From a bacterium (GTDB lineage Bacteria; Campylobacterota; Campylobacteria; Campylobacterales; Sulfurimonadaceae): 64,000 nucleotides of DNA. The translations under genes and the position numbers were made by a program. Of this stretch, positions 1 through 64,000 are shown one piece after another (position 1 is the stretch's first letter; each line of letters starts with the position of its first letter). The stretch covers positions 372,001-436,000 of the forward strand of contig JAHJJX010000027.1 in assembly GCA_018822665.1 (NCBI GenBank), read 5' to 3'. A model generated the notes under the pieces. That model had not been told where the DNA came from. It searched no databases and worked only from the letters and a program-made list of their open reading frames with translations.

Positions 1-57
1 ACCTACACCTTCATCCTGATAAATAACAGTACCCGCACCGATTATTGCTGTTTTCAT
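1..57 (-). CDS. hydD: Hydrogenase maturation protease, N-terminal fragment
   Basis: Only the first 19 codons lie in the window. They read as a Met-Lys start, then an IIGAG-type turn and QDEGVG, the N-terminal signature of HyaD/HybD/HupD endopeptidases, where the acidic residue of the DEGVG stretch binds nickel. Such proteases trim the C-terminal peptide of the NiFe large subunit; HydB here carries one after His563. The gene follows hydC on the same strand, with an AAGGA box ahead of the ATG. The remainder lies outside the window. Confidence 0.8.
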   Translation of the reverse strand, partial: MKTAIIGAGTVIYQDEGVG

Positions 58-72
58 ATCTATCCTTAAATA

Positions 73-108
73 AAAAAGTCAAAAAGAGATAACTCTTTTT
101 GACTTTTT
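73..108 (-). terminator. Perfect 16-bp inverted repeat between hydC and hydD
   Basis: Two 16-nt arms (73-88 and 93-108) are perfect reverse complements around a 4-nt loop. The outer ends are A5/T5, so either strand would give a hairpin with a U-rich tail. It lies after the hydC stop and just before the hydD ribosome binding site, so it could attenuate hydD expression or protect the hydABC message. A terminator is the simplest reading. Confidence 0.7.
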
Positions 109-128
109 AAGTATCTATAATCTAAAAG

Positions 129-824
129 TTATTTTTCTTTTATAAATTTATTTCCGCCGACAACTATGTTAATATCTCCCTCTTTCCAGAAGATTGTTCT
201 CCATATCTGGTAATAAATATGAAACATAACCCAAGCAATAATGGAATACATCGTATAGTGATGTGAAATTCTTACATCCATATTTGTTCCGCCCGTAGCC
301 CAAAGGGTCCAGTCCGTAGCAAGATGTAGCATTGCAGGCCACCACGCTCCAATAGAACTTAATCCCGAAGCAAGTCCGTGCACATACAATTGGAGTCCGG
401 TTAAAAGCATCCAAACAAGCATCATATGAAACACAAAGAAAAACACGGAGTTAAAGCTGTCCGAATGGGACGAATCAAACTTTTTCACACGATTGAGCGT
501 GATAAGGTTCACTAAAACCGCAAAAAATTCACTTATATTTTTCCCTGAGGGTATTAACTTTTTATAAGGCTTTTCAAACCTTGAGAAAAAGTACAGATAC
601 GCCACAACGATACTGCTCACATCAAAGATAATGGCAACGATAAAGTGTGCCAATCTATTCCATGCCATTACATATTTCGTAGCAGCAGGGTCTGCGATAA
701 AACTCTGATAATAGGGATGCCCGATATAAAGACCGGTAACTATTGCAACTACCATAGAGACTGCAACCACCCAGTGGTTGATTCTCATGGCTCCGCTCAT
801 CCTCTCAACTTTTTTATAATTCAT
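129..824 (-). CDS. hydC: NiFe-hydrogenase cytochrome b subunit
   Basis: A 231-residue integral membrane protein of the HydC/HupC di-heme cytochrome b family. It anchors the periplasmic hydrogenase and passes electrons to the menaquinone pool. At least four hydrophobic segments are visible. Candidate heme-ligand histidines occur in RINHW near the N-terminus, in RLAHF, and in the late HHYTMY and MFHIYYQ stretches. It is the third gene of hydABC, 11 bases after hydB, and has the family's usual length. Confidence 0.92.
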   Translation of the reverse strand: MNYKKVERMSGAMRINHWVVAVSMVVAIVTGLYIGHPYYQSFIADPAATKYVMAWNRLAHFIVAIIFDVSSIVVAYLYFFSRFEKPYKKLIPSGKNISEFFAVLVNLITLNRVKKFDSSHSDSFNSVFFFVFHMMLVWMLLTGLQLYVHGLASGLSSIGAWWPAMLHLATDWTLWATGGTNMDVRISHHYTMYSIIAWVMFHIYYQIWRTIFWKEGDINIVVGGNKFIKEK

Positions 825-835
825 CGCAGGCTCCT

Positions 836-2587
836 TTAAACGGCGCAGCTGGTATTTACTTTGAAACTACTCAGCTCTCTTCCCTTTGTATCTACAATAT
901 GCACGGCACACGCAATACACGGATCGAAACTGTGCACGGTTCTGAGTATCTCCAAAGGCTGTTCAGGGTCGGCTACCTTCGTGCCAATGAGCGCTGATTC
1001 ATACGCGCCCATTCTGTTTTTATAGTCTCTTGGCGCTGCATTCCATGTAGAGGGAACGACTGCCTGATAGTTTTCGATTTTACCCTCTTTGATGATTACC
1101 CAGTGGCCTAAACCGCCACGCGGAGCCTCTGCCATTCCAAAACCTCTTGCATCTTTGGAAACAGCGTCAAAATCAAACTCCGTCCACGTACTCACATCTC
1201 CCGATGCCACATTGGCTGCTAATTCATCCACCCATTCCATCATCACATCCGCCATAAGTTCCGTTTCTATTGCACGGGCGGCCGTTCTGCCTACTGTAGA
1301 AAAGATTACGGAAGCAGGAGCTGCATCTTCAAGTCCTAAAGCCTTCCCGAGTTTCGTTAAAAAGTCCACTGCGTATTTCGTAGTTCTTTCATCACCCGCA
1401 GCAAGACCCACGGCGATTCTGGCAAGCGGTCCCACTTCCATTCTTGTATCATCATACAGCGGCGACTTTATCCAAGAGTATTTCTCATCCGTTTTTAGAT
1501 ACGAATAGCCGTCTGCTTTTTTCTCCAAACCGGTATATTTAGGATTTGTAACACCATCGTAAGGGTGAAGCCCTTTATCGTTTGCACCTTCATACCATGC
1601 GTGTGAAACATCTTCCGTGATTTTAGTCTGATCAAGAGGATGCAGTGTACTCAAATCACCGTTTAGCACGACACCGCTTGGAAACAATTGGGAAGAGGTG
1701 TAAAAACCCGTATCATCGAGTTTGAAGTCTCCGTAACTCATATAGTTTTTAAGCCCTGCTCCAGTTCCCTCAAGCGCATCACCCGCATATACGGTACCTG
1801 CCATTAAAACATCCACAAGATAAGCATTTTTAACAAAGTTTCGCGCTTTGTTGAGCAGGGACTTGAATTCAGCAATTCTCATCGGATTTTGAATATCCTG
1901 CACACAGGTAACACCTCCGACCACCAAGGATTGAGGGTGTGGCATTTTACCGCCGAATATAGCCATCATCTTTGACATATCTCTTTGCATATCCAGCGCC
2001 TGGAGATAATGTGCTACAGCGATTAGATTTTGTTCAGGGGATAGTTTATAATGTTTATTTCCCCAGTATGCGTTTGAAAAAATCCCAAGACGACCCTGCT
2101 TTACAAACTTGCCCACTCTTTCTTGAATCACTCGAAGCTCACCTTCTCCCGCTCCGTGAGGAGTATCTGTCCACTTCAATGCTTCTGCTGCTGCAAGTTT
2201 CGGGTCTGCTTTGAGCGCAGAGGTGATATCTACCCAGTCCAATGCATGAAGATGATAAAAATGCACAACGTGGTCATGCACATAAAGAGCACCCTGAATT
2301 AAATTTCGGACAATTCTCGCATTTTTAGGAATAGTTACTTTAAATGCATCTTCAACTGCTTCGATACTTCTTTGATAGTGCGTACCTGTACAAACACCGC
2401 ATATTCTCATTGCAAGAAGCCCTGCATCTCTAGGGTCTCTTCCTTTTAAGATAGTCTCTATCCCTCTGAACATTGTAGAACTAGCAAATGCATCTGTAAT
2501 AACATTGTTCTCATCTATTACCGCTTCAATTCTTAAATGCCCTTCAATCCTTGTGATTGGATCTACTATTATATGTTTGCTTGCCAT
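836..2587 (-). CDS. hydB: Membrane-bound uptake NiFe hydrogenase, large subunit
   Basis: A 583-residue group 1 catalytic subunit that oxidises H2 in the periplasm. The L1 motif RICGVCTGTH supplies Cys63 and Cys66. The L2 motif DPCIACAVH supplies Cys557 and Cys560 for the NiFe centre. After His563 there is a 20-residue tail beginning IVD, the peptide normally removed by the maturation protease, so this is a canonical processed enzyme. No signal peptide is present; export is expected by hitch-hiking on the Tat signal of HydA. The start overlaps the hydA stop (TAATG). Length and motifs fit group 1b enzymes of Wolinella and Campylobacter type. Confidence 0.96.
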   Translation of the reverse strand: MASKHIIVDPITRIEGHLRIEAVIDENNVITDAFASSTMFRGIETILKGRDPRDAGLLAMRICGVCTGTHYQRSIEAVEDAFKVTIPKNARIVRNLIQGALYVHDHVVHFYHLHALDWVDITSALKADPKLAAAEALKWTDTPHGAGEGELRVIQERVGKFVKQGRLGIFSNAYWGNKHYKLSPEQNLIAVAHYLQALDMQRDMSKMMAIFGGKMPHPQSLVVGGVTCVQDIQNPMRIAEFKSLLNKARNFVKNAYLVDVLMAGTVYAGDALEGTGAGLKNYMSYGDFKLDDTGFYTSSQLFPSGVVLNGDLSTLHPLDQTKITEDVSHAWYEGANDKGLHPYDGVTNPKYTGLEKKADGYSYLKTDEKYSWIKSPLYDDTRMEVGPLARIAVGLAAGDERTTKYAVDFLTKLGKALGLEDAAPASVIFSTVGRTAARAIETELMADVMMEWVDELAANVASGDVSTWTEFDFDAVSKDARGFGMAEAPRGGLGHWVIIKEGKIENYQAVVPSTWNAAPRDYKNRMGAYESALIGTKVADPEQPLEILRTVHSFDPCIACAVHIVDTKGRELSSFKVNTSCAV

Positions 2588-3813
2588 TATTCATCTCCCT
2601 CTTTTTTTCCTGCGATTACACTTGCGATTGCATGAATACCGATACCTATGCCGGCTGCGGTTAACAGCCCTAAACCAAACTCATCCACAGTTTTTTCAAC
2701 TCCGCCGGTTGGAGCTTTAAAGTGTGTATCCGCCATTGGTCGCTCTTGTGCATATTTATCCCAAAACTGAGGTTCAGAACACCCTATACACCCGTGTCCC
2801 GCACCGATAGGCCAGTTTGTACCGCTGTTATAACGAACAATCGAGCAGTTATTAAATGTCATAGGACCTTTACATCCCATTTTATAGAGACAAAAGTTGT
2901 TTTGAGCCCCTTTGTCACCCCATTCTTCTACGAATTCTCCCGCATCAAAATGCGCTCTTCTTTCACAGTTATCATGGATTCTGTATCCAAATGCAAATTT
3001 AGGGCGATTGAGGTGGTCCAACTCCGGAATTTGTCCCGTAAGGACATAGTGTAAGATTGTGCCTGTAATATTTGCAGGGTTTGCAGGACAGGCAGGAATA
3101 TTAATAATAGGCTTCCCTTTTACAATATCTTGAACACCCACTGCACCGGTTGGATTTGGACTCGCGGCCGGAACACCTCCGAATGTGGCACACGTACCGA
3201 CTGCGACTACGGCCGCGCTGTCTTTTGCAACGCGGAGTAAATGATCTTTAAAAGTTTCAGCTTTTGCACCGATTGTTCCGTAGAGACCATCCATAGCTAA
3301 AGGTATAGCACCCTCAACAACACAAAGGTATTTTCCTTTAAACGTATGCATCGCTTCTTCCAAATGCTCTTCTGCGGCATGACCGGCTGCTGCCATAAGG
3401 GTCTCATTAAACTCCAATGAGATTGTCTCAAGTATCAGCTCATCAATCGTCGGAGCGTCACTTCTAAGTATTGCTTCGGAGTTCCCTGCACAATCTTGAA
3501 GTTCTATCCAAATAACAGGCACTCTGTTCATCAATTCTGCGGCTTTTGCGATTAAAGGGGTAAAATTAGACGGGAGCATCAATGCCGCACATGCCGCACT
3601 CGCCCACTTCATAAAATCTCTCCTATCCAATCCTTCTGCTTCTAAAACATTCGTTATTGATACCTTGCCCGCAGCAGGCGTTTGCTCTAACTCTGCCAAT
3701 CTCTTGTTCATTGTCTGCATCAAAGAATCATAATACTCCGCTCCGCGGTTCGTATTTATTTTTGATCCTTTAGCACTAAACATCTTTGCTAAAGCCTCTC
3801 TTTTTTCAATCAT
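2587..3813 (-). CDS. hydA: Membrane-bound uptake NiFe hydrogenase, small subunit
   Basis: A 408-residue iron-sulfur electron-transfer subunit. A Tat motif RRDFMKW sits unusually deep, at residues 64-70, behind a polar N-terminal extension. A C-terminal hydrophobic helix (about residues 377-400) would anchor it in the membrane. Later Cys motifs for the medial and distal clusters are present (GTCATFGG, PACPAN, the CERRAHF region, GCKGP, GCIGCSEP). The first proximal-cluster motif is Cys108-Ala-Gly-Asn111 instead of the usual Cys-x-x-Cys. First gene of hydABC; an inverted repeat lies 29-44 bases upstream. Confidence 0.94.
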   Translation of the reverse strand: MIEKREALAKMFSAKGSKINTNRGAEYYDSLMQTMNKRLAELEQTPAAGKVSITNVLEAEGLDRRDFMKWASAACAALMLPSNFTPLIAKAAELMNRVPVIWIELQDCAGNSEAILRSDAPTIDELILETISLEFNETLMAAAGHAAEEHLEEAMHTFKGKYLCVVEGAIPLAMDGLYGTIGAKAETFKDHLLRVAKDSAAVVAVGTCATFGGVPAASPNPTGAVGVQDIVKGKPIINIPACPANPANITGTILHYVLTGQIPELDHLNRPKFAFGYRIHDNCERRAHFDAGEFVEEWGDKGAQNNFCLYKMGCKGPMTFNNCSIVRYNSGTNWPIGAGHGCIGCSEPQFWDKYAQERPMADTHFKAPTGGVEKTVDEFGLGLLTAAGIGIGIHAIASVIAGKKEGDE

Positions 3814-3841
3814 AATCTACCCCTTATTTAATATAAAGAAA

Positions 3842-3857
3842 ATGAATGGTCATTCAT
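3842..3857. promoter_or_regulatory. Inverted repeat upstream of hydA, candidate TetR-type operator
   Basis: Arms ATGAATG and CATTCAT are perfect reverse complements separated by 2 bases. The site lies in the 126-bp gap between the group 2-like hydrogenase large subunit and hydA. Palindromes of this size and spacing are typical TetR-family operators, and a TetR gene opens this same gene cluster. The assignment to that regulator is inference. Confidence 0.45.
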
Positions 3858-3939
3858 AAAGTCAATTCTAATTAAATTAAACTTCAATATTACTTAAGAG
3901 AAAGAATTCTATTTGTATAAATAAAAGTTATATTTGAAA

Positions 3940-5199
3940 TCAGTGGGTGGTGCAGACGGAACAAACATCAAAAGTCTTAAAAACAAGTTCTGCAGTTTTT
4001 ATATCGCCTAAGCCAATCATAGCTTTTTGTGATACTCCGAGCTTTTCTTTTGTTCCGCCGCTTAAGTTCCATTGTGTCGGAGTTATTATCTCATAATTTT
4101 TTATAAGACCATTTTCAATCTCTACTTTATGAATAAGCGTGCCTCGCGCGGCCTCAACGGCAGAATATCCGCTGCCGCTGAGTTTTGATATATCAAGAGA
4201 AGGTTCTATGTAAGAGGGTTCACTCAAATCTAACATTTCTATTAACTTTTTTGAATGATTTAAAAGTTGGGATATTTCACAAACTCGAGCCAATATTCTG
4301 CTCAAAATACTGTCACCATAGCGTCGATGGGCATCTTTAATGAGTGGAATTTTATTTATCATTGCGCGGGCAAGAGGTCCTGCTTCATAATGCTTCTCTT
4401 TATAACTCACACTTTTTGCATACGAGGTACTGCTTGGTGTCTCTTTGACATCCTCTATACAGAGAGTATTGCTTACTCTTGTTTTTAATGACTTGCCTTT
4501 GTTAAAATAGCTGTTTTCTCCAAAAGCTATAAATCTATCATGACTTTTTCCCTGATGCATCCACCCATTCTTTATTATAACTCTTAAAATATTCGGCAAA
4601 TCACCGTTTCTTTCTAAAACTTTTTCTATATTATCACAAACTAAAAAGCTTTCACTCTCAGATACAACTACATTTTCTTCAAAAAACTTTATCGTTTCAT
4701 CTATATAATGTTGTAACTTTATAAGCTCCATCTCTTTTATCTCACAAACAACTCCGCCGACTATCGCATACGAAGTATGCGGATACTGTCCTCCAAAGAG
4801 CGCTATGGCTTTTGCCATAAGCTGTGATGGGTAAGTAGCCTTTAACACTTGCTGTTTTTCTCCAAATAAGGGCAGCATTGTGAGATAGAACCATTTGAAA
4901 TGGTTTTGTATAAGCTCGAAGTTCAACGTAAGTTCTCGGATGATTTTTGCTTTATTGGAAATCTTTAAATTATCATAACACTCTTCAAGAGCTTGAACGG
5001 TAGCGATAAGATGCGCATGACCGCAGATACCGCAAACACGAGGGTTAATAACAAGTGCATCGGCAGCAGGCTTACCTTGTAAAATTTTTTCAATATTTCT
5101 TGTTGATGTGAATTCTATATCCACAAAATCTATTTTTTCATTTTTAAAACTAAAGTGCAGCTTCGCTTCACCCTCTATTTTTTCTATTAATTTAATCAT
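3940..5199 (-). CDS. Group 2-like cytoplasmic NiFe hydrogenase, large subunit
   Basis: A 419-residue large subunit related to HupV/HoxC and group 2 enzymes. The L1 motif is RVCGICGHAH. The L2 motif is DVCSVCTTH and the protein stops at that His, so there is no C-terminal peptide to cleave and maturation should not need a HydD-type protease. Val replaces the usual Pro after Asp in L2. No signal peptide is seen. An ATG start overlapping the small-subunit gene by 8 bases is preferred to a TTG one codon earlier. A sensory or low-turnover uptake role is likely, but function is not shown by sequence. Confidence 0.88.
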   Translation of the reverse strand: MIKLIEKIEGEAKLHFSFKNEKIDFVDIEFTSTRNIEKILQGKPAADALVINPRVCGICGHAHLIATVQALEECYDNLKISNKAKIIRELTLNFELIQNHFKWFYLTMLPLFGEKQQVLKATYPSQLMAKAIALFGGQYPHTSYAIVGGVVCEIKEMELIKLQHYIDETIKFFEENVVVSESESFLVCDNIEKVLERNGDLPNILRVIIKNGWMHQGKSHDRFIAFGENSYFNKGKSLKTRVSNTLCIEDVKETPSSTSYAKSVSYKEKHYEAGPLARAMINKIPLIKDAHRRYGDSILSRILARVCEISQLLNHSKKLIEMLDLSEPSYIEPSLDISKLSGSGYSAVEAARGTLIHKVEIENGLIKNYEIITPTQWNLSGGTKEKLGVSQKAMIGLGDIKTAELVFKTFDVCSVCTTH

Positions 5200-6073
5200 C
5201 AAATAACTTCTTTTCTAATCTCTCTATTGTAAATGCCTTGGATATTCCGGCTAAGGTAAGATACGTTCTCTTACCCACACCCGTGGGCAGATATTCAGGT
5301 ATGCCCATATTTTTTTTCGTACTAAAAAGATTTTGTTTGGGAAAAGAGGGCTCGGTACATCCCATACATGGGAGTCCTGCTCTTGTTTTGGAATTTACTT
5401 CATTCCAAAGTATTTTATTACAGCTTCCGTGCGTGTATGGAGCCTGACAGCCATGCTCATAAAACATGCAGCCCTCAAGCGCACCAAACTGATGATTGTC
5501 TATTTTATATTCAAAATATTCATTTCTCACACAACCGTTATGCACCGTATAGGCAAAATACTCTTTTGGTCGGAGGTAATTGTCCAGCTCCAAAGCTATA
5601 CTTTTTTTAATGGCATAAAGCGTATTGACTAAAATTTCAGGATGAACCGGACAGCCCGAAACTGAAATGGTTTTATCGAAAATATTTTTAAATGTATCTA
5701 CTCTTGATTCTTTGTCAAAATGCAAACCGCTTATATCTTTATAATCACTTTCTCTAAAGATACCGCCAAAAGTGGCACATGTTCCGACAGTAACTATCTT
5801 TTGAACAATTTTTGAATACCTTTGTATTATATTGACGATAGGTACATCCGCTCTTTGAAATTCTTCTGAAATAGCTCCCTCGATGAGTAAAATATCACAA
5901 GGAATATCATTTGAGACTATCACTTCTAAGGTATATTCAGAATCTAAAATAGGATGAGAGATAAATTCAAAATCGTTAAGAAATTGCTCCATATACGGAT
6001 AATTTAAAAAAGAGTGCATGTTGCCGTTGCAAGCAATTGCACTGAGCCACAAAACCCTCATTTTTCGTTTCAT
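5192..6073 (-). CDS. Group 2-like cytoplasmic NiFe hydrogenase, small subunit
   Basis: A 293-residue small subunit without Tat signal or membrane anchor, hence cytoplasmic. Cluster-ligand motifs include GTCATFGG, SGCPVHPE, HNGCVRNEYF, GCMFYEHGCQ and LPCMGCTEPSF. The first motif is Cys15-Asn-Gly-Asn18 in place of Cys-x-x-Cys. Gene order TetR, small, large then hydABC suggests a hydrogen-responsive or accessory hydrogenase linked to the main enzyme. It resembles the group 2 enzymes of Campylobacterota and Aquificae; the exact subgroup needs a tree. Confidence 0.88.
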   Translation of the reverse strand: MKRKMRVLWLSAIACNGNMHSFLNYPYMEQFLNDFEFISHPILDSEYTLEVIVSNDIPCDILLIEGAISEEFQRADVPIVNIIQRYSKIVQKIVTVGTCATFGGIFRESDYKDISGLHFDKESRVDTFKNIFDKTISVSGCPVHPEILVNTLYAIKKSIALELDNYLRPKEYFAYTVHNGCVRNEYFEYKIDNHQFGALEGCMFYEHGCQAPYTHGSCNKILWNEVNSKTRAGLPCMGCTEPSFPKQNLFSTKKNMGIPEYLPTGVGKRTYLTLAGISKAFTIERLEKKLFDD

Positions 6074-6075
6074 TT

Positions 6076-6666
6076 CTAGTCTGCACTCAATGCTTTATAG
6101 ATATTGTGTGAAATATCATCCACATATTCATCTAAATCTTTTGGCAAAATATTCTCACCTTTTAAAAAAACCATTCCGCCTAAATAACCCATAAAAAGTC
6201 CAAATGCACTAAAGAAATCTTGTTCTCTCAAGTCTCCGCATTTCACACCCTCTTCAAAATAAATCATAATCTCCGTCACAAATTCATTGACGCAAATCAT
6301 CCCTTCGCAACCCTCGCGAAACACTTCTCTCGTTGAAAGGTAGATTCTCAAAAAATAATCTATCATTTCAGGTTTGAGAGAAGCCGTTTGAAAATAAATT
6401 TCGATAATTCTTCTTGTTTTTTCTTTTGTAGAGATATCCTGTTCATTAATCTCTCTTATCTTTTTACCAAGATACCCGGAGATATATTTTATGATTTCTT
6501 TAGCAAGGATGTCTTTGGATTTAAAATAATTGTACATATTGCCAACACTCATTTTTACAGAGGCGGCAATGTCGGGTATCGTTGTGGAATAAAATCCTTT
6601 AAGTGCAAATAGCTCTAGAGCACACTGCATAATCTGCTCTTTTTTTATTTGTTTCTTATCTATCAA
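6076..6666 (-). CDS. TetR/AcrR-family regulator next to hydrogenase genes
   Basis: A 196-residue protein with an N-terminal helix-turn-helix (about residues 10-55, containing LFALKGFYSTTIPDIA and the NMYNYFKSKDIL recognition region) and a divergent helical ligand-binding domain. It is the first gene of the minus-strand run and ends 2 bases before the cytoplasmic hydrogenase small subunit, so co-transcription is likely. Control of the hydrogenase genes is inferred from position and from the palindrome upstream of hydA. Confidence 0.85.
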   Translation of the reverse strand: MIDKKQIKKEQIMQCALELFALKGFYSTTIPDIAASVKMSVGNMYNYFKSKDILAKEIIKYISGYLGKKIREINEQDISTKEKTRRIIEIYFQTASLKPEMIDYFLRIYLSTREVFREGCEGMICVNEFVTEIMIYFEEGVKCGDLREQDFFSAFGLFMGYLGGMVFLKGENILPKDLDEYVDDISHNIYKALSAD

Positions 6667-6748
6667 AACGTATTCTCCTTAAATGAAGCGGAAATTATAC
6701 TATAAAGATAGTTTAACCGCCCATCACCCTAAAAATACATCCTCAGTG

Positions 6749-9700
6749 TTATTTACTTTCTTTTAAACTCTCAACTTCATAAAACTTTCTCAGCCATCCA
6801 TCAAACGGGCTTATCATTCTGTACATAACCGGAACGACAAGAAGTGTCAGAACCATAGAGCTTAGAAGTCCTCCGATAATCGAAATCGCCATCGGTGCTT
6901 TTGTCTCGCTTCCCAATCCTGTACTAAAAGCCAGCGGAAGCATTGCAAATACCATCGCGATTGTTGTCATAAGGATAGGACGAAGTCTTTTTTCCCCAGC
7001 TTCTATAAGAGCCTCATCAGCTGTTTTGCCCTTTGCTACGGCATTGTTTGCAAAGTCGACAAGTAAAACTGCATTTTTCCCAACCATACCCATGAGGAGC
7101 ATAAAACCAATCATAACAAATAAGCTAAATTGCTGTGCGCTCAGGTAAAGCGCCAACATTACTCCTATGATACTTAAAGGCAAAGCCATCATAATAATGA
7201 TAGGCTGAATAAGCGATTCGTATAAAACGGCAAGGATAATAAACATCAAAATAACAGATAAACCGATAGCAACACCAAAGGCTTTTCCTGTTTTTTCCAT
7301 CTCTTCTGCAAAGCCCGTAAATCTGTAAACGACGCTTTTTGGAAGAAGTTCGTCTATTGTGGCTCTCGTATAAGCCACAGCTCCGCCCAAATCAAGACCG
7401 AACAAATCGGCATACACCGTCACCTGTCTTTGTCTGTCAAAGTGATAAATCGCACCCAGCGCATCACTTTTTGTAAACTCTACAAGTCCATCAAGATACA
7501 CCAACTCTCCGTTGTCGGCTCTTAATTGAAGCTTTTTAATGTCCTCAACCGTCACTCTGTTTGCATCATCAAGTCTCAAAGTGATATTGTACTGCTTTCC
7601 GTTTTCTTCAAAGTATGAAATCTCCAAATCACTTGAAAAAGCGGTGGAGATTGCTTGGGCAATTTGTGAAGCAGAGATACCGAGTCTTGAAGCATTTTCT
7701 CTTAATATGCTGATTTCAATCTGAGGTTTTGCATCATCAAGATTTGTGTCGATATCCACAAAACCTTTTTTCTTTGCCAGATATTCCGTTAGATTTTTCT
7801 TTGCCTGTATCAAATCTTCAAAAGAATCCGATTTTAAAACTATTTGAAAAGGAACCGAAACACCCGCACCTTTAATGTTTGGAATGGCAGAAGCCGTTAT
7901 AAACATATCTTTTTTATAGGGTTCGAGTTTTTGTCTAAACGCTTGAATAATCTCTTCCTGATTGAAAGCCCTGTGTGTTTTATCAACCAATTTGACATAA
8001 ATAATAGATTTATGTTTTTCCTGAGAGGTATTGTACCCCACACCCAAAGTCGTGTACTCCACATTTTTATCTTCTCTTACTAAATCTTCTATAACTTTGG
8101 ATTTTTTTATCATCTCTTCAAGAGAAATTCCGGCATCTGCTTTAATTTTTATCTCAAACTCCGCTTTGTCCTCTTTTGGTATAAAATCCATGCCGATTTT
8201 TGGGAACAGACTCAAAGAACCAAAAAAAGCAAGTAATACAAAAATTAAAGTAAGCACTTTAAATCGAAGAACAAACTTTAATGTTCCCTCATACATCCGC
8301 TCCAAAAATTTGAAAATCGGCTCCGTCATGTCATAAAATCTGCTCTCTCCCTTATGAAGCGTTCTTGCACTCAAACTTGGAATAAAACTAAGCGCAATGG
8401 AGTAGGAAATCAAAATAGCAAAACCGACCGTCATGGCAAAACTCTCAAAGAACTTGCCGACTATTCCGCTCATAAACGAAACAGGAATAAAAACAGCCAA
8501 AAGCATTGCCGAGATTGCGAGAATGGTAAATGCCATCTCTTTTGTACCCTCGTAGGCCGCTTCGTATTTGCCCATCCCCGCTTCCGTCTTTTTATAAATA
8601 TTTTCAATAACAACTATCGCATCATCAATAATGATACCGATAGCCAAAGTAAGCCCGATAAGCGTCATCTTGTTTAATTCAAAACCCATATAGTCCATTA
8701 AAGCAAAAGTACCGAAAATAGATGCCGGAATGGATAAGGCGGAAACCAGAGTAATCGTAAAGTTTCTTAAAAAGAAAAAAACGATTAAAACTGCCAAAAG
8801 TGCGCCGTACATGAGGTCAAACTCAACATCTTTGAGAGAATGGATTATAAAAGGAGAGGTGTCGTTTAAAACCTGAACTTCGTATCTGTCCCCCGCAAGT
8901 TTTGTAAGTTCCGGCACAACCTTTTGTACACGCTCAATAATATCTATGGTATTTGTTCCTGAAATCTTTTGAACCTCAAGCATAACCCCTTCTACTCCGT
9001 TAAAAGAGGCGTAACTTTTAGCATCGCTCAAACCGTCTTGCACTTTGGCGATATCTTTGAGTTTGATGTTATCTTTGATGATGATGTTCTCAAGCTCTTC
9101 TACACTTAAAGCATCCGCCTTTGTCTTAAGAGTATATTCACTGCTCTTTGAGATAAGTTTACCGCCGCCGATTTTTACATTTTCACTTGTAATAATCGAG
9201 TTTAATTCAGAAACAGTGATGCCGAATTTATTTAAAAGCTTGGCATGTGGAAAGATTTTTATTTCTCTGTCTTTGTAACCGATAATGTTAATGGCACCGA
9301 CACCGTTGATTTTTTGCAGTTTCGGTTTTACCTTTTCATCTGCAAAAAGCATAAGGTTTTTAATAGAATCGTTCTTCGCCGTTAAAAAGATGTTGATTAC
9401 AGGCGCGCCTCCGATGTCAAGTTTGCTGACAAGCGGAGATTTCGCATCACGGGGAAGCACAACGGCGGAGACTTTGTCTCTTACATCGTTGGCACATTCA
9501 TCAATATCCCTTTCGAGAAAAAATTGAACCATGACGACACTTACGCCTTCACTGCTTGTGGAAGTGATACTGTCGACTCCCCCGATTCTTGAAATGGCTT
9601 CTTCTATTTTATCTGTAACTTGAGACTCTATGGTACTTGATTCTGCTCCGGGATACACGGTCTGTATGGTCACCATAGGAAAGTCTATGTTTGGAAACAA

Positions 9701-9799
9701 TGCCGAGGGCATGGATTTGAAACTCATATAACCAAAAATCACAAGCGTTATCACGTACATCAAAGTTGTGATAGGTCTTCTTATAGCTAATTTATACAT
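6749..9799 (-). CDS. RND efflux pump, inner-membrane transporter (HAE1/AcrB type)
   Basis: A 1016-residue protein with the duplicated RND layout: TM1, a large periplasmic porter loop, TM2-7, a second loop, TM8-12. Typical stretches include FPNIDFPMVTI near the N-terminus, GLTLAIGIIIDDAIVVIEN in TM4 with proton-relay aspartates, and GFMLLMGMVGKNAVLLVDFAN in TM10. It should export amphiphilic toxicants by proton exchange. It is the last gene of the TetR-TolC-adaptor-pump operon, 6 bases after the adaptor. One copy of the GGCATGTGG repeat is embedded at 9242-9250. Confidence 0.95.
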   Translation of the reverse strand: MYKLAIRRPITTLMYVITLVIFGYMSFKSMPSALFPNIDFPMVTIQTVYPGAESSTIESQVTDKIEEAISRIGGVDSITSTSSEGVSVVMVQFFLERDIDECANDVRDKVSAVVLPRDAKSPLVSKLDIGGAPVINIFLTAKNDSIKNLMLFADEKVKPKLQKINGVGAINIIGYKDREIKIFPHAKLLNKFGITVSELNSIITSENVKIGGGKLISKSSEYTLKTKADALSVEELENIIIKDNIKLKDIAKVQDGLSDAKSYASFNGVEGVMLEVQKISGTNTIDIIERVQKVVPELTKLAGDRYEVQVLNDTSPFIIHSLKDVEFDLMYGALLAVLIVFFFLRNFTITLVSALSIPASIFGTFALMDYMGFELNKMTLIGLTLAIGIIIDDAIVVIENIYKKTEAGMGKYEAAYEGTKEMAFTILAISAMLLAVFIPVSFMSGIVGKFFESFAMTVGFAILISYSIALSFIPSLSARTLHKGESRFYDMTEPIFKFLERMYEGTLKFVLRFKVLTLIFVLLAFFGSLSLFPKIGMDFIPKEDKAEFEIKIKADAGISLEEMIKKSKVIEDLVREDKNVEYTTLGVGYNTSQEKHKSIIYVKLVDKTHRAFNQEEIIQAFRQKLEPYKKDMFITASAIPNIKGAGVSVPFQIVLKSDSFEDLIQAKKNLTEYLAKKKGFVDIDTNLDDAKPQIEISILRENASRLGISASQIAQAISTAFSSDLEISYFEENGKQYNITLRLDDANRVTVEDIKKLQLRADNGELVYLDGLVEFTKSDALGAIYHFDRQRQVTVYADLFGLDLGGAVAYTRATIDELLPKSVVYRFTGFAEEMEKTGKAFGVAIGLSVILMFIILAVLYESLIQPIIIMMALPLSIIGVMLALYLSAQQFSLFVMIGFMLLMGMVGKNAVLLVDFANNAVAKGKTADEALIEAGEKRLRPILMTTIAMVFAMLPLAFSTGLGSETKAPMAISIIGGLLSSMVLTLLVVPVMYRMISPFDGWLRKFYEVESLKESK

Positions 9800-9805
9800 A
9801 CATGC

Positions 9806-10516
9806 CTACTTTGTATCTGGCACGAGGATAGTGCCATCACCAAAAAGCCCCACAATAAAAGAATCTGCTTTGACTTCTGCTCTTAATTTTCTGTTGTCAT
9901 TGTTGGCATGTGGATATACTTTGTAAAGCACACCTTTATAAACCTTTTCATCTCCATCCACAGAGTAGCTGAAAGTCTGTCCCGCTTTTACCGTTTTCCA
10001 GTATTTTTGGTCAAACTCTAAAACCAATTTTCTCTCATTGGAACTTTGAAGTTGAAACACGGTCTTTAACATCATGCCGCTTACCGTATCTCCTACTTCT
10101 ATCATTTTTTCAAAAATCACGCCATCAAAAGGAGCTTTTAAAAATGTTTTGTTATAGAGTGCCTGCTGGTAAGCCAACTGATTTTTTGCATTTTCATACT
10201 GCGCTGCGTAAGCATCAAACTTGCTCTCATCAATGAGGTTTTTTATCTTTAACTGTCTCTCATAATCAAGTTTTGCATACTTGAGTGTTGTTTTTGCACT
10301 CTCAAGCATAGCTTCGATATCACTATTTTCCAGCACAGCCAAAATGTCGCCCTGCTTTACCTTGCTTGAAATATCGACGTTTACCTTTCGTACGATTCCG
10401 CTTGCATCAAATGCCAGATTTGCGCTTTGTTGTGCATGAACATTGAATGTCGCATAAATTTCACCCGCACTTAAACTCAAAACAAAAGTGATTAAACCAA
10501 CTAATATCTTTCTCAT
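9806..10516 (-). CDS. Periplasmic adaptor subunit of RND efflux pump
   Basis: A 236-residue HlyD/AcrA-like membrane fusion protein with an N-terminal signal sequence, a biotinyl-lipoyl-like half (VRKVNVDISSKVKQGDIL), a short helical hairpin (about residues 70-120), a second lipoyl half (APFDGVIFEKMIEVGDTV) and a beta-barrel region. At about 236 residues it is shorter than AcrA and lacks most of the membrane-proximal domain, as in several compact Campylobacterota pumps. It overlaps the TolC-like gene by 4 bases. A GGCATGTGG repeat lies at 9905-9913, read as PHA on the coding strand. Confidence 0.9.
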   Translation of the reverse strand: MRKILVGLITFVLSLSAGEIYATFNVHAQQSANLAFDASGIVRKVNVDISSKVKQGDILAVLENSDIEAMLESAKTTLKYAKLDYERQLKIKNLIDESKFDAYAAQYENAKNQLAYQQALYNKTFLKAPFDGVIFEKMIEVGDTVSGMMLKTVFQLQSSNERKLVLEFDQKYWKTVKAGQTFSYSVDGDEKVYKGVLYKVYPHANNDNRKLRAEVKADSFIVGLFGDGTILVPDTK

Positions 10517-11739
10517 TTTATAAACTCCTCTAAATTCTTTCCACTGTAATAATAGTACATAGCATACGCGACTTCTAAATCGTTTAACGACTTCTTGTAC
10601 AAGGCATTTGCGCTTGTTTGTGAACTTAAAGCATCAAGATACACAACATAATCCACAATCCCCGCATTATATTTTTCATTGATAGTTTTAAATGCACTTT
10701 TTGCCGCCACTAAAGCGCTCTTTGAACTTTTTATTTTCATCTTGCTTGTATCTATTCTGGCTGTCGCCAACTCTTGGTGCATTTTTTGCTCCGCAGTTTT
10801 GTACTTTATCTGCTCGCTTAATGCTCGAGAGTTTATTTGAAGCGCCTGCTTTGCCTCTTTAACGCTTCCATAATCAAAGAGTCTCATGTTCACACTCAAA
10901 AGCAGTACATTTTGATTGTCCACACCCTCTGGATGTAAAGCATCAGTTCTGTTGTAACCGTATACGCTGTAAGTGTCTTCCACTCGCACCTTTGGGTAAT
11001 ACACACTCCCTATGGACTCTGAAGTGTTGAGAAGGGAACTCTCTTTTGCCATCAGCGACCTTATCCCCTCCGCCAATTCTAATTCGTCTTGAAGAATCTC
11101 TTTAAAATTTGAATCTTCCAGATTTGGAATGCTTTTTCCAACCTTGAGCTGCAAAGATTTTTTCACACTCAGTATCTGAAACTTTAAAGACTCTATCTCA
11201 TAAAGATTTGTGTCATACGCTGACTGGAGTCTGTCTACGTCATCTGTTGTCGCAAGTTTCGCCTCATAAAATTTCTTCATCCGCTCAAGCTGCTCAGAGA
11301 GGGATTTTTGGGCATCTTCTCTTGCTTGTAAACTGGCATTGAAACTTTTTATCTCATAATAATCTTGAACAATTTGCAAACTCAAATTTTTCTTTAACTC
11401 TTTTGTATCAAAGCCGCTCGCCTTGTATTCATCTTCTGCACTGCCGAGTAAAGACGATTTTTTGCCGCCGTCATAAATATCAAATCCAAGTTTTACATAT
11501 CCCGAATATACATCACCGGGCTGCGTATAACTTCTATCTTGAGCACTTTGATAAAATGCTCCAACATCTATGGTCGGGAAATAATCACTTTTCCTTGACT
11601 CCATCTCTTGCTCTTTTGCATCCTTAGTCAATGCGCTCGATACAACAAGGCTGTTGTGTTGGCGGGCATACTCCAAAAGCGACTTTAAATCATCACTGCA
11701 AAGCAAGGCCGGTATCATTAAAAATAAAAATCTTTTCAC
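10513..11739 (-). CDS. TolC-family outer membrane efflux protein
   Basis: A 408-residue outer-membrane channel protein of the OEP family with a signal peptide (residues 1 to about 15) and long alpha-helical repeats rich in Ala, Glu, Lys and Leu. The two halves show the duplicated TolC pattern. It provides the outer-membrane exit duct for the adjacent RND pump. It overlaps the upstream TetR gene and downstream adaptor by 4 bases each, so the four genes form one operon. Confidence 0.92.
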   Translation of the reverse strand: MKRFLFLMIPALLCSDDLKSLLEYARQHNSLVVSSALTKDAKEQEMESRKSDYFPTIDVGAFYQSAQDRSYTQPGDVYSGYVKLGFDIYDGGKKSSLLGSAEDEYKASGFDTKELKKNLSLQIVQDYYEIKSFNASLQAREDAQKSLSEQLERMKKFYEAKLATTDDVDRLQSAYDTNLYEIESLKFQILSVKKSLQLKVGKSIPNLEDSNFKEILQDELELAEGIRSLMAKESSLLNTSESIGSVYYPKVRVEDTYSVYGYNRTDALHPEGVDNQNVLLLSVNMRLFDYGSVKEAKQALQINSRALSEQIKYKTAEQKMHQELATARIDTSKMKIKSSKSALVAAKSAFKTINEKYNAGIVDYVVYLDALSSQTSANALYKKSLNDLEVAYAMYYYYSGKNLEEFIK

Positions 11740-12332
11740 TTTTTCACCTCTATTAGTTCAAATAAAGCATCAATGTAATCATTAATCTCTTTTTCCAAAT
11801 CATCAATCGCATTTGTTGAAACACTGCTTATGAACATCCCCTCAGTTAAAGCAAATAATCCTTTTACGAGTTTTGTAGCCTGCGGCAGTATCTCATTGTT
11901 TCTTATCCCCGCCTGCACTATCTCTTCCACCCAAGTATGATAGGTGTTAAAGCATTTTGTTTGAAATTCAATCATATCCGCGTTTGGATTGCTCAAGTTT
12001 ATCGATATAAATTCTTTATATATTTGTCTTAATTCTCTGTCATTTTCATTATGAAAAAAATCAAAAAATATTTTTAATTTCTCTTTTGTTGATGTGACAT
12101 GAGAGAGTTTTTTTATTTTAGCTTCATTATGGCGAAGCATCAAAACATTGAGTATCTCAAAAACGATATCTTCTTTGTTAAGAAAATATTCATAAACCGT
12201 ACCCTTTCCTATTCCCGCTGTTTTTGCAACTTGAGAGATAGTTAGTCCGTTTATTCCGCTTTGAGTAAACAACTCAACACAAGCAAGCGCTATATCTTTT
12301 CTTTTTTGTACTTTATCTACAATAATTGCCAT
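11736..12332 (-). CDS. TetR-family repressor of the RND efflux operon
   Basis: A 198-residue protein with a classic TetR DNA-binding domain (residues 10-55: LFTQSGINGLTISQVAKTAG, then GTVYEYFLNKEDI). It is the first gene of the efflux operon and overlaps the TolC-like gene. A 17-bp imperfect palindrome 21 bases upstream of the start is the likely autoregulatory operator. The probable effect is derepression of the pump when a substrate binds the C-terminal domain. Confidence 0.9.
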   Translation of the reverse strand: MAIIVDKVQKRKDIALACVELFTQSGINGLTISQVAKTAGIGKGTVYEYFLNKEDIVFEILNVLMLRHNEAKIKKLSHVTSTKEKLKIFFDFFHNENDRELRQIYKEFISINLSNPNADMIEFQTKCFNTYHTWVEEIVQAGIRNNEILPQATKLVKGLFALTEGMFISSVSTNAIDDLEKEINDYIDALFELIEVKK

Positions 12333-12352
12333 TTATATACTCCAAGTTTAAA

Positions 12353-12369
12353 TGACCGACCATCAGTCA
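12353..12369. promoter_or_regulatory. Candidate TetR operator of the efflux operon
   Basis: An imperfect palindrome with arms TGACCGA and TCAGTCA around CCA (6 of 7 positions complementary). It sits directly ahead of the TetR-TolC-adaptor-RND operon, where an AcrR-like repressor would bind. Confidence 0.5.
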
Positions 12370-12563
12370 ATGAAAAATGAATTGTATATTTTTATGGATT
12401 AACTCTTACTTAATTGTTGATGTATAAAATAGATTAAATTATTTGGATAGTTTTAATAATAATTTTGACAGAAGTATAAACATTTATAAGTGATTCGGGG
12501 TGTGTAAGAGTTTTTTTTGATTTTGTAAAAGGGGCTTGAAAGTGCTTAAAATAGGTCTTCAAG

Positions 12564-12653
12564 TGGTGGACGAGGAGAGGTTCGAACTCTCGGTACAGTT
12601 ACCCGTACGCATCCTTAGCAGGGATGTGGTTTCAGCCGCTCACCCACTCGTCC
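12564..12653 (-). tRNA. tRNA-Ser (anticodon GCT)
   Basis: The minus strand folds as a class II tRNA. The acceptor stem GGACGAG pairs with CTCGTCC. The anticodon stem CATCC/GGATG encloses loop CTGCTAA with anticodon GCT. A long variable arm is present, the T stem GAGAG/CTCTC has a TTCGAAC loop, and CCA is encoded. The base before CCA is A, whereas bacterial tRNA-Ser usually carries G at position 73. The gene stands alone between the efflux operon and the protease gene. Confidence 0.93.
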
Positions 12654-12833
12654 ATTTGAAGGCTGAAATTATATTCATATTTTTATAACATGTAGCTTAA
12701 ATTTAAACTTAATTCAAAAACAAGCAATGCGCTCTTCAAAAGTAGTTTTTTTATTGGAAGAGATATAAAGCTAAATTTCCATATTTGACAACATTTATTA
12801 TACAAAAATAAATAATTTAGTACAATATATCTG

Positions 12834-13496
12834 TTGCTTAAAAACTATAGAATCCTTATAAAAGGAAAAGTCATCAAATCATTTGTACTTTTACTGCTTT
12901 TTACCTTTGTTTATGCCTCTTCATACCCTAGTTTTACGCAGTGTGAATTGGAAAATATAGAAAAGCAGTCGGGGGTGATTGCCAAAAATAGAATCCTTGA
13001 TTACGATGAAGCTGTAAGTTCTTATAAACCTTATCCTAAACCGGAACAGCTCATTAAAGTAAATTTCTATCTCAATCAATTATTGCCTCAAGTAGACATA
13101 TTAAATCAAGAAACAGCAGATTACTGGTCAACCCCGAAAGAATTTTTAACTATAGGCTATGGAGATTGTGAGGATTATGCCATCATAAAATACTTTACGC
13201 TTCTTAAACTTGGCTTTGAAAAAGAAAAATTATTTATAACTGCGGTCTATGAAAAATATAAAGGCGGTTATCATATGGTTCTGAGTTATTTTGAAGAGTT
13301 TAACAAGCCACCGCTTATTTTAGACAACCTCAGCTTCAGAATTTTAGACTTAAATACCAGAGAAGACTTGCAAGCGGATTTATTTATCAATCAAGATGGA
13401 ATTTACAAAATAGATGAAAACAATACGCTTTTCAAGATTTCCGCAACTTCCAAGAAATTTAAAGAACTCTTAAAAAGAGTGCGTAAAGGGAGTTAA
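12834..13496 (+). CDS. Transglutaminase-like cysteine protease (BTLCP/LapG-like)
   Basis: A 220-residue secreted protein. A hydrophobic signal segment lies near residues 12-28. The core resembles bacterial transglutaminase-like cysteine proteinases: YWSTPKEFLTIGYGDCEDYAI provides the catalytic Cys, and GGYHMVLSY and the later LDNLS provide the His and Asp region. LapG-type members cleave surface adhesins. No adhesin or LapD-type partner is visible nearby, so the substrate is unknown. The start is uncertain: the only upstream option is TTG without a clear ribosome binding site. The stop overlaps the convergent pyrF stop. Confidence 0.8.
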   Translation: MLKNYRILIKGKVIKSFVLLLLFTFVYASSYPSFTQCELENIEKQSGVIAKNRILDYDEAVSSYKPYPKPEQLIKVNFYLNQLLPQVDILNQETADYWSTPKEFLTIGYGDCEDYAIIKYFTLLKLGFEKEKLFITAVYEKYKGGYHMVLSYFEEFNKPPLILDNLSFRILDLNTREDLQADLFINQDGIYKIDENNTLFKISATSKKFKELLKRVRKGS

Positions 13497-14176
13497 ATAC
13501 TTTCTAAAATCTTCTTCACCACGTCTTGCGGATTTGATGCATTGTAAATCGGGCGGCCCACTACTATAAAATCTACTTTCGCTTTTTTTGCATAAGGAAC
13601 ATCTGCCACTCTTTGCTGGTCCCCCGCATCTTCTCCAAAGGGGCGAATACCCGGTGTTAATGTCATGAATGCATCGGAGGTGGCATTTTTGATAAGTGCA
13701 CTCTCAAAAGCGGAACAAACAACTCCATCAAGTCCGCTTTCATGTGCGTCTTTTGCAAATTGCGTAGCTTTTGCATTTATTCCGGTTTCATACACTTGCA
13801 CAAACTCATCTTCAGAAAAGGATGTAAGCGCGGTGACAGCCAAAACGATTGGTCTTTGCTCATACTTCTCAAGTCTCGCCATAACCTCTTTCATAGCCCG
13901 TTTTCCTGCACTAGCATGCACATTAAACATATCCACGCCCAAGCCCACAATAGACTCGGCAGCATCTGCCATCGTATTGGGAATATCATAAAGTTTCAGG
14001 TCTAAAAATATTTTAAAATCAGGATTGATTTTTTTAATATCTTTTAAAAATTCTTCTCCGTCACGAATATATGAACGCAAACCGACTTTCAACCAAACAT
14101 TATAATTTTTTATTTTTTTTACTAACTCTAAATTTTCTTCTTTTGTTGACAAATCAAGCGCTACACAAAGTTCCAT
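13493..14176 (-). CDS. pyrF: Orotidine 5'-phosphate decarboxylase
   Basis: A 227-residue TIM-barrel enzyme making UMP from OMP. The N-terminal LCVALDLS, the catalytic DLKLYDIPNT (Lys-Asp charge network) and the phosphate-binding TPGIRP and FIVVGRPIY segments are all present. The ATG giving MELCVALDL matches family length. A longer frame starting 66 bases upstream is rejected because its N-terminus comes from the GGCATGTGG repeat region. Convergent with the protease gene, with overlapping stop codons. Confidence 0.94.
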   Translation of the reverse strand: MELCVALDLSTKEENLELVKKIKNYNVWLKVGLRSYIRDGEEFLKDIKKINPDFKIFLDLKLYDIPNTMADAAESIVGLGVDMFNVHASAGKRAMKEVMARLEKYEQRPIVLAVTALTSFSEDEFVQVYETGINAKATQFAKDAHESGLDGVVCSAFESALIKNATSDAFMTLTPGIRPFGEDAGDQQRVADVPYAKKAKVDFIVVGRPIYNASNPQDVVKKILESI

Positions 14177-14217
14177 TGCATCTCTTTTTATATAAATTTG
14201 CAAATTATAGCATTCTT

Positions 14218-14254
14218 GGCATGTGGAAATTGTTAAATGCATCTTGGCATGTGG
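14218..14254 (+). repeat. Tandem pair of GGCATGTGGA repeats
   Basis: Two direct copies of the 10-mer (9-mer cores 14218-14226 and 14246-14254), both preceded by CTT, stand 28 bp apart between pyrF and acs. They belong to the genome-type repeat that occurs 28 times in this window. Confidence 0.85.
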
Positions 14255-14294
14255 AGATAAAAATATTAAAGGGATTTTTCAGATTTGTTTTTGT

Positions 14295-14318
14295 ACAGCA
14301 GAGTTTTTACTCTACTGT
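14295..14318. terminator. Hairpin downstream of acs
   Basis: Ten-base arms (9 of 10 paired) around a T4 loop lie just after the acs stop codon. There is no long U tract on the acs strand, so termination here is plausible but not certain. Confidence 0.4.
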
Positions 14319-14326
14319 AACTCTTT

Positions 14327-16297
14327 TTATAATTTACAAGATTGAACAATACTCGCGATTGTTGCAACAATGCTAGGGTCTTCAAGTGTAGAGATATCTT
14401 GAGTAATGGCTTCACCTTTAGCGATAGAACGAAGAATTCTTCTCATGATTTTGCCTGAACGTGTTTTTGGCAGTCCCGGTACAAAAACCATATCGTCACA
14501 TAAAGCGATATTACCTATCTCTTTTTGAATCACTTTATTAATCGCTTTAACCTCTTCAACCTCATCGGCAATTCCTGTGTCTGATTTTAAAAGTATATAA
14601 GCGAAAATTCCTTCACCTTTGATTTCGTGCGGTTTGCCGACAACAGCAACTTCCGCCACATTGGGATGTTTTTTGATAGCCGCTTCTACTTCAGCGGTTC
14701 CCATTCTGTGACCTGAAACATTGATAACATCATCTGTACGACCTGTTATAGTGATGTAACCCTCTTCATCATATACAGCACCGTCACCTGTAAAATAAAC
14801 CGGCAGACCGTCTTTTTTCACATCGCCGAAATAGGATTTAACAAATCTCTCTTTGTCTCCCCATATCCCGCGAATCATTGAAGGCCAAGGACGTGTCACA
14901 CACATATAACCGCTCTCGCCTGCTCCAACTTTTTCACCCGTTTGCGGATTTAAAATTTCAGCGATTATTCCAGGAAGAGGGAATGTTGCACATGCCGGTT
15001 TAATCGGTGTGGCTCCCGGAAGAGGAGAAACTATATGTCCTCCTGTTTCAGTTTGCCAGTACGTATCCACGATAGCACATCTGCTTGCGCCTACTGCTTC
15101 GTAATACCATTTCCATGCCGGAGGGTCGATTGGCTCACCAACGGTTCCAAGTACTTTTAAAGAAGACAGGTCATATTTTGACGGCTCTTTTTCACCCATT
15201 TTATGTAAAACACGAATCGCTGTCGGAGCTGTATAAAACTGATTGATTTTATATTCTTCAACCATTTTCCAAGGGCGACCCGCATCCGGATACGTAGGAA
15301 CACCCTCAAACATTACAGTTGTCGCACCCATAGCAAGCGGCCCGTAAACGATATAAGTATGTCCTGTAATCCAGCCGACATCGGCCGTACACCAGTATGT
15401 ATCATTTTCTTTTACATCAAATACCCATTCCATCGTCATTTGAGCCCAAAGAATATATCCTGCCGAATTGTGCTGAACACCCTTTGGTTTTCCTGTGGAA
15501 CCTGAAGTGTAAAGTAAAAAGAGAGGGTCTTCCGCATCCATAATTTCCGGTTCACATTTCGTATTTTGGTGTTTAATCAGCTCGTTGTAAGAGTAATCTC
15601 TTCCTGCAACCCATGTAACATCTTCACCGTTTCTCTCTACCACTAAAACTTTTTGTACAGGTGTTTTTCCGCTAAGTGCTTCATCCACAACCGGCTTAAG
15701 CATATACGGTTTGTCTTTTCTAAAAGCTCCGTCTGCCGTGATTACCACTTTTGCATCCGCATCTTCGATTCTGTCTTTAAGTGCTTCGGCAGAAAATCCA
15801 CCAAAGACGATAGAGTGAATTGCACCGATTCTTGCACATGCCAACATTGCATACGCAGCTTCTGGAATCATCGGCATATAAATAACTACACGGTCCCCTT
15901 TTTTTACGCCGAATTCATTTTTTAAAAGATTGGCAAATTGGTTTACATTGTAATAAAGTTCTAAATAAGTGATAATTTTTTTATCGCCTCTATCCCCTTC
16001 AAAAATAATTGCCGCTTTATTTTTACGGCTGTCTAAGTGACGGTCGATACACTGAACTGAAACATTAAGCTTTCCGCCCTCAAACCAATTCACAAAAGGA
16101 AAGTTTTTATTGTCCATTACATTCGTAAAAGGAACCATCCACTCCAGTTTCTCTTTTGCATAACTTCCCCAGAAACCTTCGTAATCTTCATTCGCCCAGT
16201 CTTGCAGAGCCTGATACTCGCACATATTTTTAATTCTAGCATCTTTGCTAAATTCTCTATTTGGTTTAAACACTTGTTTTGCTTGTATTTCTGTCAT
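14327..16297 (-). CDS. acs: Acetyl-CoA synthetase (AMP-forming)
   Basis: A 656-residue adenylate-forming enzyme converting acetate, ATP and CoA to acetyl-CoA. Visible motifs: the P-loop-like [23 protein letters not shown], the YFTGDGA hinge region, and the C-terminal [11 protein letters not shown] with the lysine whose acetylation controls related enzymes. Full family length. It ends a minus-strand run of actP-associated genes, overlapping the exonuclease gene by 4 bases, which fits an acetate scavenging operon. Confidence 0.97.
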
Positions 16298-16917
16298 TTT
16301 AATTTCTCCTTAGTTAATGTTAAATAAATCATAGCTGTCATGATTGCGTCATTGACAGCATTATGCGCACCCATATTTGGAACTTTACAATTTTGCAAGA
16401 TTGTATCAAAGCGCAAATCAATATTTCCTTGAGGTATCAAAGTAATAGTTTTTTCAAAATAAATTTCCGAAACTTCTATCATTTTATTTGGAAGCGTAAT
16501 GCCAAATAATGGTTTGATGTATTTATTAATCATACTTACATCAAACTCTAAATAGTACCCTATTAACGGTCTTGAACCGATAAATTTTAAGAAATCTTCA
16601 ATAGCTTCTTTGCTATTTTTAGCGTTTTGCAAATCACAGGGGCGTATTCTGTGAATTTGAATACTTTTTGAACTTATTTCTTTAGAATTCTTCACGTACA
16701 CTTCAAATGTTTGAGATGTGAGAATTTTATTATCTTTTATCTTGACCGCGCCTATAGAAAGTATTTCATCCACTTTTGGATTCAACCCTGTTGTTTCCGT
16801 ATCAAAAACAATATATTCACCGCTTGTATCTTTATCAAAAAGATAGGAAAAGCGTTTTTCTTTTAATTTTGAAAAATTACGATTTTTCTTCCATTTTTCA
16901 AGATAAGAGTAAAACAT
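16294..16917 (-). CDS. DnaQ-like 3'-5' exonuclease
   Basis: A 207-residue protein with a DEDDh exonuclease fold: [16 protein letters not shown] (ExoI), [14 protein letters not shown] (ExoII) and [12 protein letters not shown] (ExoIII with His and Asp). It resembles DNA polymerase III epsilon but is not with replication genes. It overlaps both acs and the DUF294 gene. An exonuclease next to a DUF294/CBS protein in an acetate operon is a recurring arrangement in proteobacteria; its task there is not established. Confidence 0.85.
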
Positions 16918-18731
16918 TATCCGACCATATTTAAATGAAAATGAAAACTCATAAATTTTTTAAATTTATTTATGACTTTAAAACTGTCTTTGAGTAAATC
17001 CATCTGAATTTTTTGTAAATTTTTAGGATTTATATAGTTGCTCTCTTGTAAATCTTTTGCTTCAAGCATTGCTTTGAGGCGTATACTCGAGAGCGTGTCA
17101 AAACTTTCCATCAGTTCTGTTGCAAAGTTTTTGTCGATTATGCCTCTGTTGTTTAACTCTTTTATTCTTTGGATAGTGTTCGTTTCTTTTATTTCATATT
17201 GCAAAGCGAGTGTTCTCACTCCATGCACAAGAGCGAAAATACCTCCCTTTTTTAAATCCAGTTTATTGTTATGATTTTTTTCCAGCAAAAATCTTGAGAA
17301 CATGGACAAAGGTGTGTCAAAATTCAGAACCGCCTTTGCTATGTGTGCCAAAACATCATCACGTGCGTGAAAACTGTGGTGCAGATACTCCACCAATTCA
17401 TTCAATAATTCTACATTTCCTGTTACAAATTTGGAATCAAGAAAAATACTTAGCTGCTGCAAATTCGCTTCACTTAAACTTGTCACCCAGCCGTCAATCA
17501 GCAGTTTGTACTGACGTACATTCTTTCGCCAAAATTCATTGCTCACCATCACATTTCCGCTGCAAACCGGGAAACCGAGTTCTAATAAATGGCTGTTTAG
17601 CTTCATCATCGGTTCACGAAAAAGCTCTACATCCACACCGTCTTGGATTATCAAAGCATTGTCCTGATCGGTTTTAACACTCTGCTCTTCTCTGCCCTCT
17701 GAGCCCATTACAATCAAAGCACACTTCTCATGCAGGCTCTTCTCAACACACATATCAAAAACTTTTTTATATATTTTTATATTCAAAGCAGAAACAAGTT
17801 TTGTGATATAACGTACTTTTACACCCTTGGAGTGAAGCGCAATTAAAAGATTTTTGAGATCTTGTTGCAGATTTTTCAAATCTTCAACATTTTTAGCTTT
17901 ATCGATTTGCACTGCCACCAAATGGGAATGATTCGCAAAAAAACTGAGTAAATCAAGTTGCTCCAAAACACCTTTAATTTTGTCATCTTGCATCACTACG
18001 ACTCTTTTTATCTCATTTTGTGTCATAAGTAAAAGCGCATTAAACAAGAAATCATTAATATCTATGCTTATCACTCCTCGAACTGCTATTGTGCCTACGG
18101 GCTGATATATATCACATCCCCCGAGTATGACGGCATCTCTTAAGTCCGTATCTGTGACGACATAATGTTTCATACTGTCTTCGACAATAACAACGCTTGT
18201 TTGAAGCTCTTTCATTTGAAGCACTGCACTATGTATACTTTCGCTTTTATCGACGATACATGCCGTATGCAAAAAAATATCGGATACTTTTGACATCAAA
18301 AAAGGTGTCAAATCACTCTGCGCATCAAAATCTTTTAAATGCTGATGGCGGGTAACAAAATCTTGTAAAAAATAGCTCTGGACTACTTTATTTTGCATCA
18401 AATCTAAAAAGTCTTCTTTTTTAATCTCATAACAAATCAAGTCTTCATCCACTAAAAATTTTCCATCACATTTATCATAAATGAGAGCATCCGCATCAAA
18501 GCAATCGCCTGCTCCATAAACATTATGAAGTTCTTCATCGATAAACTCCGAAACTGAACCTTTGATGATAATATAAAACACGATAGATGGAAGATTTTTT
18601 GAGATGAGAAGTGTGTCTTTAGGATAATAAGCGATGTCGATTTTTTTCATAAGATTATCTAAAGTAGATGCACTTAACAATTCAAAAGGATGAATCGACT
18701 CTATAAGTTTTCTTTGATCTAGGATGCTCAA
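16917..18731 (-). CDS. Cyclic-nucleotide-binding/CBS/DUF294 nucleotidyltransferase-like protein
   Basis: About 604 residues. An N-terminal cNMP-binding-like domain (YYPKDTLLI, then GAGDCFDADAL) is followed by two CBS motifs (about residues 165-275). Then comes a DUF294 nucleotidyltransferase-like domain with GSEGREEQSVKTDQDNAL, reminiscent of GlnD-type uridylyltransferases, and a C-terminal helical domain. Longer starts at 18770 or 18755 fall inside an inverted repeat. A TTG at 18731 has GGAG seven bases ahead and gives a natural N-terminus, so it is preferred. Probable signalling role in acetate or energy metabolism. Confidence 0.8.
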   Translation of the reverse strand: MSILDQRKLIESIHPFELLSASTLDNLMKKIDIAYYPKDTLLISKNLPSIVFYIIIKGSVSEFIDEELHNVYGAGDCFDADALIYDKCDGKFLVDEDLICYEIKKEDFLDLMQNKVVQSYFLQDFVTRHQHLKDFDAQSDLTPFLMSKVSDIFLHTACIVDKSESIHSAVLQMKELQTSVVIVEDSMKHYVVTDTDLRDAVILGGCDIYQPVGTIAVRGVISIDINDFLFNALLLMTQNEIKRVVVMQDDKIKGVLEQLDLLSFFANHSHLVAVQIDKAKNVEDLKNLQQDLKNLLIALHSKGVKVRYITKLVSALNIKIYKKVFDMCVEKSLHEKCALIVMGSEGREEQSVKTDQDNALIIQDGVDVELFREPMMKLNSHLLELGFPVCSGNVMVSNEFWRKNVRQYKLLIDGWVTSLSEANLQQLSIFLDSKFVTGNVELLNELVEYLHHSFHARDDVLAHIAKAVLNFDTPLSMFSRFLLEKNHNNKLDLKKGGIFALVHGVRTLALQYEIKETNTIQRIKELNNRGIIDKNFATELMESFDTLSSIRLKAMLEAKDLQESNYINPKNLQKIQMDLLKDSFKVINKFKKFMSFHFHLNMVG

Positions 18732-18748
18732 AATTTTTCTCCGAATGC

Positions 18749-18777
18749 TTGGCATGTGGAAACTTTCCACATGCCAA
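18749..18777. repeat. Inverted pair of GGCATGTGGAAA repeats
   Basis: Two 14-base arms (18749-18762, 18764-18777) are perfect reverse complements around one central base. Each contains the TTGGCATGTGGAAA form of the recurrent repeat. The pair lies in the short gap between actP and the DUF294 gene and could act as a terminator or processing hairpin there. Confidence 0.85.
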
Positions 18778-18790
18778 CGTATTTGACAGA

Positions 18791-20455
18791 CTAGTGCTCT
18801 GAAGCACCCTCTGCGCCGATACCAGTTTGACTTCTGATATATTGGGCTTCAAACGCTTCTATCTCTTTTTGTGCATCATGTGAACTATCAGTAATGGAGA
18901 AGAACCAAATACCGATAAATGCTACAGTTACAGAGAACAATGCAGGATATTTATAAGGGAATATAGCTTCCGCATTTCCTAAAATTTGAACCCAAACAAT
19001 TGGACCGAGGATAACAAGTAAAATTGCAGTTGCAAGTCCTAAAGAACCACCTATAACCGCTCCGCGAGTCGTTAATTTTCTCCAGTACATAGAAAGGAAA
19101 AGTATCGGGAAGTTTGCAGATGCGGCAATAGCAAAAGCAAGACCGACAACAAATGCAATATTTTGTTTTTCAAACATAATACCCATTACGATAGCAATAA
19201 TTCCAAGAGCAATTGTAGCTATTTTAGAAACTTTCATCTCTTTAATTGAATCTACATTGCCTTTTTTAAGCACAGAAGCGTAAAGGTCATGACTGATTGC
19301 AGAAGCACCTGCAAGTGTCAGACCCGAAACAACAGCAAGAATCGTTGCAAATGCAACAGCTGAAATAAAGCCTAAGAAAAAGTCACCGCCCACAGCGTGT
19401 GACAAGTGAATTGCAGCCATATTGTTACCGCCGAGAATCGGAGTACCGCCTTCTATCGCTTGTTTTGCCATATCTAAATATTCAGGTTTACCTAAAACCA
19501 TAACGATAGCACCAAAACCGATAATAAAAGTCAAGATATAAAAATAACCGATAAATCCGGTAGCGTAGAAAACTGATTTACGCGCTTCTCTCGCATCACT
19601 TACCGTAAAAAATCTCATTAAAATGTGAGGAAGACCTGCCGTACCGAACATCAGGGCAACTGCGAGCGATATGGCAGAAATAGGGTCTGAGACCAATCCG
19701 CCCGGACTCATTATCTCTATCCCTTTAAGCTCTGTTGCATGTGAAAAAAGCGCGCCAAAACTAAAGTCGTAATGCGCCATAACAGCTACTGCCATAAAAG
19801 TTGCACCCGAGAGCAATAAAAATGCTTTAATAATCTGTACCCAAGTTGTTGCAAGCATACCGCCAAATGTTACATATAAAACCATAAGCACACCGACTAA
19901 AATTACAGCTACTTCATACTGAAGACCGAATAAAAGCTGAATAAGCTTCCCTGAACCAACCATTTGCGCGATAAGATAAAGAATAACTGTCGCGATTGAA
20001 CCTGATGCCGCCAAAATACGGATAGGTGTTTGGCGAAGTCTGTAAGAAGCAACATCGGCAAAAGTATATTTGCCTAAGTTTCTGAGTGGTTCTGCTATCA
20101 TGAAAAGAATAATCGGCCAACCGACTAAAAAGCCGATAGAATAAATAAGACCGTCATACCCTTTTGCATAAACAAGACCGGAAATTCCAAGGAATGATGC
20201 GGCGGACATATAATCGCCGGCAATTGCCATACCGTTTTGAAAACCTGTGATTCCACCGCCTGCCGTGTAGAAATCTTTAGCACTTTTTGTGCGTTTTGCA
20301 GCCCAATAGGTGATACCTAAAGTACCCCCGACAAACAATAAAAACATAACAATGGCAGACACGTTAAGTGCTTGCTTTTGTATTTCTCCCCCGATTGCTC
20401 CCGAAGCAAAAACTGCTATAGTACCTAGAATTAAAAAAGTAAATATTCTGTTCAT
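18791..20455 (-). CDS. actP: Cation/acetate symporter
   Basis: A 554-residue solute:sodium symporter family protein with about 13 hydrophobic segments. Characteristic ActP stretches are [20 protein letters not shown] near residue 60 and [12 protein letters not shown]. It should import acetate, feeding Acs encoded downstream. Its start abuts the DUF485 gene, as in the common yjcH-actP pair. Confidence 0.94.
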
Positions 20456-20769
20456 TACTGCTCCTTTAGCGCGTCTTTAATTTTGTTGTTCAAATCATCG
20501 AACTCACTGTTTGCTCTTTTTGTGTAAATACCCGTTAATACAAAGGCAAAGATAATTACGGCTATACCGATAGGAATACCGATAGTAGTCACGGAATCAG
20601 CCGACAAAGGCGTACCTAGTGCAGATGGATTAAAAGCTATGGTGAGAATAAATGTAAAATACACCACCAACATAGCAACTGAGAGTTTTATCGCAAAAGA
20701 GCTTCTTCTAGAAACTAATGCTTTATAATCAGGATTGTTTTTTATTTTTTCAACAAGTTCTTTGTTCAT
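20455..20769 (-). CDS. DUF485 membrane protein (YjcH-like)
   Basis: A 104-residue protein with two hydrophobic segments (about residues 26-48 and 62-85) and the DUF485 N-terminal pattern [15 protein letters not shown]. Members are almost always encoded just before ActP and are thought to assist the symporter. The stop overlaps the ActP start by one base. Confidence 0.92.
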
Positions 20770-20791
20770 CTTTTTTCCTTTAAATTGAATA

Positions 20792-22135
20792 CTAGAAATT
20801 ATAGTTTGCTATCAATCTATATTCATTCCAGCCCGTGTCGCCTGCAGCACTTTCAGCAAATTTTCTTGGGAAGTTGCCGCGAAGACGCAATTGTAATTTT
20901 TTAACCATTTCCGGGTTGTAAATCACATCAAATCCTGGCTCAGTTGCAACTCTTGCTATACCGTAACCGCTGTTTGCATCCATGTCAAATGAAGCATAAT
21001 ACAGTGTTGTTGAAAGATCTGCGCCTAAATTTTTGAAGTTATACGTTCCTGCAATTTTTGTAGCTTTTGTTCCTGCTAAAAACTGGTGTCGTGTTACCAT
21101 ACCCTGAGTGTATGCCGGCATACCGCCCCAAGGAGTGATGATTGCATTTGCCAAACCGCCTGCTGCAGCCTCGCTTGCTGAATTTGCCGTTGTTTGAGAA
21201 TACGCTATATATGCACTGAAGTTATCAACTTTGGCTCCAAATTTTGCCCCTACGTACAAACCGCTTACATCACCTGCCAATTTATCTCCAAGAGCACTCT
21301 CTTTTATAAATTGACCTGAAAGAGAAGGCTTTATTTTATCTGTGAGTAAACAATCCCATGATAAATCAGCTTGTCCGTAGACGGCATTTAAGATGTTGTG
21401 TGCATAATAATCCCATAGTTGGACTTTTAAATATTTATCCCAAGAATACGTTATAGCCGCTGTTGAAACACCCGAAGTTGCTTGACCCAGTGCGTATGTA
21501 CCCATATTGACGAAATCACCTACTTGATTTTGAGAATCTACATAAGAGTAACCGGAAGTAACAGATAAAAGTCTGTTGGCGGCAGATGTATTGCTGTAAG
21601 CACGGCCAAAAGTACCTTGTGCGAATTTAGTAACATGCGCCGCTATTAAAGTTGTATTTTCTATGTCCGTATTACTCAAAACATACGCTTCAAATAAGTT
21701 GGGTAGCATTCTTGCATCGTCACTTCCCGCTAATGGAGTGTCGAGTTTTTGACGACCGGCTTTAAATGCTGTATTTCCACGCTTGTATTGGACATAAGCT
21801 TCACCTAAAATAGAATAACCGTCATTATTTGGACCAAATAAAGTCGGGTCAACCGTTGGACTCGATGCTATTTTATTTGTTGTGTAAAATGCAGTTCCAA
21901 GGCTCAGACCACTATAATCAGCAGTTTCTAGCTTTAAATTACCGCCGATTGCAGTTGCGTTTCGGTGTGTTGTAGCACCTGAAGTTCCTTGATATTCTCT
22001 GTCTATAGAGAACATACGAATTTGTCCGCTTGTTTTGCCTTGAGAAAACATCGTACTTAAGTCTTCTGCCCCAAAAGCATTTACTGAGCTTAAAAGCCCT
22101 ACTGATATTGCGCTTAGTGCTATATATTTTTTCAT
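20792..22135 (-). CDS. OprD-family outer membrane porin
   Basis: A 447-residue beta-barrel protein with a signal peptide ending near NAFGAED, alternating aromatic strands, the FKAGRQKLDTPL and DDARMLPNLFEAY stretches typical of OprD-like porins, and a C-terminal aromatic residue (ANYNF). The ATG giving MKKYIALSA has a GGGGGT box and is preferred to an upstream ATG. Co-orientation with DUF485-actP-acs suggests uptake of small organic acids through the outer membrane. Confidence 0.88.
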   Translation of the reverse strand: MKKYIALSAISVGLLSSVNAFGAEDLSTMFSQGKTSGQIRMFSIDREYQGTSGATTHRNATAIGGNLKLETADYSGLSLGTAFYTTNKIASSPTVDPTLFGPNNDGYSILGEAYVQYKRGNTAFKAGRQKLDTPLAGSDDARMLPNLFEAYVLSNTDIENTTLIAAHVTKFAQGTFGRAYSNTSAANRLLSVTSGYSYVDSQNQVGDFVNMGTYALGQATSGVSTAAITYSWDKYLKVQLWDYYAHNILNAVYGQADLSWDCLLTDKIKPSLSGQFIKESALGDKLAGDVSGLYVGAKFGAKVDNFSAYIAYSQTTANSASEAAAGGLANAIITPWGGMPAYTQGMVTRHQFLAGTKATKIAGTYNFKNLGADLSTTLYYASFDMDANSGYGIARVATEPGFDVIYNPEMVKKLQLRLRGNFPRKFAESAAGDTGWNEYRLIANYNF

Positions 22136-22262
22136 TTCATTACCCCCGTAAATATAAACATACAAATACTAAAGCAGAAAAATAGCGTGAACATAGCAAA
22201 GATACAATTTATAGATTTAATAATAAAAAAAAAGGCGGCTGTGTATATAAGTAACAATAATA

Positions 22263-22919
22263 CTAGGGTTTATCTATCATATAGCCCATTCCTCTTACGT
22301 TTAGTAGCACATCTTCTTGTAAAAACTTTTTGAGCCTATTAATTTCGGCACGAATTGTTGCATTGTCGACTATCTGTTCATCCCATACATAAATTCTAAA
22401 CTGCTCAAAATCTACAACACGGCCTCTATTTCTAGCAAGAATATCTATGATTTGGGATTGTCTTTTTGTAAGCGTCTGAGACACTCCGTTAAAAAGCAGT
22501 GTTGAATGCTCCTGATCATAACTATAATTTTTGGAGAGTCTCAGATGCACTCTGGGAACTTCATTTGAAAGGACAATTCTATCGAGCCTCAAGGCCAACT
22601 CTTTTAAATGAAACGGTTTTTTAAGATAATCGTAACATCCAAGGTTGTAAGCACGGGAGATTTCTTCTATGTCCACCAAAGCACTTATATAGATTGTCGG
22701 AGTATGAATCTTTAAGGCATGAATACGCTCTAAAAAACTAAGCCCGTCTATGCCGGGAACATTGATATCCAATATCAGTAAATCGTACGCATTCTTTTGG
22801 ATGCTCTCGTAAGCATCGAGTCCATCCAAAAAAGCGTCCACCGCATGACCTTGCGATTCAAGAAACTCTTGTATGGACTCATTGAGCATCATCTCATCTT
22901 CTAGTAATAATATTTTCAT
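22263..22919 (-). CDS. OmpR-family response regulator
   Basis: A 218-residue protein. The receiver domain has acidic residues at 7-9, the phosphoacceptor Asp51 in LLILDINVPG and a Lys in LKKPF. The C-terminal winged helix (about residues 125-216) ends in RINRLKKFL-type recognition features and VRGMGYMI. The stop codon of the partner kinase lies at its start. It sits ahead of the porin and acetate genes, which are its likely targets by proximity. Confidence 0.93.
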   Translation of the reverse strand: MKILLLEDEMMLNESIQEFLESQGHAVDAFLDGLDAYESIQKNAYDLLILDINVPGIDGLSFLERIHALKIHTPTIYISALVDIEEISRAYNLGCYDYLKKPFHLKELALRLDRIVLSNEVPRVHLRLSKNYSYDQEHSTLLFNGVSQTLTKRQSQIIDILARNRGRVVDFEQFRIYVWDEQIVDNATIRAEINRLKKFLQEDVLLNVRGMGYMIDKP

Positions 22920-24163
22920 TATTTACCCATCATCTTAAATCTGTATGTAAAGCTTGTCTGTTCACTGTTTGACTCAGTCGTGATTAAAATTCCCTCTTCA
23001 TCACAAATGGTTTTCACAAGTCTTAAACCAATTCCAAAACCTTCACGGCGCTCCTCTTCCCTGTAGTACGCATCAAAAATTTTCTCGGTGTCTTTGATAG
23101 TTTTCGATTTACTCGCAACTGAAATATCTATAAATGCACCCTCTTGTTTGATTATAATCCTTACCATCTCATTGGGAAGCGTATATTTTATAGCATTGGT
23201 AATGGTATTATCTATTACTCTTTGGAGTTTTGTTTCATTAAAATAGACATACACATTTTTGGAGTGGGGAGTGAAGTTGAATTGTATCTTGGAAAGCTGG
23301 GCAACCTCTTCAAAAAAATCAATTCTGGAGTTTACAAAAGCTCCGATATCCACGGCAACTTTAGGATATTCAACCTGATCTTTTTTTACCAAATAACTCA
23401 AATCATCATAAATATTAAAGATATTTTTTACGGCAGCTTCTATCTTGGAGAGCTGTCTGTCTTTTTGATTTTTCATAACAAAAAGTTCTATACTCGTCAA
23501 AATAACACTCAAAGGCGTATTTGTTTCATGCACCGTATATCTTAAAAACTCTTTTTGTGATTTTAATATCTCCTCTGAAAACTTTTTTTCCTCTTGTAAA
23601 TTTTTATTCATCAATTCTAGAGCGGCCGTTTTCTTTTTCACTCTCTCTTCCAAACCCAAGTTGAGTTCTTTGAGCGTTGTTTTTTGCTCATTTATAGTCT
23701 CCACCATGTTGTTTGCATACCCAACCATAATCTTAAATTCTTTAAAAAAAATATCATTTGGATTCATTACTTGATTATTATATGCGGAAGCTTTAAAAAA
23801 ATCTAAAAAAGCCTGCATATCTCTTTGAATTAAAGTATTAAATATTTTATAAAGACCAAGCATTATCGCAAAAAGTATAAAAGACAAAGTGGCGATAGCA
23901 AGAGTATTCTTCACAAGAAGGGTTTTTAACTTTTTTTGTTTTTCATCATGCTGCTGTTGTATGCTTAAACTGATGATTTCGCTATGCTGTTCCTCATACA
24001 GAGCTCTTTCATAATCAGAATAGTTTTCTTTAATTAAAAGATACGCAAAGATTATGGTAAAAAGAAAAATAATCAAAGTCGTAATAATATTCGCCTGCTT
24101 GATTGTCATATAGTTTACTTTTCGTAAAAAATATGAATTTACCTGATTTATGAAATTTTTCAC
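22919..24163 (-). CDS. Sensor histidine kinase
   Basis: A 414-residue membrane kinase. Two transmembrane segments (about residues 25-45 and 90-110) flank a small periplasmic loop. A coiled-coil region then leads to the H-box YTVHETNTPLSVI. The ATPase domain has an N box (VIDNTITNAIKYT) and a G box (GFGIGLRLVKTI). It pairs with the adjacent OmpR-type regulator by one-base overlap. The very small sensor loop leaves the stimulus unknown. Confidence 0.92.
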   Translation of the reverse strand: MKNFINQVNSYFLRKVNYMTIKQANIITTLIIFLFTIIFAYLLIKENYSDYERALYEEQHSEIISLSIQQQHDEKQKKLKTLLVKNTLAIATLSFILFAIMLGLYKIFNTLIQRDMQAFLDFFKASAYNNQVMNPNDIFFKEFKIMVGYANNMVETINEQKTTLKELNLGLEERVKKKTAALELMNKNLQEEKKFSEEILKSQKEFLRYTVHETNTPLSVILTSIELFVMKNQKDRQLSKIEAAVKNIFNIYDDLSYLVKKDQVEYPKVAVDIGAFVNSRIDFFEEVAQLSKIQFNFTPHSKNVYVYFNETKLQRVIDNTITNAIKYTLPNEMVRIIIKQEGAFIDISVASKSKTIKDTEKIFDAYYREEERREGFGIGLRLVKTICDEEGILITTESNSEQTSFTYRFKMMGK

Positions 24164-24276
24164 CCGCCTTCATCCCTTTGGCTCATCTCTAAAAAAAGAA
24201 TTATATCTACATTCATTTTACACTATTTATAAAGTTTAACTATAATACCGAAAATTTTACTATCTAAAGGAAAAAT

Positions 24277-24780
24277 ATGTTTGGCAAGAAAGAATTAAAA
24301 ACTTACGATTTAAGTAAAGAGGAGTTAAGTAAACTTCAGTGGGCAAAGGTATCTACTGCCAAAGGGGACATTTGGATTAAACTTTTCCATGACGAAACTC
24401 CAAATACGGTAGCAAACTTTGCTCATCTTGCAAATACAGGTTTTTATAATGACCTTAATTTTCACCGTGTAATTCCGGGTTTCATGGCTCAGGGCGGTTG
24501 TCCACACGGAACAGGAACAGGTGGACCGGGTTATTCTATTCCTTGTGAAACAGCGCTTAACACTTCTCGTCACAGAAAAGGAAGCTTATCTATGGCACAT
24601 GCGGGACCAAATACGGGCGGAAGCCAATTTTTTATCTGCTTTGCAAATACTCCTCACCTAGATGGCGTACACACTGTTTTTGGAGCAATTGAAGAAGAGG
24701 ACAAAGAAAGTTTTAAAGTTTTAGACAGCATCAAAGGTCACGATGCTATCAACAGCATTGAAGTTTTAGAAAATAAATAA
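24277..24780 (+). CDS. Cyclophilin-type peptidyl-prolyl cis-trans isomerase
   Basis: A 167-residue single-domain cyclophilin. FHRVIPGFMAQGGCP, TGGPGYSIPCE, SMAHAGPNTGGSQFFIC and LDGVHTVFGAI cover the active-site Arg, Phe and Gln positions. No signal peptide, so it is cytoplasmic. Its only neighbour on this strand ends far upstream; the convergent gene stops 3 bases later. Confidence 0.95.
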   Translation: MFGKKELKTYDLSKEELSKLQWAKVSTAKGDIWIKLFHDETPNTVANFAHLANTGFYNDLNFHRVIPGFMAQGGCPHGTGTGGPGYSIPCETALNTSRHRKGSLSMAHAGPNTGGSQFFICFANTPHLDGVHTVFGAIEEEDKESFKVLDSIKGHDAINSIEVLENK

Positions 24781-24782
24781 TT

Positions 24783-26786
24783 TTATCTTCCACATGCCAA
24801 GTCTTTTGGCATGTGGAAACTTTGCTCAGGTTTTCCAAAGAAATAACCTTGTGAAGAATCCACATTTAATTCTAACAAAATATTAAAAATCTCTTCATTT
24901 TCGACATATTCTGCGATTATTTTTATATTCTGTCTTTTTGCGAAGGCAACAATCGTCTCCACTATATTCAAAGAAAATTCGTTATTGGCTATATTTTTAA
25001 TGAGACTGCCGTCTATTTTAAGAATATCTGGCTGGTAATCAAGAAGACGCTCAAAATTGGAATAACCTGCGCCAAAATCGTCTATTGCAATTTTTACACC
25101 CAGATTTTTTACATATTTGATAAATGTTCTCAAAACTTGAAAATCTTTTACATTTTCATCTTCAAGCAGTTCAAAAACTATTCTGTGGGCATCTTCCTTA
25201 TGCTTGTGTAAAAATTCAAAAATCTTGTATCTTGTAGAACTCTTTTCTATGTCAATTACGGAAAGGTTTATCGAAATATCGGCCTTTGTAGACGCAAGAG
25301 CATTAAATGAGTTTTCTAAAATTCTCGAGGTAATACTCGAATAATATTTACCTTTTTTTGCAATATCTAAAAAGTTTAAAGGAGATATGATATTTTTATT
25401 TTCATCTATTAGTCGTACTAGAGATTCATATTTTTCTATCTCTTTGGTTTTGTTATTGACTATGGGCTGAAAATATGAAATAACATTCCCGGAGGCTAAA
25501 GCATCTTTTATCATTTTCAAAATTTTCATATTCTCTTCTGCTTCTTTACGTACTTTTTGTGATAAATTCGTAGCGACGATAAAAGTTCGGTTAGACAGTA
25601 AAAGTTCTCTCAGTCCATGTTGGGCATTTTCGTATGCATCTTTACCGTGAGCAATACTAATAATAATAGATATGTCATATTCTATACCGTCAATCTTCAT
25701 AACAAAATCATTCACGTTAGTCTGAAATTTCTTAAGCGAATCTATACATTCATCGATAGTACTATTACAGTTTTTTCTACTTCTCACTAAACCATACTCA
25801 CCATTGCCCAAAGAAAACAGTTTGTCACTATTATCCATCCTTGGTGCAAATTTAAGAAGAACTTTCGTAAATTCCTCTTCTATATCGACTATTGCAATTT
25901 GCCCATAATATTTATTAAGGTCTTCAAAATCCTCTATTTTTATAATGGAAACCATCGCATCCTCTAATGAATTTACTAAATCATGAAATTGTTTTTTTGG
26001 ATTCATTATGTCCGTTATATCATCCATTAATGCTATAAATTCTACTATCTCACCCTTATTGTCTAAAATTGGTTTGACTGTACTTTTAATATAATACGTC
26101 TTTCCGCTTTTTGAAATATTTCTGAATATTCCCTGCCAAATTTCTTTTTTATTTTTAATAGTATTCCAAAAAGATTCATACACTATTTTAGACTTCTCAG
26201 GGTTTTTAAGAAGACTATGATTCTTACCTAGAAGCTCTTCTTTGGAATATCCGGATATCTTGCAAAAACCCTCGTTTACATAAGTGATATTGCCGGATAT
26301 ATCTGTTTTGGAGACAATAGAACTGGCATCCGTAGCTTCTTGATATTGATGCAATAAATTTAGATTTATCTCCGATTCAAGTTTCAATCTCGTTTTTTCA
26401 ACTATCTTATTGAGGGTAGCTAAAAACTGCTCCATATCTATGGGCTTAAGAAGGTAGCCGTCCACATCTAGCTTTATGCTTTCTATAAAAAAGTTTGACT
26501 CATTGTAGGCTGAAAGTATTAAAACAGGAATATGTTTATTGATTTTTCTAATCATTTGCAACATATCCAAACCGTTCATGCGAGGCATATTTATGTCGGT
26601 AATTATAATATCTATGTCATTTTCTTTAAATTTCTCTAATCCATCTTCACCGTCTAGCGCCACGATAATCTTGTCAAAAAATTCCTCAAATATAAACAGA
26701 GTATTTTCTCTTGCTTCAATATTATCTTCTACATACAAAAGAGTTAAGTTTTTTGTATATTTTATAATCTCTTCTAATTCATCCAT
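24783..26786 (-). CDS. Response regulator with PAS, degenerate GGDEF and EAL domains
   Basis: A 667-residue protein. Domains: receiver (phosphoacceptor Asp64 in ITDINMPRMNG), PAS (about 150-265), a GGDEF-like domain with GNGEY in place of GGDEF, and an EAL domain. The EAL domain keeps YESLVRL, INLSV, FELLED, AIDDFGAGYSN, LKIDGS and IIAEYVE, so c-di-GMP phosphodiesterase activity is likely and cyclase activity unlikely. It follows the FIST kinase gene by 2 bases, its probable partner. The last codons lie in a GGCATGTGG inverted pair. Confidence 0.9.
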   Translation of the reverse strand: MDELEEIIKYTKNLTLLYVEDNIEARENTLFIFEEFFDKIIVALDGEDGLEKFKENDIDIIITDINMPRMNGLDMLQMIRKINKHIPVLILSAYNESNFFIESIKLDVDGYLLKPIDMEQFLATLNKIVEKTRLKLESEINLNLLHQYQEATDASSIVSKTDISGNITYVNEGFCKISGYSKEELLGKNHSLLKNPEKSKIVYESFWNTIKNKKEIWQGIFRNISKSGKTYYIKSTVKPILDNKGEIVEFIALMDDITDIMNPKKQFHDLVNSLEDAMVSIIKIEDFEDLNKYYGQIAIVDIEEEFTKVLLKFAPRMDNSDKLFSLGNGEYGLVRSRKNCNSTIDECIDSLKKFQTNVNDFVMKIDGIEYDISIIISIAHGKDAYENAQHGLRELLLSNRTFIVATNLSQKVRKEAEENMKILKMIKDALASGNVISYFQPIVNNKTKEIEKYESLVRLIDENKNIISPLNFLDIAKKGKYYSSITSRILENSFNALASTKADISINLSVIDIEKSSTRYKIFEFLHKHKEDAHRIVFELLEDENVKDFQVLRTFIKYVKNLGVKIAIDDFGAGYSNFERLLDYQPDILKIDGSLIKNIANNEFSLNIVETIVAFAKRQNIKIIAEYVENEEIFNILLELNVDSSQGYFFGKPEQSFHMPKDLACGR
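24788..24818. repeat. Inverted pair of GGCATGTGGAA repeats at convergent gene ends
   Basis: Thirteen-base perfect arms (24788-24800, 24806-24818) around a 5-base loop, each holding the recurrent repeat. It lies 8 bases past the cyclophilin stop and inside the last codons of the convergent response regulator, the position expected of a shared bidirectional terminator. Confidence 0.88.
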
Positions 26787-26788
26787 AT

Positions 26789-28762
26789 TTAATCCAACTC
26801 AATTTTAAACAGAGCGCCAACATCATTATTGGAGACGCTAAGCTTACCGCCGCAATGTTCTTCTATAATTATTTTAGACATATACAACCCTATTCCCGTT
26901 CCGTCTTTTGATGTTTTAGTGCTAAAATAGGGGTCAAAAACAAAGTCTATTTTATCCGCATCAATTCCGCCGCCATTGTCGCTTACTTCTAAAATATTTT
27001 TACCGTTTTCCATAGAAGTTCTAATTTTTATATAAGGATTTTTCACACTGTTATCCAAAAGAATATCCTCTGCATTTTTTATCAAATTCATAACAACCTG
27101 TTTCAACTCATTTGCATGGGTAGATATTTTATTATTATTACCCAGTTCTATATTGATTGCAATATTTTTATTTTCTACTGAGCCTTTTATGATGTTTAAG
27201 ACACCGTCCAATACTTCGCCAAATGTTGTCTCTTTTACTTCTTTATCTGCTTTATAGAAATCTCTAAAATCGTCTATGGTCGCACTTAAGTGTTTAGATG
27301 AAAAAAGAATTTTATTGCATATTTCAACTACCATTTCATCAGTTGCTTTTTTCAATTGAGCTTTTAATCTTAATCCTGCCGCTGCACTGCCGATGGCTGA
27401 GAGCGGTTGTCTCCACTGATGTGCTATCATACTTATCATTTCACCCATTTGAGCCAAACGGCTCTGTTGTAAAAGCTGTTTATCTTTTGTTCTGTTTTTT
27501 TCTACTTCCTCTTTGATTTTATTTTCCAAGGTCTTATTTAACTCTGTAAGTTCATCTGTGGAAACTCCCACAAGATGCGTCAGCGCGGTTATTGTTTTGT
27601 TGGAGCGTATATTTAAAGTTTTTTTATCTGCTACTTGTTGTATTTTACAGCTGTTCTCTTCGCTTATGGTTAAAATTGTCATTGTTTGGTTAAGCAGTTC
27701 ATGCTTGTTTCCCTGCGTAAATAATTCTCCGTAGGTAAAAAACCCTGCCGTCGGTGCTAGCTTTGCCAGCGGGATTATTTCGGTTAAAACATTTTTACCC
27801 ATGAGCCTTTTTCTTGCCATACACGAATACACAAAAATAGATTCGATTGGTTTGTCTAAAATTGCGTTATTTGTAGCATCAATCAAATTTCTTATACTGT
27901 CAATATCCCCATAACCAAACTGTACACTCTCCCCCTCAGAGACATTGCCCGCAAAAATAAGTGCCCCTGTTTTATCCTCTTTGTCAACAACCGCTCTTGC
28001 TATATCAATGCCGTTTCTATGTATAATAAGAGGAAATTCTATCCCCGTAGCCGGTAATTCATCCGCTATTGCTTGACCAAGATATTTCTTATAAATGTCC
28101 GTAGCCGATATATTATCAATCGTGTAAACAATATTTTCTTTAGAACGCGTGACTTTTAACTTCTTGCCAATCCTTTTCCAACCAAAGCTTTTGACTGTAT
28201 TGACAATAAGTTCGTCATTATAAAACACAGCGGCAACAGCACCGTTATTGTAGCAACCCTCTTCAGTAAAGACCAATGTTTCCTTAAACTCTGCATTATC
28301 TCCTGAGAGACCGCCTGCAATCACAAGATTTTGATTATAATCTTCAAAGAATTTTATATATTTTTCACCGTTTGTGTGAAGCCCATCAACAAAAGTTATC
28401 ATAAGTTTGATTTTCGACTGGTTTTCAAATTGCTGGATTAAACTTGCAGCTAGAGCTTCGGAAGATCCATTGTAGGGTACGTAATGTGTTTTAATTACCG
28501 TTTTATCAAAAATTGAAAAAGATAAAATCGTAGAATGATTTTGTACGCTGTTTTCAATTATTTCCCCATCCGTCGTTGAACCGATAATTTTAACATGTGG
28601 AATAAATTTTTTTATATTAAAAATAAGAAGGTTTATAAAATCAGTATCAACAATACCGCTGAATACTTGCACTAAAACATTAGGATTTTTTTCTATCTGA
28701 TGTGAAAATATATACTTTTCAAGTGTTTCAATATCTTCATAGAGAGTATTCAATGTTTTCAA
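26789..28762 (-). CDS. FIST-domain sensor histidine kinase
   Basis: A 657-residue protein without a signal peptide or transmembrane segment. An N-terminal FIST domain (about 30-200) and FIST_C domain (about 210-365) form a small-ligand sensor. A short coiled coil leads to the H-box MIAHQWRQPLSAIGSAA, followed by N (NLIKNAEDIL) and G (GTGIGLYMSKII) boxes. FIST domains are thought to sense amino acids or related small ligands. The gene pairs with the EAL response regulator, linking the signal to c-di-GMP. Confidence 0.92.
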   Translation of the reverse strand: MKTLNTLYEDIETLEKYIFSHQIEKNPNVLVQVFSGIVDTDFINLLIFNIKKFIPHVKIIGSTTDGEIIENSVQNHSTILSFSIFDKTVIKTHYVPYNGSSEALAASLIQQFENQSKIKLMITFVDGLHTNGEKYIKFFEDYNQNLVIAGGLSGDNAEFKETLVFTEEGCYNNGAVAAVFYNDELIVNTVKSFGWKRIGKKLKVTRSKENIVYTIDNISATDIYKKYLGQAIADELPATGIEFPLIIHRNGIDIARAVVDKEDKTGALIFAGNVSEGESVQFGYGDIDSIRNLIDATNNAILDKPIESIFVYSCMARKRLMGKNVLTEIIPLAKLAPTAGFFTYGELFTQGNKHELLNQTMTILTISEENSCKIQQVADKKTLNIRSNKTITALTHLVGVSTDELTELNKTLENKIKEEVEKNRTKDKQLLQQSRLAQMGEMISMIAHQWRQPLSAIGSAAAGLRLKAQLKKATDEMVVEICNKILFSSKHLSATIDDFRDFYKADKEVKETTFGEVLDGVLNIIKGSVENKNIAINIELGNNNKISTHANELKQVVMNLIKNAEDILLDNSVKNPYIKIRTSMENGKNILEVSDNGGGIDADKIDFVFDPYFSTKTSKDGTGIGLYMSKIIIEEHCGGKLSVSNNDVGALFKIELD

Positions 28763-28891
28763 AACTAGCCAAATCCTATTTTTATTATATTATAACATTT
28801 TTATACATGATATATTTTATTCCTTGAAACTCTACTTAATAGAAAAATAACTATTAGTAAATTTTTACTATACTTTTGAAAAGTATTAATA

Positions 28892-28920
28892 TTTCCACAT
28901 GCCGACTCGGCATGTGGAAA
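28892..28920. repeat. Inverted pair of GGCATGTGGAAA repeats upstream of queH
   Basis: Fourteen-base perfect arms (28892-28905, 28907-28920) around a single central base, built from two copies of the recurrent repeat in the TCGGCATGTGGAAA form. It lies between the divergent FIST kinase and queH genes and ends 4 bases before the queH ribosome binding site, so it could act as a leader hairpin. Confidence 0.85.
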
Positions 28921-28936
28921 CTTCAAGGAAAAAAAC

Positions 28937-30019
28937 ATCTTAGTCCACATCTGCTGCAGCGTTGACTCGCACTTTTTTTTAGAAAAACTCCAGCTTGATT
29001 TTCCGGAGGAAAAACTTACCGGCTTTTTTTATGACCCCAACATTCATCCTTATTCCGAATACAGGCTCCGCTACCTTGATGTCCAACGCTCATGTAAAAA
29101 ACTCGGCATTGAAGTTTTTGAAGGCGAATATGATTTTGAAGCTTGGATGCAAGCCGTAAAAGGGCTGGAAAATGAACCGGAAAAAGGTGCAAGATGTGAA
29201 GTGTGCTTTGATAAACGCTTTGAAGTGAGCGCACATAAAGCTCTTGAACTTGGTGAAAAAACAATGACCACAACCTTGCTTGTTAGCCCTTTGAAATCTC
29301 AAGAGCAGCTCAAAAAAAGCGGTGATATTTTTGAACAAAAACACGGTGTAAAATTTATTGCGGTAGATTACCGTTCAGGCGGTGGAACACAAGACCAAAG
29401 CCGTGTTACCAAAGAGCAACAGCTTTACCGTCAAGACTACTGCGGCTGCATTTACGGGCTCACCATGCAAAGAGAACAACAAAACCGCATCATGGATGAA
29501 ATGTTTTCTCCGCTCTCTGGAAAAACCCTCCCCGCTTCCATAGAAGAGCGGCTTGAAATGTATACGCGTCGCATGGATTTGGAAGAGAAAAACAAAGAAT
29601 ATAAAATCATAAAAGAAAAATTTCTTAACTACCGTCAAATGTATTTTAAAGTGACACAGGGCAAAAATACAATTATTCCCGCGTATGCCCTTTCTTACTC
29701 TGTTTTATCCAGAAAAAAAGCCCAGGGAAAAATAGAATTTGAAATCTCAAACCTGCACTATTTTAACCGCGAAGAGATAAAGTTTATCACTTTGAAATAT
29801 TTCAACTCGGCATGTGGATATAATTATCAAAACATCAATGCGCTTATTTTTAATCCGCCAAGCTATGAAGAAGAACTCAAATTGAGGAACACTCTGGCAT
29901 GTGGAAGTTACGATTTGACACCTATTATTGTTGTAGAAAATATTTCAAATGAAAAACTCAGCATCGAACTTGATGCAAAAACTTACGAAGATGTGAGAGA
30001 AAAACTAATCAATTTCTAA
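28937..30019 (+). CDS. queH: Epoxyqueuosine reductase QueH
   Basis: About 360 residues (former DUF208). It reduces epoxyqueuosine to queuosine in tRNA using an iron-sulfur cluster. Cys motifs: LVHICCSVDSHFF at the N-terminus, RCEVCF, and DYCGCIYG. The conserved N-terminus begins at ATC TTA GTC CAC, seven bases after AAGGAA. No in-frame ATG, GTG or TTG exists between that point and the upstream stop; the next Met is 70 residues in and would remove the catalytic N-terminus. The start is therefore annotated at the ATC. A C-terminal extension of about 150 residues follows the core. Two GGCATGTGG copies lie within the gene. Confidence 0.85.
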   Translation: MLVHICCSVDSHFFLEKLQLDFPEEKLTGFFYDPNIHPYSEYRLRYLDVQRSCKKLGIEVFEGEYDFEAWMQAVKGLENEPEKGARCEVCFDKRFEVSAHKALELGEKTMTTTLLVSPLKSQEQLKKSGDIFEQKHGVKFIAVDYRSGGGTQDQSRVTKEQQLYRQDYCGCIYGLTMQREQQNRIMDEMFSPLSGKTLPASIEERLEMYTRRMDLEEKNKEYKIIKEKFLNYRQMYFKVTQGKNTIIPAYALSYSVLSRKKAQGKIEFEISNLHYFNREEIKFITLKYFNSACGYNYQNINALIFNPPSYEEELKLRNTLACGSYDLTPIIVVENISNEKLSIELDAKTYEDVREKLINF

Positions 30020-30066
30020 TCTTCTTTTAGATAGAATAGTCAAAATTTTTATGAAGGCTCTTGCTT

Positions 30067-30516
30067 ATGGTTATGGATGTTATTGAAATACAAAAAATTA
30101 TACCTCACAGATACCCTTTCTTACTGTTAGACCGTGTTACTGATCTTGTTAAAAATGAAACTTTAGTAGGCTTTAAAAACGTAACTATCGGCGATAATGT
30201 TTTTCAAGGTCACTTTCCGGGTCACCCGATTTATCCAGGAGTGATGATTCTTGAGGGTATGGCACAAGCCGGCGGTATACTGGCATTTAAAAGCATGGAT
30301 GACATGACTGAAGAAGAAGCTGCAAATAAAGTTGTTTATTTTATGAGTATTGACAAAGCAAAATTTCGCGCTCCGGTAAGACCTGGAGACAGACTTGAAT
30401 ACCACATCAGCGTTATCAAAAGAAAAGGCTCTATCTGGATGCTTGAAGGTAAAGCTTACGTAGACGGCACTTTGGTTTCTGAAGCAGAACTCAAAGCAAT
30501 GATAGTCGATAAATAA
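30067..30516 (+). CDS. fabZ: 3-hydroxyacyl-ACP dehydratase FabZ
   Basis: A 149-residue hot-dog-fold dehydratase of fatty acid synthesis. [13 protein letters not shown], then [20 protein letters not shown] with catalytic His and Glu, then [12 protein letters not shown] are diagnostic. An ATG at 30067 with GAAGG nine bases ahead is chosen; a TTG six bases earlier and an ATG six bases later are possible. First of a fabZ-lpxA-clpX-mreBC run. Confidence 0.96.
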
Positions 30517-30535
30517 TAAGCTAAAAGGCAAAATA

Positions 30536-31321
30536 TTGAGTAAAATTTCCCCTCTGGCTATTATAGAAGATGGCGCAGTAATAGGTAATAATGTAGAGAT
30601 TGGTCCCTACTGTTTAATTTCCGCACAGGCAACAATCGGTGATGGAACAAAAATAGAACAAAACTCATGTATTTACGGAAAAACGACTATTGGCAAAAAT
30701 AACCATATATTTTCTCATGCGGTTATCGGCTCTATTCCCCAAGACTTGAAATTTGCGGGAGAAGATGTAGAACTCATCATCGGCGACAACAACAAGATTA
30801 GAGAATTTACACTTTTTAATCCAGGAACCAAAGGCGGCGGCGGAAAAACCATCATCGGTTCACATAACCTTTTTATGGGTTATGTTCATATAGGGCATGA
30901 TGTTATTATCGGAAATCACTGCATTTTGGCAAATGCCGCTACTTTAGCGGGGCATGTGGAAATGGGAGATTACGCCGTCATCGGCGGAATGACACCTATT
31001 CATCAGTTTGTCCACATAGGAGATTACGCAATGATAGCAGGAGCCTCCGCTCTTGCCCAAGACGTTCCTCCATTTTGTATGGCGGAGGGAAACCGTGCGT
31101 ATCTTAGAGGTTTAAACCTCACGGGACTCAGACGAAATCTAAAAAGAGAAGAGATTGATGAATTAAAATCTGCATACAGAGAACTTTTCGAATCAGGAAA
31201 GCCTCTTAAAGATGTAGCAGGAGAGCTTGTTGAAAACACAACAAATCACCATGTTCACAATCTATGCAACTTTATATTAAAAACAAAACGCGGTATTCCG
31301 TATGAGAGGAAAAATGTATGA
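30536..31321 (+). CDS. lpxA: UDP-N-acetylglucosamine acyltransferase LpxA
   Basis: A 261-residue left-handed beta-helix enzyme, the first committed step of lipid A synthesis. Hexapeptide repeats run through residues 5-185; HxxxGxxPQDLKF-like and [14 protein letters not shown] segments carry the catalytic His. It starts with TTG preceded by AAAAGG. It overlaps clpX by 4 bases. One GGCATGTGG copy at 30951 is read as GHVE. Confidence 0.96.
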
Positions 31322-32562
31322 TTCATAGACACTGTAGTTTTTGTGATGCAAGTGAAAGCGAGCAAAATCCGCTTATAGCCGGAAACGGCGTTTATATTTG
31401 TAAAAACTGTGTAATTTCAGCCTATAAAATTATGTTTGGTGATGAAAAAGTTGTAGAAAACTCCAAGCAAGAAGCACTTGTTACAGCCGTAGACAAGCTT
31501 ATGACTCCAAAAGAATTGGACAAATTTTTAGGCGATTATATTATCGGTCAAGAAAGAGCGAGAAAACTTTTAAGCGTTGCCGTCTACAACCACTATAAAA
31601 GAATTTTTAAAACAAAAAACATTGTAGATGATGACACAGAAATAGCAAAATCAAATGTACTTCTCATAGGACCTACGGGAAGCGGTAAAACGCTTATGGC
31701 TCAAACGATTGCAAGGGTCTTAAATGTGCCTATTGCCATTGCAGATGCTACAAGTTTAACTGAAGCCGGATATGTCGGAGAAGATGTTGAAAATATTTTG
31801 ACGAAACTTCTTCAGGCGGCAGACGGAGATATCCAAAGAGCGCAGCAAGGTATAGTTTTTATAGATGAAGTCGATAAAATTTCACGCATGAGTGAAAACC
31901 GCTCTATCACTCGTGATGTTTCAGGAGAAGGTGTTCAACAGGCTCTTCTTAAAATCATAGAAGGTTCTGCTGTCAACATCCCGCCAAAAGGGGGAAGAAA
32001 GCATCCTAATCAAGAGTTTACAGTGATTGACACGACAAATATACTCTTTATTTGCGGCGGTGCTTTTGATGGTCTGAGTGAAATTTTAAAGAAAAAACAT
32101 GGTGAAAATATTTTGGGCTTTGGTCACGAGAAGAAAACCAAAGATGAACAAAAAATGTCTTTTGATAAAGTAGAACCCGATGACCTTGTAAGCTATGGGC
32201 TTATACCAGAACTTGTAGGAAGATTGCCGATTATTGCTTCGCTGAATGAAATCAGCGAAGAGGATATGGTTCGCATATTAACAGAGCCTAAAAATTCTCT
32301 TATAAAACAATACAAAAAACTTTTTTCAATCGATGAAGTTGAATTAAATTTTGAAGAAGATGCGCTCAAAGCAATTGCGAAAAAAGCGATTAAGCGTAAA
32401 ACAGGTGCGCGTGGTATTCGTGCGATTTTAGAAGAAAATATGATTGACATTATGTATGAACTTCCTGAATACGCCGGTTATGAAGTTTTAATCACAAAAG
32501 AAGTTATAGAAAACGGTGACAGTCCTGCCTATATAAAAAAATCTACAAAAAAAACAGCATAA
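31318..32562 (+). CDS. clpX: ATP-dependent Clp protease ATP-binding subunit ClpX
   Basis: A 414-residue AAA+ unfoldase. The N-terminal zinc-binding domain has CSFC and CKNC. Walker A GPTGSGKT, Walker [11 protein letters not shown], the pore loop GYVGEDVE, and sensor 2 TGARGIRAI are present. An IGF-type ClpP-docking loop is seen as ILGFGHE. It is translationally coupled to lpxA by an ATGA overlap. Confidence 0.97.
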
Positions 32563-32571
32563 GGTATATAC

Positions 32572-33609
32572 ATGATATTCAATAAACTCATAGGACTCTT
32601 TTCAAACGATTTGTCAATCGATTTAGGTACCGCCAACACTATTGTTATAGCAAAGGGCAGAGGTATTATTATTAACGAGCCTTCTGTCGTTGCAGTTAAA
32701 ACAGAAAAATATGGGCATCAAAGAGTTTTAGCCGTAGGTCACGAGGCAAAAGACATGGTCGGTAAAACGCCCGGTAATATCAAAGCCATTCGCCCTATGA
32801 GAGATGGAGTTATCGCTGACTTTGATATGACCGAAAAAATGATTAGAAAATTTATTGAAAAAGCGCATGGAAGAAGTTCTCTTATCAGTCCTCGAATCAT
32901 TATTTGTGTTCCTTACGGACTTACACAGGTGGAGAGAAAGGCTGTTCGTGAATCTGCGCTTAGTGCAGGAGCTCGCGAAGTTTTCCTTATAGAAGAGCCG
33001 ATGGCCGCGGCAATCGGTGCGGGAATTGATATTCGCGAACCAAAAGGAAACCTTGTTGTAGATATAGGCGGCGGTACAACCGAAATAGGAGTTGTTTCTT
33101 TAGGCGGACTTGTTCTTTCAAAGTCTATTCGTACTGCCGGAGACAAACTCGACAAAGGTATCGTTGATTATGTGAAAAGAAAATACAACTTGCTTATTGG
33201 CGAGAGAACAGCCGAAGAGATTAAAATCAACATCGGAACAGCCGTTGCTTTGGATGAAGAATTGACTATGGTTGTTACCGGCAGAGACCAAGTAGAAGGA
33301 CTTTTAAGTTCCGTGGAACTTACAAGCGAAGACGCAAGAGAAGCAATGAGGGAACCTCTTAAAGAGATAGCCGAAGCACTCCGTGATGTCTTAGAAAGAA
33401 TGCCGCCTGATTTAGCAGGAGACATTGTAAACCATGGTATCATCCTCACGGGCGGCGGTGCCTTGATTCGTCAACTCGATAAATTTTTATCTGATATTGT
33501 AAAAATTCCAGTATATGTTGCCGATGAGCCTCTTTTGGCAGTGGCAAGAGGAACAGGAAGAGCACTTGAAGAGATAGATTTATTACAAGAACTTTTCGAA
33601 AATGAATAA
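32572..33609 (+). CDS. mreB: Rod-shape-determining protein MreB
   Basis: A 345-residue actin homologue that positions lateral wall synthesis. Phosphate-binding loops SIDLGTANTIV and VVDIGGGTTEIGVV and the GIILTGGGALIRQLD adenosine motif are intact. Full length. It overlaps mreC by 8 bases. Confidence 0.97.
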   Translation: MIFNKLIGLFSNDLSIDLGTANTIVIAKGRGIIINEPSVVAVKTEKYGHQRVLAVGHEAKDMVGKTPGNIKAIRPMRDGVIADFDMTEKMIRKFIEKAHGRSSLISPRIIICVPYGLTQVERKAVRESALSAGAREVFLIEEPMAAAIGAGIDIREPKGNLVVDIGGGTTEIGVVSLGGLVLSKSIRTAGDKLDKGIVDYVKRKYNLLIGERTAEEIKINIGTAVALDEELTMVVTGRDQVEGLLSSVELTSEDAREAMREPLKEIAEALRDVLERMPPDLAGDIVNHGIILTGGGALIRQLDKFLSDIVKIPVYVADEPLLAVARGTGRALEEIDLLQELFENE

Positions 33610-34363
33610 AAAGCTAGTCGGCTTTTTATTCATTTTTATTGCACTCTTCATGGGTGCACTTTACTATTCAAGTACTGTTCAAGCGCCCTTCATAACAGCG
33701 CTAAATTATATAAAATCTTCCTATCATAAATCAACAAAATGGGTGCAAGACGGGATTCACCGATATACATTCCAAGCAAGTCACATCAAAGAATTACAAG
33801 TTGCACTTCAAGAATACAAAAACAATCATCTCATCATGCAACAACTTGCAGCCGAACTCGGCGACCTTTACGATGAAAACAATTCCACCCTGAAAACAGA
33901 CCCAAAAGTTCAACTCGTAAGAGCATTGTCCTATGCAAAATTTGGAGATACAAATAAGCTCTGGCTTGAAGTGCATGACTACAATGACTCAAAAGTATAT
34001 GGTCTTACATATAAAGAGGTAGTTGCAGGAATTGTTGTCTCAGAGAACAAAAGAGCACTTGCCCTTTTAAATAAAGATATAAAAAGTGCGTATGCGGTTT
34101 ATGTAGGGGAGAACTTTGCACCGGGAATTGTTCATGGGAACAATGCAAAATTTTTGCTCGTCAAGTTTATTCCATCATGGATTGAGATAAAAGAGGGAGA
34201 TGAAGTTGTCACTTCAGGACTTGACCAAATATTTTTTAAGGGCTTAAAGGTTGGAAAAGTTATCTCAATAACAAAATCCCAAGGCTATCAAAATGCGATG
34301 ATAGAGCCCTATTATCAGGAAAACGACCCAAAATATTTTCACATGATAAAGAAGGTACAATGA
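33602..34363 (+). CDS. mreC: Rod-shape-determining protein MreC
   Basis: A 253-residue bitopic protein: an N-terminal transmembrane helix (about residues 5-24), a coiled-coil helix (about 55-85), then a two-barrel periplasmic domain with VVSENKRALALLNKDI and GDEVVTSGLDQIF features. It couples MreB to the periplasmic wall machinery. Slightly shorter than the Escherichia coli protein, as usual in this phylum. ATGA overlap with the next gene. Confidence 0.93.
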   Translation: MNKKLVGFLFIFIALFMGALYYSSTVQAPFITALNYIKSSYHKSTKWVQDGIHRYTFQASHIKELQVALQEYKNNHLIMQQLAAELGDLYDENNSTLKTDPKVQLVRALSYAKFGDTNKLWLEVHDYNDSKVYGLTYKEVVAGIVVSENKRALALLNKDIKSAYAVYVGENFAPGIVHGNNAKFLLVKFIPSWIEIKEGDEVVTSGLDQIFFKGLKVGKVISITKSQGYQNAMIEPYYQENDPKYFHMIKKVQ

Positions 34364-35103
34364 AATATATTATAATTCTTACTCTTTTCTTTTTGCAGGT
34401 TTTTGCAGAGGACGCAAAGCAAAAAGTTGCAATCGGAGCAGGTCCGTATATTCAGACGCAGCCCTATACCAATGCAGATGATATTGTTATTCCCTCTCCC
34501 GTAATATTTTTTGACAATGGAATTGCTTATGTTCGATGGACAAGAGCGGGCATCTATTTTTTAGGTCAAAAACAAGAAAAATACGCATGGGGATTTTCAC
34601 TCACGGCTCAGCCTCGGCCTTATGGATATAAGCCAAGCGATTCAAAAGATTTACAAGGCATGGAGGAGCGAAAAAACACATGGGAAGGCGGCATCGCTTT
34701 TAGCACACAAATAGACAAAACAAATTTTGAGATTATGGCTTTAACGGATTTGCTCAACAGATATGATTCATGGCTTATAAAGGCTGAACTAGGATACGAA
34801 TTTACGCTTGGTGATTTTTCATTTTATCCTAGTTTTATCGCTATCTATCAATCCTCCGAATTTATCAATTACTACTACGGAGTAAAGCAAAGTGAAGCTA
34901 CTATCCGAGACGCTTATTTTCCACATGCCGACATGCAGTATGGAGCCCAATCTTACATTAGTTACCCTTTTACGGATGCACTTTCTTTGCTTATAAACAT
35001 TCGGGCCGACAAGCTCTCCGATGAGGCAAAAGACAGTCCTCTCGTAAATGATGATTTTATCTATTCAGGCTTGCTGTCTCTCATCTATACTTTTGAATAT
35101 TAA
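34360..35103 (+). CDS. MipA/OmpV-family outer membrane protein
   Basis: A 247-residue protein with a signal peptide ending at VFAED, beta-strand periodicity, and MipA/OmpV traits (IGAGPYIQTQPY, the YYYGV segment and a final Phe-Glu-Tyr). Some members scaffold murein enzymes, which would fit coupling to mreC, but the family is mixed. A CCACATGCC repeat at 34921 is read as FPHAD. Confidence 0.72.
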   Translation: MKYIIILTLFFLQVFAEDAKQKVAIGAGPYIQTQPYTNADDIVIPSPVIFFDNGIAYVRWTRAGIYFLGQKQEKYAWGFSLTAQPRPYGYKPSDSKDLQGMEERKNTWEGGIAFSTQIDKTNFEIMALTDLLNRYDSWLIKAELGYEFTLGDFSFYPSFIAIYQSSEFINYYYGVKQSEATIRDAYFPHADMQYGAQSYISYPFTDALSLLINIRADKLSDEAKDSPLVNDDFIYSGLLSLIYTFEY

Positions 35104-35190
35104 ACACACAGAGGCAAAACTCATCAAAAATTAAGTGCCTTTTGTCTATAATAAACAAATTTTTTTGTACATATATTTCAAAGGTTTAAA

Positions 35191-38100
35191 ATGCCAAAAC
35201 GCACCGACATTAAGACTATTTTACTTATTGGCTCAGGCCCAATTATCATAGGTCAAGCATGTGAGTTTGACTATTCAGGCACACAAGCAGTTAAAACTCT
35301 CAAAGAGCTTGGATATCGCGTAATCCTTATCAATTCAAATCCCGCAACCATCATGACAGACCCTGAATTTGCAGATAGAACCTATATAGAGCCTATCAAA
35401 GAAGATGTCATTGCAAAAATCATCAAACAAGAAAATGTAGATGCAATTCTTCCGACCATGGGAGGACAGACCGCATTGAATGTGGCTACAAGCATGTATG
35501 AAAAAGGGATGCTTGAAGGGATTGAATTTCTAGGTGCATCACCCGAAGCAATCCACAAAGGTGAAGACCGTTCAGCGTTTAAAGAAGCTATGATAAAAAT
35601 CGGTATGGACTTGCCGTATTCACAATATGCTTACAATATGGACGATGCGCTTGATGCGGTTAACAACATCGGTTTTCCTATCATTATCCGTGCTTCATTT
35701 ACACTTGCTGGCGGCGGAAGCGGTGTAGCGTACAATATGGATGAATTTAAAAAACTCGCAGCCCGCGGCTTGGATGAATCTCCTGTTACGGAAATATTAA
35801 TCGAAGAGTCTTTACTCGGGTGGAAAGAGTATGAGATGGAAGTTATCCGAGACAAAGCGGACAACTGTATTATCGTTTGTGCGATTGAAAACTTTGACCC
35901 GATGGGTGTACATACCGGAGATTCTATCACCGTTGCCCCTGCTCTCACCCTCACGGATAAAGAGTACCAAAGAATGCGTAATGCCTCTTTTGATATTTTA
36001 AGAGAAATCGGTGTAGATACGGGCGGCTCCAATGTCCAGTTTTCCATCGACCCTAAAACAGGAAGAATGATTGTAATCGAGATGAACCCTCGCGTAAGCC
36101 GCTCATCTGCGCTTGCATCCAAAGCAACGGGTTATCCTATCGCAAAAGTTGCAACACTCTTGGCTGTCGGATTTACACTCGATGAAATTACAAACGACAT
36201 CACCGGAACACCTGCTTCTTTTGAACCGGTTATCGACTACATCGTGACAAAAATTCCCCGTTTTACCTTTGAAAAATTCCCAGAAGCAGAAAATACACTC
36301 AGCACAAGTATGAAGTCTGTCGGTGAAGTTATGGCAATCGGAAGAACGTTTAAAGAGTCGGTTCAAAAAGCTCTTTGCTCCCTAGAGACAGGTCTTTGCG
36401 GTTTTGATGAGATAAGTGCCGATACAGAATTTGTTCAACATGAAATCCGCCGTCCAAACGCTGAGCGTATCCTCTATGTAGCAGAGGGTTTTCGCCGCGG
36501 CATGAGTGTGGAAGAGATGTTTTCCACATGCCAGATTGACCCTTGGTTTTTATATCAGATAGAAGAGATGATACAAACGGAGAGTTCTATTACAGATAAG
36601 ATTTTATTTGATGAAAAGTTTATGAGACTTGTCAAAGCCGATGGATTCTCAGATAAAAGAATCTCCCAGCTTATCGCTAAAAACTCAAAGCAGACTCTAA
36701 GCGAAAACGATGTTTACAAGGCGAGAAAAACTTTGGGCGTTAATTTTGAATACAATGAAGTAGATACCTGTTCGGCAGAATTTGAAGCACTTACTCCGTA
36801 TCTTTATTCAACAACAAACATCACAAAACTGCCTGATATTCAAAACAGAATAAGCGACAAGAAAAAAGTTCTCATTCTCGGCGGCGGTCCAAACAGAATC
36901 GGTCAGGGTATAGAGTTTGACTACTGTTGTGTTCATGCCGCGTTTGCCCTTAAAGAGATGGGTATAGAAACAATTATGTATAACTGTAATCCTGAAACTG
37001 TTTCAACCGACTATGATACTTCAGATGTTCTTTACTTTGAACCGATTGATTTTGAGCATGTTCGTGCGGTTGTCGAAAATGAAAAACCGGATGGAATCAT
37101 CGTTCACTTTGGCGGGCAGACTCCGCTTAAACTAGCAAACGCTCTGACAGATATCGGAGCAAACATCGCCGGAACACCTGCGAGGGTTATTGATTTAGCA
37201 GAAGATAGAGAAAAATTTTCTGATTTTGTTATCAAACACGGCTTAAAACAGCCAGAAAATGGTCTTGCGCGCACAAAAGAGGAATCTTACGTTATCGCAG
37301 AGAGACTAGGTTTTCCTGTTCTTGTTCGACCTTCTTATGTGCTTGGCGGGCGCGGTATGCGCATCGTTTACTCAGAAAATGAACTCAAACAATATATGGA
37401 CTTGGCAGTATCCGTCTCCAATGATGCTCCCGTTCTTATCGATAAATTTTTAGACCAGGCTATTGAGCTTGACGTTGACGCGATTTGTGACGGTAAAGAT
37501 GTTTACATCGGTTCGGTGATGCAGCATATCGAAGAAGCGGGAATTCACTCAGGAGACAGCGCATGTTCACTTCCTCCCGTGAATCTTTCAAAAGAGCTTA
37601 TTGACAAAGTGGAGCAACAAACCAAAACCATAGCTCTTGGACTTGGAGTAGTCGGTTTAATGAATGTGCAGTATGCTATTTATAAAAATGACATCTATCT
37701 TATCGAGGTAAACCCGAGGGCTTCAAGAACCGTTCCTTTTGTAAGCAAGGCGACCGGTATGCCTTTGGCAAAAGTTGCAACGCGCGTAATGGTTGGAGAA
37801 ACACTCAGAAGTGCGCTTGAATACTATGACAGATACAATATAGTAACAGAAGAAAACGGTCTCTTAAAACCAATTTTGAAAAATCATGTTTCCGTAAAAG
37901 AAGCAGTATTTCCTTTTCATAAACTTTACGGTGCAGATTTAGTTTTAAGTCCTGAAATGAAATCAACCGGTGAAGTTATGGGTATAAGCTCCAACTTCGG
38001 TATAAGTTTTGCAAAAGCGCAAATCGCAGCCGGAAATAAAATTCCAAAAACAGGAACATGTTTCTTATCTTTTATCGACGTGGATAAAGCACATGCTCCT

Positions 38101-38448
38101 GAAATTGCACAAGGTCTGCATAGACACGGCTTCAAACTTGTAGCGACAAAAGGCACGCAGGCAATTATTGAAGCGGCAGGAATTCCTTGCGAACTTGTAC
38201 TTAAAATCTCCGAAGGGCGTCCAAATATTGAAGACAGTATGAAAAATAATGAAATTCAAATGGCAATCAACACTTCGGACAACAACACTTCTAAAAAAGA
38301 TGCCGTTGTCATTCGCCAAGAAGTTTTAAAGAAAAACATCCCTTACTTTACAACATTAAGTGCTGCTAGAGCAGTTATTTTGGCTCTGGATGAAATGGGT
38401 GATGAATCATGGTCCAATGCACAAGCGCTTCAAGATTTTCTCGCTTGA
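35191..38448 (+). CDS. carB: Carbamoyl-phosphate synthase large subunit
   Basis: A 1085-residue duplicated ATP-grasp enzyme supplying carbamoyl phosphate for arginine and pyrimidines. Both halves are intact ([20 protein letters not shown] and [20 protein letters not shown]), with the ATP-grasp signatures [13 protein letters not shown] and [12 protein letters not shown] and a C-terminal MGS-like allosteric domain. A CCACATGCC repeat at 36524 is read as STCQ. A Sua5-like gene starts 2 bases after its stop. Confidence 0.97.
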
Positions 38449-38449
38449 G

Positions 38450-38884
38450 ATGTCGCCCGTAATCCTCACGCAAACCGACACGACTGTCGGTTTTTTATCT
38501 CAAAACGCAAAGAAGCTGTACGAAGTAAAATCCCGTCAAACTTCCAAAGCGTTTATTAGAGTCTATAAAGATTTTAAAACTTTTCTGGCATGTGGAAATA
38601 GAGTTCCACATGCCTTCAAGTCAAAAATTCGCCGCAGTAAAAAAACAACTTTTATCGTAAAAAACAAAGCTTTCAGAGTTGCCCCTTTTACATTAAACTC
38701 ACAAATACTCAGAAATTCTACATGGCACTTTTCAACTTCGGCAAATGAATCCGGAAAAAATTTTGACAGAGATTTCTGTTTTACTAAAGCTGATATAATA
38801 ATAGAAGATGTTCACGGGCTTTGCGAGAAAAAATCTTCAAGTTTGTATAAAATAAATAAAGTCAAAAGGAGAAGGTTACGATGA
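38450..38884 (+). CDS. Sua5/YciO/YrdC-family protein
   Basis: A 144-residue protein. VILTQTDTTVGFLSQN resembles the PTDTxYGL signature, KLYEVKSRQTSKAFI the KxR..KPL segment, and WHFSTSANESGKNF the STSAN motif of YrdC-domain enzymes, which make threonylcarbamoyl-AMP for tRNA t6A. At 144 residues it is shorter than standalone YrdC (about 190) and may be a paralogue. The ATG is two bases after carB. An inverted pair of the GGCATGTGG repeat sits within codons 47-56, read as LACGNRVPHAF. It overlaps the next gene (ATGA). Confidence 0.78.
   Translation: MSPVILTQTDTTVGFLSQNAKKLYEVKSRQTSKAFIRVYKDFKTFLACGNRVPHAFKSKIRRSKKTTFIVKNKAFRVAPFTLNSQILRNSTWHFSTSANESGKNFDRDFCFTKADIIIEDVHGLCEKKSSSLYKINKVKRRRLR
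38587..38614. repeat. Intragenic inverted pair of GGCATGTGGAA repeats
   Basis: Eleven-base perfect arms (38587-38597, 38604-38614) around a 6-base loop, each an intact copy of the recurrent repeat. This pair lies inside the coding sequence of the Sua5-like protein, so here the hairpin cannot simply be a transcription terminator. Confidence 0.88.
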
Positions 38885-39324
38885 CAAAAGTTATTCAAGC
38901 GTTTTTAAGCGGTGTTTTTTTTACATTTATCTTGGACTTTTTTATTTTTTTAGGCATTAAACTCCATTATATTGACTTTTACGAAATTGATTTGTATTAT
39001 AATATTCTCTTTGCCGATAATCAAAACATTTTTATTTATTTCATCTGTACTGCCGGTTTAGGCTATTTGGTGACGTATACCAATAATATAAAAAGAGATT
39101 CTATTATTTTGGGTGTGTTCTTTTTAATTGCGGCCTCAACGCTCATAGCACCTATTGGAAAAGCATTGGGCGAAGCTATGTTCATGGAAAAAAATGTTAC
39201 CCTCAAAAATGCAAAGTACACTTTTAGAGGGGATGTTTATTATGAGGGCAGGCAAATAATTACATTTTACGATTATGAACTTCAAAAAGTTATTCTACTA
39301 AAGAAAAAGGATTTAATTCAATGA
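38881..39324 (+). CDS. Small membrane protein of unknown function
   Basis: A 147-residue protein with hydrophobic segments at about residues 8-24, 48-66 and 75-100, and a polar C-terminal tail (about 45 residues, FRGDVYYEGRQII). No family is recognised. It is embedded between the Sua5-like gene and the lipoprotein gene with 4-base overlaps on both sides, so it is a real member of that operon. Confidence 0.75.
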   Translation: MTKVIQAFLSGVFFTFILDFFIFLGIKLHYIDFYEIDLYYNILFADNQNIFIYFICTAGLGYLVTYTNNIKRDSIILGVFFLIAASTLIAPIGKALGEAMFMEKNVTLKNAKYTFRGDVYYEGRQIITFYDYELQKVILLKKKDLIQ

Positions 39325-39887
39325 AACATATATCTTCTCTGGCTGGCGGAGTTGCACTTGGAAGTGCCGGAATCATTATGATGAGTGTTTTGAGCGGTTG
39401 TGAGGCTCCCAAAGAGGAACCAAAAAACCGTTTTCTCGTCATAGAACAGCAAAGCAACGGAAAATACATCGTTGTTGAAGAAACTCCGACAGAAGGACCA
39501 AGTCGGGCAATCATCAGAGAAAAAGATGAAAACGGCAATACAATAGAGCGCTTTATGAATGAAGATGAGATGAAAGCATTAGCACAGCAGGAATATCAAA
39601 AAGTGCAAGAGGGAACAAGCGAAACCGTCCAAAGCGGTGAGAGCAGTGGCGGCATGGGATTGGCGGGAACTATTTTAGCCGTTGCCGCAGGTTCACTTTT
39701 GGGCAACATGATAGGAAACGCTCTCATGAACAACAAGAACTTTTCCCAGCGCTCAAGCACCGTAAATAAAAGTGCTTACAGCCGTTCAGCGGCAGGCAGA
39801 GCATCCAAAAGCTCTGGCGGAAAAAGTTTTTTTGGCGGCTCATCCAATCAGGGTTCATCCTCAACAAGCAGAAGCTATTCAAGCTAA
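39321..39887 (+). CDS. UPF0323-like (YgiB-related) lipoprotein
   Basis: A 188-residue protein. A hydrophobic signal segment ends in VLSGC, a lipobox with Cys27. A middle acidic region follows (IIREKDENGNTIERFMNEDEM), then a Gly/Ala-rich hydrophobic stretch (GLAGTILAVAAGSLLGNMIGNALMN, about residues 112-136), and a Ser/Gly-rich low-complexity tail. This order matches the UPF0323 lipoproteins common in Campylobacterota. The gene next to it encodes a glutathionylspermidine-synthase-like enzyme, the usual YgiB-YgiC pairing. Exact function unknown. Confidence 0.8.
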   Translation: MKHISSLAGGVALGSAGIIMMSVLSGCEAPKEEPKNRFLVIEQQSNGKYIVVEETPTEGPSRAIIREKDENGNTIERFMNEDEMKALAQQEYQKVQEGTSETVQSGESSGGMGLAGTILAVAAGSLLGNMIGNALMNNKNFSQRSSTVNKSAYSRSAAGRASKSSGGKSFFGGSSNQGSSSTSRSYSS

Positions 39888-39902
39888 GGAAACATTACAC
39901 TT

Positions 39903-41081
39903 ATGATAACTCTACAAAAATTAGAACCGCTCAATGATGAAATACTTGACGAGCTTGGATTTACTTGGCACACTGATAACGACGGAAGCAAATATGTGAG
40001 TGATGAACTGGTTGAAATTTCATCCGATGAAGCTGAAGCATACTACGATGCTGCAAATGAACTCTACGATATGTATGCACAAGCTGCCGAATATGTCATC
40101 AAAAATAATCTTTTTTTTGAGCTTGGAATCCCTTTTAATCTTATTGAAGCGATTAAAAAAAGTTGGGAAAATGATGTGCACTGGCATCTTTATGGGCGCT
40201 TTGATTTGGCGGGAGGGCTTGATGGAAAACCCATTAAGCTCATAGAGTTCAATGCCGACACCCCCACTTCACTTTTTGAATCCGCCCTCCTCCAATGGGC
40301 TTTGCTCAAACATAATGAAATGGATGAGCAAAGGCAGTTCAATACTATTTATGATTCGATTTCCCAAAACTTTAAAAGGCTGATAACGCTTTTTGAAGAT
40401 ACGGAACTGTTTGATGAACGCTACGATGGCTGGAAAATACTTTTCTCATCCTTTGAAGGAAACGAGGAGGAGGAAGCAACAACAAGACTCCTCGAACAAA
40501 TGGCAAACGATGCGGGCTTTGTCACAGGTTTTGAATATCTGCAAAATGTAAAATTTGATGATAACGGTATCTCCGATGCCGCGGGAAATGCGTATGAATA
40601 CTGGTTTAAATTATTTCCGTGGGAAGACATTGCCCATGATGAGCCGGAATTAGCAACCATGCTCTCAAGCATTATGCAAAACCAAAAAGCAATCATACTC
40701 AATCCTGCCTATACCCTGCTTTTTCAATCAAAGGGGATAATGAAAATCCTTTGCGACCTTTTTCCGGATTCTGAATATCTTCTCAAAACTTCGTTTGAGC
40801 CTTTAAAGGGGATGAAACAGGTTGAAAAAACTGTTTTTGGAAGAGAGGGAGCCAATACAAAAATTATCGATGCCGACTCAAAAGTTCTTGAACAAACAGA
40901 TGGACCTTACGATAATTACAAAAAAGTTTACCAAGAGTATGTAGAGTTTAACAAAGACATCAAAGGAAATAAATACCAAGCCGGTGTTTTCTTTGCTTAC
41001 GAGGCATGTGGAATGGGTTTTAGAAAAGGGGGAGAGATTATGGACAATATGAGCAAATTTGTGGGACATGTCATTGTTTAG
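39903..41081 (+). CDS. Glutathionylspermidine-synthase-like ATP-grasp enzyme (YgiC-type)
   Basis: A 392-residue protein of the GSP_synth family. ARFDLAGG-like YGRFDLAGGLDG, KLIEFNADTPTSLFE, NPAYTLLFQSKGIMKIL and the final FAYEACGMGFRKGG are family signatures. It lacks the amidase domain of bifunctional GspS, as YgiC does. It should join a carboxylate to an amine with ATP, but the substrates are not known. Pairing with a YgiB-like lipoprotein suggests an envelope task. A GGCATGTGG copy at 41003 is read as EACGM. Confidence 0.88.
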   Translation: MITLQKLEPLNDEILDELGFTWHTDNDGSKYVSDELVEISSDEAEAYYDAANELYDMYAQAAEYVIKNNLFFELGIPFNLIEAIKKSWENDVHWHLYGRFDLAGGLDGKPIKLIEFNADTPTSLFESALLQWALLKHNEMDEQRQFNTIYDSISQNFKRLITLFEDTELFDERYDGWKILFSSFEGNEEEEATTRLLEQMANDAGFVTGFEYLQNVKFDDNGISDAAGNAYEYWFKLFPWEDIAHDEPELATMLSSIMQNQKAIILNPAYTLLFQSKGIMKILCDLFPDSEYLLKTSFEPLKGMKQVEKTVFGREGANTKIIDADSKVLEQTDGPYDNYKKVYQEYVEFNKDIKGNKYQAGVFFAYEACGMGFRKGGEIMDNMSKFVGHVIV

Positions 41082-41093
41082 CTTTTGTGCTCG

Positions 41094-41114
41094 GGATGCT
41101 TTTTAACGGCATCC
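41094..41114 (+). terminator. Weak hairpin after the GSP_synth gene
   Basis: A GGATGC/GCATCC stem with a 9-base T-rich loop follows the stop codon, in the 66-bp gap between convergent genes. A terminator is plausible, though there is no clear U tract. Confidence 0.35.
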
Positions 41115-41147
41115 TCCCCTTTCCTCGTTCACAATGTCTCTATTTAC

Positions 41148-42926
41148 TTAAACAAGTTGCAACTCTTTTACTTCGTTTAACTGATGATTGAATTCAGGGA
41201 CAATCTCTTTGAGCTTTTCTAATGTGTTTGCACATGCCAAAAGTTCTTGAATATCTTTATTGAGCTTGTTTATGTCATATTTTGTCGGTGCGGCCACGGT
41301 TATGGAGTCATAGTCTGTTTTTGCGTCCGTCTCGTCTATAAGCAGTTCTTCATAGAGTTTTTCCCCCGGTCTCAGCCCGATAAACTCTATGCCTATATTT
41401 TCTCGCCCGCTCAACTCTATCATTTTCCTTGCCAAATCGACTATTTTAATAGGTTCTCCCATATCAAGAATAAATATCTCGCCTCCCGTTCCTATGGCAG
41501 CGGCTTGAAGTACCAGTTCGCAAGCTTCGGGAATGAGCATAAAATATCTTGTAATCTCGGGATGGGTCACGGTTATGTTTTGTCCCTTTTCTATTTGGGA
41601 TTTAAACTTTGGTATGGCGCTTCCGCTGCTTCCAAGAACATTTCCAAATCTCACCGCCACGATGTCCGTGCCCTTTGTATTTGAGTTTTGCGCATACAGT
41701 TCACAAATTCTTTTGGTGGTTCCCATCACATTTGTAGGTCGTACCGCTTTATCTGTGGATATCATCACAAATTTTTTAACACCGTATTGTATAGATACAT
41801 CGATGACGTTTTTCGTTCCCACAACATTGTTTACAATCGCTTCATAAACGTTTAATTCTACAAGAGGAACATGTTTATATGCCGCGGCATGAATCACTAT
41901 CTCCGGCATGTGGAGTTTAAAAGTCTCTTCCAGCAGCCCTTTATCCGTGATATTTTGCATAACACAAACGCTTTGTATTTTTTTCAGCTCTTGTGCGATA
42001 GTGTAGAGATTAAACTCGCAATTGTCCAAAAGTATAAGTTTTTTTGCACCGAATTTTTCACATTGCCTGCATATTTCGCTTCCTATGCTTCCGCCGGCAC
42101 CCGTGACTAAAATGGTTTTATTTTTTATAAATTCCCCTATTTTTTTCTTATCCAAATCTTTTGGATGGCGCGCGAGCAAATCTTCAACCGTTAAACTTTT
42201 GAGCACTTTTTCTTTGTCTGCAAAAGAAACAAGTTTAATATCCAAGGGGCTAATCTCTTTTAATTGCTCATAAATACTGTTTAATTTTTCTATCTCAAAA
42301 CTCTTGGCGATGAGGACAACTTGTATATTTTTACCCATAACCATCTCTTTTATATCCTTAAGATGTGCCACTTCTATGTTTGAAAAATGACTTCCGACAA
42401 CATTCTCATCATCATCCACAACCGCAGACACATAATAATTTTCTTTGTCTTTTATAATGCTCTGCGCAAAAGAGTTTGCTCCGATGATAAGTGTTTTTTT
42501 GAGATTTACATTGCTGTCGTTTTCAATGATGAGCCGTTTTAAAACCCTGAAAAAACCTAAAAATATAATAGACAAGAAAATATCAATCATCAAAACGCTT
42601 CGGGGAAAGGGTGTGAAATACTCAGGAATAAGGTAATAAATCAAGACCACAAGCGGATAAGCGAGAATATGCGCATAAAAAATCTTTTTGACTTCACCCA
42701 GCGAAAAAAATCTCCATGAAACTTTATAAATATTAAAAAAAGCGATGAAACCTATTTTGAAAAAAACTAAAACTACAAAGACAAGGAGAAAATTATCTAA
42801 ATAACTCGTATCTACACTAAAATTAAATCTCAAGTTATACGCTAAAAACAGCGTTCCCAAAGAGAGTAAAATATCAAAAAAGATAAAAAAGAGCGCTCTT
42901 TTGAGCGGTGTCGGTTTTATTGTCAT
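41148..42926 (-). CDS. Membrane-bound nucleotide-sugar 4,6-dehydratase (PglF/FlaA1/CapD type)
   Basis: A 592-residue protein. Four N-terminal transmembrane helices (residues 1-125) are followed by a CoA-binding-like domain and a short-chain dehydratase domain with NAD motif TGAGGSIGSEI. The region around VMISTDKAVRPTNVMG has the Lys of an altered TDKAV/SxK active site typical of PglF-like enzymes, and GLRPGEKLYEELL follows. It probably makes UDP-4-keto-6-deoxy-HexNAc for surface glycan or glycoprotein. It overlaps the WecA-like gene by 4 bases and ends the polysaccharide cluster. Confidence 0.9.
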   Translation of the reverse strand: MTIKPTPLKRALFFIFFDILLSLGTLFLAYNLRFNFSVDTSYLDNFLLVFVVLVFFKIGFIAFFNIYKVSWRFFSLGEVKKIFYAHILAYPLVVLIYYLIPEYFTPFPRSVLMIDIFLSIIFLGFFRVLKRLIIENDSNVNLKKTLIIGANSFAQSIIKDKENYYVSAVVDDDENVVGSHFSNIEVAHLKDIKEMVMGKNIQVVLIAKSFEIEKLNSIYEQLKEISPLDIKLVSFADKEKVLKSLTVEDLLARHPKDLDKKKIGEFIKNKTILVTGAGGSIGSEICRQCEKFGAKKLILLDNCEFNLYTIAQELKKIQSVCVMQNITDKGLLEETFKLHMPEIVIHAAAYKHVPLVELNVYEAIVNNVVGTKNVIDVSIQYGVKKFVMISTDKAVRPTNVMGTTKRICELYAQNSNTKGTDIVAVRFGNVLGSSGSAIPKFKSQIEKGQNITVTHPEITRYFMLIPEACELVLQAAAIGTGGEIFILDMGEPIKIVDLARKMIELSGRENIGIEFIGLRPGEKLYEELLIDETDAKTDYDSITVAAPTKYDINKLNKDIQELLACANTLEKLKEIVPEFNHQLNEVKELQLV

Positions 42927-43882
42927 ATAAAGGCCTTTTTATTGTCTACAAATTTCACGATTATATATAAAAGAAACACCGAAATAAAAAATACAAGCAA
43001 AATATTAGAGAAAAAATACACAAGCAAAAATAAAATTATATTCACTCCCATGGCAGCCAAAACAACCTTGCTGTGGCTCCAGCCGCTTTGCGTAAGCCTC
43101 TGATAGGCATGTTTATTGTGTGCTTTGGTTACTTGCTCTTTGTTTTTGTATCTTCTTAAAAGTGTCAAGGTCGCATCAAACCAAAACAGACCAAAAAGTA
43201 TTATCCAAATCAGCAAAGATGAACCTTCCCCTGCGTCATGCAAGGCGAAGATGGCCACATTGTAGCCAAGCAAAGTGCTTCCCACATCCCCCATAAATAT
43301 TTTTGCCTTATGCCAGTTAAAAACCAAAAAACCAAAAACTGAAAATACAAGAACCAAAAAGTAGCTCTCGCCAAAAAGTAAAAATCCCGCAACTCCCAAA
43401 AACACCGCTTCACTCCCCGCGTAACCGTCTATGCCGTCTAAAAAATTATAGAGATTAATGCACCAGACTATTATAAAAAAAGCTATCGTATTTGTAAGAA
43501 ACTGATTTTCAATAGAAAAAACAAGCAGATTTATTTTGTCCAATCCGCCTAAAAAATACAATCCGCATGCCCCAACGATTACCTGTGCTAAAAGTCTGTA
43601 TTTGGGTGAAATCTCATACATATCATCAAAAAAACTCACTACGGAAATAATGATACCCGCCAAAAAAGCAAAAAACAAATTCTCTGCTATCTCCCCGCTG
43701 AAATATAAAAAAGTGATTCCGACAAACCAGCTTATTGCTATGGCAATACCGCCTCCATGGGGAGTAGCTGTTGTATGCGCACTTCTATGGTTGGGTATGT
43801 CGAGCAATGATTTTTTAATTGCATACTCTTTTATGAGGTACGTAAGCACGAGGGAAAAAAGAAATACTGTCAAATATATCAT
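42923..43882 (-). CDS. Undecaprenyl-phosphate sugar-1-phosphate transferase (WecA/WbpL-like)
   Basis: A 319-residue polytopic protein of glycosyltransferase family 4 with about 10-11 hydrophobic segments. Signatures: PNHRSAHTTATPHGGGIAI, FFDDMYEISPKYR, NLYNFLDGIDGYAGSEA and FMGDVGSTLLGYN, covering the Asp residues that bind Mg and substrate. It should transfer the first sugar phosphate to undecaprenyl phosphate. It overlaps the dehydratase gene. Confidence 0.93.
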   Translation of the reverse strand: MIYLTVFLFSLVLTYLIKEYAIKKSLLDIPNHRSAHTTATPHGGGIAIAISWFVGITFLYFSGEIAENLFFAFLAGIIISVVSFFDDMYEISPKYRLLAQVIVGACGLYFLGGLDKINLLVFSIENQFLTNTIAFFIIVWCINLYNFLDGIDGYAGSEAVFLGVAGFLLFGESYFLVLVFSVFGFLVFNWHKAKIFMGDVGSTLLGYNVAIFALHDAGEGSSLLIWIILFGLFWFDATLTLLRRYKNKEQVTKAHNKHAYQRLTQSGWSHSKVVLAAMGVNIILFLLVYFFSNILLVFFISVFLLYIIVKFVDNKKAFI

Positions 43883-43887
43883 GGAAA

Positions 43888-44700
43888 CTACCTGAAATTT
43901 TTATAGATAAATTGTTTGAATGCACTCGGCAACATAAACAAAACAAAATGCGCAAGGCCATAGAGATAACCCGAAATTCCAAAGGAAAATATTTTTGTAG
44001 CCTGAAATTTTAATTCCATTATCTCTTTTGCCCTTTTTATATTTTTTCTTCTCGCAAAAAATGCATTGTCGGTTCTTACTTTGACCAAGACCTCTTGGAG
44101 ATTGTAAAACCTGCATCCCGCGCTCAATCCACGTATCCACAAATCAAAATCTTCATTTAGCTTTGAAGTGTCGTACACCCCGGCATTTTTAAAAAAAGTG
44201 CTTCTAAAAAAAGTGCTTACATGCGCCATAGAATTTCTTTTTTTAAAATTTTGCAAAATTTCATCATGATTTTGAGGATAGGAAATCACCTGTGTTTCAT
44301 TTGTATCCATGTTAAACTCCTCTATAAATCCGCCGCAAACATCCACTTCCACATGCCTTGACATAAAATCGTATTGCTTTTGGATTCTGTGTTTATCACA
44401 AATATCATCCGCATCCATTCTTGCAATATACGCATAATTTTGAGCTAAAACAACGTCAAGCAAGGCATTTAAAGAGTACGCCAAACCTTTATTTTCATCC
44501 CGTTTATTTAAAAATGCAATTGTGTTATTTTTGTAAAGTGCGTCCAAATACGCTTCGACTCCACGCTCAACCCTGCCATCAAATTGAATAAAAATGTCAA
44601 ACTCTTTGCAGGTTTGAAAGAGCAAACTCTCCAAACACTCTTTTACATATTTTTCTTTGTCGTTTTTATAAACAGACATAATAAGGGCTATTTTATGCAT
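43888..44700 (-). CDS. Family 2 glycosyltransferase
   Basis: A 270-residue GT-A transferase: IALIMSVYKNDKEKYVKECLESLLFQT, then ARMDADDICDKHRIQKQ with the DxD motif, and NEDFDLWIRGLSAG near the acceptor site. A C-terminal hydrophobic stretch could associate with the membrane. The ATG overlapping the upstream stop is chosen (MHKIALIM); a longer start would sit in a CCACATGCC repeat. The sugar transferred is unknown. Confidence 0.88.
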   Translation of the reverse strand: MHKIALIMSVYKNDKEKYVKECLESLLFQTCKEFDIFIQFDGRVERGVEAYLDALYKNNTIAFLNKRDENKGLAYSLNALLDVVLAQNYAYIARMDADDICDKHRIQKQYDFMSRHVEVDVCGGFIEEFNMDTNETQVISYPQNHDEILQNFKKRNSMAHVSTFFRSTFFKNAGVYDTSKLNEDFDLWIRGLSAGCRFYNLQEVLVKVRTDNAFFARRKNIKRAKEIMELKFQATKIFSFGISGYLYGLAHFVLFMLPSAFKQFIYKNFR

Positions 44701-45847
44701 AGAGTCTTCTTGCTTCATGAACTTCCACATGCCCACAAAAGTAATCTATATTTATGAGATATCGGCAGATGTAAGATTTGAGCCGCTCATGGTGAAAGTT
44801 GCTGTAAATTGCCCTGCCGAGAACTTCAACATCTTTACCCAAAATCATGGCTTCAAGACCAACCGTCGAATTGATTGTTACAACCAATTTCGCATTTTTT
44901 ATAAGCGCACTTGTATCGTTAGAGATGATTTTAACAAATTCATCCTGCATCTCTTCAACCTGCTTTATAAACTCTTGCGACTCCTCCGCCGGATGAATTT
45001 TCACCAAAACCTTGGCATGTGGAAATCTTTTTTTTATTTTTTTTAGAGCCTCCACATTGTCTACGTCACTGTTTAAAATAAGCTGAGAATCCTTAGAGAC
45101 CTGCAAAGGAAAAAAGATATACTCCCCATCCAAGTCGGCATGTGGAAATGTTTTTTCCATCTTGTTAAAGAGTTTGTTTTTTAAAACTTTCAAGGGGTTT
45201 CTAAAATCTTCTTGAAGCAGATTTAAAAACCAAAAACCAAAATAATCAAGCACAATCAAAAATCTGACAGCCGTCTTGTTTTTTGCCTGAGGGGGCTTCG
45301 TTTTTTGAAGTATGTAGCGCTCCTTCCAGTCTGAAAACTCTTTTTCACTTACAGCACAGGTATCTAAAACTTCCGGATGCTCATAAAGGGAGGACTTTGC
45401 ATTGACTCCAAGCGCATCGGCAAATAATTTATTTGGCAAATTGGATATCTCGATACACTTGAGGGCTATCTTTTTCTCTTTGCAAAAATCACCCAGAGTT
45501 TTTCCCATAGTTGTCGTTGCATTAAATACAAAAACCATCTCAAAATTATGCCTTGCATAGACGTACTCAAGCGTTTCATTGACACACTTTGAAATGTATT
45601 GTGCCGCTTCTAACGAGTGGTACTCACCTGCGACAGAAAGGGTGTCTTGCAAATTTTTGGCACTCTTGGCATGTGGATGTTGGATGTTTTTTAGAAGATA
45701 CGTTGTGTGCTCCCCTTTTGTTTTGAGATACACGGAGAGTTTATTTGTCAGAATGAGAAACTTTTTTTCATCTTTTAAGGCATCCATCAGCCTCTTGTAA
45801 AAAGAGTGTCGTTCAAGATTATCTATGTATATTAGTGTGCTTTTCAT
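44693..45847 (-). CDS. Capsule-synthesis-type protein (KpsC/KpsS-like)
   Basis: A 384-residue protein. The C-terminal half resembles the capsule polysaccharide biosynthesis family: YIFFPLQVSKDSQLIL, KVLVKIHPAEES, and LVVTINSTVGLEAMILGKDVEVLG. These proteins transfer Kdo or other sugars to lipid carriers during capsule assembly. The N-terminal half is poorly conserved. This single gene contains four exact copies of the GGCATGTGG repeat (44725, 45014, 45137, 45668), read as FPHA, HPHA or CGHVE, an exceptional density. Confidence 0.72.
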   Translation of the reverse strand: MKSTLIYIDNLERHSFYKRLMDALKDEKKFLILTNKLSVYLKTKGEHTTYLLKNIQHPHAKSAKNLQDTLSVAGEYHSLEAAQYISKCVNETLEYVYARHNFEMVFVFNATTTMGKTLGDFCKEKKIALKCIEISNLPNKLFADALGVNAKSSLYEHPEVLDTCAVSEKEFSDWKERYILQKTKPPQAKNKTAVRFLIVLDYFGFWFLNLLQEDFRNPLKVLKNKLFNKMEKTFPHADLDGEYIFFPLQVSKDSQLILNSDVDNVEALKKIKKRFPHAKVLVKIHPAEESQEFIKQVEEMQDEFVKIISNDTSALIKNAKLVVTINSTVGLEAMILGKDVEVLGRAIYSNFHHERLKSYICRYLINIDYFCGHVEVHEARRLYA

Positions 45848-46905
45848 AGTGATTGCAATACCTTTTCATACTTTAAAATGATGGAGTCTATGCCGTATTT
45901 TTGTGAGAGTTTGTACCCGTTTTGACCCATCTCTTCCCTTTTTTCCTGCGATACAATCAAAGCTTGCAAATTTTCATACCAAGCCTCATAGCCATTGTCT
46001 TCAACAAAAATACAGCTGTGAACCGACTCCTGACTCAGAAGTTTATAATCTTCGCTTCCCGAGCACACGGTTGGAACTCCCAAACGCATCGAGGAGAGTA
46101 TTTTATTTGTAGATTTAGCAACGCCCTGCGGCAAAGGTGCGATTGCTATGTCACACTCACTTATATTTTTATCTACCTCTTCGAGCGACCACTCGACAAA
46201 ACTGTAATGAAATAAAAATTGAGACAAAGTGTGCACTAAAGAGTCATCATTATACATCTCTTTTGAAGTGATAATTACGACCTCCACTCCATATTTTTTT
46301 TGCAGCGTATGAAGCACCTCGTTTACAAGAAGCAGATATCCGATGTTATTGACGGTTCCTATCCAGCATATTTTTACCTTCGCGCTATGATAATTAACTT
46401 TTTTGAGGCTGTTGTTTTCAATGGAATCGGGAATACATACAACACGAGGATTCACCTTCTGCACACTTTTTTTCAGACTCTGCGAACTAGTGATGATTAA
46501 ATCCGCTTTTTTCAAGTATTGGACATACATCAATCTCCAAAAATATTTCAATATTAGGAGATAAAGGGTGTATTGAATCCCCTTTGTTTTTACATTCTCG
46601 AGTATTTTATCATACAGAGATTTTTTGCTTTTTGCTCTCATATAGGCACTTGCGACACTCTTTTTAAAAGGGTCGTCTTGAAGGTCCTGTATGATGAAAG
46701 AGCTGTTTATATGTCTGTAAATAACCTTATCGTACAAATCATCCCCGAGATAGAGTATCACATCTATCTTTTTTTGGTTGTTGTAGAGTTCCACATGCCA
46801 ACCTCTTTTTTGCAAGGCCGCAATAATGTTTCTCCCCCGTATTCTGTCCACAGGGTCATTTTCGTAGAGATGTTTGAGTTTAAATACTATTGTTTTATTT
46901 TTCAT
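45844..46905 (-). CDS. GT-B fold glycosyltransferase (family 1/4-like)
   Basis: About 353 residues. The C-terminal half has the GT4 layout: KICWIGTVNNIGYLLLV, then CDIAIAPLPQGVAKSTNKILSSMRLGVPTVCSG with the nucleotide-sugar-binding ExxxxG-like region. The N-terminal domain is divergent. An ATG at 46905 is preferred to a TTG four codons earlier; it overlaps the upstream GT2 gene. The donor sugar is unknown. A CCACATGCC copy at 46791 lies near the N-terminus (WHVEL). Confidence 0.8.
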   Translation of the reverse strand: MKNKTIVFKLKHLYENDPVDRIRGRNIIAALQKRGWHVELYNNQKKIDVILYLGDDLYDKVIYRHINSSFIIQDLQDDPFKKSVASAYMRAKSKKSLYDKILENVKTKGIQYTLYLLILKYFWRLMYVQYLKKADLIITSSQSLKKSVQKVNPRVVCIPDSIENNSLKKVNYHSAKVKICWIGTVNNIGYLLLVNEVLHTLQKKYGVEVVIITSKEMYNDDSLVHTLSQFLFHYSFVEWSLEEVDKNISECDIAIAPLPQGVAKSTNKILSSMRLGVPTVCSGSEDYKLLSQESVHSCIFVEDNGYEAWYENLQALIVSQEKREEMGQNGYKLSQKYGIDSIILKYEKVLQSL

Positions 46906-47773
46906 CGCCAAGTCCAAATGAAGTGAAATCTTTTTTGCCCAAACGATTGAGAAAAAAATCTTTTATACCGAGCAGCATACTCTTTATTTTTTGCATTTTA
47001 TTTTCTTCATAGAGCAAAATATTTCTCAAATCCGCGAGAAGACTCACCGCCCATCGCACACTCATCTGCGGATAATTTTTAAAATACAGCTTAGACATTA
47101 AAAGTTTATTTCTGGTGATATAATACCGTCGAATGGGGTTATAATTAAGAATAACCCTCTCCTTGCCAAAAAAACTTTTGTATTTTTTCGGATGATTTCC
47201 CAGTCCATGCTCCAAAACGGCACTGTTGAGCCTCAAGACTTTAAAGCCTTCTATGTTTAATCGCAAACAATAATCCCAATCCACCGCATCAATAAAAAAT
47301 CTCTCATCAAAACCACCGATTTTTTCATAAGAGTACAGACTGATGAAATTTCCCGAAGTCATTGTAAGCATCACGGCATCTACCTCTTTTTCCTGTTTAA
47401 TAAAGATGGCGGAGTTATGCAAAGGAGAAACAAGCCCGATTTTTTTATCATCTTGTTTTTTTGTAAAATCCAGCAGTTTTGCGAAATTATCATCTTCAAA
47501 CCTGCTGTCTTGGTCCATCGTCAAAAGCCAAAAGCAACCCTCTTGGAGAGCGAGTTTGGCGCTACGGTTTAAAGCCTGCGCTATACCTTGATTTGTTTTA
47601 TTGTCCAGATAGCGGCATTTGAGATTTTTTTGTATTTTTTCTACCAAAGCTTCGTTTTTAAACTCGCTGTTGTCTATTACATATAAAACATCCAGCCCTG
47701 ACGTATAGGAGTCAATATTATTTAAAACGCTCTCCTGCGGATTGTATAAAATGACTGCTCCGGCTACTTTCAT
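46895..47773 (-). CDS. Family 2 glycosyltransferase, rhamnosyltransferase-like
   Basis: About 292 residues. VAGAVILYNPQESVLNNI, LLTMDQDSRFEDDNF (DxD-type), FFIDAVDWDYCLRL and a conserved PIRRYYITRNKLLM stretch resemble rhamnosyltransferases. The ATG giving MKVAGAVILYN directly follows the upstream stop (TGAGATGATG); the ATG one codon earlier is equally possible. Confidence 0.87.
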   Translation of the reverse strand: MKVAGAVILYNPQESVLNNIDSYTSGLDVLYVIDNSEFKNEALVEKIQKNLKCRYLDNKTNQGIAQALNRSAKLALQEGCFWLLTMDQDSRFEDDNFAKLLDFTKKQDDKKIGLVSPLHNSAIFIKQEKEVDAVMLTMTSGNFISLYSYEKIGGFDERFFIDAVDWDYCLRLNIEGFKVLRLNSAVLEHGLGNHPKKYKSFFGKERVILNYNPIRRYYITRNKLLMSKLYFKNYPQMSVRWAVSLLADLRNILLYEENKMQKIKSMLLGIKDFFLNRLGKKDFTSFGLGDEK

Positions 47774-47777
47774 CATC

Positions 47778-48713
47778 TCACCCGATAATATCATAAAGTA
47801 TATTTTTTATACAAAAATAATTCTTTTTAAAATGAATATTTTTTCTATATTTGCACCCTATAAAAAACATCTTCCAATGCACAAAAGCCTTTGTGTAACT
47901 TCTATAATACTCTTTTGCATCGTGTATCCTTTTTTTTTCGCCTGCATCAAATATATTGCTATGTCTCAGTGCTTCAAGATTCTGCAAGTGCTTTTTTGCC
48001 GCCTTGAGTCTGTCTATCTCTTTACCCATAAATCTGTTTATTTTATTGCCAAAGAGAGCCTTGAATCTGCCTCTAGTGAGAACTCCCGTATCTTGCGTGT
48101 CATGCTGTCTGTAAAGGGTTAAAGGCAGATTCAGATAACAGATTTTAGATTCTCTTGCCGCACAAAGAGCAAGGTACCAGTCATGATACGCCAAACCTTC
48201 CGCAAAAGGCAAAGCCCTCTTGAGCAACTCTTTTTTCATAAGCACACTGCATCCCGTAACCACATTTGAAAAGAGAAAATCATCAAAAGTTTTATGCGAT
48301 TGAATCTCATTTTTCCATCTTAGTTTAGTGATATTTCCGGACGCATCCATCAAAGAGGTATCGCTGTGAATCAGGAGATTATCACCTATATTTTTTAAAA
48401 GTGTTTCAATTTTATTTTCCAGCCAGATATCATCTTGGTCAGCCAGAGCGATATATTCCCCTTGACACGAACCGATAGCCTTTTCAAAGTTCTTTACATA
48501 CCCTAGATTTGTATCGTTCACAAAATATTTCAGCCCTTTTGTTTGGCGGTACTCTTCTAAAATATTCACCGTATTATCGCTGGAACAATCATCAAAAACG
48601 ATAACTTCAAGATTGGAATAAGACTGTCCGTAAATGCTCTCAAGCTGTTCTTTAAGATACTTTTCACCGTTATATGCGGCAAGGGCAATCGATACCAAAG
48701 GCGGCTTATGCAT
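47778..48713 (-). CDS. Family 2 glycosyltransferase
   Basis: A 311-residue GT-A transferase. VSIALAAYNGEKYLKEQLESI, VIVFDDCSSDNT, and YIALADQDDIWLENKIETLL with the DQDD metal site are typical of O-antigen transferases. The start at 48713 (MHKPPLVSIAL) has GAAGG upstream and overlaps the flippase gene by 8 bases. An upstream start adding 15 residues is less likely. Specificity unknown. Confidence 0.9.
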   Translation of the reverse strand: MHKPPLVSIALAAYNGEKYLKEQLESIYGQSYSNLEVIVFDDCSSDNTVNILEEYRQTKGLKYFVNDTNLGYVKNFEKAIGSCQGEYIALADQDDIWLENKIETLLKNIGDNLLIHSDTSLMDASGNITKLRWKNEIQSHKTFDDFLFSNVVTGCSVLMKKELLKRALPFAEGLAYHDWYLALCAARESKICYLNLPLTLYRQHDTQDTGVLTRGRFKALFGNKINRFMGKEIDRLKAAKKHLQNLEALRHSNIFDAGEKKRIHDAKEYYRSYTKAFVHWKMFFIGCKYRKNIHFKKNYFCIKNILYDIIG

Positions 48714-49950
48714 GGAGTATTTTCCTTCTGATGATGAAGTACATATATGCAGTTGCAAAAATTTCCGTAAGCATAACCGCTATCGCTGAACCCACGGCAA
48801 GAAACATCGGAACCAGACTAAAAGAGAGAATCAAACTGACAAGCGCACTGTAAAAATATATTTTTGAGAGCTCATTTTGCAGATGAAAGTTGATTATGTA
48901 ATTCATAGAAAATATTTTAGCTACGGTGATAACCAGTGGAAATATCGCAAGAAGCTTCAATATTAAAACCGACTCTTCGTAGCCTCCATTGGATAACAAT
49001 AAAATAATTTCTTCTGCATACACAAAAACAAGCAGAGAGAAAAAGCCCATAATTATCGATGAATAGATAAAGATTTTACGTATAAATTTTAGTGCATGCT
49101 CTTTGGAATTTTTCACCAATTTGCTTACATAAGGAAAGATTGCGCCATCCACGGGTCTGTACAATCCCGCTACGGCTTTGACAATTTTATCGGCCAAAGC
49201 GTAATACCCGACAATTTGGTTTGTACCGAAAATTCCTAAAATAAAAAGAGTGGAAACAGTATAAACGGTGGTAAATATCCCCGAGATAAATATATACCAC
49301 CCCTCTCTTAGGTAATACATCAAAGTTTCTGCGCTTTGTATTTTAAACACAATTCCAAAATTCTTTTTCACTAAAATCAAAGACCAAAAACCGGCAATAA
49401 ATGCCCCCAAAGATGTTAAAACAGGCACAAAATAATAATCATTTTTCTCCTGTACAAAAATAAAAATGGCTACGGTAAAAATAATTCTTGACATAATATT
49501 GAGGTAAGTTGTGTATTTCATACTTTCCATCCCTTGAAAAAACCAGACAGGAAAAAGAACCTGCCCGACAACCACGCTGAAAGTAAGAAGATAAATTTCC
49601 CAATCTTGAGAAAATTTTTCAAAAGAAAAAACCAAAAGTAAAAGCAAAAGGAAACTCAACAACATCAGCATTACTTTTATCATCATTACCGAACTGAAAA
49701 TTTCAATAATTTTTTCTTTATCTTCCCTGTGTATGGAGATTTCCCGCGTAGCACTGAGATTGAATCCATAATCTGTAATGATGCCAAAATAGGTAACCGT
49801 GGCAGTAGCAAATGCCAAAAGTCCGAAGTACTCAACACCCAATACCCGAATAAGATACGGCAGCGTAATGAAAGGAAGAATATAGTTGACAATTTGCAAA
49901 CTCGATAATGATAAAAAGTTTGATGTGAGTGTTTTTTGATTGCTATGCAT
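48706..49950 (-). CDS. Wzx-type polysaccharide flippase
   Basis: A 414-residue MOP-superfamily membrane protein with about 12 hydrophobic segments and the N-terminal ILPFITLPYLIRVLGVEYFG and PVWFFQGMESMKYTT signatures of O-antigen translocases. It flips undecaprenyl-linked oligosaccharide to the periplasm. It is the most upstream gene of the polysaccharide run. The integron end lies immediately upstream of it on the minus strand. Confidence 0.92.
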   Translation of the reverse strand: MHSNQKTLTSNFLSLSSLQIVNYILPFITLPYLIRVLGVEYFGLLAFATATVTYFGIITDYGFNLSATREISIHREDKEKIIEIFSSVMMIKVMLMLLSFLLLLLLVFSFEKFSQDWEIYLLTFSVVVGQVLFPVWFFQGMESMKYTTYLNIMSRIIFTVAIFIFVQEKNDYYFVPVLTSLGAFIAGFWSLILVKKNFGIVFKIQSAETLMYYLREGWYIFISGIFTTVYTVSTLFILGIFGTNQIVGYYALADKIVKAVAGLYRPVDGAIFPYVSKLVKNSKEHALKFIRKIFIYSSIIMGFFSLLVFVYAEEIILLLSNGGYEESVLILKLLAIFPLVITVAKIFSMNYIINFHLQNELSKIYFYSALVSLILSFSLVPMFLAVGSAIAVMLTEIFATAYMYFIIRRKILHA

Positions 49951-50021
49951 AAAGCGATTTTAACATAATGAAACTTGAATTTATAAGCATATTCAAGCTT
50001 CCAGATAATATGGTAACTTGG

Positions 50022-50092
50022 ATATAACGGTTGACTTGAGAAATAGTTTTGCCCGCTAGGGTAAACTATGTCTCTCCAATGATTTGTTATCT
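50022..50092 (-). repeat. attC-like site downstream of arsM
   Basis: A 71-bp site. On the minus strand, the R'' box AGATAAC overlaps the arsM stop codon. It is followed by a 5-base spacer and an imperfect inverted repeat: TTGGAGAGACATAG pairs with CTATTTCTCAA, leaving extra bases in the first arm, around a short loop. The R' box GTTATAT closes it. Box spacing and extrahelical bases match integron attC folding. The same length and the shared TTGGAGAGA and TTTCTCAA pieces recur in the site at 51509-51579. Confidence 0.82.
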
Positions 50093-50858
50093 ATTTAACT
50101 GCTTCAATATTTGCTGAAACTATATAGTCTTCAATGTTCTCAGACCACTCTTTTAAAAACTTTTTACTCTCAGTTTTAGGTATGATATTTATGTTTTTAA
50201 AACCAGATTTTTTTAGAAGCAACTCTAAATCATCTATAAAACTGGCACCAGCGATGCAAGCTCCATAGCTATCTAGTGTTATCATATGTGATGGAATCTG
50301 TTTTGTTAATACTATGTCTGATATAGCTAGTCTACCACCGTTTTTTAAAACCCTGAAAGCTTCATCAAAAACTCTTTGTTTGTCTAAAGATAGATTTATA
50401 ACACAGTTTGAAATGATTACATCCACACTATCGTCTGCAACGGGTAGGTTCTCAATCTCTCCCAATCTAAAATCAACATTATCATAGCCGTTTTTATCTT
50501 TATTGCTTCGTGCTTTTGCTATCATCTCTCTTGTCATATCTACTCCGATTACTTTTCCATTTTCTCCAACTTCTCTTGAAGCTAAAAAACAATCAAGTCC
50601 GGCACCGCTTCCTAAGTCTAAAACTACTTCACCTTTTTTTAATAAAGCTATAGCTGTTGGGTTTCCACATCCTAAACCTTTATCCGCCTCTTTAGGTATG
50701 GAGTTAAGTTGCTCCTCTGAGTATCCCAAGTTTAAAGAGATACCATCACTATTGCAACAACCACTAGCAGTGCAACCACAGCTGTCGTCATTTGATGCAA
50801 TTCTCGCATAGTTTTGAGCTATTGCATCTTTTTTTTGTTCTTGTGTAAAAGTATTCAT
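50091..50858 (-). CDS. arsM: Arsenite S-adenosylmethionine methyltransferase
   Basis: A 255-residue class I methyltransferase. The N-terminal Cys-rich CGCTASGCCNSD is followed by the ArsM signature SLNLGYSEEQL and LGCGNPTA, SAM motif VLDLGSGAGLDCF, and the Cys of SNCVINLS and SYGACIAGAS that bind As(III). It should methylate arsenite to volatile or less retained species. It lies in an integron cassette behind a SigZ-like sigma gene, with an 85-base gap. Confidence 0.94.
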   Translation of the reverse strand: MNTFTQEQKKDAIAQNYARIASNDDSCGCTASGCCNSDGISLNLGYSEEQLNSIPKEADKGLGCGNPTAIALLKKGEVVLDLGSGAGLDCFLASREVGENGKVIGVDMTREMIAKARSNKDKNGYDNVDFRLGEIENLPVADDSVDVIISNCVINLSLDKQRVFDEAFRVLKNGGRLAISDIVLTKQIPSHMITLDSYGACIAGASFIDDLELLLKKSGFKNINIIPKTESKKFLKEWSENIEDYIVSANIEAVK

Positions 50859-50943
50859 AACTTTCCTTTAAAAATATTTCGAGATTTGATTCTCTAGTAA
50901 CATAAACGATTTTTTTTTTAAAAGGTTTCATTTTTATCAAAAT

Positions 50944-51489
50944 TTAGCAAAAATTACAGTTTTTATCTTTCACATCATAGTCTATTATATTTCCAAATTT
51001 ATCATACTCGTAATGACAACATTGAAGTAATTTGTCTTTAATCTGTTTCTTGCCTCTAAAAATTATATTTTTTATATTGCTTGAACTAATATTTAGCTTT
51101 TCTGCTATCTCTTTTTGTTTTAGCTCTTTTATCTCAGACAGATACAATGCTTTAGCGTATTTAGGTGTAAGTGAATTGATTATTGGTTCTATACAATTTG
51201 AAATCTCATTTATTGCTGATAATTGCTCTTTTTCTTCAAAAATATGCTCCTCATAAAATTCTATATTATTTTGATTTTTATTATTTTTTCTGTAAAAATC
51301 AATAATAGCATTTCTGGTAATAGTAAATATCCATGATGTTAATTTTTCCGTTGAATCAAGCGTATCCATGTTTTTATATATTTTAATAAATACCTCAGAA
51401 AGAATATCTTTCGCATCTTCTTGATTATGGATTTTTGAGTTTATGAAAGAGAAAAGTCTTGAGTAGTATTGTTTATATATCTGTTCCAT
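50944..51489 (-). CDS. SigZ-like ECF sigma factor with Cys-rich tail
   Basis: A 181-residue sigma-70 family protein. Region 2: YYSRLFSFINSKIHNQEDAKDILSEVFIKIY and the ITRNAIIDFYRK melting helix. Region 4: LTPKYAKALYLSEIKELKQKEIAEKLN helix-turn-helix. The tail carries CCHYEYDKFG and ends CNFC, four cysteines in the last 25 residues, as in SigZ-type sigmas. No anti-sigma gene is adjacent. Placement just before arsM suggests the sigma drives arsM and that the cysteines could sense As(III) directly; both are inference. Confidence 0.88.
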   Translation of the reverse strand: MEQIYKQYYSRLFSFINSKIHNQEDAKDILSEVFIKIYKNMDTLDSTEKLTSWIFTITRNAIIDFYRKNNKNQNNIEFYEEHIFEEKEQLSAINEISNCIEPIINSLTPKYAKALYLSEIKELKQKEIAEKLNISSSNIKNIIFRGKKQIKDKLLQCCHYEYDKFGNIIDYDVKDKNCNFC

Positions 51490-51508
51490 AATGCTTAAAT
51501 CCTCTAGT

Positions 51509-51579
51509 AGATAACTACTGTCTTGAGAAATATGAAGCCGCGCTTTGGCTTCATATTTCTCTCCAAGTTCTTGTTATAT
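51509..51579 (-). repeat. attC-like site downstream of the first cassette gene
   Basis: A 71-bp site. On the minus strand R'' is ATATAAC. A long hairpin follows: TTGGAGAGAAATATGAAGCC pairs with GGCTTCATATTTCTCAA, leaving GAG unpaired, around a 7-base loop. R' is GTTATCT. It lies 7 bases past the stop of the hypothetical gene and just ahead of the sigma gene's ribosome binding site. Confidence 0.85.
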
Positions 51580-52210
51580 CTTTAGGCTATTTAACATCTA
51601 AAAAATAAGAGCTTTCATAAATAACCATGCCAACTGGTGATTTTACATGATATGTGTTATAGCTCATATACCCTTTTTGATTAAAATATGCATAATTTTC
51701 TGTTTCTTTTTCAATACTATATTTCGAATCTTCTTTTAGTTCATTATATAATTTAAGTACATCAGATGATTCTGCTTCTACATATTGTTTTAATGTGACA
51801 AATAATTGTTTTTCTTTTTTGAAATGAACAAAAGTACAGTTTACAACTCTATTATCATTGTAAATTGTAACATCACAAATTTGAGCATTACTATTTTTGA
51901 TTTTTGTATCAGCTCCAGTTGTATTAGTAGTCCAATGAGCAGACCAATTTTTTGTAAAAAAATCACCAAGTTTATTAAAAACAACTTTTTTCATATTTTC
52001 ATTTGATGGTAATTCAAGAACTTCCATTACTCTTGCTACAACTTTTTTTTGTTCATCTGGAATTGAACTTACAGAATCTAGTGCATATATATTATGCACC
52101 AACAACATTAATAACAATAATTTTTTCATTTGATACTCCAAATATGATTTACCTTATTGATTTTCAAAAGGCATATCTAAAACTCAAAAAATATTGAATC
52201 TTAGATATAA
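51515..52210 (-). mobile_element. Integron gene cassette 1 (hypothetical secreted protein)
   Basis: A 696-bp unit between the attI-like core at 52205-52211 and the attC-like site at 51509-51579. Its R'' (ATATAAC) is the exact complement of the R' formed by G plus its 5' TTATAT. It holds one minus-strand gene, oriented away from the integrase as expected. Confidence 0.75.
51587..52129 (-). CDS. Hypothetical secreted protein (integron cassette)
   Basis: A 180-residue protein with a clear signal peptide (MKKLLLLMLLVHNIYALDS). The mature part has no motif I recognise; it is mixed alpha/beta in character with two Cys in ICDVTIYNDNRVVNCTF. The ATG at 52129 has GGAG six bases upstream and replaces a longer start. 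Cassette genes of unknown function are the norm. Lower-GC codon use than neighbours fits foreign origin. Confidence 0.75.
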   Translation of the reverse strand: MKKLLLLMLLVHNIYALDSVSSIPDEQKKVVARVMEVLELPSNENMKKVVFNKLGDFFTKNWSAHWTTNTTGADTKIKNSNAQICDVTIYNDNRVVNCTFVHFKKEKQLFVTLKQYVEAESSDVLKLYNELKEDSKYSIEKETENYAYFNQKGYMSYNTYHVKSPVGMVIYESSYFLDVK

Positions 52211-52462
52211 CTATTTATTCAAACACATTATATAAAGAACAACCTGAAATAATATACATAACTAACAGGTTTTTTGTATGTAAAATAGTTAAAATATATG
52301 GTAGATTGTCATATTTTTAATTAAAAAGAGAAAAAATCCGTAAAATTCTTAAAGTTTGAGTGTTTGTTTAATACTGCATATTCAAATTAAATCACATTAT
52401 GTGAGTTAATTATCAAATATCTTATATAACTTGCAAAATGTTACTTAAGCGAAGGATTGAAA
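52142..52462. other. Intergenic region with attI-like core between integrase and first cassette
   Basis: No gene is seen in these 321 AT-rich bases. At 52205-52211 the minus strand reads GTTATAT, identical to the R' box of the site at 50022-50028 and complementary to the R'' of the first cassette. It lies about 250 bases upstream of the integrase start, the place for attI. Promoters for the divergent cassette array are expected here but none is certain. Confidence 0.6.
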
Positions 52463-53043
52463 ATGGACGTTAAAAAAAAAGCTATTGGATTTAGTTCGGG
52501 ATAAGATTAGGTTTAAACATTACAGTTATTCAACTGAAAAAACTTACGTACATTGGATAAAGCATTATATATTTTTTCATAATAAAAAGCATCCAATAGA
52601 TATGGGTAAATTTGAAATAGAAGCGTATTTGACAAAGTTAGCTACTCAAGATAAAGTCTCACCAACTACACAAAATCAAGCTTTTAGTGCTTTATTATCT
52701 TTATAACAAAAGGATATGTTTTTTTAGTTTAGGGGTGGGTCAAAAAGAATCAAAAAAGTGGATCAGTTTTCAGTCAAAAAATTCAGTTAAAAATGTATTG
52801 CAAACCTGCATAAACAAGATTTAGATAATGGATACGGAAGTGTTTATATACCATATGCATTAGAGAGAAAATATCCATCCTCAAAACTTGAAACCAAATG
52901 CCACTCATCTGCTTCAAGCAGGGATAGATTTACGTTCAATTCAAGAGTTGTTGGGACATAAATCAGTTGAGACAACAATGATCTACACTCATGTCGTGTC
53001 TGAGATGAATAAGGCTAAAGTTATCAGTCCTTTAGATTTTTAA
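52463..53043 (+). pseudogene. intI: Decayed integron-type tyrosine recombinase
   Basis: The ATG follows GAAGGA. After a run of nine A the frame must shift by one base (eight A would be in frame) to read LLDLVRDKIRFKHYSYSTEKTY and on to NQAFSALLSL, the IntI N-terminal SAM-like domain. A stop follows at about 52706. About 100 unrelated bases follow, then [24 protein letters not shown], a deletion removing the catalytic HxxR region, then [20 protein letters not shown] and TTMIYTHV with the final catalytic Tyr. The enzyme cannot be active. Confidence 0.88.
52721..52790. mobile_element. Possible insertion-sequence remnant inside intI
   Basis: Sequence between the two recognisable integrase parts matches neither side. 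It includes a GTGGATCAGTTTTCAGTC stretch (52758-52775) that resembles the terminal repeats of IS21-type elements. No transposase remains. The assignment rests on this short resemblance only. Confidence 0.3.
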
Positions 53044-53115
53044 TATATTAGAAAAACATGTTGGCTATTTTTATGAAGACCCAGATATTTAGTCTCAACG
53101 AATTTCATCTGTCTT

Positions 53116-53439
53116 TTGATAAATGCAAATGGCAATTCCACCTTTTTAGTTCTTTTATTTTATCGAATTGGCTCTGAAAGTTGGATATTTAATCAAAGGT
53201 CTCAATTGTTTAAACTGCTTCAAAAAGATAAGAAGTTAGAAAAAGACACAGAAGCTTTGATTAAAGAATTTACAAAAACGTTTAGAGACACAAAATCTGC
53301 ACTATTGGATTTTTTAAGAAAGTACGCACAGGAAAATTCGGAACTTGATGGGAAGTTTTTTAATACTTTTACTGAAATAGTGGATGTTCTCGCCAAAAGA
53401 TCTATTACTCGTTTCCATGTTGTATTTGGAACTGAATAA
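53116..53439 (+). CDS. Hypothetical protein after the integrase remnant
   Basis: A 107-residue reading frame from a TTG start without a convincing ribosome binding site. The C-terminal two-thirds is helical and charged (KDKKLEKDTEALIKEFTKTFRDTKSALLDFLRKY). No family recognised. It could be the 3' part of a larger decayed gene. A hairpin follows 17 bases after the stop. Confidence 0.4.
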   Translation: MINANGNSTFLVLLFYRIGSESWIFNQRSQLFKLLQKDKKLEKDTEALIKEFTKTFRDTKSALLDFLRKYAQENSELDGKFFNTFTEIVDVLAKRSITRFHVVFGTE

Positions 53440-53456
53440 CAAAACAAAAGCTTCAG

Positions 53457-53474
53457 CCTCGAATGAATTCGAGG
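53457..53474. terminator. Hairpin after the hypothetical gene
   Basis: CCTCGAAT and ATTCGAGG pair as an 8-bp stem with a 2-base centre. It lies between the convergent hypothetical gene and marC. No U tract follows. GAGGTACCAA at its right end recurs next to the doc remnant near 58780. Confidence 0.4.
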
Positions 53475-53565
53475 TACCAAAGAGATTCTAAGCTAAATTT
53501 TCTTGTTTGTTGCCCCATAGTTAAAAATCTACAATTTCTTTTTAAAGAATACCTTTGCATCTTCA

Positions 53566-54201
53566 TTAAACTCCAAGATTTCCTTTGAAAAAATGCAAAA
53601 GACCTTCAAGTATAAAACGCACTGCGATTGCTGCCAAAATAAGACCCATAATCCTTGTTGCTACATTAAGTCCGGTTCTTCCAAGTTTCTTTCCAATAGG
53701 TTTTGAGAGCATAAGAATCGGCCATATACTGAGTGCCGCTATAATCATTGTCAGACCCAACGCCATCTTTTCGTAAACATTCTCCATCGTAGTAGATAAC
53801 AAAATAACTGTACTGATAACACCCGGACCCGAGAGAAGCGGGATAGCAAGAGGTACTACGGAGACATCCTCTTTTTCAACCGCTTCCATTTGTTCACGTT
53901 CATTTGTTTTTACCATTGATGTTTTTGCTTGAAGCATGTTTATTGCCATTAAAAGTAGCAATATTCCTCCGGCAATCCGAAAGGAATCAATATCTATTCC
54001 GAAAAAATTAAGTAAATGCGTACCGCCATAGGCACTGACCAAAAGAATAAAAGCAACGGACAATACCGTCCTTTTAATTGTAACTTTTTTTTGTTCCGGT
54101 GATTCATCTGCTGTGATTGTTAAGAAGACCGGTATGGCACCCAGCGGGTTTAGAATGGATATGATTGTAACAAATATATGAATAAAAACCATGTAATCCA
54201 T
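53566..54201 (-). CDS. MarC-family integral membrane protein
   Basis: A 211-residue protein with six hydrophobic segments and MarC/UPF0056 signatures (ILNPLGAIPVFLTIT, IAGGILLLLMAINML, VPLAIPLLSGPGVISTVI). Once thought to be a multidrug resistance protein, the family has no proven function. Stands alone, convergent with the integron flank. Confidence 0.92.
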   Translation of the reverse strand: MDYMVFIHIFVTIISILNPLGAIPVFLTITADESPEQKKVTIKRTVLSVAFILLVSAYGGTHLLNFFGIDIDSFRIAGGILLLLMAINMLQAKTSMVKTNEREQMEAVEKEDVSVVPLAIPLLSGPGVISTVILLSTTMENVYEKMALGLTMIIAALSIWPILMLSKPIGKKLGRTGLNVATRIMGLILAAIAVRFILEGLLHFFKGNLGV

Positions 54202-54329
54202 AAATGCCTCCTTTTATTTTCAAAAGTTGATTCAAGAGGGTACATAATAGCAGGATAAAAGAAAAACAACTTTAAAGTTTTTATATTTGCACATGCCAAG
54301 ACAAATCTATTTATTGTTATAATCGCTCC

Positions 54330-54959
54330 ATGAAAAAATATATACTCTTTGATAATGACGGTGTTCTTGTTGAGACGGAAAAGTGGTACCATCTTGCGAA
54401 TGTTGAAATTCTTCGGACGATGGGGATTGAAATAAGCGAAGCACGTTACCGTGACATTATGATTAAAGGGCAAAGCGCTTTAAGGCTGGCTACAGAACAA
54501 GGTTACGACAGCCAGACGGTGGAGAGACACAGGGAAAAACGAAACGAACTCTATCAGCATTACATTCGTACACAAGATATAGAGATACAAGGTGCCTCGG
54601 AAATACTCTCAGAACTTAGCAAAAAATACAAAATGGGAATCGTAACCTCTGCAAGAAGAGAAGATTTTGAGCTAATTCATGCGAAACGTTCGCTTACCAA
54701 ACACATGCAGTTTGTTTTATGCAGCGGTGAATACAAACGCTCCAAGCCGCACCCTGACCCCTACCTCGAAGGACTCGCACTTTTTGGGGGAGAAAAACAC
54801 GAAGCAATCATAGTCGAAGATTCGGAACGCGGTCTGCGCGCCGCGGTGAGTGCGGGTATAGAGTGTGCCGTAGTTTATAACCATTTTACAGCTTCACACG
54901 ATTTATCGGCGGCAACATACCGCATCCAGACTCTGCATGAACTCAAGGGGCTGCTGTAA
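54330..54959 (+). CDS. HAD-superfamily phosphatase/phosphoglucomutase-like
   Basis: A 209-residue HAD-IA protein: motif I FDNDGVLVETE, motif II IVTSARR, motif III Lys in YKRSKPHPDPY, motif IV IVEDSERGLRAA. The cap region has the layout of beta-phosphoglucomutase-like enzymes, but substrate cannot be assigned. A variant repeat (GCACATGCC) lies about 35 bases upstream. Confidence 0.9.
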   Translation: MKKYILFDNDGVLVETEKWYHLANVEILRTMGIEISEARYRDIMIKGQSALRLATEQGYDSQTVERHREKRNELYQHYIRTQDIEIQGASEILSELSKKYKMGIVTSARREDFELIHAKRSLTKHMQFVLCSGEYKRSKPHPDPYLEGLALFGGEKHEAIIVEDSERGLRAAVSAGIECAVVYNHFTASHDLSAATYRIQTLHELKGLL

Positions 54960-55036
54960 CACATCCTTTTCCTCTTGTGTGTAAAAAACATAAAAAGAAG
55001 CTGTTCTTCTTTGATTGATAAAAGTATTGAAACGCT

Positions 55037-56137
55037 TTAATGAAAAATACTGCTCGGTATACCGAGTGCCGCACCCACAGCCGCATTGTAAAGCACTCCG
55101 TCATAGGTGTTTAAAGAACTTAGCATCTCAGGTTTTTCAGAACAAATCTGCTCTGCTCCATATTTTGCCAAGTCTTTAATGTAAGGAAGAGTCGCATTTG
55201 TAAGCGCAAAGGTTGAAGTGCGCGGATAGGCTCCGGGCATATTTGCAACACAGTAATGAACGATTCCCTCTTCAATGAAGGTAGGGTTTGAGTGCGTTGT
55301 GGGATGTGAGCTTTCAAAACATCCGCCCTGGTCAATGGAAACATCCACTAAAACACTTCCCTTTTTCATCCATTTGAGCATCTCTTTTGTAATCATTTTT
55401 GGAGCTTTTGCCCCTGGAATCAGTACCGTTGCTATAATAATGTCGGCATGTGGAAGCAAGCTTGCAACCGCTTCACTACTGCTGTATAAAGTCGCAACAT
55501 TCGCAGGCATAATGTCATTGAGGTAATGGAGTCTTTGCGTGTTGATATCTAAAATAATAACATCCGCGCCCAGTCCCGCTGCGACCTCTGCAGCGGCTTT
55601 ACCGGCTACACCGCCGCCAAGCACCACCACTTTGGCGCGAGGAGTTCCCACCACACCTCCAATGAGCAATCCGCTTCCCCCTTGGTAACGGCCAAGATGC
55701 ACAGCGCCCATCAACGATGCCATTTTTCCTGCTACTTCGCTCATAGGTTCAAGAAGCACCAAACGCCCGTGGATTTGTAAAGTTTCATAAGAAAAAGCAC
55801 GTATCCCTTTTGCGAGCAAGAACTCCGCTTGGGTCTTGTCTGCTGCTAAATGCAGATAGGTAAAGAGGGTTTGATTGGTTTTAAAGAGGGCATACTCGGA
55901 GGCGATGGGCTCTTTTACCTTGACTATCATCTCTGCTTTAGTAAAAAGCTCTGCAACATTCTCCAAAAGTTTTGCACCCGCGGATTCATACTCCGCATCA
56001 TCGAAGCCGCTTCCCGCTCCGGCACTGCACTCCACATAAACTTCATGTCCGTTTTTCACAAGCTCACGAACTCCGGCCGGTGTCATAGAAACACGGAATT
56101 CATCTGTTTTAATCTCTTTTGGTACGCCGATAATCAT
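55037..56137 (-). CDS. ald: Alanine dehydrogenase
   Basis: A 366-residue NAD-dependent enzyme interconverting alanine and pyruvate plus ammonia. The N-terminal MIIGVPKEIKTDEFRVSMTP, the YLHLAADK catalytic region, the Rossmann motif VVLGGGVAGKAAAEVA and DQGGCFESSHPTTHS match Ald. The start with AAGGAAA ahead is used; a frame 90 bases longer lacks homology. A GGCATGTGG copy at 55445 is read as LPHAD. Confidence 0.95.
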   Translation of the reverse strand: MIIGVPKEIKTDEFRVSMTPAGVRELVKNGHEVYVECSAGAGSGFDDAEYESAGAKLLENVAELFTKAEMIVKVKEPIASEYALFKTNQTLFTYLHLAADKTQAEFLLAKGIRAFSYETLQIHGRLVLLEPMSEVAGKMASLMGAVHLGRYQGGSGLLIGGVVGTPRAKVVVLGGGVAGKAAAEVAAGLGADVIILDINTQRLHYLNDIMPANVATLYSSSEAVASLLPHADIIIATVLIPGAKAPKMITKEMLKWMKKGSVLVDVSIDQGGCFESSHPTTHSNPTFIEEGIVHYCVANMPGAYPRTSTFALTNATLPYIKDLAKYGAEQICSEKPEMLSSLNTYDGVLYNAAVGAALGIPSSIFH

Positions 56138-56150
56138 TGTATTTCCTTCT

Positions 56151-57227
56151 CTAAGATTTGAGCAAAAATTCGCTTTTAACTTTCTCTTCTCCATTGACAA
56201 GAATAGAAATATAATGTTTCCCCGCATAATGCTTTCGTGTCGTCATCTTTTTAAAACTCTGTTTTTTGGAAAAACTTTTTGAAAACGATTCTATCGCACT
56301 TTGACTTAGCATAAAAATTTTTCTATTGTGGGAATGATTGGATTTTAGATAATCAATCGCATATTCTATTCTTACATTGCCGATAGGCTCTTTTGCTCTG
56401 AGATCAAATGAAAATCTAAGAGCTTCCTCTTGTTTTATCTCTTTGTCATACATAAAATTGATTACCTCAATATGCTCTGCTTTTTTTAAATTAAAAAGTT
56501 TTAAAACAGCAGCGTTACCTTGTTTTAACAAAGTCCGAGAACCATGTTTGCAAATCCAATCCAACTCTTTGGACGCACCAAGATTATTTTTGACAAATTC
56601 AAGCACTAAAGAGGGATTGTCTTTTGAAATATCATTGAGATTATTGGCTACGGATTTTCTTACGTAAAGACTTACGTCGTTTTTCAACAGTTCAATGAGC
56701 TCAAATACTTTTGAAGGATTTTTTTTAAATGCGCTGAGTGCAACAGCCCAAGGAAGTCTAGGTCTGCACCCCTCAGATGCAAGTCTTCGCAGATGCTCGT
56801 CTTTGCTTTTTGCCCAGCTTTTCATTTGAGCCATTGTTTTGTTTTCATATCTCAAAATAAACACTCGCACGGCAAATTCACTGCTCGATTCTATGGTAAA
56901 AACTTCTAAAGCTCTCATAGAATTCTCAAAATCGTCCAAGCCGAACACTTCCACAAAATCTTGAAAAAACATCGCTCCAAAGGAGTAAAAATCTTTTGAA
57001 ACAGCCTTAAGCACAGTGAGTTGTTTTTCGTATTGCATAGGTAAAAATTCATTCAGCCTTAAAGCAATATGACGCATACGCTCTTTGAGTTGCATCTGAT
57101 TCCACATGCCCGAAAAAACAGAGTCGATGAAACTCTGTTCGTTGAAATCTTCATAGTTTTCTTTTATTTTAAGAGCCAAATTTTCTATGTACTCTTTTGT
57201 GTAAATATTTTTTAATAATTCTGCCAT
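56151..57227 (-). CDS. AlkC/AlkD-like DNA alkylation repair protein
   Basis: A 358-residue all-helical HEAT-repeat protein. EGCRPRLPWAVALSAFKKNP and YVRKSVANNLNDISKDNPSLVLEF are hallmarks of DNA alkylation repair glycosylases of the ALK superfamily. It should excise N3- or N7-alkylpurines without base flipping. A frameshifted small gene precedes it and ends 9 bases before its start. A CCACATGCC copy at 57102 is read as SGMWNQ. Confidence 0.88.
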   Translation of the reverse strand: MAELLKNIYTKEYIENLALKIKENYEDFNEQSFIDSVFSGMWNQMQLKERMRHIALRLNEFLPMQYEKQLTVLKAVSKDFYSFGAMFFQDFVEVFGLDDFENSMRALEVFTIESSSEFAVRVFILRYENKTMAQMKSWAKSKDEHLRRLASEGCRPRLPWAVALSAFKKNPSKVFELIELLKNDVSLYVRKSVANNLNDISKDNPSLVLEFVKNNLGASKELDWICKHGSRTLLKQGNAAVLKLFNLKKAEHIEVINFMYDKEIKQEEALRFSFDLRAKEPIGNVRIEYAIDYLKSNHSHNRKIFMLSQSAIESFSKSFSKKQSFKKMTTRKHYAGKHYISILVNGEEKVKSEFLLKS

Positions 57228-57235
57228 TGCATATC

Positions 57236-57405
57236 CTACTTAGAGTTTTTCTGGTTTTGTAAAATCTTTTTACGCTCTTTCGTATAGTCCCACCATACAC
57301 GGGCTTCATTTCCATTCATAAAATCTATAATCGACATAAAAACATCAAGTACGCATGGGTCTTGTCTTTTTCCACTTTTTCTCGTATTACTTTCGATGGG
57401 TTCAT
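57236..57405 (-). pseudogene. Frameshifted small gene ahead of the alkylation repair gene
   Basis: An ATG at 57405 has GAAGGA six bases ahead but reads out after about 26 codons. The next frame runs from codon 2 to the stop at 57236 and looks protein-like: PIESNTRKSGKRQDPCVLDV, then SIIDFMNGNEARVWWDYTKE and a Lys-rich end. One missing base just after ATGAA would explain it. The product would be about 57 residues. Family not recognised. Sequencing error cannot be excluded. Confidence 0.5.
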
Positions 57406-57594
57406 ATTTTTCCTTCGTATATATTTAAAAAAACTAAATCACTTTCTTGAAAAGAAACTTTATTGTACTTTAGCAAATTTTACAGTCTGTAATTATTAAT
57501 TTATACAAAATTCGGCATGTGGAAATACATCAGCAATTTAACCTATCTGTTGTACACTTACAATTATTATCGATTTCACGCAATAGGAAAAAAC

Positions 57595-58314
57595 ATGAAA
57601 TTCTTACTCCTTGGGCTGGCCGTTGTGACATCCGTATTTGCTACAGATATGCGCGCGAGAGATTTTACTACCATTACAAAATCTCAGAAATTTGTCTCCT
57701 TTATATCTCCGGACAAGCTGTCGACAAACTTGAGCATCACTATGATTGAGCAAGATTATACGCAGGCATCCAACGAACTCAACGTGCTTTCTACTGCTTT
57801 AAAAAAATATGAAAATATCTGCAAAAGTAGCGGTTACTCTGTTATGAAAGCGATGGAATGGGATAACACTCATAAAAAAAATATTTTCATCGGATACAGA
57901 GGAGTGGTAAACATTGATTGCCAATACACTACTTTGAGCGAAATGGAGAAAGTTTACAACATCCCCGCGTTAAAAAAACTGATAACAAACAATAAAAATG
58001 TAACCATAAGCAATCAAGGAACCCGATGGATTGTCTCCGACGATGCGCTTGCGAAAAAGAAAGAGGAGCTTGAAACACAAGCTGTTTTGTATGCCAATAT
58101 TTTTAAAATGAAACTTTCCGCTCTTTTAAAAAAAGAATGTTCGATAAAAGAGATTCACCTCTCCGCCCTCAACCAACATCCCATGCCCATGTACGATAAC
58201 AGAGTTCTTCTAAAAGAAGCGGTCGCGTCTAGTTACATTCAGGCAAACGAACCGACAAAAGAAGATGCCACCCTAAATTACTCTGCGAGTTATATATTCG
58301 CTTGCGAAAATTGA
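57595..58314 (+). CDS. Hypothetical exported protein, SIMPL/DUF541-like character
   Basis: A 239-residue protein with a signal peptide (MKFLLLGLAVVTSVFATD). The mature part has two-layer alpha/beta character with a pair of Cys (ENICKS and NIDCQY) and a helix rich in Lys/Glu (DDALAKKKEELETQAVLYA) followed by CSIKEIHLSAL, the arrangement seen in SIMPL-domain proteins. That assignment is tentative. The start with AGGAAAAAAC is chosen over an upstream ATG inside the repeat at 57514. Confidence 0.65.
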   Translation: MKFLLLGLAVVTSVFATDMRARDFTTITKSQKFVSFISPDKLSTNLSITMIEQDYTQASNELNVLSTALKKYENICKSSGYSVMKAMEWDNTHKKNIFIGYRGVVNIDCQYTTLSEMEKVYNIPALKKLITNNKNVTISNQGTRWIVSDDALAKKKEELETQAVLYANIFKMKLSALLKKECSIKEIHLSALNQHPMPMYDNRVLLKEAVASSYIQANEPTKEDATLNYSASYIFACEN

Positions 58315-58349
58315 GTTAACTTATTTTTTATTTTGATTGTATAAATCAA

Positions 58350-58369
58350 TTCCAAGCGAAAGCTTGGAA
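58350..58369. terminator. GAAA-tetraloop hairpin
   Basis: TTCCAAGC and GCTTGGAA form a perfect 8-bp stem closed by a GAAA tetraloop, between the exported-protein gene and the convergent doc remnant. GNRA loops are stable. It has no U tract, so it may be a weak terminator or a stability element. Confidence 0.45.
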
Positions 58370-58429
58370 GATTATACTGCTCAGCTAATAGATATTCCTG
58401 TTAATCACCCTTCATCATAACTTCGCATT

Positions 58430-58735
58430 GTCACTCCTCTTCGATTTTGTTTTCCATTTCAGTTATGAATCTTTTTAGACAACAATCATAACCATTCAAC
58501 TGTAAAAAATATGCACCTAAAGTTAAACTAGAGCGTTTGTTAGCGTCTGAAAAAGGATTAAATTTATTTACAGCGTAAACAATATGTTTTAATTTTTCTT
58601 CAAAAGTCGGATAATATGTATCTTTTTAACATGCTCTAAAGCATTATCTAGTAAGCCCATTTCTCTATCTCCACTTAATCCACCAATGTTTTCAATAATC
58701 CAATCGTGAACTTTCATAGCATGATTTGTACTCAT
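58430..58735 (-). pseudogene. Doc (death-on-curing)-like toxin remnant
   Basis: Two frames together give a Doc/Fic protein: VHDWIIENIGGLSGDREMGL and DNALEHVKK, then after a one-base shift in an A run DTYYPTFEEKLKHIVYAV, KFNPFSDANKRSSLTLGAYF and FITEMENKIEEE. Five A are present where six would keep the frame. The Fic motif has Asn in place of the catalytic His and Ala in place of the first Gly. Both ends are short compared with Doc. No antitoxin gene is recognised. Confidence 0.75.
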
Positions 58736-58790
58736 AGAGTTTGCGCATGCGCTGTGAGCACAAGCGAGGAAGTCCTCTTGAGGTACCAAC

Positions 58791-61079
58791 TCATTTTGTC
58801 CCGTATCCAAAACTAAGCAAAGCAGGTAAAAGCACCAAATCAAACAGCAAGGCGATATTTAGAGCACTCACGCTCACAATGGCGAAGTTTACGTTTGGGA
58901 TGAAGTCGCTCAGTACAAAGAGTCCGAATGTAAACGATAAAATCATGGTTGTGAGTATCATCGCATTTGCGCTGTGGCTGATGATATAGTCTATGCTTTG
59001 CTCAAATGTTTTTGTTTTGATTGCCTCAAAATATTTGCTGAAAAAGTGAATAGTATCATCGACGGCTATTCCTAAAATAACCGCGGCGGAGATGGCTACG
59101 CCTAAGTCTATGTTTATCCCCAAATATCCCATAACTCCTGCTACTAGAATGATAGGGGCAATATTTGGAAGTATAAAAAGCCATAACATTTTAAGGTTTT
59201 TGAAAATGATAAACATAAAAATCGTAACAATCAAAAGCGTCGTAGAGATGGAGACCAAAAGGGTTTTTGTAACACTCGACTGCATGTAGGCAAATATGGT
59301 GGTTTGTCCTTGAACATCCGCGCTGTATTTTGTATTTTTACCCCACCACTTTTTTATCCACTCTATCATCTCCAACTCTTTTGAAGTATCATCCAAACCT
59401 GAGTTGATGGAGAGTCTTAGAAACTGCTCGGTTGTATCTATCTTATCGTTTATCTCCATCCCTTGAGGTAGACTCATGGAATATAAAAGTAAGTATTGTG
59501 CGACTAGATTTTTCTCTTGGGGTATTTGGCACCACAAGGGCACTTCCTCGCTATCGCTCACGGCGCATGTGGAACTAGGGTTGAGTACTTTTTGCATACG
59601 CACTACAATATCTTTGAGTGAAGTTGTAAATCTTACATTTTTATATTTGCCTCTTAGCTCATCTTCAAACTTCACGATTGTGTTTAAAAACTCAGGATCT
59701 TTCACACCCTCTTTTTGTTTGGCATCCAAAATGATTTCGTACACCATGGAGCCTGTGAGATTTTTCTCGACAAATTCGCTTCCCTCTCTTACCTGAGTTG
59801 TTTTGGAAAAATACTTTATGCTGTTGCTGTCAACTTTTAAAAAGCTCAATCCGTAGCCGAGTACCATCATTAGAACTACAAAACCGTAGATGATTTTTTT
59901 ATCGTTTCTCACTATAAAAGCTCCGTAACCTTTCGTGTCTAAGAGGTTTAAAAAGCGTACCGGCTTTACTTCAAAACCATCTTTTAGCGTGAGTAAAATT
60001 GCAGGAGCCAGAGTGACACTCAACACAAAAGCAAGTACGGCTCCCATAGTAATAGCGATACCGAAAGTTGCAATAGGTTCGATAGTGCTTAACCCAAGTG
60101 AAGCAAACCCTGCCGCAGTAGTAAAGGATGTAAGCGCAATCGGGAGCAGATTTGATTGAAGCGCCAAACGTACAGAGTTGTAATTATCATACTTTTTTCT
60201 TTTATAATACACCCAAGCAAGGTAAAGGTGCATCGCATCTGCTATTGCTATGGCAGTTATAAAAGAGGGGATATTTACCGTAAAATTGTTGAGTTTATAT
60301 CCCAGCAAAATCTGTGTGCTTAAAACCGTTAAAAATGTAAAAACGATTACAACCGAGGGAACCAAAACGCCGACCATATTTCTAAAAAGTATAAACAGCA
60401 AAGTCACGACCATCACAACGGCAAGTGGCATCAGCAGTTTTGCATCTTTTTGAGAGATATTTACCAGTGAAGCGGTAATAGCAGGTGCACCTGTAACATA
60501 AAATTTATAACCACTCTCTTTTGATACTTTGTCCAAAATCCGGTTCAACTTGTTAAGCACGAAGATATTGACATCTTCATTTGCACCACTTAAACTAGCA
60601 AGTCTAAGAGCTATCATCGTCGTAGTTGCATCTTTTGAAATAAGCTGATTGAGAATGAGCTTATCATTTTGGGCAAGCTGTTTTTTAAGTTCCAATTCCT
60701 CATATGTGCTTATAAAATCTTCCACTATTATCTCATCATCCAAAGCGCTGATATGCTGATAATTTGTCAGACTGTCAACTTTTGCCACACCCTTTATCTT
60801 TTTAAACTCGGCAGTCAGTTCTAAAATAATACCAATAGCTTTTTTATTAAAGATTCCGTTTTCATCGCGAAATGCCACTATAAAACTGTCGTCTGCGCTA
60901 AAGGTACTTCTAAAATGCTCGTAATCTTTTAAAATCTTTGACTCTTTATCAAACCAAATTTTGTAGCTTCCCTCATAGGCGATATCTTTGAGGGCTATTG
61001 AAGACAGAGCCACAAGGAGCGTTGTAAGCACTATGATTTTGTACTTTTGTTTATCTAATAACTGTATATATTTTTCCAT
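58791..61079 (-). CDS. MMPL/RND-superfamily exporter (HAE3-like)
   Basis: A 762-residue protein with the small RND layout: about 12 transmembrane segments and two periplasmic loops, shorter than the HAE1 pump in this window. The motifs AIAIADAMHLYLAWVYYKR and AAVILGIAVDDTIHFFSKYF are the TM4 and TM10 equivalents with the proton-relay Asp. Such proteins export lipids or hydrophobic compounds. The second ATG, six bases after AGGAG, is preferred. Last gene of the LolA-like/outer membrane/MMPL operon. Confidence 0.9.
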   Translation of the reverse strand: MEKYIQLLDKQKYKIIVLTTLLVALSSIALKDIAYEGSYKIWFDKESKILKDYEHFRSTFSADDSFIVAFRDENGIFNKKAIGIILELTAEFKKIKGVAKVDSLTNYQHISALDDEIIVEDFISTYEELELKKQLAQNDKLILNQLISKDATTTMIALRLASLSGANEDVNIFVLNKLNRILDKVSKESGYKFYVTGAPAITASLVNISQKDAKLLMPLAVVMVVTLLFILFRNMVGVLVPSVVIVFTFLTVLSTQILLGYKLNNFTVNIPSFITAIAIADAMHLYLAWVYYKRKKYDNYNSVRLALQSNLLPIALTSFTTAAGFASLGLSTIEPIATFGIAITMGAVLAFVLSVTLAPAILLTLKDGFEVKPVRFLNLLDTKGYGAFIVRNDKKIIYGFVVLMMVLGYGLSFLKVDSNSIKYFSKTTQVREGSEFVEKNLTGSMVYEIILDAKQKEGVKDPEFLNTIVKFEDELRGKYKNVRFTTSLKDIVVRMQKVLNPSSTCAVSDSEEVPLWCQIPQEKNLVAQYLLLYSMSLPQGMEINDKIDTTEQFLRLSINSGLDDTSKELEMIEWIKKWWGKNTKYSADVQGQTTIFAYMQSSVTKTLLVSISTTLLIVTIFMFIIFKNLKMLWLFILPNIAPIILVAGVMGYLGINIDLGVAISAAVILGIAVDDTIHFFSKYFEAIKTKTFEQSIDYIISHSANAMILTTMILSFTFGLFVLSDFIPNVNFAIVSVSALNIALLFDLVLLPALLSFGYGTK

Positions 61080-61088
61080 CATTTTCTC

Positions 61089-62228
61089 CTAAAATGCGTA
61101 GCTCAGACCAAGGGTAAATCTTGTTGATTCTCCGATGTTTGACAAAAGAGTGTCTGCTTTTGGAAGTGTTTGTAAAAATTCACCCCGAATGACGAACATA
61201 TCCATCACTCTTGTTTTTGCCTCCACTTTAAAAATCTTCTCGCTGTTTTGCATGTCATGTAAAATGCCGCCCTTTATTTCGCTCGCTTGCACATCATTGA
61301 AGTTCAGCCTTAAAGCCGCAAATATATCGTTGTTGTAAAGCTCGGATATGTCAACATTTTTTACACTTTCTTGCAGATACATATATCTGTAATACTCTGT
61401 ATAAATCCCGATATCCATGCCGTAAATATTATAAAAATTGTTCTCCATCCCAAAAGAGATTTGCGTATAATCGCCCATATTTTTTTCATCTATCACATCC
61501 GTATAACTGCTCTCAAGTTTAAAAATCGTGTCCTTGTATAGATAGTTGGAGGTAAGTAAAAATTTATTCACTTTGTAGGCATATTGAGAAAGGGTGCTTT
61601 GGTTTAGCGGTACAAAATAGCGCTTGTTGTCATAGCCGTGCATCGCTGTAAATTTGGCATTTGAGAGTGCATAGAGAAGATAAAATGTAGGTGTATATGC
61701 ATTCGCACTTAATACTAAAGTGTCGTTATAATTCATAGCAAAAGGGCTATAGGGCGTATTCCATGTCGGGTATTTTTGCCCCTCCTCATAAAACTTCACA
61801 CCAAACTCTACGCTGTCTTCTTCAAAGTATTTTGAGACAGACACCATGTAACTGCCAAGTTTCACACTCTTTTCAAAGGGATCAAGCAGATAATTTTTTT
61901 GATTTAATATATCTGCACTGTTAAACCCTTCAAGTTCACCCATAAACTTGATGAGTTTGCCAAATACCATACTGTACTCTTCATAATCTTTTGTGATGTA
62001 GAGTTCATTAAACATTAAATATCTTCTTTGTTTGTACTCGCTGCTGTAAAGATACTCTGCACTCAAATTTACTGCAAAAATATCATTTTCAAGTTTTATT
62101 TTTGTATCGCCTTGAAACAAAGTTTCATTTGCAAAGCTGTCGTAACTTAGATATTTAAGTTTAATATTTGATTTATAATCTATGGCATGTGCAAATAACG
62201 AAAATATAATCAAAAACAAAATTCTCAT
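61089..62228 (-). CDS. Outer membrane beta-barrel protein of the MMPL operon
   Basis: A 379-residue protein with a signal peptide (ILFLIIFSLFAHAIDY) and strong alternating aromatic strands ending in a C-terminal Phe (LGLSYAF). No family is certain; position and character suggest a DUF1302-type porin that works with RND exporters. It overlaps the LolA-like gene by 4 bases and precedes the exporter gene by 9. Confidence 0.78.
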   Translation of the reverse strand: MRILFLIIFSLFAHAIDYKSNIKLKYLSYDSFANETLFQGDTKIKLENDIFAVNLSAEYLYSSEYKQRRYLMFNELYITKDYEEYSMVFGKLIKFMGELEGFNSADILNQKNYLLDPFEKSVKLGSYMVSVSKYFEEDSVEFGVKFYEEGQKYPTWNTPYSPFAMNYNDTLVLSANAYTPTFYLLYALSNAKFTAMHGYDNKRYFVPLNQSTLSQYAYKVNKFLLTSNYLYKDTIFKLESSYTDVIDEKNMGDYTQISFGMENNFYNIYGMDIGIYTEYYRYMYLQESVKNVDISELYNNDIFAALRLNFNDVQASEIKGGILHDMQNSEKIFKVEAKTRVMDMFVIRGEFLQTLPKADTLLSNIGESTRFTLGLSYAF

Positions 62229-62971
62229 TTTAATGCTCTTTGCGAGAACTCTTGTTCACTCAGAGCCATGAGGATTGTATCTTCATCCCAGATGAGTAAG
62301 GAGCTCTTTTTTGTCTGAACATTATTCATCTGCATTTTTTTAATTCTGCAAATACCCTCAAGTTTTTCATATTCTAAAAACAAAACTTCTTTAAGAAGCT
62401 TCTCTTGTTTGTCATAATACTCCCCATATTTTGCCAAATAATTTTTTGTATCAATATAGAGTATCTGTCTTGAGTAAGCACTGTTTTCATCTTTTGGAAT
62501 TCTTGATATTTTAAAATACTCATCTTTTTCATGTGTGAATTTTTCGGCTTCACCCTCATAAGCATAGTTCCTGTAATTTTGCGAAGCAATGTCTTCATAA
62601 CTAAATTCACTCGCCATAAAAGAGCCTGATTTATTGTTAGAGCTAATTCTTTTTACCCTTTTTAAAGCAGGCAGATAAAGCCACTGTTCATCCTCTTCAC
62701 CTATTTTCTCAAAACTCAGAAGTTTTGTGTCTTTGATATCCAATGGATATAAAAAAGTGATTAAAGATTTATCCCCATCACTTCCTTCGAGTTTTTTTAT
62801 CTCCAACTTTCTGATATTTTCTTCTCCTTGCCCGTTTTTAAGTATCATAGTCGTTTTTGAGATACTGCTTTTATATCCTGACATAGCCTCATACGATTTT
62901 TTGCCAACTTCTAAAGAACTTTGCGCAAATAAAACAACTCCAAGCCCTAAAATCAATACTATTTTTTTCAT
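62225..62971 (-). CDS. LolA-like outer-membrane lipoprotein-sorting protein
   Basis: A 248-residue exported protein: signal peptide MKKIVLILGLGVVLFAQSS, then strand-rich sequence with FLYPLDIKDTKLLSFEK, EQWLYLPALKRVKRISSNNKSGSFMASEFSYEDI and YSRQILYIDTKNYLAKYGEYYD, typical of the LolA-fold partners of MMPL exporters. It probably ferries a hydrophobic cargo across the periplasm. First gene of the operon, divergent from the TetR gene. The second ATG has AAGGA ahead and is used. Confidence 0.88.
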   Translation of the reverse strand: MKKIVLILGLGVVLFAQSSLEVGKKSYEAMSGYKSSISKTTMILKNGQGEENIRKLEIKKLEGSDGDKSLITFLYPLDIKDTKLLSFEKIGEEDEQWLYLPALKRVKRISSNNKSGSFMASEFSYEDIASQNYRNYAYEGEAEKFTHEKDEYFKISRIPKDENSAYSRQILYIDTKNYLAKYGEYYDKQEKLLKEVLFLEYEKLEGICRIKKMQMNNVQTKKSSLLIWDEDTILMALSEQEFSQRALK

Positions 62972-62995
62972 AACAAATCCTTTCAATCTTTTAAA

Positions 62996-63012
62996 GTAAA
63001 CAATGTTAACAT
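62996..63012. promoter_or_regulatory. Candidate TetR operator, copy 1
   Basis: A 17-bp imperfect palindrome (GTAAACAATGTTAACAT) in the divergent promoter region between the LolA-like operon and the TetR gene. It matches copy 2 in 15 of 17 positions. Confidence 0.6.
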
Positions 63013-63026
63013 ATAAATATTAAAAT

Positions 63027-63043
63027 GTAAACATTGTCAACAT
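63027..63043. promoter_or_regulatory. Candidate TetR operator, copy 2
   Basis: Second copy (GTAAACATTGTCAACAT), starting 31 bp after copy 1, about three helical turns, so two TetR dimers could bind the same DNA face. It lies 24 bases ahead of the TetR start. Confidence 0.6.
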
Positions 63044-63067
63044 AAAGTTTTATGATAAAATGCTCTC

Positions 63068-63727
63068 ATGATAAAAAATGACTACCACCACGGAAATTTA
63101 AAAGAAGAGTTTTTACGCATTGCTTTTGATTTTATAGCTAAAGATGATGTTGAAAATCTCACTCTAAAAATTCTCTCAGATGCAACCGGAACTTCACGTT
63201 CTGCTATTTATAGACATTTTTCTTCAAAAGATGCACTTATAGAAACGATGATAATAAAAGGTTTTAAAGAGTTTGATACTTATATATCTCCTCTATTGAG
63301 AGAAACAGGGAAGCCTTTAATAGACAGGTGTTACATGAGCGGAAAGTCTTATTTAGAGTTTGCAAAACAAAATGAAAATCTTTATAGACTGCTCTTTGGG
63401 AAAAAATATGCGCATATAAGAGAAAATAGTCTCAGCATTAAAGATGAAAACTGCAGCGGATTTTCCTCACTTAAACTTGCTATAGAAGAGGGACAAAAAA
63501 GTGGAATTCTCAAAAAAGAGGACAGTTTTCATAGAACCATACTCATTTGGTCTTCACTTCACGGTTTGGCATCGCTGATTATTGACGGCTTTATGGATAT
63601 AGATAAAATCTATCCGGAGCTTTACGACAAAATGTTTCAAGACATACTTGCTTCATCCATCACAAACAAGGTTAAATTACTTTCAAGTATTCCATTTGTT
63701 GAAAAAATACTCAAGCCGACTGTTTAA
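63068..63727 (+). CDS. TetR-family regulator of the MMPL export operon
   Basis: A 219-residue protein. The N-terminal helix-turn-helix spans residues 7-52 (YHHGNLKEEFLRIAFDFI, then SRSAIYRHFSSKDALI), a subtype with the conserved YHHGNL start. The C-terminal WHG-like ligand domain has WSSLHGLASLIIDGF. Divergent from the LolA-like/porin/MMPL operon, with two repeated palindromes between them, so it very likely represses that operon and itself. Confidence 0.93.
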   Translation: MIKNDYHHGNLKEEFLRIAFDFIAKDDVENLTLKILSDATGTSRSAIYRHFSSKDALIETMIIKGFKEFDTYISPLLRETGKPLIDRCYMSGKSYLEFAKQNENLYRLLFGKKYAHIRENSLSIKDENCSGFSSLKLAIEEGQKSGILKKEDSFHRTILIWSSLHGLASLIIDGFMDIDKIYPELYDKMFQDILASSITNKVKLLSSIPFVEKILKPTV

Positions 63728-63749
63728 TATTTTTTTATTGTGAATTCTT

Positions 63750-64000
63750 CTACGACAAAAATTTCATAAAAAGTGTTGGGAGGTGTCGTCCCGAGGGAAG
63801 GACGACGGAGGAAGAATGAATGAAATTTAAAATTAACGAACCAAGGTGTAAGTGGTGACGGTCAAATATCGGAAAACCGATATAAATCAACGGTATATTT
63901 GTATCACGCATTAACTCTTTACCGTAACTGTTACCAATCATAAAATCAACCGGCTGTGTAAAGAGTAACGAACGCATGTGCCGCAGGTGAAGTGTCAAGC
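63750..64000 (-). pseudogene. nifK: Nitrogenase MoFe protein beta chain, 3' fragment with replaced end
   Basis: The frame enters at the window edge and reads RSLLFTQPVDFMIGNSYGKE and NIPLIYIGFPIFDRHHLH, the conserved NifK C-terminal region including the HHLH stretch. From about 63845 on, the frame instead reads 31 unrelated residues and stops. NifK proteins normally continue for roughly 50-60 residues with a GYEGA motif. The 3' end seems lost by rearrangement or insertion, so a working product is doubtful. The upstream part lies outside the window. Confidence 0.8.
63785..63806. repeat. Hairpin in the sequence that replaces the nifK end
   Basis: GTCGTCC and GGACGAC form a 7-bp GC-rich stem with an 8-base loop. 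It lies between the nifK break point and the TetR gene. It may be the end of a mobile element or a terminator; nothing else identifies it. Confidence 0.45.

Follow-up and report, generated by a model that had tools for sequence, protein, structure and literature searches.

An integron cassette with a sigma gene and arsM

The window, by which we mean the whole 64,000-nucleotide stretch of Sulfurimonadaceae DNA that was analysed, holds an integron, its integrase gene decayed, with the following features:

50022..50092, minus strand: attC of cassette 2 (from sequence, folding and a genome pattern search), its R'' overlapping the arsM stop
50028..51514, minus strand: integron gene cassette 2 (sigZ-promoter-arsM), 1487 bp, R' boxes read from the sequence
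50091..50858, minus strand: arsM, As(III) S-adenosylmethionine methyltransferase, 255 aa (NF008823, PDB 5evj alignment, Cys positions)
50903..50930, minus strand: predicted sigma-specific promoter of arsM, -35 TGAAACCTTTT, -10 CGTTTA (alignment with congeners)
50944..51489, minus strand: SigZ-type ECF sigma gene, 181 aa (PF04542, PF08281 and NF007215 over full length)
51500..51505, minus strand: ribosome-binding site AGAGGA of the sigma gene (sequence)
51509..51579, minus strand: attC of cassette 1, the 5' border of cassette 2 (sequence, folding and a genome pattern search)
51515..52210, minus strand: gene cassette 1, attI-side junction GTTATAT at 52205-52211, read from the sequence
51587-52141, minus strand: ORF of cassette 1, 184 aa, signal-peptide-like start
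52461..53040, plus strand: decayed integron integrase gene, intI (TIGR02249 pieces at C20:424482-425037; sequence)

Cassette 2 starts at T51514 and is bounded by R' boxes GTTATCT (51515..51509) and GTTATAT (50028..50022), with the G of R' at 51515 upstream and at 50028 downstream. The attC sites on its two sides agree in L'' (CTTGGAGA/CATTGGAGA) and in L' (TCTCAAG); the pairing of CTTGGAGA with TCTCAAG leaves one G unpaired. Both sites fold better than their shuffled versions (z -3.7 and -6.1), and a pattern made from the two has exactly two matches in the 2.5-Mb genome and none in a reversed control. An integron cassette is recognised by attC sites on either side, in which R'' pairs with R' and L'' with L' and a base stays unpaired, and by an adjoining attI and integrase gene; all of these are present here, the intI gene in decayed form. 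The sequence-only reading had placed a SigZ-like sigma gene and arsM in one cassette at 50028-51514, and these coordinates hold to the base. The overlap of the arsM stop with the R'' box that it had pointed out is also there, the TAG lying within TAGATAAC (50086-50093; R'' AGATAAC), as is the ribosome-binding site right after the cassette's 5' end: AGAGGA lies 9 nt past the cassette start and 10 nt ahead of the sigma ATG. The ECF promoter, the decayed intI and the first cassette were added by the present analysis.

Of the 315 positions of the integron-integrase model, the remaining pieces of intI match 1-77, 178-214 and 269-313. Within the gene lie about 95 bp of foreign DNA (GGGGTGGGTCA...GTGGATCAGTTTTC, window 52707-52800), probably an insertion-sequence remnant. 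Because intI is broken, cassette 2 may have lost its mobility in this strain. Another integron integrase gene, near full length and with an in-frame TAG/frameshift, is found at a contig start (G000, C27:302-1245; L153), and a second integron may extend across the contig break there. The 184-aa product of cassette 1 has no family match in Pfam or NCBIfam, and Rfam yields nothing in the window except a tRNA.

The arsM product belongs to its family by the curated model (NF008823, arsenite methyltransferase: 330 bits, cut-off 263) and by three As-binding cysteines, C64, C152 and C201 (in GCGNP, SNCVIN and GACIAG), which match the known positions in the alignment with PDB 5evj. Of the arsenic exporters, Acr3 was looked for in the window genome and is absent, so that methylation may be a main defence against arsenic.

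The sigma factor

The sigma protein consists of sigma2 and sigma4 domains and a C-terminal extension with a cysteine tail. SigZ is the best-scoring of all NCBIfam models and is matched over its full length of 181 positions, but the scores fall below both curated cut-offs, by 26 bits for NF007215 (186.1; cut-off 212) and by 4 bits for TIGR02959 (164.5; cut-off 168.65). The Cys tail, a trait of the family to which Bacillus subtilis SigZ belongs (TIGR02959/NF007215), and the spacing of the cognate promoter conserved among 80 relatives are both found in the window sigma, which departs from SigZ in having KNII for KSRV in its recognition helix and a changed -35 box. On these sequence features it is a SigZ-type sigma, and a divergent relative. 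Of the two family names previously given, ArsM thus stands over its cut-off, and SigZ is the best match but lies under its own.

The sequence-only reading had remarked on CC and CxxC in the tail of the sigma. They are present, at 157-158 and 178-181 (C178 and C181), and are accompanied by a conserved C99 in the sigma2-sigma4 linker region. Among 81 SigZ proteins C157 is invariant, C158 is kept in 78, C178 and C181 in 71 and C99 in 69. The tail had been taken as a special feature of the arsM-paired sigma, and as an arsenic-specific feature of the window sigma it has to be rejected: nearly all SigZ proteins have it, also those that lie beside other genes, so that CC...CxxC is not specific to arsM. 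In the AlphaFold model CC starts and CxxC ends a small C-terminal beta hairpin (confidence of the tail about 70; the domains are poorly placed relative to each other, pTM 0.46). A structure search with the sigma protein brought up generic ECF sigmas only.

From the cassette start to the sigma ATG there are 25 bp. With so little DNA ahead of it, transcription of the sigma gene must come from outside the cassette, which holds no promoter for it; 'self-contained', as the unit had been called, is therefore too strong. A scan for sigma-70 promoters gave sites no more numerous than in shuffled sequence, and none stood out for the sigma gene, so that its promoter cannot be named. The absence of an anti-sigma factor, on the other hand, is borne out: the cassette has no anti-sigma gene, and in the 11 other sigma-arsM pairs that were examined closely the two genes have nothing but the promoter region between them.

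A metal-responsive ECF sigma that dispenses with an anti-sigma has a precedent. CorE and CorE2 of Myxococcus xanthus (ECF238, formerly ECF44) are metal-responsive by experiment (PMC3107203, PMC8103513), and CorE senses metal through a C-terminal Cys-rich extension (PMC3107203). The window sigma is like them in being an ECF sigma with such an extension, with no linked anti-sigma and with linked metal-handling genes. In CorE, which has copper-handling neighbours and has been reported from four phyla, four invariant cysteines (181/184/192/194) form a compact domain, whereas SigZ has CC-x19-CxxC. The window sigma does not have the CorE-like (ECF238) Cys-domain pattern, and for that reason SigZ is not placed under CorE.

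A promoter that goes with the sigma factor

A sigma-type promoter had been predicted between 50859 and 50943, and there is indeed a conserved ECF-type site in that interval, at 50903-50930. Its boxes are 22 nt apart, start to start, and it stands 44 nt ahead of the arsM ATG. All Sulfurimonas copies, when aligned, keep TGAAACC(T)TTTT...TCGT(C/T)TA between sigma and arsM, an element that looks like an ECF promoter. Distant sigma-arsM pairs have TGCGTCCTTTT...CGTCT at the same site with a start-to-start distance of exactly 22 nt. The family form is TGCGTCC..CGTCT, again 22 nt start to start, and the promoter recurs at identical spacing in 12/12 aligned sigma-arsM gaps from several phyla. Not one of 200,000 shuffles of the window's intergenic region gave a match to the promoter. 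The Sulfurimonas form occurs at two sites in the window genome, and only the cassette copy adjoins sigma and arsM.

A scan of 84,980 genomes supplied the best 80 SigZ loci. The exact motif at spacing 22 occurs at 47 sites in these (0 in two shuffle sets), a count in which the arsM pairs are not independent, since the motif was initially derived from them, and to which SigZ genes without arsM contribute most of the sites. The 47 lie within 1.5 kb of the sigma gene (276 kb of sequence), as against 3 further out (485 kb), and none is found around 26 other ECF genes. Twelve of the 80 loci have no recognisable near-consensus motif, including two Sulfurimonas loci and one from Bacteroidota that have variants; at the Vibrio SigZ loci L081, L091, L092, L099, L100 and L117 the consensus site is absent. 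Twenty whole genomes with SigZ contain 17 motif sites in total (0 for the reversed pattern), which means that the predicted regulon is often one promoter.

The -35 box changes with the sigma factor. Most SigZ proteins have KSRV at residues 140-143, in the recognition helix, and these are paired with TGCGTC[CT]. In the rare helix classes, of one or two loci each, KTRI (two sigmas) goes with TGCGACC, KNII/KSII (Sulfurimonas) with TGAAACC, KMKV with TGTGACC and KNRV with TGGGTCC. This co-variation is the pattern that cognate recognition predicts; for the window sigma the spacing of 22 nt has stayed unchanged and the -35 box has diverged along with the helix. We strongly infer that the sigma recognises the internal promoter and drives arsM. 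As judged from its sequence, then, the unit is a SigZ-family sigma gene without a partner anti-sigma, a SigZ-type promoter and arsM, between two attC sites.

Distribution of the sigma-arsM pair

The unit is present in five Sulfurimonas genomes, the window's included, at unrelated sites. Among 149 relatives, three other Sulfurimonas genomes have both the sigma and the same type of arsM and the rest have neither, arsM of this type being present only where the sigma is; the fourth further copy, in Kmv11, came from the 84,980-genome scan. Pairwise BLAST of the copies limits their homology to about 51513-50074, which is the cassette, and the flanks are unrelated throughout: one copy lies beside trpA, another beside tex, and the surroundings of others differ again. 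The copy in G005 is a pseudogene. The suggestion of a transferable sigma-arsM unit is supported. An intact attC is found in the window copy only and in none of the sister copies, two of which have attC-like traces (R'' AGATAAC in STA_8, an L''-L' type stem in Kmv11), making cassette-like movement within Sulfurimonas likely. A SigZ-like sigma of another kind, with CC and no CxxC, is encoded in Sulfurimonas genome G398 (L014), where its gene overlaps that of a cation-diffusion-type transporter and faces that of a Cys-rich protein; it perhaps responds to a different metal.

Beyond the genus, arsM adjoins the sigma gene in 12 of the best 80 SigZ loci, in at least five phyla, and in none of 26 other ECF loci from the same phylum as the window. 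Ten of the 12 are from outside Sulfurimonas, in Bacteroidota, Ignavibacteria, Chloroflexota, Bacillota, the gammaproteobacterium Thiomargarita and one unassigned genome. Pairs in other genomes, for which the sequence-only reading had recommended a search, thus exist, but mostly as a chromosomal operon: nine of the ten were scanned for attC and none had a convincing one. Widespread integron carriage of the pair was entertained and given up, three of four fold-based attC candidates being terminator-like or repeat-like hairpins and the fourth weak. With no convincing attC outside the genus, the sigma-arsM pair is, on comparative grounds, a widespread chromosomal operon that turned into a cassette in Sulfurimonas. 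The sequence-only reading would have fallen had the pair occurred exclusively outside integrons, which is not the case: the window copy lies in one, and the two sister copies have the attC-like traces just described. On three plasmids that were inspected SigZ has other or unannotated neighbours, with no sigma-arsM pair seen, and no relatives were found on viral contigs.

What SigZ may sense

The mechanism that we propose would work as follows. Transcription from outside, from an integron or a host promoter, would supply the sigma factor, and arsM would be transcribed from the internal sigma-dependent promoter, an arrangement that, given some read-through for the sigma gene, would make expression of the cassette regulated wherever it lands. 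By analogy with CorE, C99, CC and CxxC would bind a trivalent arsenical, As(III) or the product MAs(III), and the bound arsenical would set the activity of the sigma factor, no anti-sigma being involved. Throughout the family, SigZ sigmas would mainly switch genes of arsenic (organoarsenical) detoxification. We think it probable that the cassette is such a mobile regulatory unit, with a SigZ-type sigma driving arsM and sensing arsenic through its cysteines, and that SigZ sigmas are mainly arsenic switches. The chances are about even for the more far-reaching proposition that SigZ is a phylum-spanning arsenic sensor-activator whose own Cys tail binds trivalent (organo)arsenicals, which needs no anti-sigma and which has a promoter of its own for the control of arsM/arsI/arsH/arsP-type genes. 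In Sulfurimonas sensor, promoter and enzyme would then be united in a single integron cassette, and no cassette known before may have included the sigma factor that reads its promoter.

With the first ORF behind each promoter site taken as the target, the counts are 13 for SigZ itself, which suggests autoregulation, 9 for ArsM, 8 each for DUF2703 and small Cys-rich proteins, 6 for glutathione transferase (GST), 5 for ArsP_1-type permeases, 4 for ArsI, 3 each for ArsH and ArsO-like flavoproteins, and a few others. Representatives of ArsI (NF041414) and ArsH (TIGR02690) score over the curated cut-offs. The ArsM, ArsI, ArsH and ArsP families act on trivalent (methyl)arsenicals. One locus has the order SigZ-DUF2703-ArsR-Acr3-ArsC, and at another ArsR lies ahead and an ArsK-like exporter behind. 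Some of the targets have no specific tie to arsenic, namely GST, MATE, aldo/keto reductase, C-S lyase and SigZ itself; the SigZ-type promoter ahead of PatB-type C-S lyase genes (L142, L101; Marinifilum, Shewanella) is a recurrent non-arsenic case. The small Cys-rich proteins (60-85 aa, no family match), encoded right behind SigZ-type promoters, form two groups (L051, L052, L055, L056, L060 and L046, L047, L073). One group resembles the N-terminus of some ArsM proteins (CCGGPAP...CC...GCGC) and may chelate arsenic.

The breadth of this list could be taken to say that SigZ answers to thiol stress or soft-metal stress in general (electrophiles, Hg, Cd, Cu, Zn) and that arsM is one thiol-detoxification output among several. 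Glutathione transferases, the PatB-type C-S lyase and aldo/keto reductase would fit that, as would the ArsP_1 permeases, which are closest to SO_0444 Cu/Zn transporters, and the Sulfurimonas SigZ-like gene next to a cation transporter (L014). The commonest identifiable specific targets are, however, ArsM, ArsI, ArsH and ArsP-type proteins, and ArsR, Acr3 and ArsC are found near SigZ at L066; we regard general stress as a rather unlikely signal. It is unlikely, too, that the sigma drives arsM and senses no arsenic, its amount being set from outside or its tail holding a structural zinc, so that arsM expression would simply follow the production of the sigma. SigZ proteins with a wide variety of targets do share the tail, and CC and CxxC on a modelled hairpin are also compatible with a zinc site, yet the targets are strongly biased to arsenic, the cassette has no ArsR gene to provide an arsenic response, and an always-on sigma kept beside its single target makes little sense. 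That sigma and arsM are chance neighbours with no regulatory tie (two-gene cassettes do occur, and co-location alone was the first observation) is highly improbable and at odds with what the comparison of genomes has already shown: the recurrence of the pair, with its promoter spacing unchanged, in several phyla, the co-variation of promoter and recognition helix, and the confinement of arsM to sigma-bearing genomes among the 149 relatives.

SigZ is best read, in our opinion, as a family of one-component ECF sigma factors that respond to metalloids and are mostly dedicated to arsenic, packaged here in a cassette, with the sensing of the ligand as its presumptive part.

Relation to known systems and implications

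ArsR-type ars operons, such as arsM-acr3-MPPE-arsR1 of Paraclostridium bifermentans, in which arsM is under ArsR control (PMC11653729), also put arsM in an arsenic-regulated unit, by derepression; the window unit differs in having a dedicated sigma and promoter and no ArsR. Integron cassettes with internal promoters have been described (cmlA, qac, qnrVC1 and toxin-antitoxin cassettes; PMC8876359), and like them the window cassette escapes the position effect by means of its own promoter. Theirs are read by the host polymerase, whereas the window cassette comes with a sigma factor for its promoter as well, and none that does so is described in the literature that was searched. A review of the sigma factors of B. 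subtilis gives no function for SigZ (PMC10141391). Our search of the literature turned up nothing that joins SigZ with an arsenite methyltransferase or an ECF sigma factor with arsM, and no report of a family-wide SigZ-arsenic link with a dedicated promoter, which does not of itself prove novelty. That family-wide link, seen by sequence comparison, is the larger result, and it suggests control of arsenic detoxification as the function of a family that has had none assigned.

The control of arsenic genes is generally ascribed in the main to ArsR-type repressors. If the reading of SigZ as an arsenic-responsive sigma family is true, arsenic methylation and the detoxification of organoarsenicals would have a second way of being controlled, by activation through a sigma switch, and SigZ would gain a function and a testable promoter code. 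A gene cassette that carries its own sigma factor would be a way round the integron position effect, and sigma-promoter-arsM, being compact and portable, may serve as a module in arsenic biosensors.
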